Source: Lyngbya confervoides BDU141951
GTDB lineage: Bacteria > Cyanobacteriota > Cyanobacteriia > Thermosynechococcales > Thermosynechococcaceae
Direction of reading: 5' to 3'
Length of the DNA: 64,000 nucleotides
Assembly (NCBI RefSeq): GCF_000817775.3
Contig: NZ_JTHE03000061.1
Location: 1-64,000, forward strand
Part shown: in pieces, positions 1-64,000 of the stretch
How the letters are laid out: each line of letters begins with the position of its first letter
Position numbering within the stretch: position 1 is the stretch's first letter
Program-made: the position numbers and the translations under genes
Notes under the pieces: model-generated
Told to the model about the DNA's origin: nothing
The model's database searches: none
Seen by the model: only the letters and a program-made list of their open reading frames with translations

Positions 1-45
1 TTCATCCAAATCAGAATGATTGCAGTGTAAGACTTTCAAGCTCTT

Positions 46-258
46 TTGGCATCAAGCACCATTTTCCGATCTATGTGCTATGTCAGCAACCGTCAGATGT
101 CTAACCAGACCCTTCGAGAACGATTCCGTCTCGCCCCTTCCAAAGCTGCAACCGTTTCCTTGATCATTGGTGCCACCAAAGATGCTGGGTTGATTAAAGC
201 GGATGAGTCGGAATCAGCTTCAACTCGCTATGCTCGCTATCTACCCTTCTGGGCTTAG
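46..258 (+). pseudogene. C-terminal remnant of an AlbA/Schlafen-type ATP-binding protein
   Basis: The 70 residues, readable from a TTG codon, look like the very end of the AlbA_2/Schlafen-type putative DNA-binding ATPases (often annotated RecG-like regulators): a short winged-helix stretch with NQTLRERF, then a tail ending TRYARYLPFWA. The frame is closed by TAA at 28-30, so in this window it is only a fragment. Either the gene is broken or an out-of-frame upstream part lies beyond the left edge. Such genes often sit inside type I restriction-modification loci, which fits hsdR about 750 bp downstream. Family recognition is from memory of the C-terminal pattern; moderately sure. Confidence 0.5.
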
Positions 259-345
259 AGTGCTTTAACGCAAATTCAAATGGAGTCCTCAAATATCTTA
301 AACCCCTTATAAATCAAGGCAAAAAGTGTTTTAACGCAAAAATGG
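259..345. repeat. Imperfect direct repeats before the toxin-antitoxin genes
   Basis: The motif AGTGYTTTAACGCAAA occurs at 259-274 and again at 324-339. After it both copies run into an AAATGGA-like stretch (to 284 and 345). They lie in the AT-rich gap between the ATPase remnant and the antitoxin gene. They may be duplicated operator or promoter DNA, or a scar of a small insertion. Confidence 0.5.
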
Positions 346-356
346 ACAACACTTTT
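322..356. promoter_or_regulatory. Inverted repeat, candidate antitoxin operator
   Basis: AAAAGTGTT at 322-330 is perfectly complementary to AACACTTTT at 348-356, with a 17-base spacer, and ends 35 bp before the antitoxin ATG. Type II toxin-antitoxin operons are usually autoregulated through such palindromes, so this is the natural operator candidate. No direct evidence of binding. Confidence 0.45.
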
Positions 357-391
357 AAGGCTCATTATGATCGTAAAGCTTAGGTATAGAC

Positions 392-634
392 ATGAAAGCA
401 ATAGAAACAACAGGCAGCATGGACGAAAATGGACAATTGACTCTCGACAGCGCTTTAGATGTCACCTCGCCTCAGCGAGTACGGTTGATTATTCTCCTGA
501 CAGAAGAAGACTCCGCTCCCGACGAAACCCCAACCCAAGAGGTCATCGAAGGAATTCAGCAGGGATTCAAAGAAGCCCTGAGTGGGCAAACCCTGCCCCT
601 GGCATCCATGTGGGAGGGCATTGATGCCGAGTGA
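392..634 (+). CDS. RelB-like type II antitoxin
   Basis: An 80-residue acidic protein starting MKAIETTGSMDENGQL, the pattern of cyanobacterial RelB/RelN-type antitoxins: an N-terminal beta-rich region with an ENGQL motif, then a C-terminal toxin-binding tail. It would neutralise the RelE-like toxin encoded next and probably repress the operon. Its stop (632-634) overlaps the toxin start at 624 by 11 bases, the usual coupled arrangement. The toxin frame is broken while this gene is intact. A longer frame at 367-624 is a shadow with no family resemblance. Confidence 0.72.
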   Translation: MKAIETTGSMDENGQLTLDSALDVTSPQRVRLIILLTEEDSAPDETPTQEVIEGIQQGFKEALSGQTLPLASMWEGIDAE

Positions 635-993
635 ACCTCCTGCTGTTGAAATTTCCCTTACAGTTCGATTTCAAAGCGATCTTCGCAAACTTGCTAAACG
701 CTACCGCTCCATTCGCTCAGATTTAGCCCCTCTGATTTGAACAACTGCAAGCAGGTCAAACTCCAGGCGATCGCATCACCGGGACTCAATATCAGGTTTT
801 CAAAGTTCGTCTCAAAAACAGCGACATCCAAAAGGGCAAAAGTGCTGGCTATCATCTCATTGACTACCTAAAATCCCAAGAGAGGGTCATTCTCATTACA
901 ATTTACTCAAAATCAGATATGTCGGACGTGAGCAACAGTGTTATCCACGCAGCGATCGCCCAATATGAGCAACATCCTCAAATTGACCCTTAA
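624..993 (+). pseudogene. RelE/ParE-family toxin gene, frameshifted
   Basis: From ATG 624 the frame reads MPSEPPAVEISLTVRF and on to LAPLI, then meets TGA at 738-740. Dropping one T from the TTT at 736-738 restores the family sequence LIEQLQAGQTPGDRITGTQYQVFKVRLKNSD..., which runs to TAA 991-993 and includes the family-typical NSDIQKGKSAGYHLIDYL. The whole length (about 122 residues) resembles RelE/ParE-type mRNA interferases of cyanobacteria. A single-base insertion therefore inactivates the toxin, unless it is a sequencing error or the ribosome frameshifts there. It ends 21 bp before hsdR. Confidence 0.75.
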
Positions 994-1014
994 ATATTCC
1001 TGCTCGCCTTTTGC

Positions 1015-3354
1015 ATGAACGAAGCCGAAACCCGCGCCGAACTCATTGACCCCGCCCTGCGCACCGCTGGCTGGGGCATCGTCGATCGCAGCCGCATCCG
1101 GCGAGAAGTCATCGCCCCCGGTCGCTTGCTGGGCAACGGACGCCGCGCCCCCGCCCAATTTGCCGACTACGTCTTAGAATATCGCGGCCATAAACTCGCC
1201 GTCCTCGAAGCCAAAAAACGCAGCGAACCCGATACCCTCGGTGTTGCCCAAGCCAAAGACTATGCCGCCAAACTCGAAACCCGCTTCGCCTACTCCAGCA
1301 ACGGCGACGGCATTTATCAAATCGACATGCGTACGGGTAAAGAAGGCCATATCAGCCACTACCCCAGCCCCCAAGACCTCTGGACTGCCACCTTTAGCGA
1401 AGACAATGAGTGGCGCGATCGCTTTGCCGAAATTCCCTTCGAAGATCGCAGCGGCACCTGGGAAGCCCGTTACTACCAGCACAACGCCATTCAGCACGTC
1501 CTAGAAGCGCTCTGTGCAGGGCGCGATCGCATCTTGCTCACCATGGCCACCGGCACCGGCAAAACCTTCGTGGCCTTCCAACTCACCTGGAAACTGTTTC
1601 AAAGCCGCTGGAACCTCAGCCAAAAACCCACCCATCGCCCCCGCATCCTGTTTTTGGCCGATCGCAACATCCTCGCCGACCAAGCCTTTAACGCCTTTGC
1701 CTCCTTCCCAGAGGACGCCCTCGTTCGCATTGACCCCAAAGCCATTCAAAAACGGGGACGAGTTCCTAAAAACGGCAGCGTCTTCTTCACCATCTTTCAA
1801 ACCTTCATGACCGGGAAAGATGCGCAAGGCAACCCGGCCCCCAAATTCGGCGACTATCCCCCCGACTTTTTTGACTTCATCATCATTGACGAATGCCATC
1901 GCGGTGGAGCCAAGGACGAAAGCTCCTGGCGGGGAATATTAGACTACTTTGCCCCAGCCGTTCAATTGGGTCTCACCGCCACCCCCAAACGCGAAAATAA
2001 CGCCGATACCTATGCCTACTTTGGCGATCCGGTCTATACCTATGCCCTCAAATCCGGCATTAACGATGGATTTCTCACCCCGTTTAAAGTGTGCCAGTTT
2101 GAAACCTCCCTGGATGAATACCTCTATAGCCCCGACGACGACCTCATTGAGGGGGACATTGACCCAGACAAGGTTTATACCGAGTCAGACTTTAACCGCA
2201 TCATTGAAATCGAAGAACGGGAACGGTTTCGCGTCCAGCAATTCATGGCGCAGATTGACCAAAACCAGAAAACCCTGGTCTTTTGTGCCAATCAAGACCA
2301 TGCCTTAGCCATTCGGAATCTGGTTAACCAAATCAAAATCAGCCCCGACCCCAATTATTGTGTCCGCGTCACCGCGGATGAGGGCGAACGCGGCGAACAA
2401 TTCCTGCGAGCCTTCCAAGATAACGAGAAAACCACCCCCACCATTCTCACCACCTCCAAAAAACTCTCCACCGGCGTCGATGCCCGTAACGTTCGCAATA
2501 TCGTTTTACTGCGCGTCGTTGGCTCCATGATCGAGTTTAAGCAAATTGTCGGGCGCGGCACCCGCACCTTTGAGGGCAAAGACTACTTTACAATTTACGA
2601 CTTCGTAAAAGCCTACGAACACTTTAACGATCGCGAGTGGGATGGGGAACCCGCTGCACCCGTCCCCATGCGCCCTAGCCGAACCAGTGAAGCGCCTGGA
2701 GGGTATGGGACGAGTGTGCATGGGATCGAGCAGGGATCCTCCTCCAATCCAGATCCAAAACCTCGGAAAATTATCATCCAGTTAGCTGATGGTAAAGAAC
2801 GCACCCTGCACAGTTCAATGCAAACATCGTTCTGGAGTGCAGACGGTAAACCCATTTCTGCGGCCAAATTTGTAGAACGACTCTTTGGAGAGATCCCAGA
2901 TTTGTTCAAAGATGAAGAGGAGTTGCGACAACTTTGGAGTCAGCCTGACACCCGCAACGCGCTGCTCGATGGGTTAGCAGAACGTGGCTATGGCGATGAT
3001 CAACTCAAGGAAATCACTCGCTTGATTCAAGCCGAAAACAGTGACTTGTATGATGTTTTGGCCTATATCGCCTACGCCAAACATCCCCTGACTCGCCAGG
3101 AGCGGGTGATCGCCCAGAAAACTTTAATATTTGCCAAATATGACGGCAAGCAGCGTGATTTTTTGGACTTCGTCTTGCAGCAATATGTCCAGACCGGCGT
3201 TGGGGAACTCGACCCAGCAAAATTACCAAAGCTTTTAGAACTGAAATATCATGCGCTCCACGACGCGCTCCAAACGCTGGGAAACAGTGCGACGATTCGC
3301 TCACTTTTTGTAGAATTCCAACAATATCTGTATCAGACGGATCGCGTAGCCTAA
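1015..3354 (+). CDS. hsdR: Type I restriction enzyme R subunit (HsdR-like)
   Basis: Translocase and nuclease subunit of a type I restriction system, which cuts unmodified foreign DNA after ATP-driven translocation. The N-terminus has a PD-(D/E)xK nuclease pattern (D51, E65-A-K67). A superfamily 2 motor follows: Walker A ATGTGKT at about 178-184, DECH at 292-295, LTATP soon after, and a motif VI-like QIVGRGTRT near 510-518. The C-terminal part resembles the EcoEI_R_C domain. Length (779) is normal and the frame is intact. No hsdM or hsdS is in the window; they should lie to the left, on the same side as the ATPase remnant and the toxin-antitoxin pair. A solitary SF2 helicase-nuclease is the alternative. 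Confidence 0.88.
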   Translation: MNEAETRAELIDPALRTAGWGIVDRSRIRREVIAPGRLLGNGRRAPAQFADYVLEYRGHKLAVLEAKKRSEPDTLGVAQAKDYAAKLETRFAYSSNGDGIYQIDMRTGKEGHISHYPSPQDLWTATFSEDNEWRDRFAEIPFEDRSGTWEARYYQHNAIQHVLEALCAGRDRILLTMATGTGKTFVAFQLTWKLFQSRWNLSQKPTHRPRILFLADRNILADQAFNAFASFPEDALVRIDPKAIQKRGRVPKNGSVFFTIFQTFMTGKDAQGNPAPKFGDYPPDFFDFIIIDECHRGGAKDESSWRGILDYFAPAVQLGLTATPKRENNADTYAYFGDPVYTYALKSGINDGFLTPFKVCQFETSLDEYLYSPDDDLIEGDIDPDKVYTESDFNRIIEIEERERFRVQQFMAQIDQNQKTLVFCANQDHALAIRNLVNQIKISPDPNYCVRVTADEGERGEQFLRAFQDNEKTTPTILTTSKKLSTGVDARNVRNIVLLRVVGSMIEFKQIVGRGTRTFEGKDYFTIYDFVKAYEHFNDREWDGEPAAPVPMRPSRTSEAPGGYGTSVHGIEQGSSSNPDPKPRKIIIQLADGKERTLHSSMQTSFWSADGKPISAAKFVERLFGEIPDLFKDEEELRQLWSQPDTRNALLDGLAERGYGDDQLKEITRLIQAENSDLYDVLAYIAYAKHPLTRQERVIAQKTLIFAKYDGKQRDFLDFVLQQYVQTGVGELDPAKLPKLLELKYHALHDALQTLGNSATIRSLFVEFQQYLYQTDRVA

Positions 3355-3498
3355 AGCAGTTTGGGGAGGGAGCGATCGCGCCTGCACACAAGATGGAATC
3401 AGACTCTCCCCCCCCAAAGGATCTATTCAGCAGCAGTGTGGCCCTGAGTCATCCGCTAATATTGAGATTCCCCCTAGCCAGTCACAAAGCCCAAGCCC

Positions 3499-4320
3499 AT
3501 GAACCTGCAAGGCACCTTGCGCAAAATGACAACCCAACTCAACGCAGAGGTTGACTATGCCTTGCCCATCGGCGATCGCGCCCTTCCCCTCAATCCCCTG
3601 ATCGGCCAGCCCCTCGAACTTGAATTTTCAGGCCGGATTTATTGCCAGCATTGCGGCCGCAAGACGCCCAAAAGCTACTCCCAAGGCTATTGCTACCCCT
3701 GCATGAAAAAACTAGCCGCCTGTGATCTGTGCATCCTCAAGCCCGAGCAGTGCCACTATCACCTAGGCACCTGCCGCGAGCCGGAGTGGGGCGAAACCCA
3801 CTGCATGATCGATCATGTGGTGTACCTGGCGAACACCTCCGCCCTCAAAGTCGGAATCACCCGAAGCTCTCAAATCCCCACCCGCTGGATTGATCAGGGC
3901 GCCACCGAGGCATTGCCCATTTATCAGGTGAAATCGCGCCATCTTTCTGGACTCATCGAAGTCCAAATCGCCAAATTAATGAGCGACAAAACAAACTGGC
4001 GCACCCTGTTAAAGGGAAACGGTGCTTCCCTTGATCTGAAGGCAAAGGCCCAGGAAGTTGAGGTCCAGATTGGCGAATTCATCCAAACGCTTCGGGAAGC
4101 CTACGGGGAGGATGCCGTGCAACCCCTAGAGGCCGAGATCACCACCATTCAATATCCCGTTCACCAATTCCCCCCTAAAATCACTGCTCACACCTTTGAC
4201 AAAACCCCGCTGGTAAGGGGCCATTTAAGGGGAATCAAGGGCCAATATCTGCTGCTCGATACCGGAGTCATGAATATCCGAAAATTCACCGGATACGAAG
4301 TTGCGGCCCGACCGGGTTAG
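3499..4320 (+). CDS. DUF2797 family protein
   Basis: A 273-residue protein of the DUF2797 family, function unknown. It has a cysteine-rich N-terminal half with probable zinc pairs (C49/C52, C65/C68, C75/C78, then C85 and C92). The middle VVYLANTSALKVGITR recalls the GIY-YIG-like fold, suggesting nucleic-acid contact, but no nuclease activity can be claimed. It lies 144 bp after hsdR on the same strand and runs towards tRNA-Arg on the other strand. It may be core genome rather than part of the restriction island. Confidence 0.75.
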   Translation: MNLQGTLRKMTTQLNAEVDYALPIGDRALPLNPLIGQPLELEFSGRIYCQHCGRKTPKSYSQGYCYPCMKKLAACDLCILKPEQCHYHLGTCREPEWGETHCMIDHVVYLANTSALKVGITRSSQIPTRWIDQGATEALPIYQVKSRHLSGLIEVQIAKLMSDKTNWRTLLKGNGASLDLKAKAQEVEVQIGEFIQTLREAYGEDAVQPLEAEITTIQYPVHQFPPKITAHTFDKTPLVRGHLRGIKGQYLLLDTGVMNIRKFTGYEVAARPG

Positions 4321-4338
4321 GTCCAACGTGCCGAGAAA

Positions 4339-4412
4339 CGGGACTGGCGCGATTCGAACGCGCGACCTACCGCTTAGGAGGCGGTCGCTCTATCCTGCTG
4401 AGCTACAGCCCC
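4339..4412 (-). tRNA. tRNA-Arg (anticodon CCT)
   Basis: The minus strand folds into a complete cloverleaf: 7-bp acceptor GGGGCTG/CAGTCCC with one wobble pair, D arm GCTC/GAGC, anticodon stem ACCGC/GCGGT around loop CTCCTAA (anticodon CCT), T arm GCGCG/CGCGC around TTCGAAT, discriminator G. CCA is not encoded, as usual in cyanobacteria. Its 3' end points at the restriction/toxin-antitoxin region. Confidence 0.96.
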
Positions 4413-4455
4413 AAGAATATCGCCACTCCATCATACCGAAAGACTCTCATTCTGG

Positions 4456-5058
4456 TTAGGATCCACCGCGAACCATGACCTGGCGAGAAGCTGACCAGAG
4501 TTGATTGTCCGGTAGCAATCCTGCCAGACAAACCTGGAGATACCCTTGCCCTTGCAACACAACCTTAACGCCTGAGGCCTGCACCACCTCCCCAGGGGGA
4601 CTGGTGCAAAGGGGGGATCGATCCGAGAGACCATCCACTAGGGGCTGTGGCTGGGACATTGAGCTAGATCTGCGGAGCAAAAGGTAGGGACCCCGCCAGC
4701 GCCGCGCTTCTTTGGGCACCACAAAGTAGGCTGTTTTAGAACCATCCGGGTAAACCAGCTCAAACAGTCCATCCTCGGGTCCTGGCAGCGTCACCACAGT
4801 CGACAGCTGACTTGCCGAGTGAACGTCATCGGCAATAAAGTCAACGGCTCGATTCAGCTCCTGCTGCCGTTCAAATTCTGCATCTTGCTTATTTTCAGCC
4901 TCCAGGATTAACAGCAAGGTTCCCCAGGCCATTGAGACAAAGATGCCCAGAATCGCCGAGGCGGTCAAAAGCTCAGTCAGGGTAAACCCCTTACAGGGAT
5001 TCCCACAGCACAATCGCGGTTGCATCGCCCCCTCCCCCGTCTCTAAGAAGATAGACAA
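4456..5058 (-). CDS. Prepilin-like protein (PilW/PulJ type)
   Basis: A type IV pilin-like precursor: prepilin peptidase site GFTLTE with the processed Phe after G24, Glu at mature position 5, then a hydrophobic helix of about 22 residues, and a globular C-terminal part of about 150 residues. M12 (MQPRL) is an alternative start that would leave a shorter leader. It is the last of three overlapping pseudopilin genes and overlaps its upstream partner by 16 bases, so translation is probably coupled. Such minor pseudopilins prime pilus or secretion pseudopilus assembly. Cyanobacterial hps loci (hormogonium polysaccharide secretion) carry a similar set, but assignment to a specific hps gene is not secure. 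Confidence 0.8.
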   Translation of the reverse strand: MSIFLETGEGAMQPRLCCGNPCKGFTLTELLTASAILGIFVSMAWGTLLLILEAENKQDAEFERQQELNRAVDFIADDVHSASQLSTVVTLPGPEDGLFELVYPDGSKTAYFVVPKEARRWRGPYLLLRRSSSMSQPQPLVDGLSDRSPLCTSPPGEVVQASGVKVVLQGQGYLQVCLAGLLPDNQLWSASRQVMVRGGS

Positions 5059-5627
5059 TCACTAGCCAGCGGCGAATCCAGTCTGCCCTGGTATTCCCCA
5101 GTCCGTCGCAGCCCAATGCCCACGGACATCACCAGGCAAAGGGGCCGAACCCTGGAATTGGGGACCGAAAGCACAATGGTGCCACTGTTGGCGGGATCGC
5201 GATTGCGCCCTTTGTAGTCAAAACTGATATGCCAGGGGCCAGAGCTGCGATTGTGCCGAAGCTCAACCTCCTTCAGGCGGCGATCGCCGGTGATCAGGCA
5301 AGACCCGGTAATGGTGGAGTCAACCCCAGGATTGACGGTAACGGTGCAGGTCTGACTTCTGCGGATGGCTTCGTTTTGCGCTTCGCGCAGCGCCCCTTGC
5401 AAACTCAGCAGCGCCCCCTCCAAACGCACCTGATTCAAATGATGGCGAAGACTGGGGGAAGCCATGGCCGCCAGAACACCCACCACCACCACGATGACCG
5501 CCATTTCTGTCAGCGTAAAGCCCTGATCAGGATCTAAGCCACGAGCAGGGACCCAGCCGCAGTCCCTTCGCCCTGGAACTGAGAAAGGAGAACGGCTGCG
5601 ATGCTCAGGGACAGAAAAAGGCAACAT
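5043..5627 (-). CDS. Prepilin-like protein (GspH/FimT type)
   Basis: A 194-residue pilin-like precursor with GFTLTE (processing after G36), the strongly hydrophobic AVIVVVVGVLAAMA helix, and a GspH/FimT-like C-terminal half with two cysteines in TCTV...GSCL that could form a disulfide. The leader as read is long (36 residues); a shorter one would need another start codon. It overlaps the genes before and after it (23 and 16 bases), making a tight three-gene operon on the minus strand. Role inferred: minor pseudopilin in a type IV pilus-like machine. Confidence 0.8.
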   Translation of the reverse strand: MLPFSVPEHRSRSPFSVPGRRDCGWVPARGLDPDQGFTLTEMAVIVVVVGVLAAMASPSLRHHLNQVRLEGALLSLQGALREAQNEAIRRSQTCTVTVNPGVDSTITGSCLITGDRRLKEVELRHNRSSGPWHISFDYKGRNRDPANSGTIVLSVPNSRVRPLCLVMSVGIGLRRTGEYQGRLDSPLASDCLSS

Positions 5628-6165
5628 CCGGAATGACCTCAGAATAGCGGGTACTCACTAGTTCACCGTCCTCTTCAGCATCATCGCCATCGACGTTGCG
5701 AAAAACCCGATGTTCAATTTTGAGCAGGTTGCCATCGGGGGTCGCAATTCGGCGCAGATAGTAGGGACGCTGGCCTAACATACTGGCGCGATCGCCCACC
5801 TCGGGCAGACTGCCGACCAGCATCGCCAGATAGGCTCGATCTCCGTCCGAGTCTGTGCCGCAATTATCCGTGCGATAGCCATCACGATCCTCGTTCAGCT
5901 CCAGCTCATTGGCCCAATAGCGAATTTCTTCTAAATCCTCCTGAATCCAATTGGAGGCCTCACTGATTTCTTCCGAGCGTACCTTAATGGCGGTGGCGGA
6001 AATCAAGGCCTGCATTGCTGTGGCCAGAAAGGCCGAAATGAGCAAAATTGAGATGAGGACCTCCACCAAGGAGAAGCCTCCTAGCTTCCGATCAGGGCGG
6101 CGGAGAGCCAGTCTCAGACATGATCTTGGGGGCAATGCAGGGATCATTTTGTCCAGAATCAGCAC
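5605..6165 (-). CDS. Prepilin-like protein (PilV/PulI type)
   Basis: First gene of the pseudopilin trio. GFSLVE gives the prepilin peptidase site (after G30) with Glu5 of the mature protein, followed by the hydrophobic stretch VLISILLISAFLATAMQAL and a polar C-terminal domain. M7 (MIPALPP) is an alternative start. It is divergent from the glycosylphosphotransferase gene at 6337, with 171 bp between the two starts, so the pseudopilins and polysaccharide synthesis may share a control region. Confidence 0.8.
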   Translation of the reverse strand: MLILDKMIPALPPRSCLRLALRRPDRKLGGFSLVEVLISILLISAFLATAMQALISATAIKVRSEEISEASNWIQEDLEEIRYWANELELNEDRDGYRTDNCGTDSDGDRAYLAMLVGSLPEVGDRASMLGQRPYYLRRIATPDGNLLKIEHRVFRNVDGDDAEEDGELVSTRYSEVIPDVAFFCP

Positions 6166-6230
6166 AAATGATGAAATTTAAGGACATTGTATCGGTTTTA
6201 TCGGGGATCCTGAGACTCGATCCAGAAGAT

Positions 6231-6259
6231 TTAATTTACGGGAATCCTAAGGTTATGAT
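6231..6259 (+). promoter_or_regulatory. Possible promoter of the glycosylphosphotransferase gene
   Basis: In the gap between the divergent starts, TATGAT (a good -10 match) is preceded 17 bases upstream by TTAATT, a weak -35. Transcription would start about 80 bp before the ATG at 6337. Prediction by eye only. Confidence 0.3.
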
Positions 6260-6336
6260 CCACACGGAGCAGCTCGCGTCCCCTGGCCGCTGGTGAGCGA
6301 TATTCCCCATATCCACGCCCCCTATCCGCCCCTTCC

Positions 6337-7758
6337 ATGCCCCAGCGCAAGAAAAAATCAGTCTTTCAGGTTATTAAGCTTTCAGCGAGACGCATCTGGG
6401 GCTTCCAACGGATTCTAGATGCCCTGGTTGCCACCGGATTGCTGCTGCTGTGCACGGTATACTTTGAGGCCCGGATCAATCAGGCCTATTTAATTTTGGC
6501 GGGCCTCACCCTGCTGTTAACGCCCCCCTTGATGAAGCTGGTCGGCGTGTATGATGCCCTCAATACCGACCGCCCTCAAACGCGCTTTCCCCAAATTTTA
6601 ATGGGTTGGACCCTAGTGGCCACCCTGCTGATGTTTCTGGGGTTCTTTACCCAAACTTCGATTGTCTTTTCCAGACAGCTAATTTTTACTTGGCTGCTGA
6701 TGACCCCCATCGCTCTGGGCGTTAATCACCAGTTCATTCACTATCTGCTCAGACACCTGCAGGCATCAGGCCACTACAGCAGAAAGGCAGTCATTGCCGG
6801 CACGGGTAATCTGAGTGCCATGCTGGCCGGACAACTGCGCAGCTCCCCGGAACTGGGGCTGGAGCTTTGTGGTTTTTTCTCCGACACCCGTTTTCCGAAC
6901 CAGCCCACCCCGGCAGAATTTAAGCCCGCCCTGGGCACCTTGGAAGAACTGCCCATCTACGTGCGTCGCTATCGCGTGGATGTGGTGTATCTTACCCTCC
7001 CCCTGCATCAGGAATCTCAAGTGTCCAAACTGCTGAGGGACCTTCAGGACACCACGGCCTGCGTGTACTTCGTGCCCAATATCACCATGTTCACGCTCAT
7101 GCAGGCCAAAACTTACGATATCAACGGTATTCCCCTGATTTCAGTCTGGGAAATCCCCTTTTCTGACCTTCAGTACTTTCTAAAGCGCATCTTCGATATT
7201 CTGATAGCGACAGCAGCCCTGATAATCCTCAGTCCCTTGATGGTGGCGATCGCGGTGGCGGTGAAGATCACCTCGCCTGGCCCCATCCTGTTTAAGCAAA
7301 AGCGCTACGGCATCAGCGGGCAAGAGATTAAGGTCTATAAGTTTCGGTCCATGACGGTGCTAGAAAATGATAGCGAGGTTAAGCAGGCCACGAAGGACGA
7401 CCGACGAATTACCCCGGTGGGCCGCTTCCTGCGTAAAACCTCCCTGGACGAGCTGCCCCAGTTTTTTAACGTGCTCCAGGGACGCATGAGTATTGTGGGT
7501 CCTCGACCCCATGCGGTGGCCCACAACGAATATTACCGTCAGCGCATCCAGGGCTACATGCTGCGCCATCTGGTTAAGCCCGGCATTACCGGTCTGGCCC
7601 AGGTGAATGGCTATCGCGGCGAAACCGAAACCCTGGACAAAATGCAAGCCAGAATTGACTATGACCTCAAGTATTTGCGCCAGTGGTCCCTTTGGCTGGA
7701 TATGGTGATCATCTTCAAGACGGTACTGGTGGTTTTGAAGCGGCAAAATGCCTATTAA
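6337..7758 (+). CDS. Undecaprenyl-phosphate glycosylphosphotransferase (WcaJ/EpsE type)
   Basis: Starts repeat-unit synthesis of an exopolysaccharide by moving a sugar-1-phosphate from a nucleotide sugar onto a polyprenyl phosphate carrier in the inner membrane. The N-terminal half has about four to five membrane helices, then a CoA-binding-like/Rossmann region (VIAGTGNLS). The C-terminal sugar transferase domain begins near residue 282 (KRIFDILIATAALI), with KFRSM, the conserved [15 protein letters not shown] and VGPRPHA. Length 473 is typical. It is divergent from the pseudopilin operon. The sugar cannot be told from sequence. A second paralogue lies at 17808. Confidence 0.9.
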   Translation: MPQRKKKSVFQVIKLSARRIWGFQRILDALVATGLLLLCTVYFEARINQAYLILAGLTLLLTPPLMKLVGVYDALNTDRPQTRFPQILMGWTLVATLLMFLGFFTQTSIVFSRQLIFTWLLMTPIALGVNHQFIHYLLRHLQASGHYSRKAVIAGTGNLSAMLAGQLRSSPELGLELCGFFSDTRFPNQPTPAEFKPALGTLEELPIYVRRYRVDVVYLTLPLHQESQVSKLLRDLQDTTACVYFVPNITMFTLMQAKTYDINGIPLISVWEIPFSDLQYFLKRIFDILIATAALIILSPLMVAIAVAVKITSPGPILFKQKRYGISGQEIKVYKFRSMTVLENDSEVKQATKDDRRITPVGRFLRKTSLDELPQFFNVLQGRMSIVGPRPHAVAHNEYYRQRIQGYMLRHLVKPGITGLAQVNGYRGETETLDKMQARIDYDLKYLRQWSLWLDMVIIFKTVLVVLKRQNAY

Positions 7759-7797
7759 GGCCGATTCTTGCAGCAATAAAGCCCACCGAACACCGCC

Positions 7798-9567
7798 CTA
7801 GCCCTTAAGCTGCGCCTCAAGCTGCTGCTGACTCCAAAGGTGACGGTACAGTCCAGGAGTTTGCAGCAGCTGTCGATGGGTACCGGACTGCACAAGTTTC
7901 CCGTGATCCATCACCAAAATCTGATCGGCGATCGCGGCGGCGGAGAGCTGGTGGGAAATAAAAATCACGGTTTTGCGGCGATCGGTGTGGGCAAGCTGCT
8001 CCAGAATAAAGGTGGCCGTCTGGTTATCAACGCTGGCCAGGGCATCGTCCAAAATGAGAATGGGTGCATCGGTCATGAGTGCCCGTGCCAGGGCCGATCG
8101 CTGGCGCTGCCCTCCCGATAAGGTAATCCCCCGCTCTCCCACCGGTGTCTCGTACTGTTTGGGAAAGTTTAAAATCTCTTCGTGGATTTTGGCCTGTTGG
8201 GCGGCCCCCTGAACCGCAGCCAAGTCGGCCACCGGGTCGCCATAGCGAATGTTGTTTTTGATGCTGGCGCTGAACAAAAAGCTGTCCTGAGGAACATAGG
8301 CAATGGCGGTGCGCAGCGCCTCTAAGGGCAGTTGGGTCACGTCATAATCGTCAATCCAGAGCTGACCCGGCGGCACATCTAACAGCCGTGGGATACAGTT
8401 AGCCAGGGTTGTTTTCCCCGATCCCACCGGCCCAACAATGGCCACCATCTGTCCCGGTTTAATCTGAAAGGAGACCTGTTTCAGGGCCTCTTGATCTGCG
8501 CCGGGATAGCGGAGGGAGAGATCCTGAGCGCGAATTGCGCCCTGCAGATCTAGGGAGTTGGCAGCAACCACGGCATTTTTATCGGAAATGGCCGGTTGCA
8601 CCGACAAAATTGCCTCAATGCGGTCGAGACTCACGATGCCCCGTTGGTAGGCTGTAATGGTAAATCCTAAAATAGCCGTGGGAAAAATCAAGCGTTCCAC
8701 GTAGAGCAAGAGCGCCACAAAGTCACCCACGCTGATAGTCCCGCTGGCAATGGCGCGGCTCCCCAAACTCAGCAGCACCAGCAGGCTAATGCTAGCCACC
8801 CCCCCCAAAAAGGGAAAGAGCGTATTTTGGGTCAGAGCCAGCTTCAGATTGGCCTGGAGCAGGCTATGGTTAAATTCGCCAAAGGCTCGATGCTCGTTTT
8901 CTTCCTGGGCATAGATTTTGATCAGCGAGATGCCGCTCATATCTTCCTGAATCAAATCGCTTAAGTTCGACAGCGAGGTTTGCACCGCACTCTGCTCATC
9001 GCGCAGTCGCTGGCTGAACACCTTCACCACCAGCATAATGAAGGGATAAACCGCAATGGAAAGCAGCGACAGGACAGGATCAATTCCCAGCATCAGCGGC
9101 AGGGTAATGACATAGGCAAAGGCGGTGTTGGCAATACTCAGCACAGCAAACCCCACCAGACGACGGATGTTATCCACATCGCTGGTGGCTCGATTGATCA
9201 AATCCCCTGGCGTGTTCACCGCGAAGTAGGCAGGCTCTAGCTGCAGCAGGTGATCAAAAATCCGTTGCTTGAGGTCAAATTCCACCTGCCGCCCCGCCCC
9301 AAAGAGCAACACCCGCGATCCCATGCGAATGGCCCACATCAGGGTGGACAGGGCCAGCAACACCAGCACATCCTGCTGAACTTCGCTAAATTCAAAGCTG
9401 GTTTGGAACTGATCGATGGCACCGCTAATCAGCAGCGGCAGGTAGGCACTGATGCCGTTCACAATGAACAAGGCCCCAATCCCCAAGGTCACCTTTTTCC
9501 AGTGGGGCTTGAGGTAGGACAGTAGCTTCTGCAAAGAGGAGGGTTGCTTGGAATCCGAAGGGGTCAT
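7798..9567 (-). CDS. ABC exporter, fused permease and ATPase
   Basis: A half-transporter of 589 residues that would work as a dimer: six membrane helices (ABC_membrane domain, about residues 20-300), then a nucleotide-binding domain with Walker A GPVGSGKTT near 379, signature LSGGQRQR near 486 and Walker B ILILDDALASVD near 505. It resembles the MdlB/MsbA/SmdB multidrug and lipid exporters. Substrate unknown; the surrounding envelope genes suggest a lipid-linked molecule or lipid, but this is only context. I chose the ATG giving MTPSDSKQ; an ATG 45 bases upstream adds MMVGCIIVTG..., which is not family-like. Confidence 0.88.
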   Translation of the reverse strand: MTPSDSKQPSSLQKLLSYLKPHWKKVTLGIGALFIVNGISAYLPLLISGAIDQFQTSFEFSEVQQDVLVLLALSTLMWAIRMGSRVLLFGAGRQVEFDLKQRIFDHLLQLEPAYFAVNTPGDLINRATSDVDNIRRLVGFAVLSIANTAFAYVITLPLMLGIDPVLSLLSIAVYPFIMLVVKVFSQRLRDEQSAVQTSLSNLSDLIQEDMSGISLIKIYAQEENEHRAFGEFNHSLLQANLKLALTQNTLFPFLGGVASISLLVLLSLGSRAIASGTISVGDFVALLLYVERLIFPTAILGFTITAYQRGIVSLDRIEAILSVQPAISDKNAVVAANSLDLQGAIRAQDLSLRYPGADQEALKQVSFQIKPGQMVAIVGPVGSGKTTLANCIPRLLDVPPGQLWIDDYDVTQLPLEALRTAIAYVPQDSFLFSASIKNNIRYGDPVADLAAVQGAAQQAKIHEEILNFPKQYETPVGERGITLSGGQRQRSALARALMTDAPILILDDALASVDNQTATFILEQLAHTDRRKTVIFISHQLSAAAIADQILVMDHGKLVQSGTHRQLLQTPGLYRHLWSQQQLEAQLKG

Positions 9568-9678
9568 TGAATTATGCTTGCAGCCAGTCACGATTATGCA
9601 GCCCACCATCAAAGGCCAGGTTCTACCGCCAGAACCACTACATGTGAGTTGATCCTAAAGCAATTGTGTGACAAACCG

Positions 9679-12606
9679 TTAACCGACAGGGGCATCTGGG
9701 GGCGAGGACAGCAGCTCCACCACACCGCTCCCACCGTTGATTCTGACCCGTTGGCCGTTGTGGAGACGCTGAATAGCATGTTCAACATCCATCACCGCTG
9801 GAATGCCATATTCTCGCGCCAGAATAGCGCCGTGGGAGAGTTTCCCCCCTACTTCGGCAATAATGCCGCCCGCCTGCGCAAAAATGGGTGCCCAGCCTGC
9901 ATCGGTAAAGGGAACCACCAGCACCATCTCCCGACTGATGTGGGTCGGCATATCCTGGAGGGAAGGAATGATCTGGATGATGCCCTCCACCTCGCCCGCA
10001 CTGGCCCCGATTCCCACCAGTTTGGTGTGGGTGCCGTTTTCCGCAAAGCTCACGTTGGTCAGGGGAGGCGCGGCGCCGTAGAGAACCGTAGGCACGGTTT
10101 TCAACGCGGTCCACTGGACCAAGGCTTGCTGGCGCGAGGCAATCAGGGCTGACCATGAATCCGCTTGCCTGGCGGGTGCGCCAAGCTGAGCTTCAATTTC
10201 AGGCCAGGTCAGCAGGAAGATATCCTCTCGCTGGGTTAAATGGCCCGCCGCCACCCACTCATCGGCGATCGCCAGCAGGGTCCAGCGCAGATGGGCCAGC
10301 AGGCGGTTATAGATCTGGGCGGCCTGTCCCTTCAAATTGAGATAGCGCTGCAGCGAACCGGCTTTGCGTCGCGGCGGATCGGGGTTTGCCGCTGGCGTCT
10401 CGCCCTGTACCAGAACCTTGAGGGTTTTGGCGATAACCTGGGGGTCTTCGCGCCAGGTGGGCACGGAAATATCCGTGGCCACTTCGCTAAGGTAGCCAAA
10501 TTCCTGCAAAAAAGCCTCAAATTCAATTTGAAGAGTCGGATGGGTGCCACAGCACTCCAGAATTTCCTCCACCTCCCAGGTCTCCCCCTGCGGAGGGGCA
10601 ATCTGCCGCAGCTGCTGGGCCAGATGGTGGAGCTGCTGCAGGGCAGCCACCTCCGGTAAAACCGATTGATCGAGTTCGGCCATCTGCCGCTGGGCGATCT
10701 TCTGCCGCAGGGCCACGGTTAGCGGCACTAAAATTTGGAAATAGGTCACCCGGTCCAGGGTCTCCAGAATGGTCTGAATCCGCGCTAGCTGCTGGGGGGC
10801 CGGGAGTTCAACCGGAGATTGCGCCTCCAGTTGCGCGAGCACCGGCTGAAAGGATTGGTTTGCTTGTTTTTTAAAGGTTCTCGGTAGAGCAAAGCTGCGC
10901 CGCACCAGCCGCAGCAGCCCCGGCAGCGATCGCAGCACCGCCAGGCCGCGCGGTGGGGTCATGGGAGCGCCCCGCGTCAGAAACTCCAGGCTCTCTGGGG
11001 GCAGCCCCATGCGCAGGAAAATTTTGCCTAACAGACTGGCGTTAAAGTAGGCTCGTCCATAGTGAAGATCGGCCGTGCGTTGAAAGTCGAGATCGGCGCT
11101 GCGAGAAGATCCCAACACAATCTGAAAGATGCGGCCCCACACAGAACAGGTCAGGGGCTGATTAATGGACCAGGTGAGGGGGGGAATAATCCCTGGAATC
11201 ACCTCCGCCGCAATTTTACGGGTCCAAATGGGCAGCAGGGTGGTAATCGGTCTGGCCTGCAAAACCCAAAGTGTTTGACCATCGTAGGTCCATTCCACAT
11301 CCTGAGGCACTCCCTGAAAGGTGGCCTCAATGCGTCGGGCCAGATCCGCCACAGCCGTCACTAGGGAAAGGGGGAGGTCTCCCGGCTCTCCCTCCACCTG
11401 TTCGGGCAGGGGGGGCTGACCGGGCGGGACTTGATCAAAGCAAACGGCGTAGGTTTCCGGCGTTTTTTGGCCAGACACCACTGAACTGGCAAAGCCGGGC
11501 AGACCTTCAATCACCACTTTATTATTCCAGCTCTCCAGGGGATCGCGGCTAAAGGCTACTCCTGAAAAGACACTCTGAATTTGCGGCTGCACTAGCACCG
11601 CCATGGCAGCTTCTTGAATTTGATGGCGATCGCGATATTCCACCGCTGCGGGGTGATCAAAGGAATCTTGACAGGTGGCAATCGCATTCAGGAGCATGGC
11701 GGAGGAGGTGATATCCAGCACCGTTTCATACTGTCCTGCCGCAGAGGCCTCCTGGGTATCTTCTCCCACCGCTGAGGACCGGGCCACTAGCGGATGCTGG
11801 GGATCGGGCTCAAAGCGTTGAGCAAACTGTGCCGGATCATCCCCAGCGAGCAGCACCCAGCCGGGGGGAACAGAATATCCAGCCTGTTTGAGCTGAGATA
11901 AATTGGCAGCCTTTGATCCAACAGTGGCCGGGTTAAGGGGCTGATCTAGTGAAAGGATAGGGCCGGAACCTTTGAGAAACTTAAACATGGCACCATGACG
12001 TGCAGAGTGAGCAGGCAAATCCAGATCATCCTGGATGCGGGTGTAAATCCAGCCCAGCAGCCCTGCCAAAATCATGGCCGCTAGGGTTTGGTTGAGATCC
12101 TGGGTTTGGATGGCAATGATCAATGGCAATAAAAACAGTACCAGCAGTTTGGATCGCTGGCGATTGCCCACAATAATGAAAAAGACGGCGCTAAAGAGAA
12201 ACAGCGAAAAGGCAATGCGCCAGTTGTAGGCAATGACGCCCCAGACCACGTTAGTAGTCCCGGCCCCCCGGCCAATAAAGTAGCGCCCCAGGACCAAAAA
12301 GCACAGCGCCAGCAGATGAATAGCTGGGCTTTGCGGGAAAAGCTGCTGGGCAATCCAAACCGCCGCCACGCCTTTGAGAGCTTCGGAAATCACCGCCAAA
12401 ACCCCGACGACCGTTCCCCCGTGGTAGAACGCCGCCGAAACCCCAACATTTCCGGTGCCCAACTGGGCCAGGTTTTTACCTGAAACCAGCTGGGTCAGAA
12501 CCCGCACGATGGGCAAGGCCCCCAGAATAAAGGCCAGGGCAACGACCTGAATAAATTGAATCAACCCCATACCACTGAATTGAACACCACGCTGATTCAG
12601 GATCAT
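9679..12606 (-). CDS. Fusion: PlsY-like membrane domain + PPDK/Rph-like phosphotransferase
   Basis: A 975-residue protein with two parts. Residues about 10-200 are hydrophobic and recall PlsY glycerol-3-phosphate acyltransferase (LGTGNVGVSAAF for the GSGNxGATN motif, a following KG, and GRGAGTT), though divergent. Residues about 225-455 match the ATP-grasp domain of pyruvate phosphate dikinase/PEP synthase (GSKAANL, VARSSAVGED, QARPITT). A long helical region follows, then the phosphohistidine swivel domain with GGKLSHGAILARE; the catalytic His is H925. There is no PEP/pyruvate TIM barrel, so the layout resembles rifampicin phosphotransferase rather than PEP synthase. It may phosphorylate an unknown lipid or small molecule at the membrane. 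It is 111 bp upstream of the ABC exporter gene on the same strand. Confidence 0.82.
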   Translation of the reverse strand: MILNQRGVQFSGMGLIQFIQVVALAFILGALPIVRVLTQLVSGKNLAQLGTGNVGVSAAFYHGGTVVGVLAVISEALKGVAAVWIAQQLFPQSPAIHLLALCFLVLGRYFIGRGAGTTNVVWGVIAYNWRIAFSLFLFSAVFFIIVGNRQRSKLLVLFLLPLIIAIQTQDLNQTLAAMILAGLLGWIYTRIQDDLDLPAHSARHGAMFKFLKGSGPILSLDQPLNPATVGSKAANLSQLKQAGYSVPPGWVLLAGDDPAQFAQRFEPDPQHPLVARSSAVGEDTQEASAAGQYETVLDITSSAMLLNAIATCQDSFDHPAAVEYRDRHQIQEAAMAVLVQPQIQSVFSGVAFSRDPLESWNNKVVIEGLPGFASSVVSGQKTPETYAVCFDQVPPGQPPLPEQVEGEPGDLPLSLVTAVADLARRIEATFQGVPQDVEWTYDGQTLWVLQARPITTLLPIWTRKIAAEVIPGIIPPLTWSINQPLTCSVWGRIFQIVLGSSRSADLDFQRTADLHYGRAYFNASLLGKIFLRMGLPPESLEFLTRGAPMTPPRGLAVLRSLPGLLRLVRRSFALPRTFKKQANQSFQPVLAQLEAQSPVELPAPQQLARIQTILETLDRVTYFQILVPLTVALRQKIAQRQMAELDQSVLPEVAALQQLHHLAQQLRQIAPPQGETWEVEEILECCGTHPTLQIEFEAFLQEFGYLSEVATDISVPTWREDPQVIAKTLKVLVQGETPAANPDPPRRKAGSLQRYLNLKGQAAQIYNRLLAHLRWTLLAIADEWVAAGHLTQREDIFLLTWPEIEAQLGAPARQADSWSALIASRQQALVQWTALKTVPTVLYGAAPPLTNVSFAENGTHTKLVGIGASAGEVEGIIQIIPSLQDMPTHISREMVLVVPFTDAGWAPIFAQAGGIIAEVGGKLSHGAILAREYGIPAVMDVEHAIQRLHNGQRVRINGGSGVVELLSSPPDAPVG

Positions 12607-12669
12607 GGCATTATTTTCTGGGAAAGATGGTCGATTCGCGACAACTCTTAAGGTTATGGCAGTCTCTAG

Positions 12670-14079
12670 TTAGCGCTGTTGACGTTCCCAGGCCGTAATT
12701 GGCTGTAGTCGATTTCCCAGGGTTGAAATATTCATATTTGGCCAAGGGGAAGGATAATCCGTTGTCAGGAAAAGCGACCTCTGAAGAAAATAGGGTTCAC
12801 CGCTACCGTTCACATCATCAGAGGTCGAATCTGGATTGTTTATATAAAATCGCTGTGCCCAAACTCGGCCAAAGAATTGAGGACTAAAGCCAGATCCTTG
12901 CAGTTCAACTCTGCCATCGGGCACGTAAGCAATAAATGGAATGGAAGGACTCTGTGACGCGCCCAGCGTTAGCTGAGCATCATTGCCTAGCAGATAAAAC
13001 TGAAGTGATGATAGATCCTCTTGATCATTGTTATTCACAACTGGATGAGTTGCCACAGCACTTGTTACCACAGAAACATTTCCGCAAGATACAAGAATTA
13101 ACTGCGCACCAATTTGAATGTTAATTTTTCCCCCGTTAATATCAATTCCCTCTGTCGTAACGATCGTGATGGTATTCCCACTTTTGATCGTTAATTGCTC
13201 GTTAGCATCTAGATCAATGGATGGAGGGGGAGGAAATGTCCCAGAAGAAGGAGGACAGTGACTTGAATTATTTTGATCAGAGCTTAATCTCAATTGATAA
13301 GTGTACTGGTCTCGACCTGATTCTTCGTCCTGATTACGAGGTAAGGTTATTGATTCTTGAATCGCACTAGTCAGCACAATATCGTTAGGTTGTTGAGGTA
13401 AAGGTGGAATTACGTAATCACATGGTGCAGCAGATCCAACACCGACATTGTTAGGCGTGTCCGCAGGAATCACAGGAAGACGAACCGTTAACTCAGTGAC
13501 TCCTCCAGTGGGCTGAGAACTGGCATTTAAAGGACGGTTATCGGTTCCCTGTATTTGCAAGATACCTTCTTGACGATCAGGATCAAACTGATAACTCATC
13601 AGACGAAAGCGTCCTTCCAAACTCTGTGCCCCTCCCGCTGCCGAACGAGTAATATCATTCCAAGCCGTGTAGTTTGGCGACGTGATTGATGAGCTAAGCG
13701 GGAATAGATTCGCATTGAGATAGCTGCTACAGCTAGGTCTGGCATTAATTCGGGTAGCTAATTGACTCCAGTCCAACAAACAATCATTCGAGTTACAGGT
13801 GGATGGTACCGAGGCAAACTCACGATATTCGTTAAGAAACGATTGAAATTTAGCAATTCCAGTTTCTGCAGCAGCCAAGCTATCCGAAGTCGATCGCTGA
13901 GAGATCGATGCAACTTTGCCCTGATTGGAACGAATAATCATTGTCATGGCAATAATCATCATGACAACGCCCACACCGATGGCAATGGGCAAGGCAAATC
14001 CTTGATCTAACGTAGAGGGCAGGGACAAAGCATGCTTACTAAAGCGATCGCGTTTGAAACACTGGAGCATGGAAATCAA
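12670..14079 (-). CDS. PilX-like minor pilin or pseudopilin-like protein
   Basis: A 469-residue protein with a short basic leader, then GFALPIAIGVGVVMMIIAMTMI, a pilin-like hydrophobic helix starting after G27, then AAAETGIAKFQSFL as in PilX/HpsA-type proteins. The Glu normally at mature position 5 is absent (Ile here), so canonical pilin assembly is doubtful. The rest is a Ser/Asn/Gln-rich, probably beta-rich exported domain with four spaced cysteines in the first third (SVPSTCNSNDCLL, RPSCSSY, PCDYV). Probably surface-located and linked to the pseudopilins at 4.4-6.2 kb. Its DNA is visibly less GC-rich than its neighbours. Exact family uncertain. Confidence 0.6.
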   Translation of the reverse strand: MISMLQCFKRDRFSKHALSLPSTLDQGFALPIAIGVGVVMMIIAMTMIIRSNQGKVASISQRSTSDSLAAAETGIAKFQSFLNEYREFASVPSTCNSNDCLLDWSQLATRINARPSCSSYLNANLFPLSSSITSPNYTAWNDITRSAAGGAQSLEGRFRLMSYQFDPDRQEGILQIQGTDNRPLNASSQPTGGVTELTVRLPVIPADTPNNVGVGSAAPCDYVIPPLPQQPNDIVLTSAIQESITLPRNQDEESGRDQYTYQLRLSSDQNNSSHCPPSSGTFPPPPSIDLDANEQLTIKSGNTITIVTTEGIDINGGKINIQIGAQLILVSCGNVSVVTSAVATHPVVNNNDQEDLSSLQFYLLGNDAQLTLGASQSPSIPFIAYVPDGRVELQGSGFSPQFFGRVWAQRFYINNPDSTSDDVNGSGEPYFLQRSLFLTTDYPSPWPNMNISTLGNRLQPITAWERQQR

Positions 14080-14206
14080 CTCACGTCAAAAGCAGTTCGA
14101 TAGACCCGCAAATTTTGCCCAATCGGAGGGATACGGTCAGTCTTTGTTCTGCCTATTCTAGCCTTCTCACTCCTGTCCTAGATCCCCGCGAGGGCTTCCT
14201 GAACAA

Positions 14207-14833
14207 TTAGCTAGGCTTGCCATAGGCGGGCAAAACCCTGGACCAATCCCCAAGTTGTCCTGAGTTAAGCTGCTGCCGAGCAATGGCCGTCATACGCTGC
14301 ACCAGCTTGAGCGAGTTGTCTTCAGAAAACTCAAATTGGCAGTGGGGCAGCGGCGTTTCGTAGATTTTGAGGAATGCCTCCCAATGGAGGATCGAGATAT
14401 TGCGGTCGGCAACCAGGGGTGTTGGATAGAGTCTGGCATCCTCGACTTGATAAACCCCGCCATAAACATGATGGCGCTGGGCTGGAATCGAGACGGCGAT
14501 CGCCCCTGGCTCCGCAGAAATGGCTGCGGCCAACGCCAGGGTTGAATAACCATAGAGTGGCACCTGCAACATCTGGGCCAGGGTTCTGGCGGTCACCACC
14601 CCAATGCGCGATCCGGTATAGCTTCCCGGCCCAGTCAGAACAGCGATCGCGGCCATCTCTTCCCAGCTCAGGGGAGAGACAAATTGCTGCAGCTGCGTAT
14701 GCAGATCGGTAGACAGGTCTCGGCCCAGGGGCAAAGACTGAGAACGAGTCTGCCCAGTCCCAGAATCCAGGGCCAGGTTGAGCCGCGCCCCGGTGGTATC
14801 CAGGGCCAGAATCCACTGCTGATTCTGGGGCAT
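14207..14833 (-). CDS. tsaB: tRNA threonylcarbamoyladenosine biosynthesis protein TsaB
   Basis: Partner of TsaD in making the t6A modification at position 37 of ANN-decoding tRNAs; cytoplasmic. It starts with the ASKHA-fold pattern ILALDTTGARLNLAL and has the TsaB-typical LTGPGSYTGSRIGVVTARTLAQ near residue 70-90; 208 residues is normal. It starts 3 bp after the leuS stop, so the two form an operon linking tRNA charging and tRNA modification. tsaC, tsaD and tsaE are not in the window. Confidence 0.9.
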   Translation of the reverse strand: MPQNQQWILALDTTGARLNLALDSGTGQTRSQSLPLGRDLSTDLHTQLQQFVSPLSWEEMAAIAVLTGPGSYTGSRIGVVTARTLAQMLQVPLYGYSTLALAAAISAEPGAIAVSIPAQRHHVYGGVYQVEDARLYPTPLVADRNISILHWEAFLKIYETPLPHCQFEFSEDNSLKLVQRMTAIARQQLNSGQLGDWSRVLPAYGKPS

Positions 14834-14836
14834 ACC

Positions 14837-17413
14837 CTAGCCCACCACAAAGTTAACCAACTTGCCAGGCACCACAATCACCTTGCGGAGGGTCTTCCCC
14901 GCCAGATAGCGCTGACCAATGTCAGAGGCGATCGCCGCCTGCTCCATCTCCGCCTTCGTCGCCTGGGCCGGAACTTGAATGGTGCCCCGAGTTTTACCCA
15001 TCACCTGAATCACCAGCGTAATTTCATCCACCTCCAGAGCAGTCGGATCCACCTCTGGCCAGCGCTGCTGATGGATTAAGGTTGTGTGCCCCTGCTGGTG
15101 CCACAGTTCCTCAGCAATATGGGGGGCAAAGGGGGCCATCAACAATAGAAGCGTATCCACACCCTCAGCATAAACGGCAGAATCCTTACAGGCCGCATCG
15201 GAAAGGGCATTGCTTAACTTCATCAGCTCAGAGACCGCCGTATTGAACTGATAGTCGCCGCTTAAATCCTCGCTAATTTCCTGAATGGCCACATGGATGG
15301 ATCGGCGCAGATCCTGTTCCGGCTTCGACAGCGATGCCGCCGGCGCCTGCACCTGCCCGGCCACCCGCCGGTGCCCAAACTCCGCTGCGATCCGCCAGAC
15401 TCGATTCAAAAAGCGAGCCTGTCCCTCCACATCCGCTGCATCCCATTCCAAATCCTTCTCTGGGGGAGCCTTAAATAAGGTAAACAGCCGGGCGGTGTCT
15501 GCCCCATATTTCTCAGTCACCCCTTCCGGCGGAATGCCGTTGTACTTAGATTTAGACATTTTCTCAAAGAACACCTCCAGCGCCTCCCCCGTATCGGGAT
15601 CGGTGGGATGGTCGAGGTCGGCAATCTGATCCGGCGCCACGTATCTGCCAGTTTTGGGATTCTTGTAGGCGGTGGCCTGCACCATGCCCTGGGTCAGGAG
15701 GCGCTTAAACGGTTCATCAAAATTAATTAACCCGCGATCGCGCAGCACCTTAGTAAAGAAGCGGGAATAGAGCAGGTGTAAAATCGCATGTTCAATCCCA
15801 CCGACGTATTGATCCACCGGGAGCCAATCATTCACCAGGTCCGAATCAAACACCTGCTGATCATTGCGGGCATCGGGATAGCGCAGAAAATACCAGGAAG
15901 AATCAATAAAGGTATCCATCGTATCGGTTTCCCGCTTGGCCGGGGTACCGCAGCTAGGACAATCCACATTCACCCAGTCTTCGAGCTGAGACAGGGGCGA
16001 AGCGCCTTTTCCAGAAAACTGAACGTTCTCCGGAAGCTGCACCGGTAACGCAGCATCCGGCACGGGCACCGCTCCGCAGTCCGGGCAGTGGATCACAGGA
16101 ATCGGCACCCCCCAATAGCGCTGGCGCGAAATTAGCCAGTCCCGCAGACGATACTGAACCCGCTGCCGACCGCTGCCTTTCTGCTCCAAGGCCTCAATGA
16201 TGGCCTGCTTTGCCGCCTCCGAGGAGAGACCGTCAAACTCACCCGAATGAACCAACCATCCCGGATCCGTGTAGGCGGTCTCCAAGTTCTCAGCAGGCGC
16301 ATTCGCCTCCGGCACAATCACCACCTGAATGGGCAGCTGATAGTCCTGCGCAAATTTAAAGTCGCGGGTATCGTGGGCAGGAACGCCCATCACCGCCCCG
16401 GTGCCGTATTCATAGAGCACATAGTCCGCAATCCAAACGGGCACCTCCTTCCCCGTCAAAGGATGGCGAACCTTGGCTCCCGTGGGAACCCCCTTCTTCG
16501 GTTTATCCTCCGCTGTGCGCTCTAGCTCACTTTCCGAAGCCACCGTCTGCATAAAAGCCTTGACCACCTCTTGCTGGTCTGGAGTGGTGATTTTGGCCGT
16601 TAAGGGATGTTCTGGCGCTAAAACCACATAGGAAACCCCAAACAGGGTATCAGGACGGGTGGTAAAAACCCCGATCTTCTCATCGACTCCCACGATCTCA
16701 AATTCAATGTAGGCTCCGACGGATTTACCAATCCAGTTAGCTTGCATCGTCTTGACCCGATCTGGCCAACCCTCAAGCTGATCGAGATCCTGGAGAAGTT
16801 CTTCGGCGTAGTCAGTGATTTTCAGGAACCACTGCCGCAGCAGCTTCCGCTCCACCTTGGCTCCGGATCGCCAGGATCGCCCTTCGCTATCCACCTGTTC
16901 ATTGGCCAATACCGTCTGATCCACCGGGTCCCAGTTCACGGCAGCTTCCTTCTGATAGGCCAGCCCCGCTGCGTAGAACTGCAAAAAAATCCACTGGGTC
17001 CAGCGGTAGTAATCGGGAGAACAGGTGGCCACTTCCTTATTCCAGTCAATGGAAAGCCCCAGAGGTTCCAGCTGGGCCTTCATCTGCTCAATATTTTTAT
17101 AAGTCCATTGCGCGGGATGGATACCCCGTTCAATGGCTGCATTTTCAGCGGGTAGCCCAAAGGCGTCCCATCCCATGGGTTGGAGCACCCGGAACCCCTG
17201 CATTCGCTTTTGCCGGGCAATCACATCAGTGATCACATAGTTGCGCGTATGGCCCACATGCAGGCTTCCCGACGGATAGGGAAACATGGAAAGGGCATAA
17301 AACTTAGGCTGAGTTTTGTCCTGTGGGGTCTGGTCGAGACCTTGTTGTGCCCAAACTTTTCGCCATTTAGGTTCAATCTCATTGGGACTGTAGCGCGACT
17401 CCACTGAAAACAA
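14837..17413 (-). CDS. leuS: Leucyl-tRNA synthetase
   Basis: Class I synthetase charging tRNA-Leu in the cytoplasm. The HIGH-type motif is HVGH at 52-55 (within [11 protein letters not shown]) and KMSKS lies near 618-622; the CP1 editing domain lies between them ([10 protein letters not shown] and the [15 protein letters not shown] editing motif). There is a zinc-site-like [11 protein letters not shown] and CPSCGTP region, then the anticodon-binding domain. 858 residues is the bacterial norm. It is followed by tsaB with 3 bp spacing. No leader structure was recognised upstream. Confidence 0.97.
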
Positions 17414-17535
17414 CTCCTGAAGGGATTTTTAATTGCCACCCCATTCTAGAGAATTTCGGCACCGCCCAAGCGCCTTTTCGATGGGTTGGGGTAATATAGT
17501 CCATGAGCGTTTTTTAATCGCTCATATTTAAGCCT

Positions 17536-17623
17536 GGAGAGGTGGCAGAGTTGGTCGATTGCGTCTGACTTGAAATCAGATGAGCCCGCAAGGGTTCCGG
17601 GGGTTCGAATCCCTTCCTCTCCG
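17536..17623 (+). tRNA. tRNA-Ser (anticodon TGA)
   Basis: Complete class II cloverleaf: acceptor GGAGAGG/CCTCTCC, anticodon stem TCTGA/TCAGA around CTTGAAA (anticodon TGA), long variable arm, T loop TTCGAAT, discriminator G; CCA not encoded. It is read away from leuS. Confidence 0.95.
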
Positions 17624-17807
17624 TTCCTTTACCCTGTCCCTCCCGTTCCTCCGCAATGAACCTAGGGGAGGCACTGAGGGGAGTCTCCAAATTCAATGGC
17701 AAGGGTAGCCCCCAACCCTCTCGATTCCGATGGGGAGATCTGGGGCAATAAACAGCTCGCCAGACAGGTAAAATCAACGCGGTAGCCATCGATGTTTACA
17801 CCTTGCT

Positions 17808-19244
17808 GTGTTTCCTCTCCCTCCTCCCGCGAGTCAGGACGATTTACGAGCCTCGCGATCGCTCCAGCTCCAGCACACCAGTGTTCAGCAGTGGATCAGC
17901 TTTGGCGGCTTGGCCCTGGCTGACCTGGCCGCCCTGGCCTTAGCCTGGCATTTCGCTGCTCGCCTGAATCAGCTCTACAGCCCCATCCCCCAGCAGCTCA
18001 TCTGGTGGGTCTGGCTGGGCTTACCCAGCTTATTCTGGCTATTTGCCGGCATCACCCTGATGCTGTTCACCCTAGGTGGGCTTTACAATCGCGCCCGCGC
18101 CTGGAAAGACTTTGTCCGCGCTGCGCAGGTGGTGAGCCTAGCCTATGGGGTATCCCTGGTGGCAAGCTACATCTACGATCCCAAGGTAGATGTGCCGCGA
18201 TCGCTCTTTTTCAGCGCTTGGCTCTTTAGCATCATCTTGATCATTGGGTTTCGGCTCGTGGCCATGCTGCTGCTGCAGCAGTTCGAACAGCGCCAGGCCC
18301 CGGTAAACGTGTTTATCATTGCCCCCGCCGATCGCCTAGTGCATTTATCTAAGCTCCTGCAGCAGCGATCGCACTACACCATTGCCGGAGCAGCCCTGGC
18401 ATCCACCGCCAATACGGAGGTCACTCTCCAGCGCATTGTGCAGTCCCAGGCTCAGGAAGTCATCGTTGAAAACCTGCCCCATACCGACCTGGCCTCCCAC
18501 CTCTATTGGCAGCTACGACGCTACGGCATCTCCCTGCGCTTAATCCCCTCCAGCGTTGAAATCCTGCACCGACGCGGCATTCCAGAAATTTTTGCAGGCA
18601 TGCCCACCCTACGATCGGCTCCGCCAATGCTGCTGGGGCTAGATTACCGGATGAAACGAGCCATTGATATCATCGCAGCCAGTCTGGGCTTGCTGGTGTT
18701 GGCGCCGGTCTTTACGGGGCTGGCGATCGCCATTAAGCTCACCTCTACGGGGCCAATCTTTTATCGGCAGGAGCGGGTGGGGCTCCATGGCAGGGTCTTT
18801 CCCATGTGGAAGTTTCGCACCATGGTTGCCAATGCCGATCAGCTGCAAGCGCAGTTAGAGGCCCACAACGAATCCCAGGATGGGATTTTATTTAAGATGA
18901 AGCAGGACCCACGCCGCACCAGGCTGGGCAGCTTTTTACGCCGCACGAGCTTGGATGAACTCCCGCAATTGATTAACGTGGTTTGCGGCCAGATGAGCCT
19001 GGTGGGGCCGCGTCCCCTGCCCATTCGAGACGTGGAGCGGTTTAACTCCTGGCACCATATTCGCCACCAGGTCCTGCCGGGGATTACCGGACTGTGGCAG
19101 ATTTCCGGGCGATCGCACATTGACAGCTTTGACCAGGCGGCTCGGCTGGATCTGTACTACATCGATAACTGGAGTCTGAATCTGGATTTCGAAATTCTCG
19201 TAGAGACTTTTCGGATTGTGCTGTTTGCCAATGGCGCTTACTGA
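17808..19244 (+). CDS. Polyprenyl glycosylphosphotransferase (exopolysaccharide initiation)
   Basis: A second WcaJ-type enzyme (478 residues) starting exopolysaccharide repeat units on a polyprenyl phosphate. N-terminal membrane helices are followed by a CoA-binding-like middle ([18 protein letters not shown]). The catalytic domain begins near residue 281 ([19 protein letters not shown]), with [37 protein letters not shown] and the C-terminal [13 protein letters not shown]. The start is GTG at 17808; no in-frame ATG lies close upstream. It converges on the O-antigen ligase-like gene. Different substrate from the paralogue at 6337 is likely but not shown. Confidence 0.88.
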
Positions 19245-19279
19245 GTCTAAGCCTCAAGGCAACATTCTCCGATCAAGCA

Positions 19280-19377
19280 GCAACAACCAATCGGCAACAA
19301 CCAATTGCTCCCGGCGACGCACTCCCCCATAACCTGAAGGGAACCCGCAATTATGGGGACGCTTCAGCGGGAGCAAT
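19280..19377. repeat. Direct repeats plus nested inverted repeat between convergent genes
   Basis: GCAACAACCAAT occurs twice (19280-19291, 19294-19305). A nested palindrome follows: ATTGCTCCCG at 19304-19313 pairs with CGGGAGCAAT at 19368-19377, and CCCCATAA at 19325-19332 pairs with TTATGGGG at 19351-19358. The right arms lie inside the last codons of the O-antigen ligase-like gene. It may be a bidirectional terminator, but the size, the nesting and the missing T-runs are unusual. A small repeat element is the other possibility. Confidence 0.6.
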
Positions 19378-21873
19378 CGATCGCCATAGAGCTTCTCGCT
19401 CCGGCTGCAACAGCCCATCGAGTTGGGCATCGTACTGGGGACTAGGCAAGAAGTCGGCAAAGAATAGCGTCATGGCCAAATTCTCCACAATGGGCACGTA
19501 GTCAACGGGGGCAGGGCCGTCAATGTGACGGCTCAAAACACCAAACCCGGTGCGCTCGCGCCGATACTCACGCACCGGCGCCAGCTGCTTAATCCACTGG
19601 TCCAGGGACTGCGCCTGGTTCATGCTGTTGGCGATGGCCGCCACCTGCGACGGCAGCGGCGGTGCCTGGGTTGCCCCTAACAGGGCCTGCTCAATCCAGG
19701 CCGTTCGCCGATTGGGGTCTTGCCAGGCCTTGAGAATGGGCGCGGCTGAGGAAGCGGGCTGATTCTGGATCACCTTCAACAGATCTAAGCCCAGACCGTT
19801 GCCGCCCTGCTGCCAGTGAAGGCGCGCTTGATCTAAATTGCCTTGCCACCAGTCCAGCGTTCCCAAACACCGATGCACATAGGCAATGAGCGCAGGGTGC
19901 TGGGTTTGCCGCAGGATTTCCTGATAGCGATGGCGAGTCAGGGCCTGAACCTGAGGAACCAGACTCTGGAGCTGCGGCGATCGCCACACCGGGCTCGTGA
20001 GCCAGATCGGATTGCGCAGCAGCTCTAGGGAAAAGGCCTGAACTGCTAAATCCGACTTGCCTTGCTGCAACAGACTCAGTCCCAAACTATTGAACGCCAG
20101 TCGTTTTCCCGGCAGGAGCTGCGTTGCCTGGACAAAGGTTTGCACCGCCTCAGGTTGACCGGTCAGCAACTGCAGCCAGCCCAGATTACTGTAGGCAAAT
20201 TCCTGATGGGGAGAAACCTGAAGACTCTTTTGAAAGTAGGCTTGACTGGCCTGGATTAGCCGCTGCTGATCCTCTGGATTAGGAGCCTGCAGCCCAGCAT
20301 GACCCAAGTTCCAGGCCAGTTGATGCAGGTAGTAAGGTTCCCAGGGGGCAAGCTGATGCGATCGCTCCAGCTTCGCTTGAAATTCCGCGACATCCTGGGC
20401 CTGTAAGGCTGCAAATCCGAGACTAGAAAGCTGCCAGGCCCGTAAAACCGGGGTGATCCACAGCCCCATGGCAATCAGCAGTCCCACCAGCCCCCAAGGG
20501 AGCATTCGGCGAATCGGGGGGGACGGCGAGATTGCCCCTGGCTGGGGAAAGGTCTGTCGCAGGAGGGCCAGCAGGCAGCCTCCATAGACGATCAAGACTC
20601 CGACAATGGCAACAATATCCAGTTGATAATCCGTCAGACAAACCCCGCCATAGCCCGCCAATCCCGCCAGAACGCTACCCGCTAGAATGCGATCGCGTCC
20701 CACCAACTGCGGCGATCGCCAGAGCCGTACGCCCCAGTAGATCAGCCAGCCTGTCAGACCCAGACCCAGCGCGATGCCCCAGGCCCCAAACTCTGCCCAG
20801 ATCTGAGCCGGAGTGCTGTGGAGTTGGTAGACCCATTCAGCTTCCTGACCCGCCCAAGCAGGCCGATAGGCTTGGTAAAGCAGCGGCACCGATCCAGGCC
20901 CCGCCCCGAAAATTGGATGGTCCAGCCCCATTTTCCAGCCAGTCACATGGGTAATCCAGCGAAAGGCCGTCTCCCCCCCAGATTGCCCCAGAGCCGAAAA
21001 GCTTAGAAGCGATCGCAGTCGGTTGTTGCTGAGGAGAGTTCCTCCCAGCACCAGCCCCAAAGCCAGCCCCATTAGGCCTCGCATCGCGATTGAGACCTTG
21101 CGGCTACTGAGAACTGCACTCAGGCCCAAGATCCCGGCCATGGCCAACCCCAGCCATCCACCTCGGGAACTCGTGGTATACAGGGCGACTAGACCCAGCC
21201 CAACCCCTAGCCCCCAAATCAGCCGCTGCCCAAGGGTTTTGGCGGTTATCGAGAGTCCCACAAGCAGCGGCAGGCTCAGAACCAGATAGCCCGCCCCGTA
21301 GTTCTGGTGACCAATGGGAGCCCAGTTGCGTAATTCTAAGACCGAAAAGTTAAAGGGAATCTCGAGTCCCAGCGATCGCAACTCCTGCAACCGGGCTTGC
21401 TCCGGGAGAAGAGTCTGCCAGGTCCACAATCCCAAACTCGTCAGGATAAAGGCGCCACTGAGCGCCCCCTGCCATTGCAAAAGCTTGACCGGAGTGCGAT
21501 GCAGAGTCAGATGCTGATTCAGGCCATACAGGGCGCCAACGCTCCCGAGCATCGCCCAGCCGTACCAAACAGAACTCTGCGGTGCCGGACTGGCGAGGTG
21601 GGAAAGCCCCCACCCCGCTATCCCCAATCCCACACCCAGGTCTAGCCCAAATCCCAGGCCTGTCCAGGTTGGGTGCATCCCAAGAGATCGGATGAGCCAG
21701 ACCCAGGGCAGCATCAGACCCACCTGCACAATGAACACCCAGGGCCAGGAAACTTGTAAACTGCTGCTGTCGGCCAAAAGCGTCAACAGCCCATACAGTC
21801 CTACTCCCAACAGCGCGATGGCACTCGGTCGGGAATGGGACTTGGAGACGGGGACAGAGGGATAGGACTCCAT
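19351..21873 (-). CDS. O-antigen ligase-like membrane protein with TPR domain
   Basis: 840 residues: about ten to twelve membrane helices in the first half with a Wzy_C/O-antigen ligase signature (TTSSRGGWLGLAMAGILGL and the periplasmic HSTPAQIWAEFGAWGIALGL with its His), then a soluble tail of TPR-like helices (SNLGWLQLLTGQPEAVQTFVQATQLLPGKRLAFNSLGLSLLQQG). Such proteins join or polymerise polysaccharide chains at the outer face of the inner membrane. It is convergent with the glycosylphosphotransferase gene, so the two may serve one surface polysaccharide. Polymerase (Wzy) versus ligase (WaaL) cannot be settled by sequence. Confidence 0.82.
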   Translation of the reverse strand: MESYPSVPVSKSHSRPSAIALLGVGLYGLLTLLADSSSLQVSWPWVFIVQVGLMLPWVWLIRSLGMHPTWTGLGFGLDLGVGLGIAGWGLSHLASPAPQSSVWYGWAMLGSVGALYGLNQHLTLHRTPVKLLQWQGALSGAFILTSLGLWTWQTLLPEQARLQELRSLGLEIPFNFSVLELRNWAPIGHQNYGAGYLVLSLPLLVGLSITAKTLGQRLIWGLGVGLGLVALYTTSSRGGWLGLAMAGILGLSAVLSSRKVSIAMRGLMGLALGLVLGGTLLSNNRLRSLLSFSALGQSGGETAFRWITHVTGWKMGLDHPIFGAGPGSVPLLYQAYRPAWAGQEAEWVYQLHSTPAQIWAEFGAWGIALGLGLTGWLIYWGVRLWRSPQLVGRDRILAGSVLAGLAGYGGVCLTDYQLDIVAIVGVLIVYGGCLLALLRQTFPQPGAISPSPPIRRMLPWGLVGLLIAMGLWITPVLRAWQLSSLGFAALQAQDVAEFQAKLERSHQLAPWEPYYLHQLAWNLGHAGLQAPNPEDQQRLIQASQAYFQKSLQVSPHQEFAYSNLGWLQLLTGQPEAVQTFVQATQLLPGKRLAFNSLGLSLLQQGKSDLAVQAFSLELLRNPIWLTSPVWRSPQLQSLVPQVQALTRHRYQEILRQTQHPALIAYVHRCLGTLDWWQGNLDQARLHWQQGGNGLGLDLLKVIQNQPASSAAPILKAWQDPNRRTAWIEQALLGATQAPPLPSQVAAIANSMNQAQSLDQWIKQLAPVREYRRERTGFGVLSRHIDGPAPVDYVPIVENLAMTLFFADFLPSPQYDAQLDGLLQPEREALWRSIAPAEASP

Positions 21874-21943
21874 GCAACGGTACGGCCCTCAGGCTTGGAT
21901 GGTTCTCTGTGATTATGCCCCGATGCTCCAAGCTCTGAAATAC

Positions 21944-21988
21944 AGCGGCTTGAGTTTTAGCCGCTTGCGCTTTAGCCGCTTGCGCTTT
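21944..21988. repeat. Hairpin and 15-bp tandem repeat after the U32 gene pair
   Basis: AGCGGCT (21944-21950) can pair with AGCCGCT (21959-21965), and the 15-mer AGCCGCTTGCGCTTT is repeated exactly at 21959-21973 and 21974-21988. The second copy overlaps the TAA stop (21987-21989) of the minus-strand gene. It may act as a terminator for the U32 operon, although there is no long T-run. Confidence 0.55.
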
Positions 21989-23171
21989 AAACGCTCGCAG
22001 GTGACCGGGTTGAAACCGTTCTTAAAATCGCGCCGGAGGCCAGCTTCCGGATCCAGTCCATGGTAATCGTGCAGTCCGAGGCACAGGTTCCCAACGCCTC
22101 CCCTGCTAAGTCGTAAAAGCCCAAGCGGTCTGGAATGGGCAGTTCCTCGCCGCTGGGTAACATCAAGGTCTTCACCTGGGAACGATGGAAGGTCCGCAGA
22201 GTGCGAAAAATGCCGTATTCTCCCCTTTGTGACCCAATGCACACGGCCACACAGGCTTCATCTCGCCAGGGCATCAGCTTAGATTTGAGGTGTGGAAACA
22301 CAGCGGTGGTGCGATTTGCCCTAAAAAAAGGAGCGCGTGTGGGTCGGGGCCAGTTTTCCTGTACCGTGGCAGGGTGATTTAAGCATTGATCACACAGCTG
22401 ATCAATGCCGCAGGCAACCTGTCCGTACTGACCCAAGTGCCGCAGGTCCAGGCGCACGGTATGTAGCCCCGCCGCCGCCAGGGGCGCGAGCCGATCCAAA
22501 ATGAACTGATCCTTGTCCAAATACATCAAGGTGCCGTGGAGACTTTCCTGAACGGGGAAGGATCGATCGCCGTAGTCCTCTGTTTGGAGCGTTGCTTGAA
22601 TCAGAGGCTGAGAATCCTGGGGCGGCGAACCCACCTGAGTCGCAAGGAGCGATCGCGGCGAATAAAACAGCAGGATTGGCCCGGCCCCTAAGACTTCACA
22701 ATTCACTGGCAAGGACTGGCAATAGTGAATGAGCTTCTGCTCCGGGAGCTCAATGGAGAGCACGATCCGATCCAGCGACGGCCCCAAGGCCTCACACCAA
22801 GTCAACAGCCCAATCCAATTATGATTGCCATGCTCAGCAATAAACTGCAGCGGCAGGGTCGGACAATGGGCCTTCACCCACAGCGCCGCGCCCACATCCG
22901 CCACTCGAACAGCGGAAAAACAGCTCAAATCCCACTGACTCAAGCGATCGCCCACCTGCTGGATCTGCGACTCCGTCATGAGGATGTCCCACACCAAAAC
23001 CGGCCGCAGGTTAAGCTGCTGGGCCGCCTGGGCGAGGGCTTGGGCCTGCGAGACGGTCAAGGTTCCCTGACGCGCTAGCAGCATCGGTTCAAGCAGAACC
23101 TCTTCCAACTGGGGAGATCGGGCCGCTTGTTGCAAATCTTCGTGCGAAGCCGCGTAGGTGTTAAACAGCAT
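21987..23171 (-). CDS. U32 peptidase-family protein, second of a coupled pair
   Basis: 394 residues of the U32 family beta-barrel type (family members act as tRNA or quinone hydroxylases or collagenase-like enzymes). The middle keeps a U32-like VLGAGPILLFYSPRSLLA, but the CX6C cysteines of the partner protein are missing there; cysteines instead cluster in ACGIDQLCDQC and GTCASDC near the C-terminus. Its ATG shares one base with the TAA stop of the upstream U32 gene (TAATG), so translation is coupled and the two proteins probably act together, as UbiU and UbiV do in proteobacteria. Function unknown. Confidence 0.75.
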   Translation of the reverse strand: MLFNTYAASHEDLQQAARSPQLEEVLLEPMLLARQGTLTVSQAQALAQAAQQLNLRPVLVWDILMTESQIQQVGDRLSQWDLSCFSAVRVADVGAALWVKAHCPTLPLQFIAEHGNHNWIGLLTWCEALGPSLDRIVLSIELPEQKLIHYCQSLPVNCEVLGAGPILLFYSPRSLLATQVGSPPQDSQPLIQATLQTEDYGDRSFPVQESLHGTLMYLDKDQFILDRLAPLAAAGLHTVRLDLRHLGQYGQVACGIDQLCDQCLNHPATVQENWPRPTRAPFFRANRTTAVFPHLKSKLMPWRDEACVAVCIGSQRGEYGIFRTLRTFHRSQVKTLMLPSGEELPIPDRLGFYDLAGEALGTCASDCTITMDWIRKLASGAILRTVSTRSPASV

Positions 23172-24421
23172 TAGCGCACCAAAGCAGAGGATCGGGAGGC
23201 CGCAATCCGAGCCACATTGTAAGGGGCAATGGCAGCGGCTTCGGGAAAATGGGTCTTGGGAATGGCCACCACATTATCCTGGCGCATAAAGTCAACGGCC
23301 TCACCTCGCAAGGTTTGCAGGGCGCTCACTGGCCAGGTAATCGGTGGCCCTTGCACCGGAATCAGTTCAATGGTGTCGCCCACGTTGAGACCGGTGGCCA
23401 ACCGCATCACAATGACATCGGATTGCGTATCAATGACTAAGCCTAGATACTCATAGTCCCCCACATTAATTGGGGTGGCTTGGTGATACACCGTCGCTCC
23501 ATCAGCAGGAGCCTGGAGCGAACCTGTGGCGTAGTCTCGATAGGGAGCCGCCTTCAGTTCTGCAGCGGCTTGCTCGTAGAGAGCGGGAGTCAGCCGCCCC
23601 TCCGCCTGGGCATCAATCAGCTGGCGATAGACCTTACAGGTGGTGGCCACGTAAAAGGAGGATTTCATCCGTCCCTCAATTTTTAAAGCGCAAATCCGCT
23701 GATCAAAGAAGGCTGAAATTGTGCCAATCCCCCAGAGATCCTTGGAGGATAAAAGCGTGGTGGGCATTGCCCGAGGAGGGAAATCTGCTGCTGCAGTGCT
23801 CATCGCGGCTTCGGTGCTCACCTGGTAGGGCAATCGGCACGACTGTACGCAGCCGCCCCGGTTGGAGTCCCGCCCCTTTATAAAATTAGAAATGGTGCAG
23901 TGACCGGAGTAGGCCATACACATCGCTCCGTGCACAAACATCTCCACATCAATGCCCGCCTGCCGCTGAATAGATCCGCCCGCCTCCACCGAAAGTTCTC
24001 GGCCCACCACAATCCGATGCACACCCATCTGTTTCCAGAATTGTGCTGCGTAGGTATTTAAGCAGGAAGCCTGGGTCGAAAGGTGAATTTCCAAATTAGA
24101 AGCGGCCTGAATGGCGCGAATCACTCCCAAATCCGAGACAATCACAGCATCAACGCCAAGATGCTCTAAAAATTGACAATAGTCATCAAAGTCTGCAAAA
24201 TCGTCATCATGGAAAAAGGCGTTGAGCGTCACATAAACCTTGGCGCCCTGGGAATGGGCATAGCGAACGCCCATCATCAGCTCATCATCGGTCAAGTTAT
24301 CGGCCCTGGCCCGCAGACCGTAGCGTTGACCTCCCACGTAGACCGCATCAGCTCCATAGGCGATCGCAACGTAAAGACGCTCCAGGTTTTTGGCAGGGGC
24401 AAGGAGTTCGGGCTTCCACAT
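23171..24421 (-). CDS. U32 peptidase-family protein, TrhP/YegQ-like
   Basis: 416 residues from MWKPELLAPA. The family core is clear: AYGADAVYVGGQRYGLRA near the start, then VFVHGAMCMAYSGHC-like cysteines (CX6C) and RGGCVQSCRLPY, candidates for an Fe-S cluster, and a C-terminal U32_C barrel (YLGLVIDTQSDVIVMRLATGLNVGDTIELIPVQG). E. coli TrhP (YegQ), with this layout, makes 5-hydroxyuridine in tRNA wobble positions; that role is plausible here but not proven. I chose the family-like start at 24421; the open frame continues upstream to 24631 without family resemblance. First gene of a coupled pair. Confidence 0.82.
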   Translation of the reverse strand: MWKPELLAPAKNLERLYVAIAYGADAVYVGGQRYGLRARADNLTDDELMMGVRYAHSQGAKVYVTLNAFFHDDDFADFDDYCQFLEHLGVDAVIVSDLGVIRAIQAASNLEIHLSTQASCLNTYAAQFWKQMGVHRIVVGRELSVEAGGSIQRQAGIDVEMFVHGAMCMAYSGHCTISNFIKGRDSNRGGCVQSCRLPYQVSTEAAMSTAAADFPPRAMPTTLLSSKDLWGIGTISAFFDQRICALKIEGRMKSSFYVATTCKVYRQLIDAQAEGRLTPALYEQAAAELKAAPYRDYATGSLQAPADGATVYHQATPINVGDYEYLGLVIDTQSDVIVMRLATGLNVGDTIELIPVQGPPITWPVSALQTLRGEAVDFMRQDNVVAIPKTHFPEAAAIAPYNVARIAASRSSALVR

Positions 24422-24547
24422 GGACGGTGTCCTCAGGCGATGAGCGTCTGCTTTTAGGGTAGAACAGCCTTTTATCTTAAAGATTGAGTTCATCCTAACG
24501 CAACTGTCCACCCACCTAAAATCACGCCTAGAGCGCAACGGCCAGAT

Positions 24548-24567
24548 TGACACTTTTAAAAGTGTCA
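24548..24567. promoter_or_regulatory. Perfect 20-bp palindrome, candidate operator
   Basis: TGACACTTTTAAAAGTGTCA reads the same on both strands. It overlaps TTGACA (24547-24552), a consensus -35 hexamer on the plus strand, and lies about 127 bp before the U32 gene start on the minus strand. Its half-site AAAAGTGT also forms the arms of the inverted repeat before the antitoxin gene (322-356). Probably a regulator site; regulator unknown. Confidence 0.5.
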
Positions 24568-24679
24568 CTAGCCCTGTCAAGGCAGTAGGGGACGATCGAT
24601 ATATTAATGGCGTGAGGAGTAAGTGAATCAAAAAAGATATCGGAGTCGAAACACGGCCAGACGCCCGAATTCTTTTTTC

Positions 24680-24713
24680 AAAAAAGAGAACCTAAATTTA
24701 GGTTCTCTTTTTT
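24680..24713. terminator. 34-bp perfect palindrome, bidirectional terminator
   Basis: Seventeen bases starting AAAAAAGAGAACC are followed by their exact complement ending in TTTTTT, so either transcript forms a hairpin followed by a U-run. The GC content of the stem is low. On the plus strand no gene precedes it within 250 bp. Confidence 0.7.
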
Positions 24714-24891
24714 GTTTGCCCTTATTTGCGGGAGCTGTTTGCGGGAGCTTGGTTGCAGCACCAAGGCCGTTACATTTATTCATAAAGTTTGTTTACATTG
24801 ATCCTGGATTTGATCACGATCGCGCCCCAAGGGGCACGCTAATTTCACAAGAGCATTGACAGAGCATTGTTTTTCTCCTTGAATTTGAGCG

Positions 24892-24918
24892 CCCCCGGCC
24901 TACAGGCCGGGGGTTTTT
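24892..24918 (+). terminator. Strong rho-independent terminator, no gene upstream
   Basis: CCCCCGGCC (24892-24900) pairs with GGCCGGGGG (24905-24913) around a 4-base TACA loop, followed by TTTTT (24914-24918): a classic intrinsic terminator for plus-strand transcription. It stands about 100 bp before the ATG of the 25025 gene, so it either ends a small RNA or acts as an attenuator in that gene's leader. Confidence 0.75.
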
Positions 24919-25024
24919 GCTAGCCCTAGAGGGCAAAGGGAGAAAATCGTCACGCGCTCTGTCGAAGTGAATTTGGGTATGCCACAATGCAAGAGTAAGC
25001 CCTTCACTCGCTAGGAGAACTGAG

Positions 25025-25327
25025 ATGAAACCCATTCGCCAAGGTGACGTCATTCTCATTCCCTTGTCCCAAACCACTCATTTCCAGAAACGGCCCTTGA
25101 ATCATCTCACCCTCGCCGAAGGAGAGGTCACAGGCCATCGACACCGAATTAGCCAGGGTAGCGCGGAACTCTATGAACGCGAAGGCACCCTGTATTTGCG
25201 CGTGCTTTCGCCGACTGCACAGCTGACCCATGAAGAGCACGATCAGGTGACTATTCCCCAGGGGGATTGGGCGGTGCGCATCCAGCGCGAATACGAACCC
25301 GATGGATGGCGCTATGTCGCGGATTGA
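25025..25327 (+). CDS. Small conserved protein, partner of DUF6745 protein
   Basis: 100 residues, start MKPIRQGDVILIPL, with TGHRHRI in the middle and THEEHDQVTIPQGDWAVRIQREYEPDGWRYVAD at the end: histidine-rich and probably all beta. I recognise the pattern as a small uncharacterised family that is encoded just before DUF6745 genes in several bacteria. A spaced AGGAG precedes the ATG (tagGAGaactgag). It overlaps the next gene by 14 bases. The His residues in GHRH and HEEH could bind metal, which is inference. Confidence 0.7.
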   Translation: MKPIRQGDVILIPLSQTTHFQKRPLNHLTLAEGEVTGHRHRISQGSAELYEREGTLYLRVLSPTAQLTHEEHDQVTIPQGDWAVRIQREYEPDGWRYVAD

Positions 25328-26636
25328 GACGTTAACGGCTCACCAAGAGGATCAGCTAGCGGCCTATCGTGAACGCTGGTGGCAGATCCTTACCTCCACT
25401 CAAAATCTAGATCTGGAAGCGGCTAGAGAATCGGTCAGCAAAGCCTACAGGGCCTCTGGCTTGCCTCAGCCGCAAATAATTTTTTGTCAAGGTCCTCAGG
25501 ATTTCCTCGACTACGTGAACAGGCGTCCCCTGTCAGAACGCTTGCTGTCCTGGGGTCCCCCTCTGCTTCAACTGCCCATTGTTCGGGACCTTTCCATTCA
25601 ATGCCAGGATCAGCTCACTCCGGCAGTCCTGATTGCCTTGCAAGAGGCGTTAGGGACCCTACGCCTGACGGAGTTGACCCTGGCGCTTTACAGCGCGGTG
25701 CTTGACCCCTTCGTTGCTCAGCTGCCTGAATTTATCGATCGGTCGCTGGTGGAGGGGACACAATCCTCGCGCTGGTTGGAGCAGATCGCTGATACATATT
25801 GGCAACAGCAGCAGCAGTTTTGGCGCCAGGAGATTAGCCGTCAGCCCGGCGGAGACTGGCTGATCCAAAGGGGTGAGGAACTCGGACGCTGGATGCAGCC
25901 CCTGGGGCACTGGTGGGATCAAGAGGTGATGCAACCGCTGCGTCACGATCCCCTGCTTCAGGAGCTAGAAGCTTCTCTAAAGCAAATGCTTGGGTTCTTG
26001 AGTCTATTGGGTTTTGGCGTCGATGCCTTGGGGGCTGCCACTAACGGATTTGCCCCAGCCCTGATTGATTATTGCAATGAGGTTCTCGGCTGTTCTCTTT
26101 CTCAGGAACCATGGCAGGCTTTACGCTCCCTCTATATCAACTGTGGCACAGTCTTGACCTTTCAGCGAGTGAGCTTTATCTTCGAGCGCCCCACTCAGCT
26201 CTGCTTTGATGAGGAAGGACGGCTGCATGGTGAAGGCGAACCGGCCCTGGCCTTTAACGATGGCTATGCCCGCTATTGCTTTCGCGGCGTCAACTTACCG
26301 CCACGCTACGGCCCCATTCATCCGAATCTTTGGCGAGCAGACTGGATTCTCACTGAACAAAATGCAGAACTGCGGCGGGTGCTCATTCAGGGCATTGGCT
26401 ACAGTCGCCTCTGTCAGGAACTAGACGCTGAGATTCTCGATCGCTGGCGAGAATATTCCCTGCTGCGCATTGATCATCCTGTGGATATTGAGCCAATTTT
26501 CCTGCTAAAAATGACTTGTCCCAGCACTGGATATATTCACGCCACTCGCGTCCCGCCAGACCTGCGATCCGCGCGGGAGGCTATCCGATGGGTCAATTGG
26601 GACATCGACCCCGAAGACTTTAGTGTGGAGTCTTAA
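25314..26636 (+). CDS. DUF6745 family protein
   Basis: 440 residues from MSRIETL (an ATG 12 bases upstream adds MDGA). The C-terminal half has the DUF6745-like series FEEDGRLH...GEPALAFNDGYARYCFRGVNLPP, then NAELRRVLIQGIGYSRLCQELDAEIL, and a last part DIEPIFLLKMTCPSTGYIHATRVPPDLRSAREAIRWV. No signal peptide or membrane helix. Function unknown; in other organisms the family often sits by leucine-rich-repeat or small GDV-type proteins. It overlaps the 25025 gene and, by TAATG, the next gene, so all three are translationally linked. Confidence 0.75.
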   Translation: MSRIETLTAHQEDQLAAYRERWWQILTSTQNLDLEAARESVSKAYRASGLPQPQIIFCQGPQDFLDYVNRRPLSERLLSWGPPLLQLPIVRDLSIQCQDQLTPAVLIALQEALGTLRLTELTLALYSAVLDPFVAQLPEFIDRSLVEGTQSSRWLEQIADTYWQQQQQFWRQEISRQPGGDWLIQRGEELGRWMQPLGHWWDQEVMQPLRHDPLLQELEASLKQMLGFLSLLGFGVDALGAATNGFAPALIDYCNEVLGCSLSQEPWQALRSLYINCGTVLTFQRVSFIFERPTQLCFDEEGRLHGEGEPALAFNDGYARYCFRGVNLPPRYGPIHPNLWRADWILTEQNAELRRVLIQGIGYSRLCQELDAEILDRWREYSLLRIDHPVDIEPIFLLKMTCPSTGYIHATRVPPDLRSAREAIRWVNWDIDPEDFSVES

Positions 26637-27583
26637 TGCCATCGCTCTATCCTCCCCTCGAACCCTACAACACAGGCTATCTCCAGGTCAGCGATCTGCA
26701 TACCCTGTACTACGAACAGGTGGGCAACCCCCAGGGAAAACCTGCCATTTTTTTGCATGGTGGCCCTGGGGGAGGCATTGACCCCAGCTATCGACAATAC
26801 TTTGACCCTGGCCCATGGCGGCTAGTGCTCATGGATCAGCGCGGCTGCGGCAACAGTACCCCCCACGCGGAACTGCGGGAAAATACCACCTGGGATCTGG
26901 TTGCGGACATTGAGCGGCTGCGCGCCCACCTGCATATCGATCGCTGGGCAGTTTTTGGGGGCAGTTGGGGGAGCACCCTAGCCCTAGCCTATGCCCAAAC
27001 CCATCCAAGCGCCTGCTTGGGCCTGATTTTGCGAGGCATCTTTATGCTGCGCCCCCAAGAGCTGCAATGGTTCTATCAGTCTGGGGCCAGCTACCTTTTC
27101 CCCGATGCCTGGGAATCCTATCTGGCCCCAATTCCCCCAGAGGAACGGGATGATTTAATATCCGCCTACTATCGTCGCCTGACCTCGGAGGATCCTCAGG
27201 TGCGTCACAGCGCAGCTCGGGCCTGGTCCCTGTGGGAGGCTAGTACCAGCAAGCTTTTGGTCGATCCCGCCCTTCAGAATAAATTTGGGGAAGCGGACTT
27301 TGCAGCAGCCTTTGCCCGCATCGAATGTCACTATTTTGTCCACGGCGGCTTTTTTACTGAAGAGAATCAGCTTCTCCAAAATATTGGCAAAATTCGCCAC
27401 CTTCCTGCCGTCATTGTCCAGGGACGCTACGATGTGGTTTGCCCGATGATCTCGGCCTGGGAGTTGCACAGGGCCTGGCCCGAAGCAGAATTCATCGTGG
27501 TGCCCGATGCGGGGCATTCTATGAGTGAACCGGGGATTGCGTCAGCCTTGGTGCAGGCCACCGACCATTTTGCCCGGCACTAA
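26636..27583 (+). CDS. pip: Proline iminopeptidase
   Basis: Alpha/beta-hydrolase of peptidase family S33 that removes N-terminal proline from peptides. It has HGGPGGG (oxyanion region, near 40-46), DQRGCGNSTPH, the nucleophile elbow GGSWGS with S110, and catalytic Asp and His in VQGRYDVVCP and PDAGHSMSEPG. 315 residues is standard. Its ATG shares a base with the stop of the DUF6745 gene. It converges on the protease/TPR gene with a 4-bp overlap. Confidence 0.94.
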   Translation: MPSLYPPLEPYNTGYLQVSDLHTLYYEQVGNPQGKPAIFLHGGPGGGIDPSYRQYFDPGPWRLVLMDQRGCGNSTPHAELRENTTWDLVADIERLRAHLHIDRWAVFGGSWGSTLALAYAQTHPSACLGLILRGIFMLRPQELQWFYQSGASYLFPDAWESYLAPIPPEERDDLISAYYRRLTSEDPQVRHSAARAWSLWEASTSKLLVDPALQNKFGEADFAAAFARIECHYFVHGGFFTEENQLLQNIGKIRHLPAVIVQGRYDVVCPMISAWELHRAWPEAEFIVVPDAGHSMSEPGIASALVQATDHFARH

Positions 27584-28803
27584 GGCTGATCAAGCTGACG
27601 TAGAATGGACTCGACCTGGGCAACCCGAGAGAGCTGATTGCGGCGCTGAAAGACAGCTAGGGCAGCACGAAAATCAGCCATTGCCTGGGGCGATTGCTGG
27701 GTATGGTGATAGGCTACCGCACGATTAAACAGGGCTATGCCCTGATCTGGATCAAGTTCCAGAGCCTTGGAATAATAGGCGATCGCCTGGGACTGTTCCC
27801 CTGCTTGAAAAGCCTGGTTTCCCTTGTTAATCCAGCTTTCGGCACTCAAGGCAGTCACGGGATTCAGGACCGCTTCATTGCCAGGCTGACCAATGTTAGG
27901 AACCTGCACCACCGTGCGGCAGGACTGATCTCCTGGCAGCTGACAATGCTGCTTCACGAGGGGCTCATTGGCAATCTGAGGCAATTGGGTCGTATTCACC
28001 TCAACCGGAAGAGGCTGGAGCGATAAGGGCTGCTGCCGGGGTGAAGACACGGCAATGACGGGCTTGACGAGCGGCGGCGTCTGCTGACCAATGGCGCCTC
28101 CCCCCATCGGCGATGTCTGGTATAGATTGATGGGAATGCCCAGATTCAGCCAGGCACCCGCAGTCATGCTGCCATCGGCTTCTCCTTCCTTCCGTCCGTG
28201 AATGGCAATGAGCTGACCCGCCTCATTAAAGACAGGTCCCCCACTCATCCCCGCCCGGGTGGGGTTAGTATAGGCAACGCCATAGCCATCTCGCATCCCC
28301 CGATTGAGAATAGTCGTGATGTTGCCATCGGTAATGGTGTAGGTGGGGATGGGAATATTAAACCCAGGCTTGGGAAAACCCGTCACATAGACCTTCTCTG
28401 TGGGGGTTAGACTGGCCGCATCACCGATTTGGGCAAGGGCATAGGTTTCAGAGCTTTCAAAGGTCACCTCTGCTAGGTCAATGTTGGGCAGCTTGCGAAG
28501 GTGAGTTACCAGATGTTGCAAGTTATCTGCGGTGGTGACGGTGTATCGATCTTGGGCGTCAATTACATGCCCCGCAGTGAGCACCCGGTAGGTATTCCCC
28601 TGGCGGGCGACCAAAACTCCCGAACCAAAGTTATCCATATTGCGCACCCCGCGAATGAACACGGTCACCTGCTCCGCCATGCGATTCACCTGAGCCCCAG
28701 TTAGCCCCAGGGCCGGCGAGGAGGGCCAGAGGAGCGGAGCGGCGATCGCAGATCCCAATAGCACGGTGGGAATAGATCGGTAGGCAGGAAAGCTAAAGTT
28801 CAT
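27580..28803 (-). CDS. Exported trypsin-like protease with TPR tail
   Basis: 407 residues from MNFSFPAYRS: signal peptide ending near PSSPALG, then an S1-type serine protease fold with His79 in TAGHV, Asp109 in NIDLAEV and Ser187 in GMSGGPVF, then TPR-like repeats (SWINKGNQAFQAGEQSQAIAYYSKALELDPDQGIALFNRAVAYHHTQQSPQAM). The catalytic triad is complete. Trypsin-like/TPR proteins of this kind are common in filamentous cyanobacteria, roles unknown. A start 13 codons upstream would spoil the signal peptide. It is followed by (downstream) the pip gene and preceded by the COP23 gene on the same strand, 44 bp apart. Confidence 0.85.
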   Translation of the reverse strand: MNFSFPAYRSIPTVLLGSAIAAPLLWPSSPALGLTGAQVNRMAEQVTVFIRGVRNMDNFGSGVLVARQGNTYRVLTAGHVIDAQDRYTVTTADNLQHLVTHLRKLPNIDLAEVTFESSETYALAQIGDAASLTPTEKVYVTGFPKPGFNIPIPTYTITDGNITTILNRGMRDGYGVAYTNPTRAGMSGGPVFNEAGQLIAIHGRKEGEADGSMTAGAWLNLGIPINLYQTSPMGGGAIGQQTPPLVKPVIAVSSPRQQPLSLQPLPVEVNTTQLPQIANEPLVKQHCQLPGDQSCRTVVQVPNIGQPGNEAVLNPVTALSAESWINKGNQAFQAGEQSQAIAYYSKALELDPDQGIALFNRAVAYHHTQQSPQAMADFRAALAVFQRRNQLSRVAQVESILRQLDQP

Positions 28804-28847
28804 GGTCTTCAATAAGGGCCACAAAGGCCGGGTCCGGAACACTGGGG

Positions 28848-29663
28848 CTACAAAGGCCAGCGATTGGAATTGGGGTCAGCGCTGGGAGGACCCGCTGGAT
28901 CGGCTGGAGCCTTGACCGATCCAGCGGGGGCTAGATCCCCTTCCGTCGCCTCCAGAGGCGCTTTTTCATCCAGAAGATACTCCATATCAATCACCGTCTT
29001 AGAACCGCTGCGGGTAATATGGCTCGATAGATCAAACAGGCTGCGAAGCACCTGATTGGGATCATCCTTCGGTTCTAGGGTCAACAAAAGCCCATCATTC
29101 AAGCAGTCACCATATTCTTTGGAAACGCAGATGATGGGATAGTTATTCAAAGCGCCCGTGGAAATAAACTGAAGCAAATTTTGGGCAGAAAACTGCTGAA
29201 ATCGATTTGAAACCGTATTGCATCGCACTTCGGGGGTCCATTGTTGACCAAACACAAGGCTGCGCCATTCAATTAATGGAATCATCCCTCTGGAGGTGTG
29301 GGCCACGGTAAATAGCCGCCCCCGGCTCTTCATACATTCATACACCGTTCGGGAGGCTTCCGTGGCCCCCGGATCGGAGGAAGAACTGCCGGGCGTAGAC
29401 GAGCGCACTGGATCCAGGCTGTTTTTAGCACCTGTCTCTGGGATACCTATCTCTGGGGCACCTGTCTCTGGGGCACCTGTCTCCGTCGCTCCCTCCTCTC
29501 CCAGGGATGGAGGCTCCGAACTTGGGACGGTCGGGGAAGAAGCGGCCGGTTGCTCCTGGGAATTGCGAGGAGGGGTTGGGCCAGCAAACACCTGGGTTGC
29601 ACCAAAGATGCTATTCAGAACCAGGGAAAGGCCAATGACAGAATTCAAGGAAAGATAACGCAT
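28848..29663 (-). CDS. COP23-domain exported protein
   Basis: 271 residues: signal peptide ending near VFAG, a low-complexity linker with TGAPE-type repeats (coded by a 15-bp tandem repeat), then a COP23 domain (circadian oscillating polypeptide 23 type) with cysteines in VYECM, EVRCNTV, PIICVSKEYGDCLNDGLLLTL. The protein of this type was found as a membrane-associated, rhythmically expressed protein in a unicellular cyanobacterium; function unknown. First gene of a two-gene unit with the trypsin-like/TPR protease. Confidence 0.8.
   Translation of the reverse strand: MRYLSLNSVIGLSLVLNSIFGATQVFAGPTPPRNSQEQPAASSPTVPSSEPPSLGEEGATETGAPETGAPEIGIPETGAKNSLDPVRSSTPGSSSSDPGATEASRTVYECMKSRGRLFTVAHTSRGMIPLIEWRSLVFGQQWTPEVRCNTVSNRFQQFSAQNLLQFISTGALNNYPIICVSKEYGDCLNDGLLLTLEPKDDPNQVLRSLFDLSSHITRSGSKTVIDMEYLLDEKAPLEATEGDLAPAGSVKAPADPAGPPSADPNSNRWPL
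29429..29488. repeat. 15-bp tandem repeat coding TGAPE-like repeats
   Basis: Four copies of a 15-bp unit (CACCTGTCTCTGGGR on the plus strand, with changes in copies two and four) encode a Thr-Gly-Ala-Pro-Glu type repeat in the linker of the COP23 protein. Copy number is likely variable between strains. Confidence 0.7.
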
Positions 29664-29901
29664 GGCTCTTCAGGAAATCCAAACAACAGAGCAGAGGATA
29701 AGCGATACGATCCTAGCGCCATTCGCGATGGGATCGCCCAGGGTCCTGGAGACTAGCCTCAGCCTAGAACTTTACGTAAACTCTACCCCCTCCAAATGCT
29801 GCCAGTATTGATCCAGGTCACCTGACCCCGCCTCCAATCACCAGCCCTGGGGGGGTCTTCCGCCTCAGGGCCTGGAACCGCGTCCCCCCCACCATTAACC
29901 G

Positions 29902-31041
29902 ATGGATCAGCAGGGCAATACATTTACGAGAAAGCATGGTAGCCTTGACCCCAAACCTATTAAAACTGGTGTGGTGAACAGGTTCGGTAAATATTTATTG
30001 CTGTCCGTAGCCAGCAGTCTGGGGCTGGGCTGGGCAGAACTCAACACGGCTGGCGCCCAGTCGCTAGCCCAAGTTCCAGACCCGTTAACAGCTATTTCTC
30101 TCATCCAGTCGGAGGCGGGGGATGATCCTTCCATAGCCGACTCCGCCCCTGAGTCCTCAACTCCGGCGATCGCCCCTGAGGCTGTGGATTCTCCCTCCCC
30201 CGCTGTCGAGCAGGCCCTGGTGCCCCTGGCGCAAATACTAGATCCACCGCTAGACCCACCGCCGCCCGATGAGGCAGATACTCCAGGGAGTCGTCCGCGA
30301 CTGAAAACGCAGCCGGACTCTGGTGAAAATCCACTGTATCGGCCCCGGGCGGATATTCTATTGGACCAGACACCGCGCTACAGTCCAGGGATTTCTCTAT
30401 TAACCCCAACGGCCTTCGGGAAACGCTGGCGTCAGTATTCAGTCGGAATTGGATTTCAAGAGCGAACGCGATTTACAAACCAGGCAGACGGGGCCGTGGG
30501 CATCGGCCTGGGGGCTGGCGATCCCCAAAAGTTTGTGGGGCTTGATGTGGGCATTACCTTTACGGATCTGTCGGACCCTCTGGATCGAGGCATTGTGAGC
30601 TTTAAACTACATCGCCAGATTCAGAATAACCTGGCGATCGCAGTGGGGGTCAACGATGCGATTAGTTGGGGCAATGGCGACATTGACGGCCCGAGTCCCT
30701 ACGGGGTCGTCTCGAAAATATTTGTTCTCAAGGAGAATCCCGAAGCCTTCTTAAGCCGAATTGCGGTCTCAGCGGGAGCGGGCACCGGGCGATACCGGTC
30801 CGAATTTAATATTTTTAACGATAACGACAACCCTAACGTCTTCGGTAGCGTCGCGTTTCGGGTTCTCGATCCGGTGAATCTGATTACGGAATGGTCTGGT
30901 CAGGATTTGTCCATGGGCCTATCGGTGCGACCCATTCCCAAAATCCCGCTGGTCATTACGCCAGCGGTTACAGATATCACAGGAAATGCGGGCGATGGAT
31001 GGCGGTTCATTCTAGGGGTGGGCTACTCCTCCCAGTTTTAA
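29902..31041 (+). CDS. Putative outer-membrane beta-barrel protein
   Basis: 379 residues. The N-terminus has basic residues then a hydrophobic LLLSVASSLGLGW and an AQSLAQ cleavage-like site. A Pro-rich acidic linker (DPPLDPPPPDEADTPG) follows. The C-terminal half is amphipathic beta-strand-like (VGIGFQERTRF, GLGAGDPQKF, LDVGITFTD, AIAVGVND) and ends in ILGVGYSSQF, with the C-terminal Phe typical of outer-membrane barrels. No named family recognised. It is 47 bp upstream of the CHAT gene on the same strand, so the two are probably an operon. Confidence 0.6.
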   Translation: MDQQGNTFTRKHGSLDPKPIKTGVVNRFGKYLLLSVASSLGLGWAELNTAGAQSLAQVPDPLTAISLIQSEAGDDPSIADSAPESSTPAIAPEAVDSPSPAVEQALVPLAQILDPPLDPPPPDEADTPGSRPRLKTQPDSGENPLYRPRADILLDQTPRYSPGISLLTPTAFGKRWRQYSVGIGFQERTRFTNQADGAVGIGLGAGDPQKFVGLDVGITFTDLSDPLDRGIVSFKLHRQIQNNLAIAVGVNDAISWGNGDIDGPSPYGVVSKIFVLKENPEAFLSRIAVSAGAGTGRYRSEFNIFNDNDNPNVFGSVAFRVLDPVNLITEWSGQDLSMGLSVRPIPKIPLVITPAVTDITGNAGDGWRFILGVGYSSQF

Positions 31042-31088
31042 ACTTACAAACGACCCCAGGACTGTCTACCCGTGACCTGGGGATCAAC

Positions 31089-32687
31089 ATGTTCAGACAA
31101 GAGTCTCACGAAATCATGATTCAACTGGCGCACAGGTCACTTCTGGTTCAAGGGTTAGCAGGGCTTTTGAGTTTAGGGAGTCTCGGGATGCCCATCGCCC
31201 TGGCTCAAGAGACCCCCCCCAGCCTGCCAGAGCCTCCCCCAAGTTCCCCCCCCACCAATCAATCAGATCTCACCAATTTATCGGACGTCACTGTGATCTC
31301 AGAACCTCAAAACGAGGGCACCGATCCCATTGATCTCGAGAATAGCAATGACTTTTGGGGGCGGATTGAGGACAGTTTTACGGCGGCCTACGTGGAACGA
31401 TTTGGCCCCTTTTATGGCGTCACAGCCACCATTGATGAAGCCTCTCAAGAACTCGGAGAACTGGGGCAAGCCACCGGCACAAATCCAGGCCTGGTTTATG
31501 TCATTAAAACGGCAAGAGGCCTACGCTTAGTCCTGGTAACGTCAAATCAGGAGGATCAGGCGATCGGTCAGAATCTTCAGCCCCTAGCCCTAACCGCCAC
31601 CAGAACGTTCCCTAAGATTGATCCCCTGGCCAACCGCCCTGAGGAAGAGGAGGCGCAATTTTCTGGCAGTGTTTTCTTTAAAACCGTGCCCCAGGCCACT
31701 CCAGCCAAAGTAGATCGGGCCGCAAAGAATTTTCGCCGACGCGTCAGTGACCCACTCGATCTCAACTCCACTCGCTATTTAGAGCCAGCGCAGCAACTCT
31801 ACGACTGGATCATTCAGCCCTTGGACCCCATCTTGAAGGCCAAGGAGATTGATACCTTAATCTTTGTTCTAGATGAGGGACTGCGCACAATTCCGGTGGC
31901 CGCCCTCCACGATGGAACCGGGTTTTTAGTGGAGCGCTACAACTTATCACTAATTCCCAGCTTTAATCTCACCGATACCCGATATCAATCCATTCAGGGC
32001 AAGCAGATGTTAGGCATGGGCATTACAGAGTCCGTTCAGGGGCTCTCCCCTCTGCCCTCGGTCGCTATCGAGGTGCCAGCCCTAACCACCCAAATTTGGC
32101 AAGGACAGTCCTACCTGAACCGTCAAGCCACCCTAGATCGCCTTAAGCAGCTGACGCGCCAGAAGGAGTACGACATTATTCATCTGGCAACCCACGCCGA
32201 ATTTAATTCGGGTGAGTTCAGTCGATCCTTTATTCAACTGTGGGACCAGCGGGTGAGCTTTTCAGATCTGCGTACGCTCTCGGCGGAGGCAAATTGGGGC
32301 CAAAATCCCACGGTGGAACTGCTGGTGCTAAGTGCCTGTCAAACCGCCCTGGGAAGCCAGGATGCAGAGCTCGGATTTACGGGTTTGGCCCTGCAAACCG
32401 GTGTCAAGTCCGTGTTGGGAAGTCTATGGTACGTCAGCGACGAGGGCACCTTAGCCCTCATGGGAGAGTTTTACGATCATTTGGAGAGTGCCTCCATTAA
32501 ATCTGCAGCCCTCCGCCAGGCACAACTGGCCATGCTGCGAGGAGAAACGGTGGTCCAGGCAGGACGTCTCAAACTCTCGAATGGGTTAGAGTTAGCCCTG
32601 CCCAGTCGCAGTGGAAGTTCAGCTCCCCTCAACTATCGCCACCCTTACTATTGGTCCCCGTTTACGCTGGTGGGCAACTGGAACTAG
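31089..32687 (+). CDS. Exported CHAT-domain protein (caspase-like)
   Basis: 532 residues with a signal peptide (LVQGLAGLLSLGSLGMPIALA, cut before QE), a Pro/Ser linker, an N-terminal region possibly related to TPR-lacking CHAT proteins, and a C-terminal CHAT domain. The His/Cys dyad is H369 (HLATHAEF) and C417 (LSACQTALG), both intact; a distal GSLWYVSDEGT and GLALQTGVKSVLGSLW follow the family. CHAT proteases (separase/caspase clan) are mostly cytoplasmic; export here is unusual. An ATG at 31116 (MIQLAH) is an alternative start; I chose 31089 because GGGGAT lies at ribosome-binding distance. No partner substrate is visible. Confidence 0.82.
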   Translation: MFRQESHEIMIQLAHRSLLVQGLAGLLSLGSLGMPIALAQETPPSLPEPPPSSPPTNQSDLTNLSDVTVISEPQNEGTDPIDLENSNDFWGRIEDSFTAAYVERFGPFYGVTATIDEASQELGELGQATGTNPGLVYVIKTARGLRLVLVTSNQEDQAIGQNLQPLALTATRTFPKIDPLANRPEEEEAQFSGSVFFKTVPQATPAKVDRAAKNFRRRVSDPLDLNSTRYLEPAQQLYDWIIQPLDPILKAKEIDTLIFVLDEGLRTIPVAALHDGTGFLVERYNLSLIPSFNLTDTRYQSIQGKQMLGMGITESVQGLSPLPSVAIEVPALTTQIWQGQSYLNRQATLDRLKQLTRQKEYDIIHLATHAEFNSGEFSRSFIQLWDQRVSFSDLRTLSAEANWGQNPTVELLVLSACQTALGSQDAELGFTGLALQTGVKSVLGSLWYVSDEGTLALMGEFYDHLESASIKSAALRQAQLAMLRGETVVQAGRLKLSNGLELALPSRSGSSAPLNYRHPYYWSPFTLVGNWN

Positions 32688-33150
32688 CGGCAAGGGGCCA
32701 GACTTACAGATCGTGCGCCCTTGGCCGGCCCAGGAGACTCTCCCTTGGAAGCACTGCTCAGATGCGATCGGTCAGCATGGGGGCGATGACAGCGGAGATC
32801 TCCTCCTGGAGGCTCAGCGAACGGGGACCCGATGTCACGTTGAATCCGCTCAGGACGAGCGTGAGGGCAATTGCGTGGGCAAAGATGCTAAAACGGTTCT
32901 GTGAAGAATGCATAGATAAACGCTCCCATCCCCAAACTGGAGAACAGCCCAGCGGCATAGCCTCACTGTGCCAGCCTCAGCCGTCCTGGACGGTGATGTT
33001 CAGACGCTCTAGCCGGTGATTTAGGTCACCCTGGGTATGGCTCCGGCATTGGATCACGGGATTTCTCGCGGATGATTCGGCGTGACTGTTTTCGTTCCAA
33101 CTGGCCGCTGTGCAGAGGATTGATGGAGCCCCCAGAAGATCACCAAGATT
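32688..33150. other. Intergenic, no convincing gene
   Basis: 463 bp between the CHAT gene and the helicase gene. A minus-strand frame at 32758-32913 (MHSSQNRFSIFAHAIALTLVLSGF...) would give a 51-residue peptide with one hydrophobic stretch; it is too weak to call. I see no tRNA and no strong hairpin. Confidence 0.5.
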
Positions 33151-35439
33151 ATGGTTCAAGCCCACCAGTCTTTACAGATCCGGATCAATTCCCTCCGGGA
33201 TACCCTGCGCACAGGTCAGGTGGAAATGGCGAATTGGCGGGGCGGCACCCTAGCAGTGTCGGCAGTCCCAGGATCGGGAAAATCCTATGGGATCTCTGTG
33301 GCGGCGGCGATCGCCATTGTGCAGCGAATTCACCAAAGGGCCATTCCCCTGCAGAGTCAGGCCCCTCCGGAACTCCTGCTGGTCACCTTTACCCGATCCG
33401 CAGCCCTGCACCTCAAGCGGCAAATACGTCGCCACCTGGCCGAACTACAGCAACCAATCACCGGCTTTACCGTCCAGACCCTCCATGGCATGGCCCTGGG
33501 AATTGCAGCTCAACACCCCCTCCAGTCAGGGCTGAATTTGGAACAGCTCACCCTGGTTTCGCCCTACCGGAGTCACCGACTCATCCAGACCGTGATTGAT
33601 CGCTGGATCCAGGCGCATCCTCAGACCTTTCAAGACCTTATCGAACAAGGAGGATGGACCGGAGAAGAAGCCGAACGTCTGCGGCGACAGTCCGTGCTCA
33701 GAACGGATATTCTGCCAGCTCTGGCCACTCTGGTGGTCCGGGAAGCCAAGAGCTCGGGCCTGAGCCCGGCGGATCTGATGGCCCTATCCACCCAAGGGCG
33801 AGAAAACTCCGCCATCCTGGCTACTGCCGCGGCCCTGTATGAAAACTACCAAAGCGAACTGTTGGCGCAACGCTGCATTGATTACGAAGACATGATTTTA
33901 GGCGCACTGCGATCGCTGCAAGACCCTAGCGTGCGAGAGCAGTGGCAACGGCGAATTTTTGCCGTGTTTGAAGATGAAGCCCAGGACTCTTCTCCGCTCC
34001 AGGCAAAACTGGTGGAAAGTTTAGCCGCAACCCCCCAAGACCCGCAAACCTTAAATTTAATTCGCGTCGGCGATCCCAACCAGGCGATTAACTCCACCTT
34101 CACCCCGGCCAATCCGGCATTATTTCGAGACTTTTGCCACCATCAAACCCTGCAGGGAAAGTTTGCGCCCCTGCACCATGCTGGCCGCAGCAGCCTCGCG
34201 ATTATCCGCTACGTCAACCGCTATATGGATTGGGCTTTACAACAATCTCCAGCCACCACCGATCCACCCTTTATCCGCCAGCACATCCAACCGGTCCCGC
34301 CGGAAGACCCCCAACCCCAGGCGAATCCTTTGCCCATCGGCGTCGGCATCGAGCAGTATCATCCACTAGATATTTTCCAGACCGCTGAGGGGATTGCCCA
34401 GCGGACCCTTGCCCTCATTCATGACCAGCCAGACTTAACCTTTGCGGTACTGGTGCGTGAAAACAGGCAGGCGCAGTTTCTGGCTGAGGTACTGAGTCAA
34501 CCCGCAATCTATGGCCTCAAAACGGATGTAACCTCGGCCAATCTGCAAATTCTAGATGCCGGGTTGCAGGCGCGACTCACCACTGTCCCCCAGGATTTAT
34601 TGACGCTCTTAAAGTTTATCGCTCGGCCCCATTCTTCAATGCATTTAAACGCGGTTCTGCGGCTGTTGAGCGATCGCCAGATCATTGCACCCCTCGCCAT
34701 AGATCAGCACTCAGCCTATCCCGAGCAGTTTTTATACCCAATGGCAGAAGAGGATCTTCCCGAAACCAGGTCAGCGCGATCGCTATGTGTCAAGCTGCTG
34801 CGATCGCGCTGGGAACTGCCGCTCTACCAGCTGCTATCCTTTCTGGGGCTAGCCCTTCAATATGAGCCGGAGGAACTGGCCACAGCCGATAAGCTGGTGC
34901 AGCACCTCCTGCGCCTCAATCAGGGCAAAAACTCTCTGAGCCAGTGGATTCAGAGCCTGGAGGAACTCCTGCGTACTGAACGCTTTGATGGCGTCGAGTT
35001 AGATCCCGATCAGCAAGACTTCTGCCGCGATCGCCAGATCACCATCATGACCATGCACAAGGCTAAGGGCCTCGATTGGGATGTGGTTTTTTTGCCCTTC
35101 CTGCACGAATCCCTTTTGTTTGGACCGCTCATGCCTCTGGCCCAGGCTCGATTTTTAGGAGAGGGGTCTTTACCGGAGGTGGCCCGGCAGCAACTCCGGG
35201 CCGCCGTTCAGGGGCAGCCCATTCCCAATGCAGCCGCGGCCTGGGATCAGGCCCAACAGCTCAAAACGGCGGAGGACTATCGTTTACTGTACGTGGCCAT
35301 GACTCGCCCACGCCGATTGCTCTGGCTTTCTGCCTGCGACCAGGCGCCCCATCGCTGGAGTCACTATTCCTGGCAACGACAGGATCCGCTGGTCCGCCAA
35401 CGCCCCTGTCGCTTTTTAAACGAGATTTCCCCCCTCTAA
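33151..35439 (+). CDS. UvrD/Rep-like superfamily 1 helicase
   Basis: 762 residues. Walker A AVPGSGKS near 39-46, motif Ia LLVTFTRSAA, motif II VFEDEAQDSSPLQ, motif III VGDPNQAINSTF, GLDWDVVFLPF and motif VI LLYVAMTRPRRLLWL. This is a DNA-dependent ATPase, 3'-5' polarity expected from the family, likely in repair or replication restart. It is shorter than PcrA/UvrD in the 2B region and divergent, a cyanobacterial subfamily often just annotated ATP-dependent helicase. The stop overlaps the convergent 35436 gene. Confidence 0.88.
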   Translation: MVQAHQSLQIRINSLRDTLRTGQVEMANWRGGTLAVSAVPGSGKSYGISVAAAIAIVQRIHQRAIPLQSQAPPELLLVTFTRSAALHLKRQIRRHLAELQQPITGFTVQTLHGMALGIAAQHPLQSGLNLEQLTLVSPYRSHRLIQTVIDRWIQAHPQTFQDLIEQGGWTGEEAERLRRQSVLRTDILPALATLVVREAKSSGLSPADLMALSTQGRENSAILATAAALYENYQSELLAQRCIDYEDMILGALRSLQDPSVREQWQRRIFAVFEDEAQDSSPLQAKLVESLAATPQDPQTLNLIRVGDPNQAINSTFTPANPALFRDFCHHQTLQGKFAPLHHAGRSSLAIIRYVNRYMDWALQQSPATTDPPFIRQHIQPVPPEDPQPQANPLPIGVGIEQYHPLDIFQTAEGIAQRTLALIHDQPDLTFAVLVRENRQAQFLAEVLSQPAIYGLKTDVTSANLQILDAGLQARLTTVPQDLLTLLKFIARPHSSMHLNAVLRLLSDRQIIAPLAIDQHSAYPEQFLYPMAEEDLPETRSARSLCVKLLRSRWELPLYQLLSFLGLALQYEPEELATADKLVQHLLRLNQGKNSLSQWIQSLEELLRTERFDGVELDPDQQDFCRDRQITIMTMHKAKGLDWDVVFLPFLHESLLFGPLMPLAQARFLGEGSLPEVARQQLRAAVQGQPIPNAAAAWDQAQQLKTAEDYRLLYVAMTRPRRLLWLSACDQAPHRWSHYSWQRQDPLVRQRPCRFLNEISPL

Positions 35440-35786
35440 TCGTCAGGGCTGGGATGAGGCTTCTGGCTGGGAGAACGCCCTAAAATTCGATCAATATGAA
35501 ATCCAATGCGCTCCTCAGCTTTTTTCCCAAAGGGAGCCTCAATCACATTGTCCAGGCGCGAAATGAGCTGTGAAAGCAGCTGTTCCAGGGCCAACTGAGT
35601 TTGGGGCCGGGTCCGGGGATGCCGCAGCTGATGACGAACTGCGCTAATGACATCATTGAGAGCATAGATATTTTGCTGATCTTGAACAGCAATCGGATGC
35701 AAGCTATGGGTAATAAGTTTGACAAGATACGCCGTTGCACCGGCCTGGAGAAGATCTTGTCTAGTGATAGTTTTAACCCGACTCAT
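35436..35786 (-). CDS. Conserved cyanobacterial hypothetical protein
   Basis: About 116 residues from MSRVKTITRQDLL (seven more with the upstream ATG). An alpha-helical, basic N-terminal half (GATAYLVKLITHSLHPIAV, NIYALNDVISAVRHQLRHPRTRPQTQLALEQLLSQLISRLDNVIEAPFGKK) followed by a polar tail. I recognise similar small proteins in other cyanobacteria but no function. Its stop overlaps the helicase stop by 3 bases in opposite orientation. No membrane segment. Confidence 0.6.
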   Translation of the reverse strand: MSRVKTITRQDLLQAGATAYLVKLITHSLHPIAVQDQQNIYALNDVISAVRHQLRHPRTRPQTQLALEQLLSQLISRLDNVIEAPFGKKAEERIGFHIDRILGRSPSQKPHPSPDD

Positions 35787-36006
35787 AACTTGATTCGATG
35801 CAAGCATTGTGGTGAAACGAGAAGCGAAATGAAAAAGAATCCCCTTAAAAGCGCGGTCAAACGCACCGCAGCTTCCCGAGGAAAAGGATGAAATAGCTTA
35901 AGGACTTGACATTGATATTGTCATCATGCCCTTGCTTTACGGGGGAAAAGACAGTTAGCCTGCAAGATGGGTGGATACACGGAACTAAAGCCAGGATTGG
36001 ATTTCA

Positions 36007-37530
36007 ATGACTCACACCAGTGTCGTTTGGTTTCGCAACGATTTACGAGTTCACGACCATGCTCCACTGCACCATGCCGGCCAACAGGCCACCAGGTTAA
36101 TTTGTCTCTACTGCCTTGACCCGCGGCAGTTCGGGAAAACTCAGTGGGGGTTTCCCAAAACCGGAGCCTTTCGCGCCCAATTTTTGCTGGAAAGCCTGCA
36201 GGATTTGCGCCAATCGCTCCAGAGCCTTGGATCTAATCTATGGATCTATCGCGGATGTCCCGAGGAGGTCATTCCAAATCTGGTCGCGCAAACTGGGGCC
36301 ACCCAGGTGCTATTCCATCGCGAGGTCACCGATGAAGAAGTGCGGGTTGAACGGGCGCTGCAACGGGCGCTCCAACCTCTCAAGGTGGGCTATTTGAGAT
36401 TTTGGGGCAGTACGCTCTACCATCCCCAGGATTTACCCCTTAAGATTCGGGACATTCCTGAAGTATTCACGCAATTTCGCCAGCAAGTTGAGCGGCATTC
36501 CAGAATTGCCGAGATGTTACCGCCCCCAACCCAGCTTCCCGCTGGACCCGACCTAGCCCCTGGCCCCATCCCGGATCTGACAGACCTAGGCCTGACACCA
36601 CCGCCGGTGGATCCGCGATCGCAGTTTATCTTCAAGGGGGGAGAAACTGCGGGAAAGGCCCGAATGCAGGACTATATCTGGACGTTAGATCGGCTGCGGG
36701 TCTACAAACAGACCCGCAATGGCATGTTGAACCCCCACGATGCCTCCCGATTTTCGCCCTGGCTTGCCCTGGGCTGCCTTTCTCCCCGGTCCGTTTTTCA
36801 GCAAATCCAGCAGTACGAACAAGAGCGCATCCAAAACGATTCAACCTATTGGCTCTACTTCGAACTGCTCTGGCGGGACTACTTTCGATTTATCTGTGCG
36901 AAACACGGCAATCAAATCTTTCAAATTGAGGGGCTGCGCGGCTTGAAGATCCCCTGGAAACAAGACCGCCAGCTGTTTCAGGCCTGGGCAGCGGGAAAAA
37001 CAGGCTATCCTCTCATCGATGCCAACATGCGTGAACTGGCTGCCACAGGGTTTATGTCCAATCGCGGTCGCCAAAATGTGGCGAGCTTCCTGACCAAAAA
37101 TTTGGGCCTTAATTGGCAACTGGGGGCAGAGTGGTTCGAATCTCTCCTCATCGACTATGACGTCTGCAGCAACTGGGGCAACTGGAACTACACAGCGGGA
37201 GTGGGCAATGATGCCCGTGGCTTTCGCTTTTTTAATGTTTTCAAACAGGCTCAGGACTACGATCCTCAAGGCGACTACGTTAAGCACTGGATCCCAGAAT
37301 TAGCCCAGGTGCCCGCGGCCAAGGTCCACGCGCTGAGCAAACTCCAACCCGTGGATCAGCAGCGGTTTGGCGTGCAAGTGGGCAAGGACTATCCCGAGCC
37401 CCTAGTGGACCTGTGGCAGTCCGCTAAGGCCAATGAAAAGGTTTACGAGCAGGCCAGAAGATCCGAATCCCGACGATCTTCTCGGGGACAGGGCGTTCCT
37501 CGAAGCCAGTCGGCCTCACGCAGCCGCTAG
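36007..37530 (+). CDS. Cryptochrome DASH
   Basis: 507 residues of the photolyase/cryptochrome family. It starts with VVWFRNDLRVHDH, the antenna-domain pattern, has the TGAFRAQFLLESL that marks DASH and the FAD-binding C-terminal half with GREWF-like LLIDYDVCSNWGNWNYTAGVGNDARGFRFFN. DASH proteins repair cyclobutane dimers in single-stranded DNA and may signal blue light. The tail is Arg/Ser-rich. Its stop overlaps that of the histidine kinase by 4 bases in opposite orientation. Confidence 0.92.
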   Translation: MTHTSVVWFRNDLRVHDHAPLHHAGQQATRLICLYCLDPRQFGKTQWGFPKTGAFRAQFLLESLQDLRQSLQSLGSNLWIYRGCPEEVIPNLVAQTGATQVLFHREVTDEEVRVERALQRALQPLKVGYLRFWGSTLYHPQDLPLKIRDIPEVFTQFRQQVERHSRIAEMLPPPTQLPAGPDLAPGPIPDLTDLGLTPPPVDPRSQFIFKGGETAGKARMQDYIWTLDRLRVYKQTRNGMLNPHDASRFSPWLALGCLSPRSVFQQIQQYEQERIQNDSTYWLYFELLWRDYFRFICAKHGNQIFQIEGLRGLKIPWKQDRQLFQAWAAGKTGYPLIDANMRELAATGFMSNRGRQNVASFLTKNLGLNWQLGAEWFESLLIDYDVCSNWGNWNYTAGVGNDARGFRFFNVFKQAQDYDPQGDYVKHWIPELAQVPAAKVHALSKLQPVDQQRFGVQVGKDYPEPLVDLWQSAKANEKVYEQARRSESRRSSRGQGVPRSQSASRSR

Positions 37531-38954
37531 CGATCCAGCGGGTTGACTTCCAGGGGAAAGCAGACCCGAAAAGTCGTTCCAGGCCCTGCTGGAGTTTTGC
37601 AACCCTGCTCTAGGGGGCGCGTCGCTGGGCTAAAGGCCTCAATGTGCGCGTTCATTTTTTCTAGTAAGTCTCGCACAATGGCTAAACCAAGACCACTGCC
37701 CGGAATCCCTGTCTGTGCCTGCACGCCTCGATATTGCCCATCAAAAATACGCCATAGATCACCCGTAGGAATGCCAGGGCCATTATCGGTGAGGTAGACC
37801 ACCTGCTGCTGACTCTGGCCCTCTGGACAGGATTCCATCAACAGTTCTAGGAGAATCGTGCCTCCTGCGGGCGTATATTTCAGCGCATTATCGATGAGGT
37901 TGCTAAAAACTTCTTCCAAAGCATGCGGATCGCCTGGAACCGGAGGAAGCGAATCGGCCAGGGAGGTCAAAAGCTGCTGCTGCTGCTCATCCAGTCGGCC
38001 CGTTACGGCCTCCACAATGGGCGTTAAAATGTCATGCAGCCAGCAGGGCTGGATCAAAAGCGCGCCGCCAGAGAGGATACCGGAGGCGGGCAGGGTAGAG
38101 GGGGGCAAGGTGGGCACCTCGGAGGCCGGGAGAAATGGGGCATCCGAGCTGACCGTGGCGGGATAGAGAGTCGCCATGGTTTCATGGCCAACCTCCAGCG
38201 TGTCACTAAATTGCTGCAACAGGGCCTCTAGGCGATCGCTCTGCTGCACAATGCTCTGGGCAAAGGCATGATTAGGATCCTGGGCAGACAGCCGCCGCGT
38301 CATCAGTTTCCCCAGGGTTCTCAGGGCGGTGAGCGGATTGCGAAACTGGTGCAGCAGGGTACGCAGACGGTTGTGCTCTTCGGAAAAAATCGTCTGCTGT
38401 CGGTAGTTAGATTGGGTCAGCCACTGGGAACGCTGGTCAAGAACACAGGCCAGGGAAAGGCTTTGGGCCACCTGCTCTAGTTGAGACTCTTCCCAACTTT
38501 GCCATCCCTGTCCCGGACGGGAAACCATCAAAATACCGAGGAAGGAACTGTCCTGCATCAGGGGAAGAATGAGGGGCTCTGTATCGCTGTAGAGGGAGCC
38601 TGAAGAATCGGCCTCTGCCGCGACCTCGGGAGATCCCCTAAACGGAACGTTGACCTGCGAGGCTTCCAGATCAACGGATTCAACCGATGGCATGATTGAG
38701 GCTGAAGGACTCAGCGCAAAGGGAACGGTGTCCGACGGGACCGCCGCTGCGGTGGGAATTTGCCACTGAATTTCGTCGGGCCAACGGGTCTGCTCATCGG
38801 GATAGAGGACCAGGGGCTTAAGGCAAACCTCCCCGCCAGACTTAAATTGTTCAGCTAGATAGATGGCAATCTGCTGTACTCCCAATCCTTGAAGTAGGAG
38901 TGCAATTTGCGAACGGCATAGGGCAATAAATTCTGCGCTGGCAGGCAAAAGCAT
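37527..38954 (-). CDS. GAF-type sensor histidine kinase, Hik2/CSK-like
   Basis: 475 residues from MLLPASAEFI. An N-terminal GAF-like sensor part (to about 170) with low-complexity insertions, then the dimerisation/phospho-acceptor box with His202 in LLHQFRNPLTALRTLGKLMTRRL, and the catalytic domain with N box EEVFSNLIDNALKYTP, G1 DNGPGIPTGDLW and G2 GSGLGLAIVRD. The H-box pattern is that of cyanobacterial Hik2 and chloroplast sensor kinase, which respond to redox and salt. No response regulator lies nearby. It is downstream of the leuB-slt-peroxiredoxin-like genes on the same strand (80 bp gap). Confidence 0.82.
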   Translation of the reverse strand: MLLPASAEFIALCRSQIALLLQGLGVQQIAIYLAEQFKSGGEVCLKPLVLYPDEQTRWPDEIQWQIPTAAAVPSDTVPFALSPSASIMPSVESVDLEASQVNVPFRGSPEVAAEADSSGSLYSDTEPLILPLMQDSSFLGILMVSRPGQGWQSWEESQLEQVAQSLSLACVLDQRSQWLTQSNYRQQTIFSEEHNRLRTLLHQFRNPLTALRTLGKLMTRRLSAQDPNHAFAQSIVQQSDRLEALLQQFSDTLEVGHETMATLYPATVSSDAPFLPASEVPTLPPSTLPASGILSGGALLIQPCWLHDILTPIVEAVTGRLDEQQQQLLTSLADSLPPVPGDPHALEEVFSNLIDNALKYTPAGGTILLELLMESCPEGQSQQQVVYLTDNGPGIPTGDLWRIFDGQYRGVQAQTGIPGSGLGLAIVRDLLEKMNAHIEAFSPATRPLEQGCKTPAGPGTTFRVCFPLEVNPLDR

Positions 38955-39034
38955 GGAGGGGCAACGGTGAGGAGGCGTGAAGGGCATCACCTTCACATCA
39001 CCCTTATCCTACCCTGCTCACTCTTCCTTGTCCG

Positions 39035-39850
39035 TCACACCCTGGACGGATCACCGGGAGACGGGCGCGGTCTCAGGCCCGGCAGAGAATCTAGGAATTC
39101 CAGGGGTCGTGCCATCTGTTTCGCAAAGCCCAAAAGGCCCCGATCGCGATGCTCATAGAGAAGTTGACGCTGGGGACCATAGACAAAGGTGCCGCCCCGT
39201 TGGGTCAGCAGGGAGGCATCGGGCACATAGGTTTGCCAGTGACTGAGAACTTCGCCCATGTTGCGCAAGCGCAGGGTTGCGAGCTCAAAGGGGCGCTGAA
39301 ATCCCGTTCCTCCGGCGCGGGCAAACAAACGTCCTTTCAAGGGGGGCAGGGGACTCGCTTGAATAACCGCCTCATCGGCAATGAGCTGGGGAGCGCTGCG
39401 ATCGCCGGTATAGCCCCGCAGCACCTCCTTGATTGTCCCAGGGCTCCCCACCCCGGCACACATGAGCATTAAATTCACCCCAGCAGCCTGAGCCGCAGAG
39501 AGCCCAGGCAGTTTCAGCCTCAAGCCGGGATAAAGACCCACCTGCTGATGCAGTTCAGCCTGGGGGTCAAGATAAAGCCAGTCCGCAGGAAACCCGGTGA
39601 ACTCGCAAAATCTTTGCCCCGCCTGGCGATTGCCAATTCCAACCGCACGAACCTGCAGATGCAGGGCCTGAATTTTTTCCGACTCTCGCTGCAGCCAGAA
39701 GGCATATTCAAGGCTGTCAAAATCCCCCAGTTGCGGCCACAGCACAATCATCAGCGGCTGAGGAGACCTGCAGTCAAAGCACAGGGGATAGCACTGACCA
39801 TCGCTGACGCGCTGGCGCTGGGCCTGGTGAAAAGTCTCAAAGGCAGTCAT
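39035..39850 (-). CDS. Peroxiredoxin-like (AhpC/TSA) family protein
   Basis: 271 residues with a thioredoxin-like fold typical of the cyanobacterial peroxiredoxin-like (PRXL2-type) family: PLMIVLWPQLGDFDSLEYAFWLQRE, then VRAVGIGNRQAGQRFCEFTGFPADWLYLDP and a C-terminal FVYGPQRQLLYEHRDRGLLGFA. The usual peroxidatic Cys after the first beta-strand is absent (Gly-Asp-Phe-Asp instead); cysteines are only in the N-terminal QCYPLCFDC, RFCEF and LMLMCAG. Peroxidase activity is therefore doubtful. It follows the lytic transglycosylase gene by 24 bp. Confidence 0.72.
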   Translation of the reverse strand: MTAFETFHQAQRQRVSDGQCYPLCFDCRSPQPLMIVLWPQLGDFDSLEYAFWLQRESEKIQALHLQVRAVGIGNRQAGQRFCEFTGFPADWLYLDPQAELHQQVGLYPGLRLKLPGLSAAQAAGVNLMLMCAGVGSPGTIKEVLRGYTGDRSAPQLIADEAVIQASPLPPLKGRLFARAGGTGFQRPFELATLRLRNMGEVLSHWQTYVPDASLLTQRGGTFVYGPQRQLLYEHRDRGLLGFAKQMARPLEFLDSLPGLRPRPSPGDPSRV

Positions 39851-39874
39851 GATCCTGGGGCAATCATCGGGGGA

Positions 39875-42079
39875 TTAAGAAGAAGATTCGGTGAGTAAAT
39901 TGGCATAGTTTGGATCATAAAGCCGCAGGTAGTTCCAATGATTTTCCAAGACTGCCGTCACGTAGTTGCGCGTCTCACTGAAGGGAATGGCTTCAATAAA
40001 TTCATCCGGGTCCAGCCCCTGATACTCCTTAATCCACGCTTCCACATTCCCGGGACCGGCATTGTAGCTGGCGATGGCCAGCATGGCGTTATTGCCGTAG
40101 CTACGATGGGTGTAGTCTAGATACCAAGTGCCGTAACGAATATTATCGTCGGGAATCTCTAAATTAACGGGATCCTCTTGGAGTTGACTGGCGATCCACT
40201 GACCCGTTTCCGGCATCACCTGCATCAACCCCACCGCCCCGGCAACGGAACGAATCTGAGGCTGAAACCTTGACTCTTGGCGCATCAGCCCCAGGGCCAG
40301 GAGGGGATTCAGGTTCACCTGCTTTGCCCAGCTTGCGGTTTCAGGATAATAGGCTAGGGGATAGATGGCGCTCCAAAAGCCTGGATGAGCACGCCACTGC
40401 TCATAGGTTTGGGTCTGTTCGGGCTCGTCTTCTAGGCGATCATCCAAGTTATTCAGCATGAAAATGCCGTCTAGGTATTCCCCAACGCCATTGCGAATCA
40501 GACCATCGGTTTGCTGCTGGGCAAAGGAGGGCTGCTCCCGCGATTGGAACTCCACCAGCCAGCGTTTCCAGGCTTGACGATAGAGCCCCAGCGTATACAG
40601 CGCCCGCAGGGCTTGAGACCCGGTAGCCAGGGGCAGTTGTTGCTGCGGCCAATTGGGTTGCGGGGCCAAGGTCCGCACGGTTTGAAAATCCCCCACGGGC
40701 CACCCAGACAGACTCGCAGCCCGCCAGGCGTAGTAAGAATCGGGGTGATACTGCCAGAGAGCCTGAAACGCCTCCTGCTGACGCTCTGGCTGATTTAGTT
40801 TTTGGGACCATTTGCCGGTCCAAAAGGCAGCCTTAGGGGCGATCGCAGTTTTTCGGGCCGTTTGCGCAATGCGCCAGCTATTCTCGCGGGCGGCAGCATA
40901 GTTTCCAGCCTTGGCCTGAGCCTGGGCTCGTTCCCAGAGCAAATCAGCCGCGGATGGGGTCTGGCCGTAGGTTTTCAGCAGGGTCCGCTCTGTGGCCTGG
41001 GCCGACTGGTTGATCTGCTTTTGCAGTTTGGCCTTAGCCAGGAGCGCTTCTGCGGCAAGGGAAGGACGCTTTAGATCTTCGGCAAGCTGCAGCGCCTGGT
41101 CTAAATAGGGCAGGCGCTGATCGGGCGGATCCACCAAGCTTCCCAGTTGCAGATAGGCCCGGATTGTTTCCTTGGCCTGGGGATAGGCCTGGATTAACCG
41201 CTTATACTGGGCGATCGCCAACTCTTTTTCCCCGCCAATTTGTAGGCCCCGCCCGGATCGGTAGAGGGTTAGGGCAGATTGAGGTGCCCGAGCATAGGCT
41301 TCTCCAGCTTCTTTGTAGGCCAGCTTTTCCCAATAGGCAAACCCAATGGCGTGCCAATCCTCCGCCTGGAGAGTTTTGCCATGCTGCTGCGTCAAACGCT
41401 CCAGGTAGGTTTTGAGATTAGCAAGATGGAGGCCATGGCGGGCAAGGTGGAGCAGCAACTCCTTGCTGTTCGGGTCACGCTTGAGCTGCGCTTGGGCGAT
41501 GGCCACCGAGAGCGGATGACTCGGAAAGGTTTGCCGAGCCTGGGTCCAAAGCTGAGGATTATTCTGTCCCAGACTGTAAAGAGCCTCCACCACAGCAGGG
41601 TCCTGGGGATAGTCCTGAAGGATCTGCTCCCACGTCCTTCGGGCAGCGTCGGCATTCCCCACCTGGGTGAGAGCTTTCGCCCGCAGCACTAAGATTTCGC
41701 TGGCCAGGAGCGGATAGTGGGTTTCCAGTCCGTCCAGAAGATCAAGGGCTGCGGCCCCCTGCTCCGCCTCAACCCAATCCGCAGCCAGCATCAAGCGGGC
41801 CTGGTGCGTTTCCTGGCTCCGGTTGGCCTGAGCTAACTCACTCAAGTGAGACCGACGCTGATCAGCGGGCACCAGGGCAAGCTGCTGAATGAACGCGGAG
41901 GGCGACTCCAGCGGCGGCGTGGAAAGGGTGGGCGGGGACTGAGAGGGGTCAGCGGGCTGGAGCGCAGACTGACGCAGCGCCAGCCAGACACCGCCGACTA
42001 GGGCTGCGGCCCCCACAAGCATGGCGAGGGGTATGGGGGCCTTTATTTTTAACTGATTTAACCATTTTGTGGCGCCCAT
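39875..42079 (-). CDS. Soluble/membrane-anchored lytic transglycosylase (Slt-like)
   Basis: 734 residues: an N-terminal membrane anchor (PLAMLVGAAALVGGVWLALRQ), a long superhelical TPR-like region, and a C-terminal SLT domain with catalytic Glu602 in LMRQESRFQPQIRSVAGAVGLMQVMPETG. It would cleave peptidoglycan glycan strands in the periplasm to make 1,6-anhydromuropeptides, as Slt70 does. 21 bp after leuB on the same strand, so probably co-transcribed; no functional link is evident. Confidence 0.87.
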   Translation of the reverse strand: MGATKWLNQLKIKAPIPLAMLVGAAALVGGVWLALRQSALQPADPSQSPPTLSTPPLESPSAFIQQLALVPADQRRSHLSELAQANRSQETHQARLMLAADWVEAEQGAAALDLLDGLETHYPLLASEILVLRAKALTQVGNADAARRTWEQILQDYPQDPAVVEALYSLGQNNPQLWTQARQTFPSHPLSVAIAQAQLKRDPNSKELLLHLARHGLHLANLKTYLERLTQQHGKTLQAEDWHAIGFAYWEKLAYKEAGEAYARAPQSALTLYRSGRGLQIGGEKELAIAQYKRLIQAYPQAKETIRAYLQLGSLVDPPDQRLPYLDQALQLAEDLKRPSLAAEALLAKAKLQKQINQSAQATERTLLKTYGQTPSAADLLWERAQAQAKAGNYAAARENSWRIAQTARKTAIAPKAAFWTGKWSQKLNQPERQQEAFQALWQYHPDSYYAWRAASLSGWPVGDFQTVRTLAPQPNWPQQQLPLATGSQALRALYTLGLYRQAWKRWLVEFQSREQPSFAQQQTDGLIRNGVGEYLDGIFMLNNLDDRLEDEPEQTQTYEQWRAHPGFWSAIYPLAYYPETASWAKQVNLNPLLALGLMRQESRFQPQIRSVAGAVGLMQVMPETGQWIASQLQEDPVNLEIPDDNIRYGTWYLDYTHRSYGNNAMLAIASYNAGPGNVEAWIKEYQGLDPDEFIEAIPFSETRNYVTAVLENHWNYLRLYDPNYANLLTESSS

Positions 42080-42100
42080 GACTTTGACTCAGGGGTAAAC

Positions 42101-43189
42101 TTACTCGGAGTCTAGCGCGTCTATTAAAGCTTGACCCATAGCCTGGCAGCCAACCGCCTGGGTTCCCTCACCAAGAATATCCCCCGTCCGATAGCCACGA
42201 TCTAGCACCTGCAGCACCGCCTGCTCAATTCGGTGGGCTGCCTCGGGCTGGTTCAATCCATAGCGAAGCATCATGGCCGCGCTGAGCACCTGAGCCAAAG
42301 GATTGGCCTTATCCTGGCCCGCAATGTCCGGGGCCGAACCGTGCACAGGCTCAAACAGCCCCGGCCCCGACGCCCCCAGGCTGGCCGACGGCAGCATCCC
42401 AATACTGCCCGTAAGCATGGCGGCAATGTCGGAGAGAATATCCCCAAACAGGTTGCCGGTCACAATGGTGTCAAATTGAGTGGGGCAGCGCACCAGCTGC
42501 ATGGCCGCATTGTCAACATACAGGTGGGTCAGATCCACCTCTGGATAATCTGGGGCCAAGGCATTCAAGCGATCGCGCCAGAGCTGAGACACCTCTAGCA
42601 CATTTGCCTTGTCCACAGAGCAAAGGCGCTTGCTGCGCTTCTGGGCTGTTTCAAAGGCAACTCGGCCAATGCGATCTACTTCTGCAGCGCTGTAGGTCAT
42701 GGAGTTTACCCCTCGCAGGGTGCCATCCTCGGCCTCAAAAATGCCGCGCGGTTGACCAAAATAAATCCCGCCGGTCAACTCCCGAACCACCATAATATCC
42801 ACCCCGGCAACAATCTCAGGTTTGAGGGAGGATGCCCCCGCCAGTTGCGGCAAAATCGTGGCTGGCCGCAGATTGGCAAAGAGTCCTAATCCAGCACGCA
42901 GGCCCAGAAGTCCAGTTTCAGGCCGCAGATGACGCGGAAGATTGTCCCACTGATAGCCCCCAATGGCGGCTAGAAGAACCGCATCGCTTCTGCGACAGGT
43001 CTCCAGGGTGGATTCGGGCAGAGGGGTGCCAGTGGCATCAATTGCAGCACCCCCTATGGGAGCTGAGGTAAACTCAAAGGCAAGCTTCATCTGCTGCCCA
43101 ACCCTTTTCAGAACCGCGACAGCAACATCCATAATTTCCGGGCCGATTCCGTCGCCAGGAAGCAGAGTGATATGGAAGGAGGTAGACAT
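42101..43189 (-). CDS. leuB: 3-isopropylmalate dehydrogenase
   Basis: Oxidative decarboxylation of 3-isopropylmalate in leucine synthesis. From [21 protein letters not shown] the protein has 362 residues, the family norm; [12 protein letters not shown]-like [14 protein letters not shown] and [13 protein letters not shown], plus [32 protein letters not shown] are present. Translation could read upstream to 43375 but the added residues are not family-like. First of a series leuB, slt, peroxiredoxin-like, histidine kinase on the minus strand. Confidence 0.95.
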
Positions 43190-43325
43190 GAATGGACACA
43201 AACCGATGAAATAGGTGAGCGAACACAGCCGCACTGGCTGGAGAAGCCTACCTATCATAATGGAAATGGGGGGCACTGCCGCGGTTGAGCCTGGTTCATG
43301 CATTGCCCGAATTGAAGGAGAGTTC

Positions 43326-43505
43326 ATGCTCAGAAAAATAACCCGAGGCCTTCTAGGGCGGATGTTTTTAGGCACTGTGACCCTTACGCTACTGCTCTAT
43401 ATTTTGCGAGGCATTGGGCTGCTGTCGATGATGCCTGGATTTATTTTGCTGGGATTTGTGGGGTTGAGCTTTGTCCTGGGCCTGGTACTGAGTATGCGCC
43501 GCTAA
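43326..43505 (+). CDS. Small membrane protein
   Basis: 59 residues, [20 protein letters not shown], with a hydrophobic segment of two probable membrane helices ([14 protein letters not shown] and [21 protein letters not shown]) and a basic end. Function unknown. A longer open frame begins at 43215 but its first 37 residues are not membrane-like; the ATG at 43326 follows GAAGGAG at ribosome-binding distance. Divergent from leuB. Confidence 0.65.
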
Positions 43506-43679
43506 CGATGTCTGAACCGAGGGAAGGTGAGGACAGAATTGCCCTGGACAGCCCTGAGGGGAGGCAGATTGGAACAAATCGCTGGAAAAATGTAAAGCCA
43601 TGGGGAAAACATGGGGTTGTCGGGGGGCTTTAGGGTAGGATGAACCCAAAATTACGGCTTTAAAATTTCCTTGAGTTAG

Positions 43680-45353
43680 ATGACGAGTTCTACCCCTCCG
43701 TTTCCAGACCCCTGGGAGTCTGATCCCTCAGAGGCCCAACCCCCTTCTGTTCCCAACAATGCGGAGGCCGCGGCCTCCCCAGAAGAGGCCGCGGAAGATT
43801 GGTTAGAAAACCTCCGCGACCAGGAGAATGCCGAGATTGAAGACGATTTTGGCCTAGGGGAGCTTGAGGAGATGCTAGCCCACCAGTCCGAAGGCTCCGA
43901 CTCACCTTCCCCAAGGGCTCAATCCTCTCCAGGGTCAGACCCGCAGCCAGGCACGCTGCCGGAAGGTTCCCTCCCGGAAGGCTCACTACCAGAAATTGAC
44001 GCCCTTGCCGCCTTTGGACTCAATCCAGAGGACCTGCGATCGCCAACGGCCTCACCATCGGTTCCAGAGCCTCCCCTGACATCGCCTGCTGTCCCACCTA
44101 CAGATGTCGCATCCGGGGGTGCGCAACCGGATGGGGCAAGTCCCCAGACCCTGGAAGCGAGCGTTCCTGAATCCGTGATAGATCAAGCAATGGGCAGCCC
44201 AGGGGGCGACCTATCTCCTCGTGATCCCGCTGGGGCATCGGATCAAGATTCCCGGGATACCCCGCCCGAGTTAGCGGCCAATTTAGCGGAGGAGGCCGAC
44301 GCCCCTGTCCCGGTTGCGCCACAACCAGAATTAACACCCGCCTTAGCGGGTGCGGGATCAGCCGCCAGATCTGCCCCCTCCAGTGAAACCCAAAGTTCCC
44401 GAGGAGATTCCAGGTCAACTTATCGGCGTTTTTTAGGAAACCGCCGCCAGATTTCCGCTTTTTTGATTATTCTGGGCGCCATGGGAGGGATTCTAAGCCA
44501 TGGTCTGACCCAGGGAACCTTGCCGGGGACCGACTGGTTCGGGGCTACCCCTTCGACGCAAGGGCCTGCCGACGCAAAGGCGCCGATGATCGTCCCCCGG
44601 ACCCCGGACCCCGAGGAGCCACCAAAGCGAACAACCGCCGCCGCCGATCAAGCCCCACCAGAGACAAGCGGTGGCGGAGATCTCACGGGCCAGTCCCCCG
44701 GCGATCGCGCCCCCACCCCAAGCCGCCGGGGAGAAACAGAAACAGCCGAACGCCTCCCCCAGCTAGAGGATGAACCCGCGAGCCCGTCATCGCTAGACAT
44801 TTCCGATGTTCCACCGGAACACTGGGCCTATGCCTCTATCCAAGCCATGCACAAGCAAGGAATCGTCCCCAACTTTCCCGACGGACGATTCCAACCCGAT
44901 AAGCCCGTTACCCGCGCCGAACTGGCCGCCTCGCTGCAACTGGCGTTTAAAGGAGAAACTGGGCCTGACCCCATTGCCTTCCAGGATATTCCCGACGACT
45001 ATTGGGCCAGGGGGCCGGTGACCTATGCCGTCAATGCAGGGTTTATGCAAGGCTATTCCGCAGACAGCTTTCGCCCGAACGAACAGATCCCGCGCTACCA
45101 AGTGCTGGTCACCCTAGCCAGTGGCCTGAATCTAGAAATTCCAGAGGATCCCTCAGCGGTTTTAGCTAATTATTCAGATTTTCAAGAGACCCCCCGCTGG
45201 GCCTGGGGTCAGGTGGCGGCAGCCGCAGCCGCTGGTTTAGTAGCCATTAATCCCGCCGAAGCGGGTCAGCTCTCTCCCAATCGACCCGCCACTCGAGCTG
45301 AGGCCAATGCCATGCTCTATCAAGGGCTGAGCCGAGCTGGAAAGTTAAACTAG
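43680..45353 (+). CDS. Membrane-anchored SLH-domain protein
   Basis: 557 residues: acidic, Pro/Ser/Glu-rich N-terminal 250 residues with GSLPE repeats, a single membrane helix near 258-280 (QISAFLIILGAMGGILSHGL), another disordered linker, then three S-layer homology motifs (DVPPEHWAYASIQAMHKQGIVPNFPDGRFQPDKPVTRAELAASL and two more). SLH motifs bind pyruvylated or peptidoglycan-linked polymers, so the protein probably ties the inner membrane to the cell wall. No signal peptide before the helix. Partners unknown. Confidence 0.83.
   Translation: MTSSTPPFPDPWESDPSEAQPPSVPNNAEAAASPEEAAEDWLENLRDQENAEIEDDFGLGELEEMLAHQSEGSDSPSPRAQSSPGSDPQPGTLPEGSLPEGSLPEIDALAAFGLNPEDLRSPTASPSVPEPPLTSPAVPPTDVASGGAQPDGASPQTLEASVPESVIDQAMGSPGGDLSPRDPAGASDQDSRDTPPELAANLAEEADAPVPVAPQPELTPALAGAGSAARSAPSSETQSSRGDSRSTYRRFLGNRRQISAFLIILGAMGGILSHGLTQGTLPGTDWFGATPSTQGPADAKAPMIVPRTPDPEEPPKRTTAAADQAPPETSGGGDLTGQSPGDRAPTPSRRGETETAERLPQLEDEPASPSSLDISDVPPEHWAYASIQAMHKQGIVPNFPDGRFQPDKPVTRAELAASLQLAFKGETGPDPIAFQDIPDDYWARGPVTYAVNAGFMQGYSADSFRPNEQIPRYQVLVTLASGLNLEIPEDPSAVLANYSDFQETPRWAWGQVAAAAAAGLVAINPAEAGQLSPNRPATRAEANAMLYQGLSRAGKLN
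43956..44000. repeat. 15-bp tandem repeat coding GSLPE
   Basis: Three 15-bp units (43956, 43971, 43986; the third more diverged) encode the Leu-Pro-Glu-Gly-Ser repeat in the SLH protein. Probably made by slippage or unequal recombination. Confidence 0.6.
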
Positions 45354-45784
45354 CAGGCCTAGGGACAGCTACTCTCAAGGGCAGCTGTTGCGGAAATTTT
45401 CTCCTGATCCCCCTCTTGGGCATGGGCACAGTGACCCTCTCGGGGAAGCGAGACAAAGATATACAGGAGCAAAATGAGGCCAAAGGCAAGGTTTCCCATC
45501 AGTTCTGGGTAGCGCCTTGTTTCTTTGAACCGAGAAACAAACAGAAACATATCTTTCATACGCAGTTGGCGTGTGAGGAAGGAGTGATAACGGATTCAGA
45601 GAATCTAAACCCCAGATAAGCTAGGATCTTGAGAGAAGGATGTAACTATAGAGTCTAGCGTTCCCAGACCAAGACAGAAAATTCTACGGTACGAGAAAAT
45701 ATCAATCTCCCAGATTGGATCCCTATACGGTCAGGAAAGAACACAATAGGATAGAGTACTAGTCGTTTGGATTAAAGTGAGGCC
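45354..45784. other. Intergenic, possible small membrane peptide on minus strand
   Basis: 431 bp between the SLH gene and the DUF3318 gene. A minus-strand frame 45359-45559 (MKDMFLFVSRFKETRRYPELMGNLAFGLILLLYIFVSLP) would give 66 residues with one membrane helix; it may be real but I have no family match. The right half contains AT-rich promoter-like DNA for the DUF3318 gene. Confidence 0.35.
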
Positions 45785-46441
45785 ATGTCATTTTCGGCAA
45801 ATTCCAACGTTCAATCGGAGATGGGAGAACTGCGGCGTCTGCGCACGCTTCTGCCGCCAGAGCTGCAGAGCTGGGTTACCGTTGAAGCCTCCACGGCCGT
45901 CAACCCGCCTTTGATTGTCAGCGAGGATTTGGGTGGGGATCAAGTTGAAATTCAAATTGACCTGGTGAAGTGGGAAAAGTTTGCCAAGGACCAGCGGAAT
46001 CTCTTGCTCTGGCATGAAGTGGGCCGGATTCAAAATGACACGATTCCCCGAGACGGTTGGGAGATGGCAGCGCTTGCCATTGGTCTAGGCGGAGCCGTGG
46101 GAGAACTATGGGTGCAAGATGGCTTTTTGCTTCTACTGGCCCTGGGGCTCTGTGGATTCTCAGGATGGCGCCTATACCAGAAGAACAATTCCCAGAAAAC
46201 CCTTCAGGACGCCGTCGATGCGGACGAGAAGGCGATCGCCCTGGCAACCCGATTTGGCTATACCTTACCCAATGCTTACAAGAGCTTGGGTAGCGCCCTC
46301 AAGATTCTCATCGAGGATTGTCCCAGCAAGCGTCAGCGCAAAAAATACGAGTCTCGACTGCAGGCATTGAAAACCAGTGCGACTCAGGCGAAGCAGCGCA
46401 GTAAAGCCAAACGTGAGCAGCGAGATGTGATGGCATCCTGA
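45785..46441 (+). CDS. DUF3318 family protein
   Basis: 218 residues of the cyanobacterial DUF3318 family: N-terminal ELRRLRTLLPPELQSWV, a middle pattern KWEKFAKDQRNLLLWHEVGRIQND, two membrane helices (MAALAIGLGGAVGEL and DGFLLLLALGLCGFSGW) and a basic helical tail (SKRQRKKYESRLQALKTSATQAKQRSKAKREQ). Function unknown. It converges on the glutathionyl-hydroquinone reductase gene. Confidence 0.78.
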   Translation: MSFSANSNVQSEMGELRRLRTLLPPELQSWVTVEASTAVNPPLIVSEDLGGDQVEIQIDLVKWEKFAKDQRNLLLWHEVGRIQNDTIPRDGWEMAALAIGLGGAVGELWVQDGFLLLLALGLCGFSGWRLYQKNNSQKTLQDAVDADEKAIALATRFGYTLPNAYKSLGSALKILIEDCPSKRQRKKYESRLQALKTSATQAKQRSKAKREQRDVMAS

Positions 46442-46508
46442 TTGAGGTCTGGATGCACTGTGAAGTTGCAATCGCTCAATATATTAGGGATACGGCGTTT
46501 TAGAGCGC

Positions 46509-47480
46509 TTACCGTGCGCTAAGATGCTCACGCTGGGGATTGGCCTCTAGATCGTCTAGATGCGGCCCCAGGGGGATAATGCCGCTTGGATTGAGGGGAA
46601 ATAGGTTGCCATAATAGTCTTGCTTAATGGCATCCAGGTGACAGGTTTCCTTCACGCCCGGTAATTGGTAGAGATCACGGAGGTAGCCTGACAGGTGGAG
46701 GTAATCGCGAATCCGGCGCAGATTGCACTTAAACAGAGCATAGTAAACGGCATCAAAACGAATCAAGGTGGTAAACAGCCGCACATCTGCCAGGGTCAGG
46801 TCAGAACCGCACAGGAAGCGTTGATGACCTAAGACCCCTTCAATGTGATCCAGGGTTGCAAACAGCGATTGACAAGCGGCGGTGTAGGCGTGCTGGGTTT
46901 GGGCAAAGCCACATTGATAGACGCCATTATTCACGGTCGTATAGATTTTCTGATTCCAGGTATCAATCTCTGACCTTAGCCCCTCAGGATAGAGATCTAG
47001 ATCGGGAACAGCAGCCAGGTGATTAAACTGCTCGTTGAGAATCACAAGAATCTCGGCGCTCTCATTGTTAATGATCTTGTTCTGGGCTGAATCCCAGAGC
47101 ACAGGAACTGTCGCGCGGCCTTGATAACCAGGGGCGACGCGTTGATAGAGCGATCGCAGGGGCCCGGTGCCGTTGGCAAAGACCCAGCCGCCTTCTGCCG
47201 GGGCCGGATGAACCAGGTCCAGGGGAATGGAAGTTTCCAGACCCTTGAGCGCGCGCACTACCAAGGTGCGATGCGCCCAGGGGCATCCCCACCCCACAAT
47301 GAGTCGGTACTGCCCAGGCTGCGGTGGAGAATCTGGAGGCAGCGAGTTTAAAAACTCGCTTTTGGGACGCTGATAGGCGCCCTGGGCATCGCGGGGAGCC
47401 ATCTGGGACATCATCACCTGCCAGAGGCGATGCCAGGTCCAACGACCGGCTCGAATAATCGACTTGGGCGGAAGTCCCAT
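46509..47480 (-). CDS. Glutathionyl-hydroquinone reductase (GST superfamily)
   Basis: 323 residues, Omega-like glutathione transferase of the YqjG/Xi class. Catalytic Cys is in GCPWAHRTLV; the C-terminal family pattern is YYALFKCNLRRIRDYLHLSGYLRDLYQLPG. It reduces glutathionyl-hydroquinones. The ATG at 47480 (MGLPPKSI) is chosen over a TTG start at 47492 because the latter overlaps dapF more and lacks family residues. It begins 1 bp before the dapF stop ends (overlapping), so the two are coupled. Confidence 0.88.
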   Translation of the reverse strand: MGLPPKSIIRAGRWTWHRLWQVMMSQMAPRDAQGAYQRPKSEFLNSLPPDSPPQPGQYRLIVGWGCPWAHRTLVVRALKGLETSIPLDLVHPAPAEGGWVFANGTGPLRSLYQRVAPGYQGRATVPVLWDSAQNKIINNESAEILVILNEQFNHLAAVPDLDLYPEGLRSEIDTWNQKIYTTVNNGVYQCGFAQTQHAYTAACQSLFATLDHIEGVLGHQRFLCGSDLTLADVRLFTTLIRFDAVYYALFKCNLRRIRDYLHLSGYLRDLYQLPGVKETCHLDAIKQDYYGNLFPLNPSGIIPLGPHLDDLEANPQREHLSAR

Positions 47481-47481
47481 C

Positions 47482-48327
47482 TCAGACCTCAAGATTGCCA
47501 GAGAACACCCACTCGGCAGGACCCGTCATATAGACCGGATCCCCCGCAGCGGCCCACTCGATTTCCAACGGTCCTCCCGGCAACTCCACCGTTGCTTTGC
47601 GATGGCATTTTTGGTTGAGAACCCCAGCCACCAAAGAAGCGCAGGCCCCGGTCCCACAGGCAAGGGTCATTCCTGCCCCTCGCTCCCAAACACTCATCTT
47701 TAAATAATCGGGCCGCACGATCTCAATGAACTCGGTGTTGGTTCGCTGGGGAAATGCCGGGTGATGCTCAAAGGCAGGACCAAGATCGGCTAGAGGAATA
47801 TCCGCCAGCCGGTCCACAAAGGTGATGCAGTGGGGATTGCCCATGCTCACGCAGGTCACCTGCCAGGTGCCATTGCCGACCTCTAAAGGCTGATCGATGA
47901 CGGGTTGATGGGGATTGCCTAAATGGGTGGGAATGTCCTGGCCCTGAAGGCGAGGATGACCCATGTTGACCCGAACCTGACCGTCACGCAGCACCACTGG
48001 TTCAATCGTGCCCGCCAGGGTCTGAATTCGATAGGACAGATCGCCCTCCTCCCTGTGCTCCAGGTGAGCGATAAATTTTGCCAGGCAGCGAATGCCGTTG
48101 CCACACATCTCTGGCTCTGACCCATCAGCGTTAAAAATTCGCATTGTGTGGGAGTGCCCTGCCTGTCCCGGCAGCAAAAAGATGATTCCATCAGCACCAA
48201 TCCCAAAATGGCGATCGCAGAGCTTTTCAGCTTGCGTGGGCGTCAAGACGGGATCTGACTGATGCCGATTATCAATCAGCACAAAATCATTTCCCAGTCC
48301 TTGATATTTACTAAATTGAATCTGCAT
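47482..48327 (-). CDS. dapF: Diaminopimelate epimerase
   Basis: Converts LL- to meso-diaminopimelate for lysine and peptidoglycan. The two catalytic cysteines lie in MCGNGIRC and [20 protein letters not shown] opens the protein and [13 protein letters not shown] is intact. 281 residues is standard. Divergent from hfq with 114 bp between starts, an arrangement known from other cyanobacteria. Confidence 0.96.
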
Positions 48328-48441
48328 CTTGGGTTTGAATAGAATCTAAATCGGAAAAAGTTAGAGATCCGGGCTAAACATTGTGTAGGCTGTCCTTACT
48401 GTATATTAAGCGCATACTCCTAGAGCAAATCGATTTTACGC

Positions 48442-48657
48442 ATGACCAATGAAGCGTCCATGGGCCTTCCCAGCTTTCGACAAATCCAAACCCTCATTAA
48501 GGATCAAACGGAAGTTGAAATTAAAGTGCTGACCAATGACCTGCTGGTGGGCAAGGTGCGTTGGCAAGATGATCAATGCCTGTGTCTTCTAGATCACTAC
48601 GACCAGCCCACCATCATCTGGAAGCAGGCCATGGTATTCCTCAAGCCCAAGCCCTAG
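48442..48657 (+). CDS. hfq: Cyanobacterial-type Hfq
   Basis: 71 residues matching the small, divergent Hfq of cyanobacteria (Synechocystis Ssr3341 type): LPSFRQIQTLIKDQTEVEIKVLTNDLLVGKVRWQDDQCLCLLDHYDQPTIIWKQAMVFLKP. Sm1 and Sm2 regions are recognisable although most RNA-contact residues of the E. coli protein differ. In cyanobacteria this protein binds the type IV pilus base and is needed for motility and DNA uptake. That link is relevant given the pseudopilin genes at 4.4-14 kb. Confidence 0.9.
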   Translation: MTNEASMGLPSFRQIQTLIKDQTEVEIKVLTNDLLVGKVRWQDDQCLCLLDHYDQPTIIWKQAMVFLKPKP

Positions 48658-48808
48658 AGGGCTTGTCAGTCTTGTTTGGCATCTCATGCTAAATTATGAG
48701 GCTAGTCGTCATCACCATCATTCCTAGTCTTTTAGAGTCAGTGAATCTCCTCCAGGAACCTTCCGTCCTATTTATTTGCAGCGAGAGTCACCGCAGGAGC
48801 AAAGGGTC

Positions 48809-49150
48809 ATGAAGGATAAACCTCAGCGTCCATCCCGCAAACCTATCGGAGCCTATCTCGTTGAAGCCGGGCTACTGACGGAAGCCCAGGTTGGCGTGGT
48901 CCTCGCCGATCAAGCCTCCACCGCCATGACCTTTGGCGATATTGTCGTGACGCGAGGATGGGTGAAATCTAAAACCGTTGAATATTTAATGCGCAAAGTG
49001 ATCATCCCGGAACGATCCGGGATGATTCAAGATCCTGATCTGAAAGCCTCTCTGTCGCGGCAGCCACCCCGTGGTCGCGCCAAACGACCTGCTTCTCCTC
49101 GAAAGCCTCCCATCGCCGAAACCGACGGCGGCGTTAATTGGATTGGTTAA
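48809..49150 (+). CDS. Conserved cyanobacterial hypothetical protein
   Basis: 113 residues from MKDKPQRPSRKPIGAYLVEAGLLTEAQVGVVLADQ... The first half resembles an MshEN/GspE N-terminal-like fold: GAYLVEAGLLT followed by MTFGDIVVTRGWVKSKTVEYLMRKVIIPER. MshEN domains often bind c-di-GMP in secretion ATPases; here it is free-standing, and whether it binds the ligand cannot be read. A basic tail RGRAKRPASPRKPP follows. AGGAG precedes the ATG. Downstream of hfq, 151 bp away. Confidence 0.6.
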   Translation: MKDKPQRPSRKPIGAYLVEAGLLTEAQVGVVLADQASTAMTFGDIVVTRGWVKSKTVEYLMRKVIIPERSGMIQDPDLKASLSRQPPRGRAKRPASPRKPPIAETDGGVNWIG

Positions 49151-49155
49151 TTCCC

Positions 49156-49174
49156 TGGGGGTGTCTTACCCCCA
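49156..49174 (+). terminator. Weak intrinsic terminator
   Basis: TGGGGGT (49156-49162) pairs with ACCCCCA (49168-49174) around GTCTT, only a short T-rich tail. It lies in the convergent gap between the 48809 gene and pfkA. Confidence 0.45.
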
Positions 49175-49237
49175 TTCAAGCCTGAAAACTCCCTGCGATG
49201 GTCCTTCTGCTGCCATGGGTGGGCCTACCACCGCCCA

Positions 49238-50320
49238 TCACTCTCCAAGGTAGATTCCCAGGCCCCGCGCCGTTTTAATCAAAGTACCATCGGGATCAAC
49301 GCAGTGATACTGGGCGATCGCGTTGGCAATGGGTTCGCTTTTGACCATGCGATTTTGCCAGGTCACCAATTGGTCGTACTGTTCTGCAGCAATTAGATCC
49401 ACAGCAGCCACCCCAAAGGCGGAGGCAGTGAGCCGATCTAGCGGCGAGGGAATTCCGCCCCGCTGGATGTGCCCTAGAACCGTCACGCGAGTTTCAGCAA
49501 TATTGCGGCTGCAAATTTGATCGGCCAAATATTGCCCCACACCGCCAAGGCGACATTGACCAGCGGTGTTGGTGCTGGTGATATGTTCGCCATCCACGTT
49601 GGGAACCGACTCAGCCACAATAATCAAGGCATAGTTTTTGCCTCGTCTTTGCCACTCCTTAAGCTTTTGGCATAGGCGTTCAATGGAATAGGGAATCTCC
49701 GGGATCAAGATAATATCAGCGCCGCCAGCGATGCCAGCGCTAATGGCAATGTGGCCAGCATCGCGGCCCATGACCTCTAGAATCATCACCCGACTGTGGC
49801 TAGCCGCGGTGAAGTGAAGCCGATCTAAGGCCTCTGTAGCAATATTCACCGCCGTATCAAAGCCAATGGATCGCTCTGTGATCCCCACATCGTTATCAAT
49901 GGTTTTGGGAATCCCCACCAAGTTCCAGTTCCCCTGCTGCGCCAGCTTGCGCAAAATGGCCATACTCCCATCTCCGCCAATCCCAATCAGGGCATTGAGC
50001 CCCAGTTGGTGGTAGGCATTGATAATTTCCTCGGAGCGATCGCGCAGGGTACCATCCTCCATGGGAAAGGCAAAGGGATTACCCGTATTGGTAGTACCCA
50101 GGTAGGTGCCCCCGGCTGTCAGCCAGCTATCGACGGTTTTGATATCCAGAGAAAGAACCTTGGCAGGATTTGCTAACAGGCCGAGGGTTGCCTGTTGAAT
50201 CCCCAACACCTCCCAGCCGTAGGTGCCCACGGCGCGGCGCACCACCGCCCGGACCACCGCATTGAGTCCGGCGCAGTCCCCGCCACTGGTAAGAATCCCA
50301 ATTCGCTTATGTTCAGCCAT
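49238..50320 (-). CDS. pfkA: 6-phosphofructokinase
   Basis: Phosphorylates fructose-6-phosphate in glycolysis. From MAEHKRIGIL 360 residues. The nucleotide site GIGGDGS carries Gly at the position that is Asp in PPi-dependent enzymes, which favours ATP; the catalytic loop is PKTIDNDV, with Lys where classical ATP enzymes have Gly. TERSIGFDTAVNIATEAL and VMGRDAGHIA follow. Reading further upstream to 50347 adds only MTGRQAFIN. Confidence 0.94.
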   Translation of the reverse strand: MAEHKRIGILTSGGDCAGLNAVVRAVVRRAVGTYGWEVLGIQQATLGLLANPAKVLSLDIKTVDSWLTAGGTYLGTTNTGNPFAFPMEDGTLRDRSEEIINAYHQLGLNALIGIGGDGSMAILRKLAQQGNWNLVGIPKTIDNDVGITERSIGFDTAVNIATEALDRLHFTAASHSRVMILEVMGRDAGHIAISAGIAGGADIILIPEIPYSIERLCQKLKEWQRRGKNYALIIVAESVPNVDGEHITSTNTAGQCRLGGVGQYLADQICSRNIAETRVTVLGHIQRGGIPSPLDRLTASAFGVAAVDLIAAEQYDQLVTWQNRMVKSEPIANAIAQYHCVDPDGTLIKTARGLGIYLGE

Positions 50321-50477
50321 GTTAATGAAAGCCTGTCTTCCAGTCAATTGCAGATTGAGGGTGACCAGGATGCCGCGATAGGACGAGCAGCGATGAACCT
50401 CAAGAGGGGAACAACAATCGTGTTGCGTTGCTTACCCCCATCTACCATAAGGGTCAGAGCCGAAAATTTCGCTCCCC

Positions 50478-52700
50478 TTAACGATTCTTTTGGGATGTGG
50501 TTCCCTTGCCCCAAAGGGCCTGAACAATCTTGATTTCGTCCTCAGAAACGCGATCGCCCAGGGTCTCCTTCAACTGGCTGAGGGAGGGAGTCCCCAGCTG
50601 TTCCCTCACATTCAAAATGACCGCCATTGTCTGAGATCCCACAATCTGGCGTAAATCCACCGACACATCTTGAACAATTAATTCTGAGAAATGGGTGATC
50701 ACCGTGCTGCGCTTGAGTCCTCGAGTCGATGCGATTTCGGGCAGCGTTAAGCCTTGGCGATGGAGGCGTAGAGTTTCTGCAAGGGTTGCGGAAAGATTGT
50801 CTCGGGCCGGCAGGGGCGGGGCGAGCGGGGCGGTCTCCTCCGACAAGTCCTGACTACGACAGTAGTCTTGAATTATTTCGGTAAAGGCCGCACCATACTT
50901 TTGCAGCTTCTGACGTCCAACCCCGGTAATGGCTATAAAGGCCTCCGGCGTCTGGGGAAGAGTCTGGGCCATCTGCTTAAGACTCGCATCGGAGAAAACC
51001 ATATAGGGCGCGACCCCCTGGGCATCGGCCAGGGTTTTACGCAGCTTGCGCAGACGTTGAAACAGATCCTCCCTGGGAACCTCCAAGGGTGCCGCCGGGG
51101 GAGAGAGAGAGGGTTTGGGCTTGGGAACCGCAATTCTCACCGGACGCTGCTTCCGCAGGACCTCCCAGCTTTGGGGCGTCAGTTGCAAGGTCGGATAGCC
51201 ATCGGTGGTTTCCGTTAACAGCCCTTGATGCAGCAGAGTACGCCCCAGCATTCGCCATTCTTCCACACTCCGATCCCGGCCAATCCCATAGGTAGAAAGC
51301 CGATCGTGGCCCCGAGATTTCACCTTCTGGTTGCGCGATCCCCGCAGCACATCAATAATGTGTCCCATGCCAAAGCGCTGTTCACAGCGCGCAACACAGG
51401 AAAGAAACTTCTGGGCTTCAATGGTCCAGTCTTCCGTGGGCTTGGGGTGCAAACAGTTATCACAGCGATCGCAATTGCCGGGAAAGGCTTCGCCAAAGTA
51501 ACTCAGCTGAATGGTCCGACGGCAGGCTGTGCCTTCGACATAGTCCAGCATCTGGCGCAACTGCTGCCGAGCAACCCGCTGCTCACGCTCCAGGGGACGA
51601 CCGGTTTGGGGATCAATTTTTTGTTCGATCAGCCAGTCCAGGGTGCGAATATCCTTCGGAGCAAAATAGAGAATGCACTCGGCAGGTTCTCCATCCCGTC
51701 CAGCTCGCCCTGCTTCCTGGTAATACCCCTCCAGATTGCGTGGCAGGTTGTAGTGAATCACGAATCGAACATCCGGCTTATTGATGCCCATGCCAAAGGC
51801 AATCGTGGCCACCATTACCTGCACATCGTCTCGAATAAACTGGGTTTGGTGCGTGCTGCGTTTCTCGTCGCTCAGTCCCGCATGATAGGGTAGCGCGCGA
51901 ATTCCATCTTGCTGGAGGCGCTGACTGAGTTCATCCACTTCCCGACGACTCAGGCAGTAAATAATGCCAGCTCCATCATTGTCCTTAATGTAGCGATACA
52001 GCCGGGCATAGGTCTGTCGATCCTTCGGCTGCACCTCGTAGTAAAGATTTTCGCGGTTAAAGCTAGCCACATGAACCAGAGGATCGCGCAGCTGCAACTG
52101 CTGCTGAATATCAGCGCGCACCCGCTGGGTGGCCGTCGCGGTAAGGGCCATCACCGGAATCTGGGGATAGCGATGTCGGATTTCCGCCAAGCGCCGATAT
52201 TCGGGGCGAAAATCATGGCCCCATTCGGAGACGCAGTGGGCTTCATCCACCGCCAGGGTGGAAATTCCTGCCCGCTGCTGCACTGCATCTAAAAACCTTA
52301 GAAATCCCTCATGGAAGAGCCGTTCCGGCGCAATATACACCAGCTTCACCCCACCCTCCAGGATTTCGGACTCCCGCGCCCGCACCTCCTGGGGATCTAG
52401 ACTGCTGTTGAGATAGGTGGCCGGAATGTCATTATTGCGTAGCGCGTCCACTTGATCGTGCATCAGCGCAATCAGGGGAGAGATCACCAAGGTGATCCCC
52501 GCTTTCAGCAAGGCTGGCAATTGGAAGCAAAGAGATTTTCCGCCCCCGGTGGGCATGATGACCAAAACATCCCGCTGCTGCAGCGCGGCGGCAACCACGT
52601 GCTCTTGGCCAGGACGAAAGCGGTCGTAGCCAAAAAAATGCTTGAGGGCAGCGTCCAGGGACTCGAACCCAGGAATCGAGAGCGGAGCGGAGGAGGACAT
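50478..52700 (-). CDS. recQ: RecQ-type ATP-dependent DNA helicase
   Basis: 3'-5' DNA helicase for recombination repair. 740 residues from MSSSAPLSIPG. Walker A MPTGGGKS at about 49-56, DEAHC box, RecQ zinc module (CRRTIQLSYFGEAFPGNCDRCDNC), winged helix RQC, an HRDC domain near FSDASLKQMAQTLPQTPEAF, and an extra HTH-like tail (GLTLPEIASTRGLKRSTVITHF). Upstream 28 codons in frame are not family-like. Divergent from purS. Confidence 0.94.
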   Translation of the reverse strand: MSSSAPLSIPGFESLDAALKHFFGYDRFRPGQEHVVAAALQQRDVLVIMPTGGGKSLCFQLPALLKAGITLVISPLIALMHDQVDALRNNDIPATYLNSSLDPQEVRARESEILEGGVKLVYIAPERLFHEGFLRFLDAVQQRAGISTLAVDEAHCVSEWGHDFRPEYRRLAEIRHRYPQIPVMALTATATQRVRADIQQQLQLRDPLVHVASFNRENLYYEVQPKDRQTYARLYRYIKDNDGAGIIYCLSRREVDELSQRLQQDGIRALPYHAGLSDEKRSTHQTQFIRDDVQVMVATIAFGMGINKPDVRFVIHYNLPRNLEGYYQEAGRAGRDGEPAECILYFAPKDIRTLDWLIEQKIDPQTGRPLEREQRVARQQLRQMLDYVEGTACRRTIQLSYFGEAFPGNCDRCDNCLHPKPTEDWTIEAQKFLSCVARCEQRFGMGHIIDVLRGSRNQKVKSRGHDRLSTYGIGRDRSVEEWRMLGRTLLHQGLLTETTDGYPTLQLTPQSWEVLRKQRPVRIAVPKPKPSLSPPAAPLEVPREDLFQRLRKLRKTLADAQGVAPYMVFSDASLKQMAQTLPQTPEAFIAITGVGRQKLQKYGAAFTEIIQDYCRSQDLSEETAPLAPPLPARDNLSATLAETLRLHRQGLTLPEIASTRGLKRSTVITHFSELIVQDVSVDLRQIVGSQTMAVILNVREQLGTPSLSQLKETLGDRVSEDEIKIVQALWGKGTTSQKNR

Positions 52701-52850
52701 ACCAACCAAGGGCAAACAATGGGCCAATTTTCGCAAATGAAGCGAGAGCCTGGCAATTGTCCGGACGGGATCCCCGTAAGGCAATTGCTACATTGAAGTT
52801 GTTCTAACTCTCCGGTAGAGTCATCATTGGGAGATTCTGTGGGTGCTTTT

Positions 52851-53132
52851 GTGACGCAAACCTATCACGCCAAGATTTATATTACCCTGCGTCCCTCGGT
52901 CCTGGACCCTGCTGGGACCGCGGTGCAGTCTGGATTAAGCCATATGGGCTACCGCAATATTGATCACGTTCGCATTGGCAAATACGTCGAGCTGGAGATC
53001 CAGGCTGCGGACGAGGCCGAGGCTACCCGCCAGATCGATCGGGTCTGTGCCCAGCTGTTGGCCAATCCGGTGATTGAAAATTACCGATTTGACCTCAAGC
53101 CTCAGGCCGTAAGCCTTGGAGGAACACCGTGA
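52851..53132 (+). CDS. purS: Phosphoribosylformylglycinamidine synthase subunit PurS
   Basis: Small subunit of the FGAM synthase complex PurSQL (purine synthesis). 93 residues with YHAKIYITLRPSVLDPAGTAV and the C-terminal NPVIENYRFDL; the GTG at 52851 gives the family-typical short N-terminus (earlier GTG or TTG codons add unlike residues). Its stop overlaps the purQ start by GTGA. Confidence 0.93.
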   Translation: MTQTYHAKIYITLRPSVLDPAGTAVQSGLSHMGYRNIDHVRIGKYVELEIQAADEAEATRQIDRVCAQLLANPVIENYRFDLKPQAVSLGGTP

Positions 53133-53806
53133 AGTTTGGGATCGTTGTATTTCCAGGGTCAAACTGCGATCGCGACGTGGCCATGGTGACCGGAGATTTA
53201 CTCCAGCAGCCAACCCGGATGGTTTGGCATGAGGAAACCGATATTAGCGATATCGATGTCATGGTCATTCCGGGCGGATTCAGCTACGGAGATTATTTAC
53301 GCTGTGGCGCGATCGCGCGCTTTTCTCCAGTCATGCAGGCCACCCGCGACCATGCAGCCCAGGGCAAAAAAGTGCTGGGAATTTGCAACGGGTTTCAGGT
53401 CCTCACAGAGTCTGGGCTTTTGCCAGGGGCCCTAGTGCGCAATCGAGACCTGCACTTTATTTGTGATCAGGTGCCGGTGCGAATTGAGCACAGCAATCGG
53501 GCCTGGACTTCCCAATACCAGGCGGGTAGTGTGATCACTCTGCCGATTGCCCACGGAGAAGGCTGTTACTTTGCCACTCCCGAAACCCTCGCCAGCCTGG
53601 AAGCCAACCAGCAAATTTTGTTTCGCTATTGCAGCTCGACGGGCGACATCACCGCAGAGAGTAATCCCAACGGATCCCAACAGAATATTGCGGGCATCTG
53701 TAATGAAGCGGGCAATATTCTTGGGATGATGCCCCACCCGGAGCGCGCCTCCGATGCGGCCCTGGGCTTTGTAGATGGCCTCGGTCTATTTCAGGGGTTG
53801 TTGTAA
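53129..53806 (+). CDS. purQ: Phosphoribosylformylglycinamidine synthase subunit PurQ (glutaminase)
   Basis: Class I glutamine amidotransferase that hands ammonia to PurL. Nucleophile Cys in VLGICNGFQVLTESGLLPGAL, catalytic His/Glu in MPHPERASD. 225 residues, GTG start overlapping purS. PurL is not in the window. Confidence 0.96.
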   Translation: MKFGIVVFPGSNCDRDVAMVTGDLLQQPTRMVWHEETDISDIDVMVIPGGFSYGDYLRCGAIARFSPVMQATRDHAAQGKKVLGICNGFQVLTESGLLPGALVRNRDLHFICDQVPVRIEHSNRAWTSQYQAGSVITLPIAHGEGCYFATPETLASLEANQQILFRYCSSTGDITAESNPNGSQQNIAGICNEAGNILGMMPHPERASDAALGFVDGLGLFQGLL

Positions 53807-53915
53807 GTTGCCAGGCCTAACGGACCCGATCCAGCCCTGGACAGTCCTGGCACAAATTGACCCGAGATCCATCCAAGGGCCCCCCTGTCAGAGGAGCCGC
53901 CCTTTGCAGATCCCT

Positions 53916-54590
53916 CTAGTCCGCCTGACTCGGCTGCAGACAGTCCCTGGCGTAGTTGGCCACCTGATCCACTTCGTCCTGGGTTAACCTCTGGAGATAT
54001 TCTGCCACCTGCGATTGATCAAAACAGCTAAAGGCTTGCACCAGGCGCTGACGGACTTGCCAGTCCTCATGTTGCAGAAAGGGAACCAGGAGGGGGATCG
54101 CTTCGGGCTGTTGCAGTTCCCCTAGGGAACTGATGGCAGCAAGCTGCACCAGCGGTTCGGGAGAGGCCAATGCCGTTTTGAGCAGTTCGAACCCCTCCGG
54201 CGCTCCGAGTTCTCCCAGGCAGGCGATGATGCTCATCTGAATCAGCCAGTCTGAGGTGCCCTCGTAGGCTCGCTTCAAGTCGGGAAAAGCTTCCCTAATC
54301 TGCAGAGCACCAATGGCATCCGCCGCGGCTGCCCGCACGTCGGCTTCGGGATCATTGTGAAGCCGGTCCAAAAGCAGCGTGCGGGCTTGCGAGACGTTGG
54401 CGATCCCAACCGTATCCATCTGGCTCACAGCCGCGTAGCGAACTCGAACCTGCGCATCTTTGATCAACGGGATCAAAAGCGGCCAGGCAGTTTCGGCATC
54501 TAGGGTTCGCAGCTCATTTAAACCGTGAATGCGATCGCCAAAATCTTCTGAGGTCAAGAGCTTCTGAATAGAGTCAGGGGATGAAGTCAT
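53916..54590 (-). CDS. HEAT-repeat protein, NblB-like
   Basis: 224 residues of HEAT-type helix pairs: SIQKLLTSEDFGDRIHGLNELR, VRVRYAAVSQM, DVRAAAADAIGALQI, IQMSIIACLGELGAPEGFELLKTAL, AISSLGELQQPEAIPLLVPFL. This pattern matches NblB-type proteins of cyanobacteria (phycobilisome degradation, chromophore detachment) and the lyase-related HEAT families. An exact role is inferred; no chromophore-binding residues are obvious. Convergent with purQ. Confidence 0.68.
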   Translation of the reverse strand: MTSSPDSIQKLLTSEDFGDRIHGLNELRTLDAETAWPLLIPLIKDAQVRVRYAAVSQMDTVGIANVSQARTLLLDRLHNDPEADVRAAAADAIGALQIREAFPDLKRAYEGTSDWLIQMSIIACLGELGAPEGFELLKTALASPEPLVQLAAISSLGELQQPEAIPLLVPFLQHEDWQVRQRLVQAFSCFDQSQVAEYLQRLTQDEVDQVANYARDCLQPSQAD

Positions 54591-54762
54591 GATAGGAGCC
54601 TGGAGCTATAGAGTTGAGACAAACAGGATCAAACGAAAGAAACTGACCTTAGATCAATCTACAACAGGGACGGCCAGGTAACGAAATGTTAATCTAGAAC
54701 CATGATCTCACCGTCCATTCCTAAATTTATCCCTGAAGCGGAATGTCTCCCAGGGAGATTTT

Positions 54763-54780
54763 GCACAGGTTAACCTGTGC
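54763..54780. promoter_or_regulatory. Perfect 18-bp palindrome before the DUF3285 gene
   Basis: GCACAGGTTAACCTGTGC reads the same on both strands, 50 bp before the ATG at 54830. Candidate operator or RNA hairpin; unrelated to HIP1. Regulator unknown. Confidence 0.45.
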
Positions 54781-54829
54781 CATTTGGGTGCAGTCAGTGC
54801 CGGTCATGGTGTCGAACTCGGAGCCTTCT

Positions 54830-55015
54830 ATGGATTCTCATCCCCCTCAATTGGACGCAAGCCCAGATTCCCCCGCCGCGGCGCCGAAGGATAGTTACGT
54901 GAAGCTGGCCATGCGTAACATGGTCAAGAAGTCGGGGAAGTCGATGTTTCACTTTTCCCTGACGACGCTGAGTTTGCTGGGAATTTTAATCGGCTTAGCC
55001 TACCTGACGCGCTAG
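54830..55015 (+). CDS. DUF3285 family small membrane protein
   Basis: 61 residues: polar N-terminus MDSHPPQLDASPDSPAAAPK, then YVKLAMRNMVKKSGKSMFHFSLTTLSLLGILIGLAYLTR, the DUF3285 pattern with one membrane helix at the end. Function unknown; the family occurs widely in cyanobacteria, typically near ybeY, as here (40 bp). An upstream open frame start (54743) would put the palindrome inside the gene and is not family-like. Confidence 0.82.
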   Translation: MDSHPPQLDASPDSPAAAPKDSYVKLAMRNMVKKSGKSMFHFSLTTLSLLGILIGLAYLTR

Positions 55016-55055
55016 CACCGCAGGTTTAGGGAAGACTCAATACACAGGGTAGGCG

Positions 55056-55568
55056 ATGGATTTTTCGGTGGAGGTGGAGGTGCAGTCCGGCTGGTCAAGT
55101 CGAGATCCCAGCGAGGCTGCGGTGATAAGCCGGGAGATCGCCCCTCTGACCTGGACCCAGTGGTTTCAAGCCTGGATCAAACACCTCAATCCGCAACTTT
55201 CACCCATTCAGTCCTACTGCCTGGGACTCCGGCTGACCAGCGATCGCGACATTCAGGCATTGAATGCGACCTATCGACAGCAAAATCGGCCCACGGACGT
55301 TCTGGCCTTTGCGTTCCTGGAAGGGGAAGCGGTGCCAGATCAGGTTTGGCAAAGTCAGCCGATGGAGCTTGGAGATATCGTCATTTCCGTGGAAACTGCA
55401 ATGCGACAAGCCCAAACGCATCGGCACCCTGCCCATCAGGAAATTGCCTGGTTAGCAACCCATGGCCTGCTGCATTTACTGGGATGGGACCATCCGACCG
55501 ACGAGGCCCTCCAGCACATGGTTCACCTGCAAACTTGCCTGCTGCTGGAGGTAGGGCTGCTAAGCTAG
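55056..55568 (+). CDS. ybeY: Endoribonuclease YbeY (rRNA maturation)
   Basis: Zinc-dependent RNase for 16S rRNA 3' processing. The metal site HGLLHLLGWDH carries three His. 170 residues. TYRQQNRPTDVLAFAF is the family pattern upstream. The small DUF3285 gene precedes it; the dgkA gene follows after 285 bp, as in other cyanobacteria. Confidence 0.94.
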   Translation: MDFSVEVEVQSGWSSRDPSEAAVISREIAPLTWTQWFQAWIKHLNPQLSPIQSYCLGLRLTSDRDIQALNATYRQQNRPTDVLAFAFLEGEAVPDQVWQSQPMELGDIVISVETAMRQAQTHRHPAHQEIAWLATHGLLHLLGWDHPTDEALQHMVHLQTCLLLEVGLLS

Positions 55569-55853
55569 GGACGTCAGGGGGCCAGATTTTCCCCACTCCC
55601 GGCGTTCGGCCCAAACTGTATCCAACAGCACATAATTCTTCATGTTGAAACCACTAAGTTGTGAATAATTCAAGGAAAAGCATTCAGCGCCTGGGCCGGT
55701 GTGCTATGACATTCGTATATTTTTCTGCGTAGGTTGCAGCTCATTTATTCCCTTTTTCTAACGAAAATTCTTTGTATTTGTTTGTATTTGTGCAGGTAGA
55801 GGCCCTGGGGAAATCTGTAGGATTTCCAGTAGGGCATATAACAATATAAAAAA

Positions 55854-56303
55854 ATGACTGAAAAGCTAATTGCTTCTCCCCCGCCAGTTCTAAAGCGCCC
55901 CAGTCGACCCTATCGAGAACCTCGGGAGCGTGCCTATAAGGTCGCCCATAATCTACTGGTCAGTTTTCGCTACGCCGGGGCAGGCCTGGTGTATGCGTTT
56001 TTCACCCAGCGAAACTTTCGAATTCACGCCCTCGTGGGAACCCTGGCCATGTCCCTGGGTCTGCTGTTGGAAGTGAGCAATGTGGAGCTGGCGGTCATCG
56101 CCCTGACCTCTGCCCTGGTCATGGCCATGGAGCTAATCAACACCGCTCTAGAGGCCGTGGTGGATCTCACGGTGGGCAGTGATTTTCACGAACTCGCGAA
56201 GATTGCAAAGGACTGTGCAGCGGCAGCGGTCTTGATGCTGGCGATCGCGGCGTTAACCATTGCGGGATTCTTACTGTTGCCCCCCCTCTTGAACGACCTG
56301 TAA
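55854..56303 (+). CDS. dgkA: Diacylglycerol kinase
   Basis: Integral membrane kinase (149 residues) that recycles diacylglycerol or undecaprenol. The signature ELINTALEAVVDLT and KIAKDCAAAAVLMLAI are present, with three membrane helices after a basic N-terminal extension (KRPSRPYREPRERAYKVAHNLL). Undecaprenol activity, seen in Gram-positive relatives, would feed the polyprenyl pool used by the polysaccharide enzymes above; this is inference. Confidence 0.9.
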   Translation: MTEKLIASPPPVLKRPSRPYREPRERAYKVAHNLLVSFRYAGAGLVYAFFTQRNFRIHALVGTLAMSLGLLLEVSNVELAVIALTSALVMAMELINTALEAVVDLTVGSDFHELAKIAKDCAAAAVLMLAIAALTIAGFLLLPPLLNDL

Positions 56304-56389
56304 CGCATCCGCCTCCCTCGATCATCCAGGTAGCAAGTGCCCCCAGGGTGCAATGCTAAAATCACCAACAGCCTCAGTAAGATCCCTGG

Positions 56390-57928
56390 ATGTCTGGCTA
56401 TTTCTTGATTTTAGCGATTATTTTTCTCGGCGGAGCCTTGGCCACCCTCGGCGATCGCCTGGGATCTCGGGTTGGAAAAGCGCGACTGCGGCTGTTTAAT
56501 CTACGGCCTAAGCAAACCGCTACCCTGATGACCATTGTCACCGGGGGAATTATTTCCACCTTAACCCTGGGCATTCTGCTGGGCACCAATCGCCAACTGC
56601 GAGATGGCTTAATCCGAATTGATGAAATTCGGCAGCGCAGTCGTCAGGCACAGGCGGAACTCAGGGAAGCCCAGGCTCAAAAGCGCGCTGCCCAAGCAGA
56701 GCAGCAAAAGGCCGAGGAAAGTTTAAATAAGGTGGTCAACCGATTGCGGGTGGTTAATCAATCTCTGCAGGCTTCGGTTCTCAAGCAAAAGCGGACTGAG
56801 GCCCAGTTCAGACAGCTGCAATCTAGGTTTGACAATGCCCAAAGCATCCTAAAGAAAACCCAGACCCAAACCCAACAATTACGCCAGCAAATTACGAGAC
56901 TGGGATCTACAGCCCGCCAGCTTCGCGCTGAGCAAGACAAGTTAATTCAGCAGCGCAATCAAGCCCAAGCCAACTTGGCTCGGGCCGAGTCACGTCGGTC
57001 AAAACTGGAGGCCTCCGTTCGGCAAGCCCAGGTGAGGTTGAAAGAGGTGGAAGTCCAAAAGCTTGCCCTGGAAGAGGCGATCGCCACAGCCCAGCAGGAA
57101 TTGGCACTGGCAAAACAGCAGGAAGAAGCCTCTCAACAAGCCCTTGAACAGGTTGAACGACAGTTAGAGCAGGCCAATCGGCAGCGGCAGGCACTCCAGG
57201 CGGATATTCAAGTTCTGGCAGGCGATCGCCAGCGGCTAGAGGCGAACGTCCGGATTCTGACCCGTGGACTACGGCAGGGAAATATTGCCATTCGTTCAGG
57301 CCAGATTTTAGCCAGTGCGGTGATCTCCAATGTCGAAACACGCCAGGAAGCCCTTGAAGAATTAAACCGGCTTCTCTACAGCGCCCGAATTCAGGCCATT
57401 GTGCGGACCAACAGTCCAGATGCAACCCCCTCAGAGCCCATTGTGCGGATGATTCGTGAAGATGCAGAGCAGGTATTAAGTCGCATTAGTGATGGGTCTT
57501 CTTACCTGGTCCGGCTGCTCTCGGTCAATAATTATTTACAGGGCGAAGCTCGCATCAACGTTCTCCTCCTCTCCCAGGTTTTACCCAATCGTCTCCTGTT
57601 CCAGGAGGGCGAAACCGTATCCTCCATTTCCCTGGTCCCGGCAAAGCTGAGCGAAGAAGAAATCATTGCGAAGGTGGAGTCGCTTTTTGTCCTGGCTCAG
57701 CAACGAGCGGTGGAAGCAGGCATTCCCAGAGATCCCCTCACAGGCAAAGTTGGGGGTGAGTTTAGCACGCTCAAGCTGTTTAAATTCACCACAGCCCTTA
57801 AATCGCTAAACCTCTCCCGTCCGGTTCAGGTTTACACCATTACCCAATCTGATGTCTATACCGCTGGTCCCTTAGACTTGGTCTTGGTGGCGGTGGAAGA
57901 TGGCCAGGTTATTTTGAGCAGCAACTGA
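56390..57928 (+). CDS. DUF3084 coiled-coil membrane protein
   Basis: 512 residues: two N-terminal membrane helices (YFLILAIIFLGGALATLGD and MTIVTGGIISTLTLGILLG), then a long Gln/Ala/Arg-rich coiled coil (about 65-290), and a conserved DUF3084 C-terminal domain (LSRISDGSSYLVRLLSVNNYLQGEARINVLLLSQVLPN and LDLVLVAVEDGQVILSSN). Function unknown, cyanobacteria-specific. Possibly a scaffold at the membrane. Confidence 0.85.
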   Translation: MSGYFLILAIIFLGGALATLGDRLGSRVGKARLRLFNLRPKQTATLMTIVTGGIISTLTLGILLGTNRQLRDGLIRIDEIRQRSRQAQAELREAQAQKRAAQAEQQKAEESLNKVVNRLRVVNQSLQASVLKQKRTEAQFRQLQSRFDNAQSILKKTQTQTQQLRQQITRLGSTARQLRAEQDKLIQQRNQAQANLARAESRRSKLEASVRQAQVRLKEVEVQKLALEEAIATAQQELALAKQQEEASQQALEQVERQLEQANRQRQALQADIQVLAGDRQRLEANVRILTRGLRQGNIAIRSGQILASAVISNVETRQEALEELNRLLYSARIQAIVRTNSPDATPSEPIVRMIREDAEQVLSRISDGSSYLVRLLSVNNYLQGEARINVLLLSQVLPNRLLFQEGETVSSISLVPAKLSEEEIIAKVESLFVLAQQRAVEAGIPRDPLTGKVGGEFSTLKLFKFTTALKSLNLSRPVQVYTITQSDVYTAGPLDLVLVAVEDGQVILSSN

Positions 57929-58181
57929 CCGCATTCTCCTGAGGCAAGACACCTTTTCCGTTCCTCGAAGTCAATTCGTGGGGGCCAGCCTGGCCAATCT
58001 CAAGCGGCCCATCACCCAACCTTCAGCAGAGCGTGATGCTAGTTTTGCAAGGCTTGTCAACTTTTTTTGCATTGACGTTAACCAGTTCTTTAAGAAAAGT
58101 AAAGATTGATACAACTAGCCGGAATTAAATCAGGGAAGCTGTGATCCGTTAAATGAACTGCACCCTCTCAGCGCGCCCTTC

Positions 58182-58337
58182 ATGAATTTTGTTTCATTTT
58201 TGATCAAACCGGCGATGATTGGTCTTTTGGCTGGAGTTGGCCATGGGGTCATCTCCCACCGCGCCAATCTCCCGATGTCACTTCCCGATCAAGTCATGAG
58301 CGTAATTGCCCCTGAGACGCTTCCCACCGAACTCTAA
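58182..58337 (+). CDS. Small hypothetical membrane protein
   Basis: 51 residues, MNFVSFLIKPAMIGLLAGVGHGVISHRANL then a polar end DQVMSVIAPETLPTEL. One hydrophobic segment. I recognise similar short peptides next to small membrane genes in other cyanobacteria but cannot name a family. It lies 84 bp before the next small gene and in the same direction, so they may be co-transcribed. Confidence 0.5.
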   Translation: MNFVSFLIKPAMIGLLAGVGHGVISHRANLPMSLPDQVMSVIAPETLPTEL

Positions 58338-58421
58338 ACCGAGGCGAAGTGTAATTTTTTTGTTAACTGTAGCCGAGAATACAAAAAATAGATGAAGATA
58401 AGGTGAGCGTTTATCAAGGGC

Positions 58422-58637
58422 ATGCTCATGAACACAAATTCATCTAACCCGGTTGCTGCCGGCTCCCTCACCGACCGACTGATGGCCATTTCCTTAGCAA
58501 CCCTGTCCATGTTTGTGGTAGGTTACTCGGCCACTCGGGTTGTGCTCAACGCACTGTCGACGGATACTTCAGCCACAGCAGAATCGATCACACCCCATCA
58601 GGCTGAGATGTGGAAAGTCTTTGGTCAGCGGTTCTAG
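58422..58637 (+). CDS. Small hypothetical membrane protein
   Basis: 71 residues: LTDRLMAISLATLSMFVVGYSATRVVLNALSTDTSATAES..., with one membrane helix (about 20-42) and a polar C-terminal end. Unknown function; a shorter version from M3 is possible. It follows the 58182 gene. Confidence 0.55.
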   Translation: MLMNTNSSNPVAAGSLTDRLMAISLATLSMFVVGYSATRVVLNALSTDTSATAESITPHQAEMWKVFGQRF

Positions 58638-58673
58638 CGGATCTCGCTGGCTAATCCAGAGTTTTGTGGCTGC

Positions 58674-58804
58674 CGGGTTTACATCCTGACGGTTCACATC
58701 CTGTCCCCAGCCGCAGCCATCAGACTAGGTTGGGGACCATGAATTGAGCCAGGCTCCCTGCAGCAGGGCACAACCGGCCTCTGCACAACCGACCTCTGCA
58801 CAAT
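58674..58804. repeat. Short 15-bp period repeats
   Basis: TTYACATCCTG occurs twice 15 bp apart at about 58678-58703, and GCACAACCGRCCTCT occurs twice in tandem at 58768-58782 and 58783-58797 with a partial third copy. They fill the gap between the tiny gene and DUF1823. Function unknown. Confidence 0.5.
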
Positions 58805-58835
58805 CAATCACTGACTCAGCCTGAGACCTTGAGAT

Positions 58836-59222
58836 CTAGGCGAGCATGCCTTGGGCTTTCATGTAGCTTAATAACCAACTCACAGCGGTGGCGCGGCGGG
58901 TGAGTCGCGGTTGAAGCTGATCCACGGTATAGCCTTTGAATCCCAAATAGGTTTTAAGAAGCTGCTTATTCTCCTGTGGAATTGAGCGCGTCAGATGCAC
59001 AGTGGCCGGACGGCTGCCTATAAAATCAGGAGGAGTCGGAAATTTTTCCGCCCAGTAGGCCTCGACGTGGCTTATATCCCATTGCCCGTCCTGATGCTGA
59101 TACCCTAAAGACTGCCAGAGCAGCTGGTTCACTGCGAGGTCACTCACCTGATCCTCTAAAATTTGCCAAAGGGTTTGCTGGGTCAACGGCAGAACCTCTA
59201 GGCTGGAGTCGGAACTAGTCAT
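58836..59222 (-). CDS. DUF1823 family protein
   Basis: 128 residues from MTSSDSSLEV, conserved in cyanobacteria and plastids: PLTQQTLWQILEDQVSDLAVNQLLWQSLGY, FIGSRPATVHLTRSIPQENKQLLKTYLGFKGY, LTRRATAVSWLLSYMK. Function unknown. An in-frame ATG at 59267 adds 15 unlike residues. Confidence 0.82.
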   Translation of the reverse strand: MTSSDSSLEVLPLTQQTLWQILEDQVSDLAVNQLLWQSLGYQHQDGQWDISHVEAYWAEKFPTPPDFIGSRPATVHLTRSIPQENKQLLKTYLGFKGYTVDQLQPRLTRRATAVSWLLSYMKAQGMLA

Positions 59223-59413
59223 GGAGTTTGCAAAGCATTGAACGATGCGAATCTCAGGAGATTTCAAGAAAATTAACTCAACGGGTGTTTTGGATCACTG
59301 ACCGATTTGGGTATTCTCTTTACCATAACGGTGTATGTTTCAAAGTCGCCCTCATTTATGAAGACTTTGCAATTATCTAACTGCTTAAGCAATCCCCACC
59401 TTGGGAGATGAGT

Positions 59414-59437
59414 GGCCGAGCCGGAACAGGTTCGGCC
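59414..59437. terminator. Hairpin after DUF3611 gene
   Basis: GGCCGAGCC (59414-59422) pairs with GGTTCGGCC (59429-59437) with one wobble pair around GGAACA, 20 bp beyond the DUF3611 stop on the minus strand. No U-run on that strand; a T-rich stretch is on the plus side. Terminator or RNA-stability hairpin. Confidence 0.45.
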
Positions 59438-59456
59438 GCTTGTTCTTTAACTCCCC

Positions 59457-60086
59457 CTATCGCTGCGGTTGCGTCGTCCGTTGCAAGAGATATAGGGAGG
59501 CCAAAATTCCCACATATTCTCCCACCGCTAAATGTATGCAGACCAGAATCACGATCAAGTCTAGGGGGCCAATGCGAATTTCAAACACGTTTCCAAGCTG
59601 AGAGAGAGATTTCAGCAGGAGCAGCCCCCCACTTCCTTCTCCAGCCGTAAGCGTGAGCAGCATTCCCGTTAAATCAATCCCCAGCCCTAATCGCAGCAGA
59701 TCCAGGGTTGAATTTTTAGAGGGTGCCGTATCAACTGAGTTTGTCTGTAAGCGACGCCCCCAATTGATATAACGGTAGCTCCAGTAGGCACTGGCCGCCA
59801 ACAACACGACACTACAGGCGATGAGAAAAAGACCCACTCCCGTGTTGGGATCAACGGTAGGAACGGGAGCTGGGGCTGTCCCGGTGCCGCCAGAGGGATT
59901 AGTGGCCGGGGTGCGAGGCACCTGCCGGGCAAAAAAAGTTGGCAAGAATCCCACCAGCGCTAAGATCCCCGACAAAATGGTTAAAACCACTTTAATCCAT
60001 AGGCTGAATCGCCCCCACAGGATAAATCCGGTTCCAAGCTTTCGGAGGGTGACGGTAACGGATTGAATTTCTCCAGCTTCGGCCAT
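59457..60086 (-). CDS. DUF3611 family membrane protein
   Basis: 209 residues with about four membrane helices (SLWIKVVLTILSGILALVGFLP, VGLFLIACSVVLLAASAYWSYRY, LRLGLGIDLTGMLLTLTAGEG, LDLIVILVCIHLAVGEYVGILASL) and a Pro/Thr linker. Cyanobacterial and plant DUF3611 pattern RLQTN...SKNSTLDLLRLGLGIDLTGM. Function unknown. It starts 3 bp after the bciB stop (60090 minus strand), so the two are co-transcribed. Confidence 0.82.
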   Translation of the reverse strand: MAEAGEIQSVTVTLRKLGTGFILWGRFSLWIKVVLTILSGILALVGFLPTFFARQVPRTPATNPSGGTGTAPAPVPTVDPNTGVGLFLIACSVVLLAASAYWSYRYINWGRRLQTNSVDTAPSKNSTLDLLRLGLGIDLTGMLLTLTAGEGSGGLLLLKSLSQLGNVFEIRIGPLDLIVILVCIHLAVGEYVGILASLYLLQRTTQPQR

Positions 60087-60089
60087 AGG

Positions 60090-61280
60090 TCAATTCTTCG
60101 GGAGACGGTACTGAGCAACAATTTTTTTGGCGTAGTCTGGAACGTGGGCGTCAAGCTTTTCAGGATAATTACGACGCACATAGAGATAATTGCGCGTAAA
60201 GTGAGAATCTATGGAGAACCTTGCATATTCCAGACCCTTGGGTCCGAAACGCTCAATGAAGATGCCCATGAGCTTGGCCGCCCACAGGGGAAGAGTGACG
60301 CCTTGATCGTAGGCCGGGATGCTTTGCTGGACTGCCTGTTTGCGATCGCCCTGGGCCGTGACCGGCTGGGTGTGAATTTGATCTTGCACTAAATCCAGCA
60401 TGGCTTGGCCCGTCGGGTTGCGAACCACAATCCACTGCCAGCCATAGGGGGCACCCATGTACCCCACCACGAGATCGGCAAGGGAGTTGACATAGTCAAA
60501 ACAGCTCATACAGGAGGGAGCAAAGACATCCTTGAGCTGGTTTGTTTTGAGACCAAAGAAGGGGACTTTCTCCTCGGACCCATCCTCATGCTTAAAGTGC
60601 ACCTGGAAGTCCTGCATAAATTCGTAATACACCACTGTGTCGGGCGAACGACTGGTGGTATCGAGGAATTTTTGCAGCCCGGAGCGCGAAACATTGTCGA
60701 CACAAGGGGTTCCAAGCACGTACAGCCGTTCTAATCCCAGCTTTTTCTCCACGGATCTAAGGGCCTGGATTTGACAGCCAACGCCAATGACCAGCAGACG
60801 CTTCAGACCTGAGGCTTCAATCTCTTCTAAGATATTCAAATTTGGGGACAGCGTGGGCTTATTCACCCTGGCAGCAAGGATTTCCTCTGGCGATCGCGCA
60901 ATGAGGGGCTTGGGCTCAAAGCGATCGTCCTGAGTGTTCTGGACACAGACCACGCCCTCCACCCAGCCGCGGTTGAGCATCTCAATGGCGATGGTGCTGA
61001 CAATCCCCGTCCACTGCGCCCCTGGAATCGGATCCGTCTTCCGAGCCGCCATCATGGACTGATGCACCCCAAAATAGAGATCGTCCTCTTGATTGAGATC
61101 TCGGCTGCGCCCGTGGGCAGCCTCCTCTAGCGCAGGAATTTGCTGATTGAGGAACGCACAGGCCTCCTTGACATAGTGAATGTAGTGGGTATCACACAAC
61201 CCGCACTCACTACAGAGTTCTTTGGCAGGACGGCGACTCTTGGGGTTAAGCGCTCTCGCTTTTTTATGGGCAGCAACCAT
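60090..61280 (-). CDS. bciB: Ferredoxin-type 8-vinyl reductase (BciB/Slr1923 type)
   Basis: 396 residues from MVAAHKKARALNPKSRRPAKELCSECGLCD. Fe-S and flavin-dependent member of the F420 hydrogenase beta-like family that reduces the 8-vinyl group of divinyl chlorophyllide. Cysteine clusters CSECGLC...CAFLNQ, GVGCQIQAL, TPCVDNVSR and SCMSCFDYVNSLADLVVGYMGAP are as in cyanobacterial Slr1923. 7-hydroxymethyl chlorophyll a reductase is a close relative in plants and is the alternative. A further in-frame ATG at 61313 adds 11 residues. Confidence 0.9.
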   Translation of the reverse strand: MVAAHKKARALNPKSRRPAKELCSECGLCDTHYIHYVKEACAFLNQQIPALEEAAHGRSRDLNQEDDLYFGVHQSMMAARKTDPIPGAQWTGIVSTIAIEMLNRGWVEGVVCVQNTQDDRFEPKPLIARSPEEILAARVNKPTLSPNLNILEEIEASGLKRLLVIGVGCQIQALRSVEKKLGLERLYVLGTPCVDNVSRSGLQKFLDTTSRSPDTVVYYEFMQDFQVHFKHEDGSEEKVPFFGLKTNQLKDVFAPSCMSCFDYVNSLADLVVGYMGAPYGWQWIVVRNPTGQAMLDLVQDQIHTQPVTAQGDRKQAVQQSIPAYDQGVTLPLWAAKLMGIFIERFGPKGLEYARFSIDSHFTRNYLYVRRNYPEKLDAHVPDYAKKIVAQYRLPKN

Positions 61281-61449
61281 GGGCAGACTGTTGGGATGAA
61301 ACCTGTTCCTCACGATAGCGTATCCCCGTCGCCCTGTGGAAAGGGAAAGACAATGATGGCCATTAATGGCGGATCGAAACGCCCCTCTGTGGTCGCGAGG
61401 AGAGGAACTATGGCGGGGATTTATAGCCTTCTCTCCCCCATCAGATCAC

Positions 61450-61473
61450 AAAAAACGCCGCCCGCAGGCAGCG
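61450..61473 (-). terminator. Terminator of rplU-rpmA
   Basis: On the minus strand CGCTGCC (61473-61467) pairs with GGCGGCG (61462-61456) with one wobble, loop TGCG, followed by a run of six T (61455-61450). It lies about 75 bp after the rpmA stop and before bciB, separating the two units. Confidence 0.8.
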
Positions 61474-61546
61474 CTGGATTGCTAAGATACGCTAGTGTCA
61501 GTCATTGACCGCCACCGCGTAATCTGTCATCAATAAACACCGGTGG

Positions 61547-61801
61547 TTAAGCCGCGTACACGCTGACCTTCTTGCCATTTTTACCGCGGCGCTCAAACTG
61601 GACGACACCATCAATTAGGGCAAACAGCGTATCATCATTGCCGCGCCCCACGTTGTTACCCGGATGAATCTTGGTACCGCGCTGCCGAACGATGATGTTT
61701 CCGGCCAGAACCACCTCACCGCCGTACCGCTTAACACCTAAACGTTTGGCGTTCGAGTCGCGTCCGTTCCGAGTACTACCAGTTCCCTTCTTATGAGCCA
61801 T
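61547..61801 (-). CDS. rpmA: 50S ribosomal protein L27
   Basis: 84 residues: [53 protein letters not shown], the complete L27. It sits 82 bp after rplU, the universal rplU-rpmA order. Confidence 0.98.
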
Positions 61802-61883
61802 GACAACCTCAAGCTAAATCAATAACGTCTCTGTTTAACAGTCTAAAAAACCCCTTGGCCCTTGGGCAGGAGCCTAACCTGGC

Positions 61884-62228
61884 CTACTCTGCCTTCTTAG
61901 CCGCAGCCGCCTTACCCGTGTTGATTTTATCAATCATCACGCGCGTTAGATCCTGACGATGTCCCTGCTTTTTGCGGGTCTTCTTCTTCGGCTGCATTTT
62001 GTAAACCACAACCTTCCGCCCCCGATGGTGCTGCATGACCGTTGCTTCCACAGTAGCCCCTTGCACAAGGGGCTGGCCGAGGGTCACCTTGCCGTCTTCA
62101 TTCACCAGCAGCACTTGGTCGAGGGTGACTTTGTCCTCTGCCTCTGCACTGAGACGCTCAATGTCGTAATACCGTCCGGGTTCTACCCGGAGTTGCTTCC
62201 CACCCGTTTCGATAATTGCGTATGTCAT
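61884..62228 (-). CDS. rplU: 50S ribosomal protein L21
   Basis: 114 residues from [26 protein letters not shown], the L21 start; a long frame upstream adds 20 unlike residues. The Lys-rich [26 protein letters not shown] is typical. First gene of rplU-rpmA. Confidence 0.97.
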
Positions 62229-62266
62229 AGCGTGGAATGTCCTTTCAATCAATTCGCCGTACAGGT

Positions 62267-62308
62267 TCCTGAGAGTCTTAAGGGGCAAGCGCCCAAGAGG
62301 ACTCAGGA
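62267..62308 (-). promoter_or_regulatory. Hairpin in the rplU leader
   Basis: On the minus strand, upstream of rplU, TCCTGAGTC (62308-62300) can pair with GACTCTCAGGA (62277-62267, with a two-base bulge), with an inner GGGC/GCCC stem. The structured leader lies 40-80 bases before the start codon. Ribosomal protein leaders often bind the encoded protein; such a role for L21 here is only a possibility. Confidence 0.4.
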
Positions 62309-62601
62309 TTTTTGCCTATCTGAACCTGATCCGAGCGGAGTCAAGCCATCTATAGCTTTGTGGCTTCTGAATTTTTGAGATAACAAAGTTAAAACTCAGC
62401 TGATTCAAAACACCAGCTTACCAGTATCATAAATAAGCTGAGTCTCTGTCAAGTTTTGGGGCACCCATTTTACTGAGATCTGCTCCTGACCAGAGGCATC
62501 CCCCCGTGGATTTGCCTGCAAGCAGATTTGTCTGAAAGCAGGATCTAAGAGGCCAGTCAACTGTTCTATTGGGAAGGTGTTTATAAATTCTCTATGTCCT
62601 G

Positions 62602-62607
62602 TATAAT
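62602..62607 (+). promoter_or_regulatory. Promoter -10 box of tRNA-Leu/cca
   Basis: Consensus TATAAT 13 bases before the mature 5' end of tRNA-Leu. The -35 17 bases upstream (GTTTAT) is weak. Transcription would begin only a few bases before the tRNA, so the same transcript would cover tRNA and cca. Confidence 0.6.
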
Positions 62608-62619
62608 GAGTGAGCTTGA

Positions 62620-62701
62620 GGGCGGATGGCGAAATTGGTAGACGCACCACACTCAAAATGTGGCGACTTCGGTCGTGAGAGTTCGAGTCTCTCTCCGCCC
62701 A
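62620..62701 (+). tRNA. tRNA-Leu (anticodon CAA)
   Basis: Complete class II cloverleaf: acceptor GGGCGGA/TCCGCCC, D arm GCG/CGC, anticodon stem CCACA/TGTGG around CTCAAAA (anticodon CAA), variable arm CGAC-TTCG-GTCG, T arm GAGAG/CTCTC around TTCGAGT, discriminator A62701. No CCA encoded. The discriminator A is the first base of the cca start codon. Confidence 0.96.
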
Positions 62702-63957
62702 TGCAATCGGTACTTAACCCGCAAAGCTGGCCCTTTGAGCTGGAGGATTTACCCAACTCAGCCCGTTTAGTGGGTGGCGGCGTTCGAGATGCCCTCTTAG
62801 GCCACTCTTCAGGCTATCTGGATCTAGACTTTGTCGTTAAAGATAGTCCGGTTTCAATCGCCCAGGCCATCGCCCGCCGTTACCAGGCTGGCTATGTTCT
62901 GTTGGATGCAGAGCGTCAGATTGCGCGCGTGGTTTTTCCCAAGACCACCGCTGACTTTGCGCTGCAGGTGGGCAAGTCCCTGGAAGAGGATTTGCACCGC
63001 CGGGACTTTACCATTAACGCCATCGCCTACCGTCCCCATGATGGCAAAATCATGGATCCCCTGAACGGCTATGCCGATCTGCAACGCGGAACCATTCGGA
63101 TGATTTCCGAAGCCAACCTGCGTGATGATCCGCTGCGGTTGATGCGAGCCTACCGCCAAGCCGCCCAGCTTAATTTCACCCTGGATCCAGAGACGCAAAA
63201 TGCCATTCGAGAATTTGCCCCCCTCCTCTCTCAGGTTGCCGCAGAGCGCATCAAGGTGGAGCTAGGCTACTTGCTGAGCAGCAGTGCAGGGACGCCCTGG
63301 CTGTCGCAGCTCTACAAAGATGGCCTCCTAGAGCACTGCTTTCCAAACCTCTCGACGGAAAGCATCGCAAGACTGGCCGCCATTGATGAGGCGGAGGGGA
63401 TGTTGAGTCGTCAATATCCCGATTTGGCCTCTAAATTGCATCAGCGGCTCAGCGATCGCGCTCAAGGTGCAGAGGCCCTGCGGCGCACAGTTCTCTCCAC
63501 GGTCAAGCTGCTGGCCTTGGTGGCCCTCGACCCGGACACCGCTGAGGCTACGCTGCTGAAGCTAAAATATAGCCGCAATGAAATTCGCTTAATTTGTACC
63601 GTCATTCGCGGCATTCAAGCCTTTGCACAGCAGACGTCCCAAATTTTGGGGTCAAAGACTCAGCAATATCAGTTCTTCCAGCTCATGGGCAAATTCTTTC
63701 CGGCCTTTGTGGTGGTCAACCTGGCCATGGGCGGTTGTTTAGCGCAGCTTCAGCCCCTGATTCACGCCTATGGAGATCCCTCTAGTCCGGTGGCCCACCC
63801 CCAACCCCTCCTTTCCGGCTATGAGTTAATTCAGGCCCTGCACCTATCTCCAGGCCCCAATATCGGGAAGCTGCTCACGGCGATCGCCTATGCCCAAGCC
63901 GAAGGCCAGGTCCACAGCAAAGCCGAGGCCATCGCCTATGCTCGCCGTCAGCTCTAG
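62701..63957 (+). CDS. cca: CCA-adding enzyme / tRNA nucleotidyltransferase
   Basis: Adds the 3' CCA (or part of it) to tRNAs, which in this genome lack encoded CCA. 418 residues from MQSVLNPQSW. Nucleotidyltransferase motif RLVGGGVRDALLGHSSGYLDLDFVV near the start, then RRDFTINAIAYRPHDGKIMDPLNGYADL, LRDDPLRLMRAYRQAAQLNF and the helical tail. Cyanobacterial genomes may split C- and A-adding roles; which this one has cannot be told. An upstream in-frame ATG at 62626 lies inside the tRNA and gives the well-known false extension MAKLVDAPHSK. The start codon is joined to the tRNA end. Confidence 0.93.
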   Translation: MQSVLNPQSWPFELEDLPNSARLVGGGVRDALLGHSSGYLDLDFVVKDSPVSIAQAIARRYQAGYVLLDAERQIARVVFPKTTADFALQVGKSLEEDLHRRDFTINAIAYRPHDGKIMDPLNGYADLQRGTIRMISEANLRDDPLRLMRAYRQAAQLNFTLDPETQNAIREFAPLLSQVAAERIKVELGYLLSSSAGTPWLSQLYKDGLLEHCFPNLSTESIARLAAIDEAEGMLSRQYPDLASKLHQRLSDRAQGAEALRRTVLSTVKLLALVALDPDTAEATLLKLKYSRNEIRLICTVIRGIQAFAQQTSQILGSKTQQYQFFQLMGKFFPAFVVVNLAMGGCLAQLQPLIHAYGDPSSPVAHPQPLLSGYELIQALHLSPGPNIGKLLTAIAYAQAEGQVHSKAEAIAYARRQL

Positions 63958-64000
63958 GCAACTCCGAAGCGCAGCCGCCCCGAACGGGCGTCAGGAGCGG

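Follow-up and report, generated by a model that had tools for sequence, protein, structure and literature searches.

Can a single nucleotide serve both as the last base of a tRNA and as the first base of a start codon, when the enzyme encoded downstream itself acts on tRNA ends? The question is raised by a locus of Lyngbya confervoides BDU141951 that lies near the end of the window, the whole stretch of 64,000 nucleotides (contig NZ_JTHE03000061.1, positions 1 to 64,000) that was analysed. There the gap between tRNA-Leu(CAA) and a tRNA nucleotidyltransferase gene is 0 nt, so that the tRNA abuts the coding sequence and one base is common to both. The features concerned are as follows.

61884..62288, minus strand: ORF of ribosomal protein L21, named from its sequence; the listed start is TTG, and an ATG further in is probably the real start
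62580..62607, plus strand: promoter-like site TTTATA-16 nt-TATAAT of the tRNA-Leu/cca unit (promoter scan, 10 of 12 consensus bases)
62620..62701, plus strand: tRNA-Leu(CAA), CCA not encoded, single copy (ARAGORN, Rfam)
62626..62628, plus strand: in-frame ATG inside the tRNA, a possible alternative start (443-aa ORF, duplex energy)
62701..62701, plus strand: the shared base, A of both discriminator and start codon (tRNA calls, ORF, stem pairing)
62701..63957, plus strand: tRNA nucleotidyltransferase gene, probably of CC-adding type, 418 aa, single copy (ORF, Pfam, motifs, loop)
62770..62772, plus strand: next downstream in-frame start, GTG codon 24, adjoining the GG.VRD motif

ARAGORN and Rfam (RF00005) agree on the tRNA at 62620-62701 (+), and its acceptor stem, GGGCGGA/TCCGCCC, is paired at 7/7 positions, which makes A62701 the discriminator (position 73). 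The 3' CCA is not encoded. The same A opens ATG 62701-62703, the start of a 418-aa ORF whose stop is at 63957. The next downstream ATG, GTG or TTG in frame is GTG 62770 (codon 24), and a start there is not expected to give a working enzyme. An earlier note on this DNA had claimed that the tRNA ends on the first base of the gene's ATG, that a TATAAT stands at 62602 and that the next downstream in-frame start falls in the catalytic motif; the first is exact, the second is borne out at 62602-62607, and the third agrees with the position of GTG 62770 at GG.VRD. Unmentioned there was the upstream frame, which is open across the whole tRNA and holds ATG 62626 and TTG 62635. A second genomic copy of either tRNA-Leu(CAA) or the enzyme gene was ruled out; since each is single-copy, both products must be made.

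TG often follows a discriminator A. A generic tRNA 3'-end A|TG pattern gave 25 matches in 29 genomes of the family, 14 of them verified tRNAs, and none of these 14 starts a conserved gene. With U behind almost every discriminator, half-built AUG codons abound, and a single deletion can complete one. What is rare is for such an A|TG to open a gene that is conserved and probably essential; no case of a bacterial discriminator inside a start codon was found in open-licence papers.

The encoded enzyme

The 418-aa protein is a class II tRNA nucleotidyltransferase that scores above cut-off with Pfam PF01743, PF12627 and PF13735. Its head and neck domains are present with their catalytic motifs, and the GG.VRD, DLD and RD motifs are invariant across 17 sequences. 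The flexible loop that would precede RRD is missing, with 75 residues from GG.VRD to RRD versus 104 in an A-adding-like partner. This partner, a 901-aa ORF elsewhere in the same genome (G000:C55), matches the A-adding enzyme model NF041569 end to end with an E value of 1.7e-134, although it scores below the model's strict curated cut-off. The best PDB match of the 418-aa enzyme is 3wfo, which we take to be the Aquifex CC-adding enzyme. Loss of the flexible loop is a hallmark of bacterial CC-adding enzymes (PMC7014341, PMC3925840). Because the loop is absent and a separate A-adding-like enzyme is encoded elsewhere in the genome, the gene product is probably a CC-adding enzyme, in place of the CCA-adding enzyme that the earlier note had named. 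As such, it would act directly on the tRNA end made by RNase Z, attaching C74 and C75 and leaving A76 to another enzyme. The bacterial CC-adding enzymes already described (Aquifex AaS and others; PMC3925840) likewise combine a class II core without flexible loop with a separate A-adding-like enzyme, and no difference from them was seen in the protein; the oddity here is the gene's junction with the tRNA.

The gene is alive, as judged by the kept catalytic motifs, 40-56% identity to relatives and N-terminal residues that align right down to the ATG. It is probably essential.

Transcription, processing and translation of the unit

Only one promoter-like site, TTTATA-16-TATAAT, was returned on this strand by the promoter scan, which placed none inside the tRNA. 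Its -10 at 62602-62607 predicts a transcription start at about 62614, and an identical or similar -10 (often TTGTATAATG) stands upstream of the same tRNA in relatives. TANNNT hexamers in 62560-62710 begin only at 62584 and 62602. The L21 and L27 genes upstream point away from the tRNA, and with L21 so oriented the transcript is not supplied by an upstream co-directional gene. With a gap of 0 nt there is no room for a terminator or for a promoter of the gene's own, and both were ruled out. Given the sole promoter-like site, the lack of an internal TANNNT and the divergence of L21 and L27, the start of the enzyme message most likely lies 5' of the tRNA.

A promoter within the tRNA that has no clear -10 could instead drive a separate message with a short leader or none, which would not depend on processing of the tRNA. 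Cyanobacteria often have internal start sites, and leaderless messages are on record for them: 51 in Synechocystis 6803 (number cited in PMC9938897) and 19 in Synechococcus UTEX 2973 (PMC6091082). However, no TANNNT occurs between 62608 and 62710, no -10 hexamer is positioned for a start at 62701 as in a leaderless mRNA, and the sequence of a tRNA is too constrained for building a promoter, all of which make this reading rather unlikely.

The fate of a common transcript would depend on RNase Z. The genome encodes one that matches the ordinary bacterial family, which rules out an enzyme of the Thermotoga type. The base that follows the discriminator (+1) is U here, as it is in at least 33 of the 39 tRNAs that this genome encodes without CCA; in B. 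subtilis, RNase Z is stimulated about 200-fold by a U at one of the first two downstream positions (PMC10100781), and RACE mapping placed the cuts of the Streptococcus enzyme immediately behind the discriminator, with a 5' U left (PMC8549757). A cut after A62701 would leave 5'-UGCAAUCGG, which has no start codon before GTG 62770 and thus does not yield the translatable message of a tRNA-punctuated transcript. Because an ordinary RNase Z is encoded and U follows the discriminator, processing of tRNA-Leu(CAA) should decapitate the enzyme message; the proposal that the cut removes the A of AUG is in keeping with the encoded RNase Z, the U at +1 and the identity of A62701. Both this cut and the transcript common to tRNA and enzyme are predicted from sequence.

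If some cuts fell one base early, before A73, they would release a leaderless message beginning 5'-AUG together with a tRNA one base short, either lost or repaired with A. Overlapping mitochondrial tRNAs are a precedent, as they lack their last base at first and have it restored as an A, but we know of no cyanobacterial enzyme that restores a missing discriminator. Leaderless AUG messages are translated in cyanobacteria (PMC9938897; PMC6091082), whereas mapped bacterial RNase Z products end exactly at the discriminator (PMC8549757). We consider early cutting improbable.

Translation from ATG 62701 is also expected to be inefficient. No Shine-Dalgarno sequence stands before it (duplex energy -2.5 kcal/mol), and opening the region from -15 to +15 in the precursor would take 11.4 kcal/mol versus 2.0-9.4 in six relatives whose tRNA and gene are separated by a spacer. 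With its initiation region held in the acceptor stem in this way, an essential gene may not be translated strongly enough. This brings in the ATG at 62626, from which the enzyme would carry a 25-residue tRNA-derived extension, MAKLVDAPHSKCGDFGRESSSLSPP, if ribosomes loaded before the tRNA folds; loaded transcripts would then become mRNA and the others tRNA. The frame is open through the tRNA, giving a 443-aa ORF, a Shine-Dalgarno-like UGAGGGCGG lies just upstream with a duplex energy of -6.7 kcal/mol, better than that of ATG 62701, and the Met at position 26 would replace the Ile or Leu of relatives. However, this purine-rich stretch belongs mostly to the acceptor stem and is explained by the needs of the tRNA, only about 12 nt would remain as 5' leader, tRNA-derived ORFs readily arise by chance, and relatives have GTG or another codon at the site and frames that are not joined to the enzyme. 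Initiation inside the tRNA seems doubtful to us; together with the unrecognised internal promoter, it is the most serious rival to the reading that we prefer.

That reading, to which we assign a probability of roughly one half, is an either/or tRNA-mRNA precursor left by spacer loss, with one promoter and with enzyme made from an uncut minority by passive partition. The promoter upstream of the tRNA would read both tRNA-Leu(CAA) and the enzyme gene, and each precursor RNA would serve one purpose only, as tRNA or as message. Once cut by RNase Z after the discriminator, it would become a tRNA and a headless message, UGCAA...; left uncut, it could be translated from AUG 62701 at a low rate, since the preceding bases are held in the acceptor stem and a Shine-Dalgarno sequence is lacking. 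A minority of precursors, spared by RNase Z, would suffice for a low-abundance catalyst. The arrangement would be tolerated at low enzyme demand, as a passive partition and not as evolved control.

Loss of the spacer in relation to other genomes

Approximately 80 cyanobacterial loci of the enzyme were inspected by protein. Gaps between tRNA and gene were measured at the retrieved loci, where the relatives are other genera of the family. The pair of tRNA-Leu(CAA) and enzyme gene is kept in 11 relatives from three genera (g4, g9 and g11, the last of which includes Acaryochloris as judged by locus L041, whose junction matches that of L013). In the rest of the family, and in about 50 loci of other cyanobacteria, the gene is without a preceding tRNA. 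In the 11 relatives, the likely start codon lies 25 to about 165 nt beyond the tRNA end, the closest being a TTG start 25 nt past the tRNA in genome G008. A gap of 0 nt is found in the window only, in 0 of 11 relatives. Relatives have proteins starting with MSIQ or something close to it, and it is their Ile to which the M encoded in the window is aligned; this fits a deletion of the spacer together with the first codons. Spacer loss is the simplest origin of the junction; the compared loci show that the spacer between tRNA-Leu(CAA) and the enzyme gene shrank in this lineage to the point at which the last base of the tRNA became the A of the start codon.

Other tRNA-gene pairs among the 41 tRNAs of this genome point the same way. 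tRNA-Gly(GCC) (L124, G000:C55:36205-36276) is separated by 2 nt from the panB ATG at 36279, while the pair is about 77-109 nt apart in three g4 relatives. A panB message cut by RNase Z would begin UUAUG and, although near-leaderless, would still be translatable, unlike that of the CC-adding enzyme. tRNA-Gln(TTG) lies 14 nt before a HAD-family phosphatase gene (L148, G000:C73:25525). Nearly every genome sampled in the family has this gene order (L148, L240-L258), with gaps that range from about 12 up to about 120 nt. In Acaryochloris-type relatives the gap is mostly 65-110 nt, in the small g6 genomes about 18 nt and in G010 about 12 nt. Since the panB and HAD spacers are also short, spacer loss is a general trend in this lineage and a special regulatory reason is less needed at tRNA-Leu(CAA). 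Several tRNA-gene pairs are conserved in the family. The HAD matches of several relatives, at L240, L245, L248, L250-L252 and L254-L256 each contain one in-frame stop, mostly TAA, possibly where the alignment overruns the end of the gene.

These comparisons bear on two further explanations. The first is that a spacer was dropped from the contig in assembly. The genome is a draft of 122 contigs and the comparison is limited to other genera; on the other hand, the tRNA and the enzyme's N-terminus are intact, exact removal of a spacer by error is unlikely, and a short spacer also occurs at panB. We hold this explanation to be very improbable.

The second is the feedback loop that the earlier note had raised as a possibility. 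Scarcity of the CC-adding enzyme would let tailless tRNAs pile up and slow RNase Z, leaving more uncut precursor and hence more enzyme. Cleavage of the precursor and translation of the enzyme are mutually exclusive by geometry, and what RNase Z produces, a tRNA whose last base is A73, is what the encoded enzyme uses as substrate, which gives such a loop a homeostatic sign. In its sharpest form, this single base would be a homeostat, at which the cut makes the enzyme's substrate while destroying its start codon, and slower maturation yields more enzyme; we think this as unlikely as the evolved circuit itself. An evolved circuit implies an arrangement conserved by selection, but the 0-nt gap is present in 0 of 11 relatives of three other genera; the spacers at panB and the HAD gene were shortened with no such logic and no obvious link to tRNA tails; and inhibition of RNase Z by tailless tRNA is an assumption for this organism. 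The earlier note had proposed to look for the 0-base gap in related genomes and held that its absence from all close relatives would refute the idea. It is absent from 11 of 11 relatives with the pair, that is, at the level of the family across three genera, which leaves the loop unsupported.

Comparable systems and further tRNA-gene pairs

Mitochondria offer the nearest likeness, in that RNase P and RNase Z free mRNAs which abut tRNAs. In such tRNA punctuation, as here, a tRNA adjoins a coding sequence and its excision would set the 5' end of the message. In the present locus, however, the last base of the tRNA is in the start codon, so that the normal cut would remove it instead of exposing it, and the organism is a bacterium in which most other tRNA genes have ordinary intergenic regions. 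Likewise, one RNase Z cut makes both a tRNA 3' end and the 5' end of the next RNA in the dicistronic tRNA-snoRNA genes of plants and in the tRNA-Val/sRNA8 precursor of Nanoarchaeum equitans (PMC3491384); there the downstream RNA is non-coding and survives, whereas here an mRNA would lose its start codon. The common promoter and transcript predicted for this locus are akin to those of bacterial tRNA-mRNA operons, such as the tRNA genes with tufB in E. coli, yet in those, and likewise in the relatives compared here, a spacer precedes the start codon.

What sets the locus apart is a conserved tRNA-gene tandem shrunk past the point at which ordinary processing would ruin the message. If ATG 62701 is used, one base cannot be in both a mature tRNA and a translatable message, and precursors must be split between the two. 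The competition between tRNA processing and translation would then be measurable at a natural locus, and a lower limit would be set on the uncut tRNA precursor that a bacterium keeps.

Two further pairs were recorded in this genome. tRNA-Ser(GGA) lies about 24 nt before a pepP-like (Xaa-Pro aminopeptidase-like) gene (L144, G000:C31:17852-19138, minus strand), a pair found in this genome only and not seen in relatives. tRNA-Arg(ACG) stands 62 nt before a gene with an MnmC2 tRNA methyltransferase domain-like product (L149, G000:C113), and is thus another tRNA paired with a gene for tRNA maturation. Elsewhere in the window, a Cyano-1 RNA (RF01701) scores above its gathering score at 24606-24680 (+).
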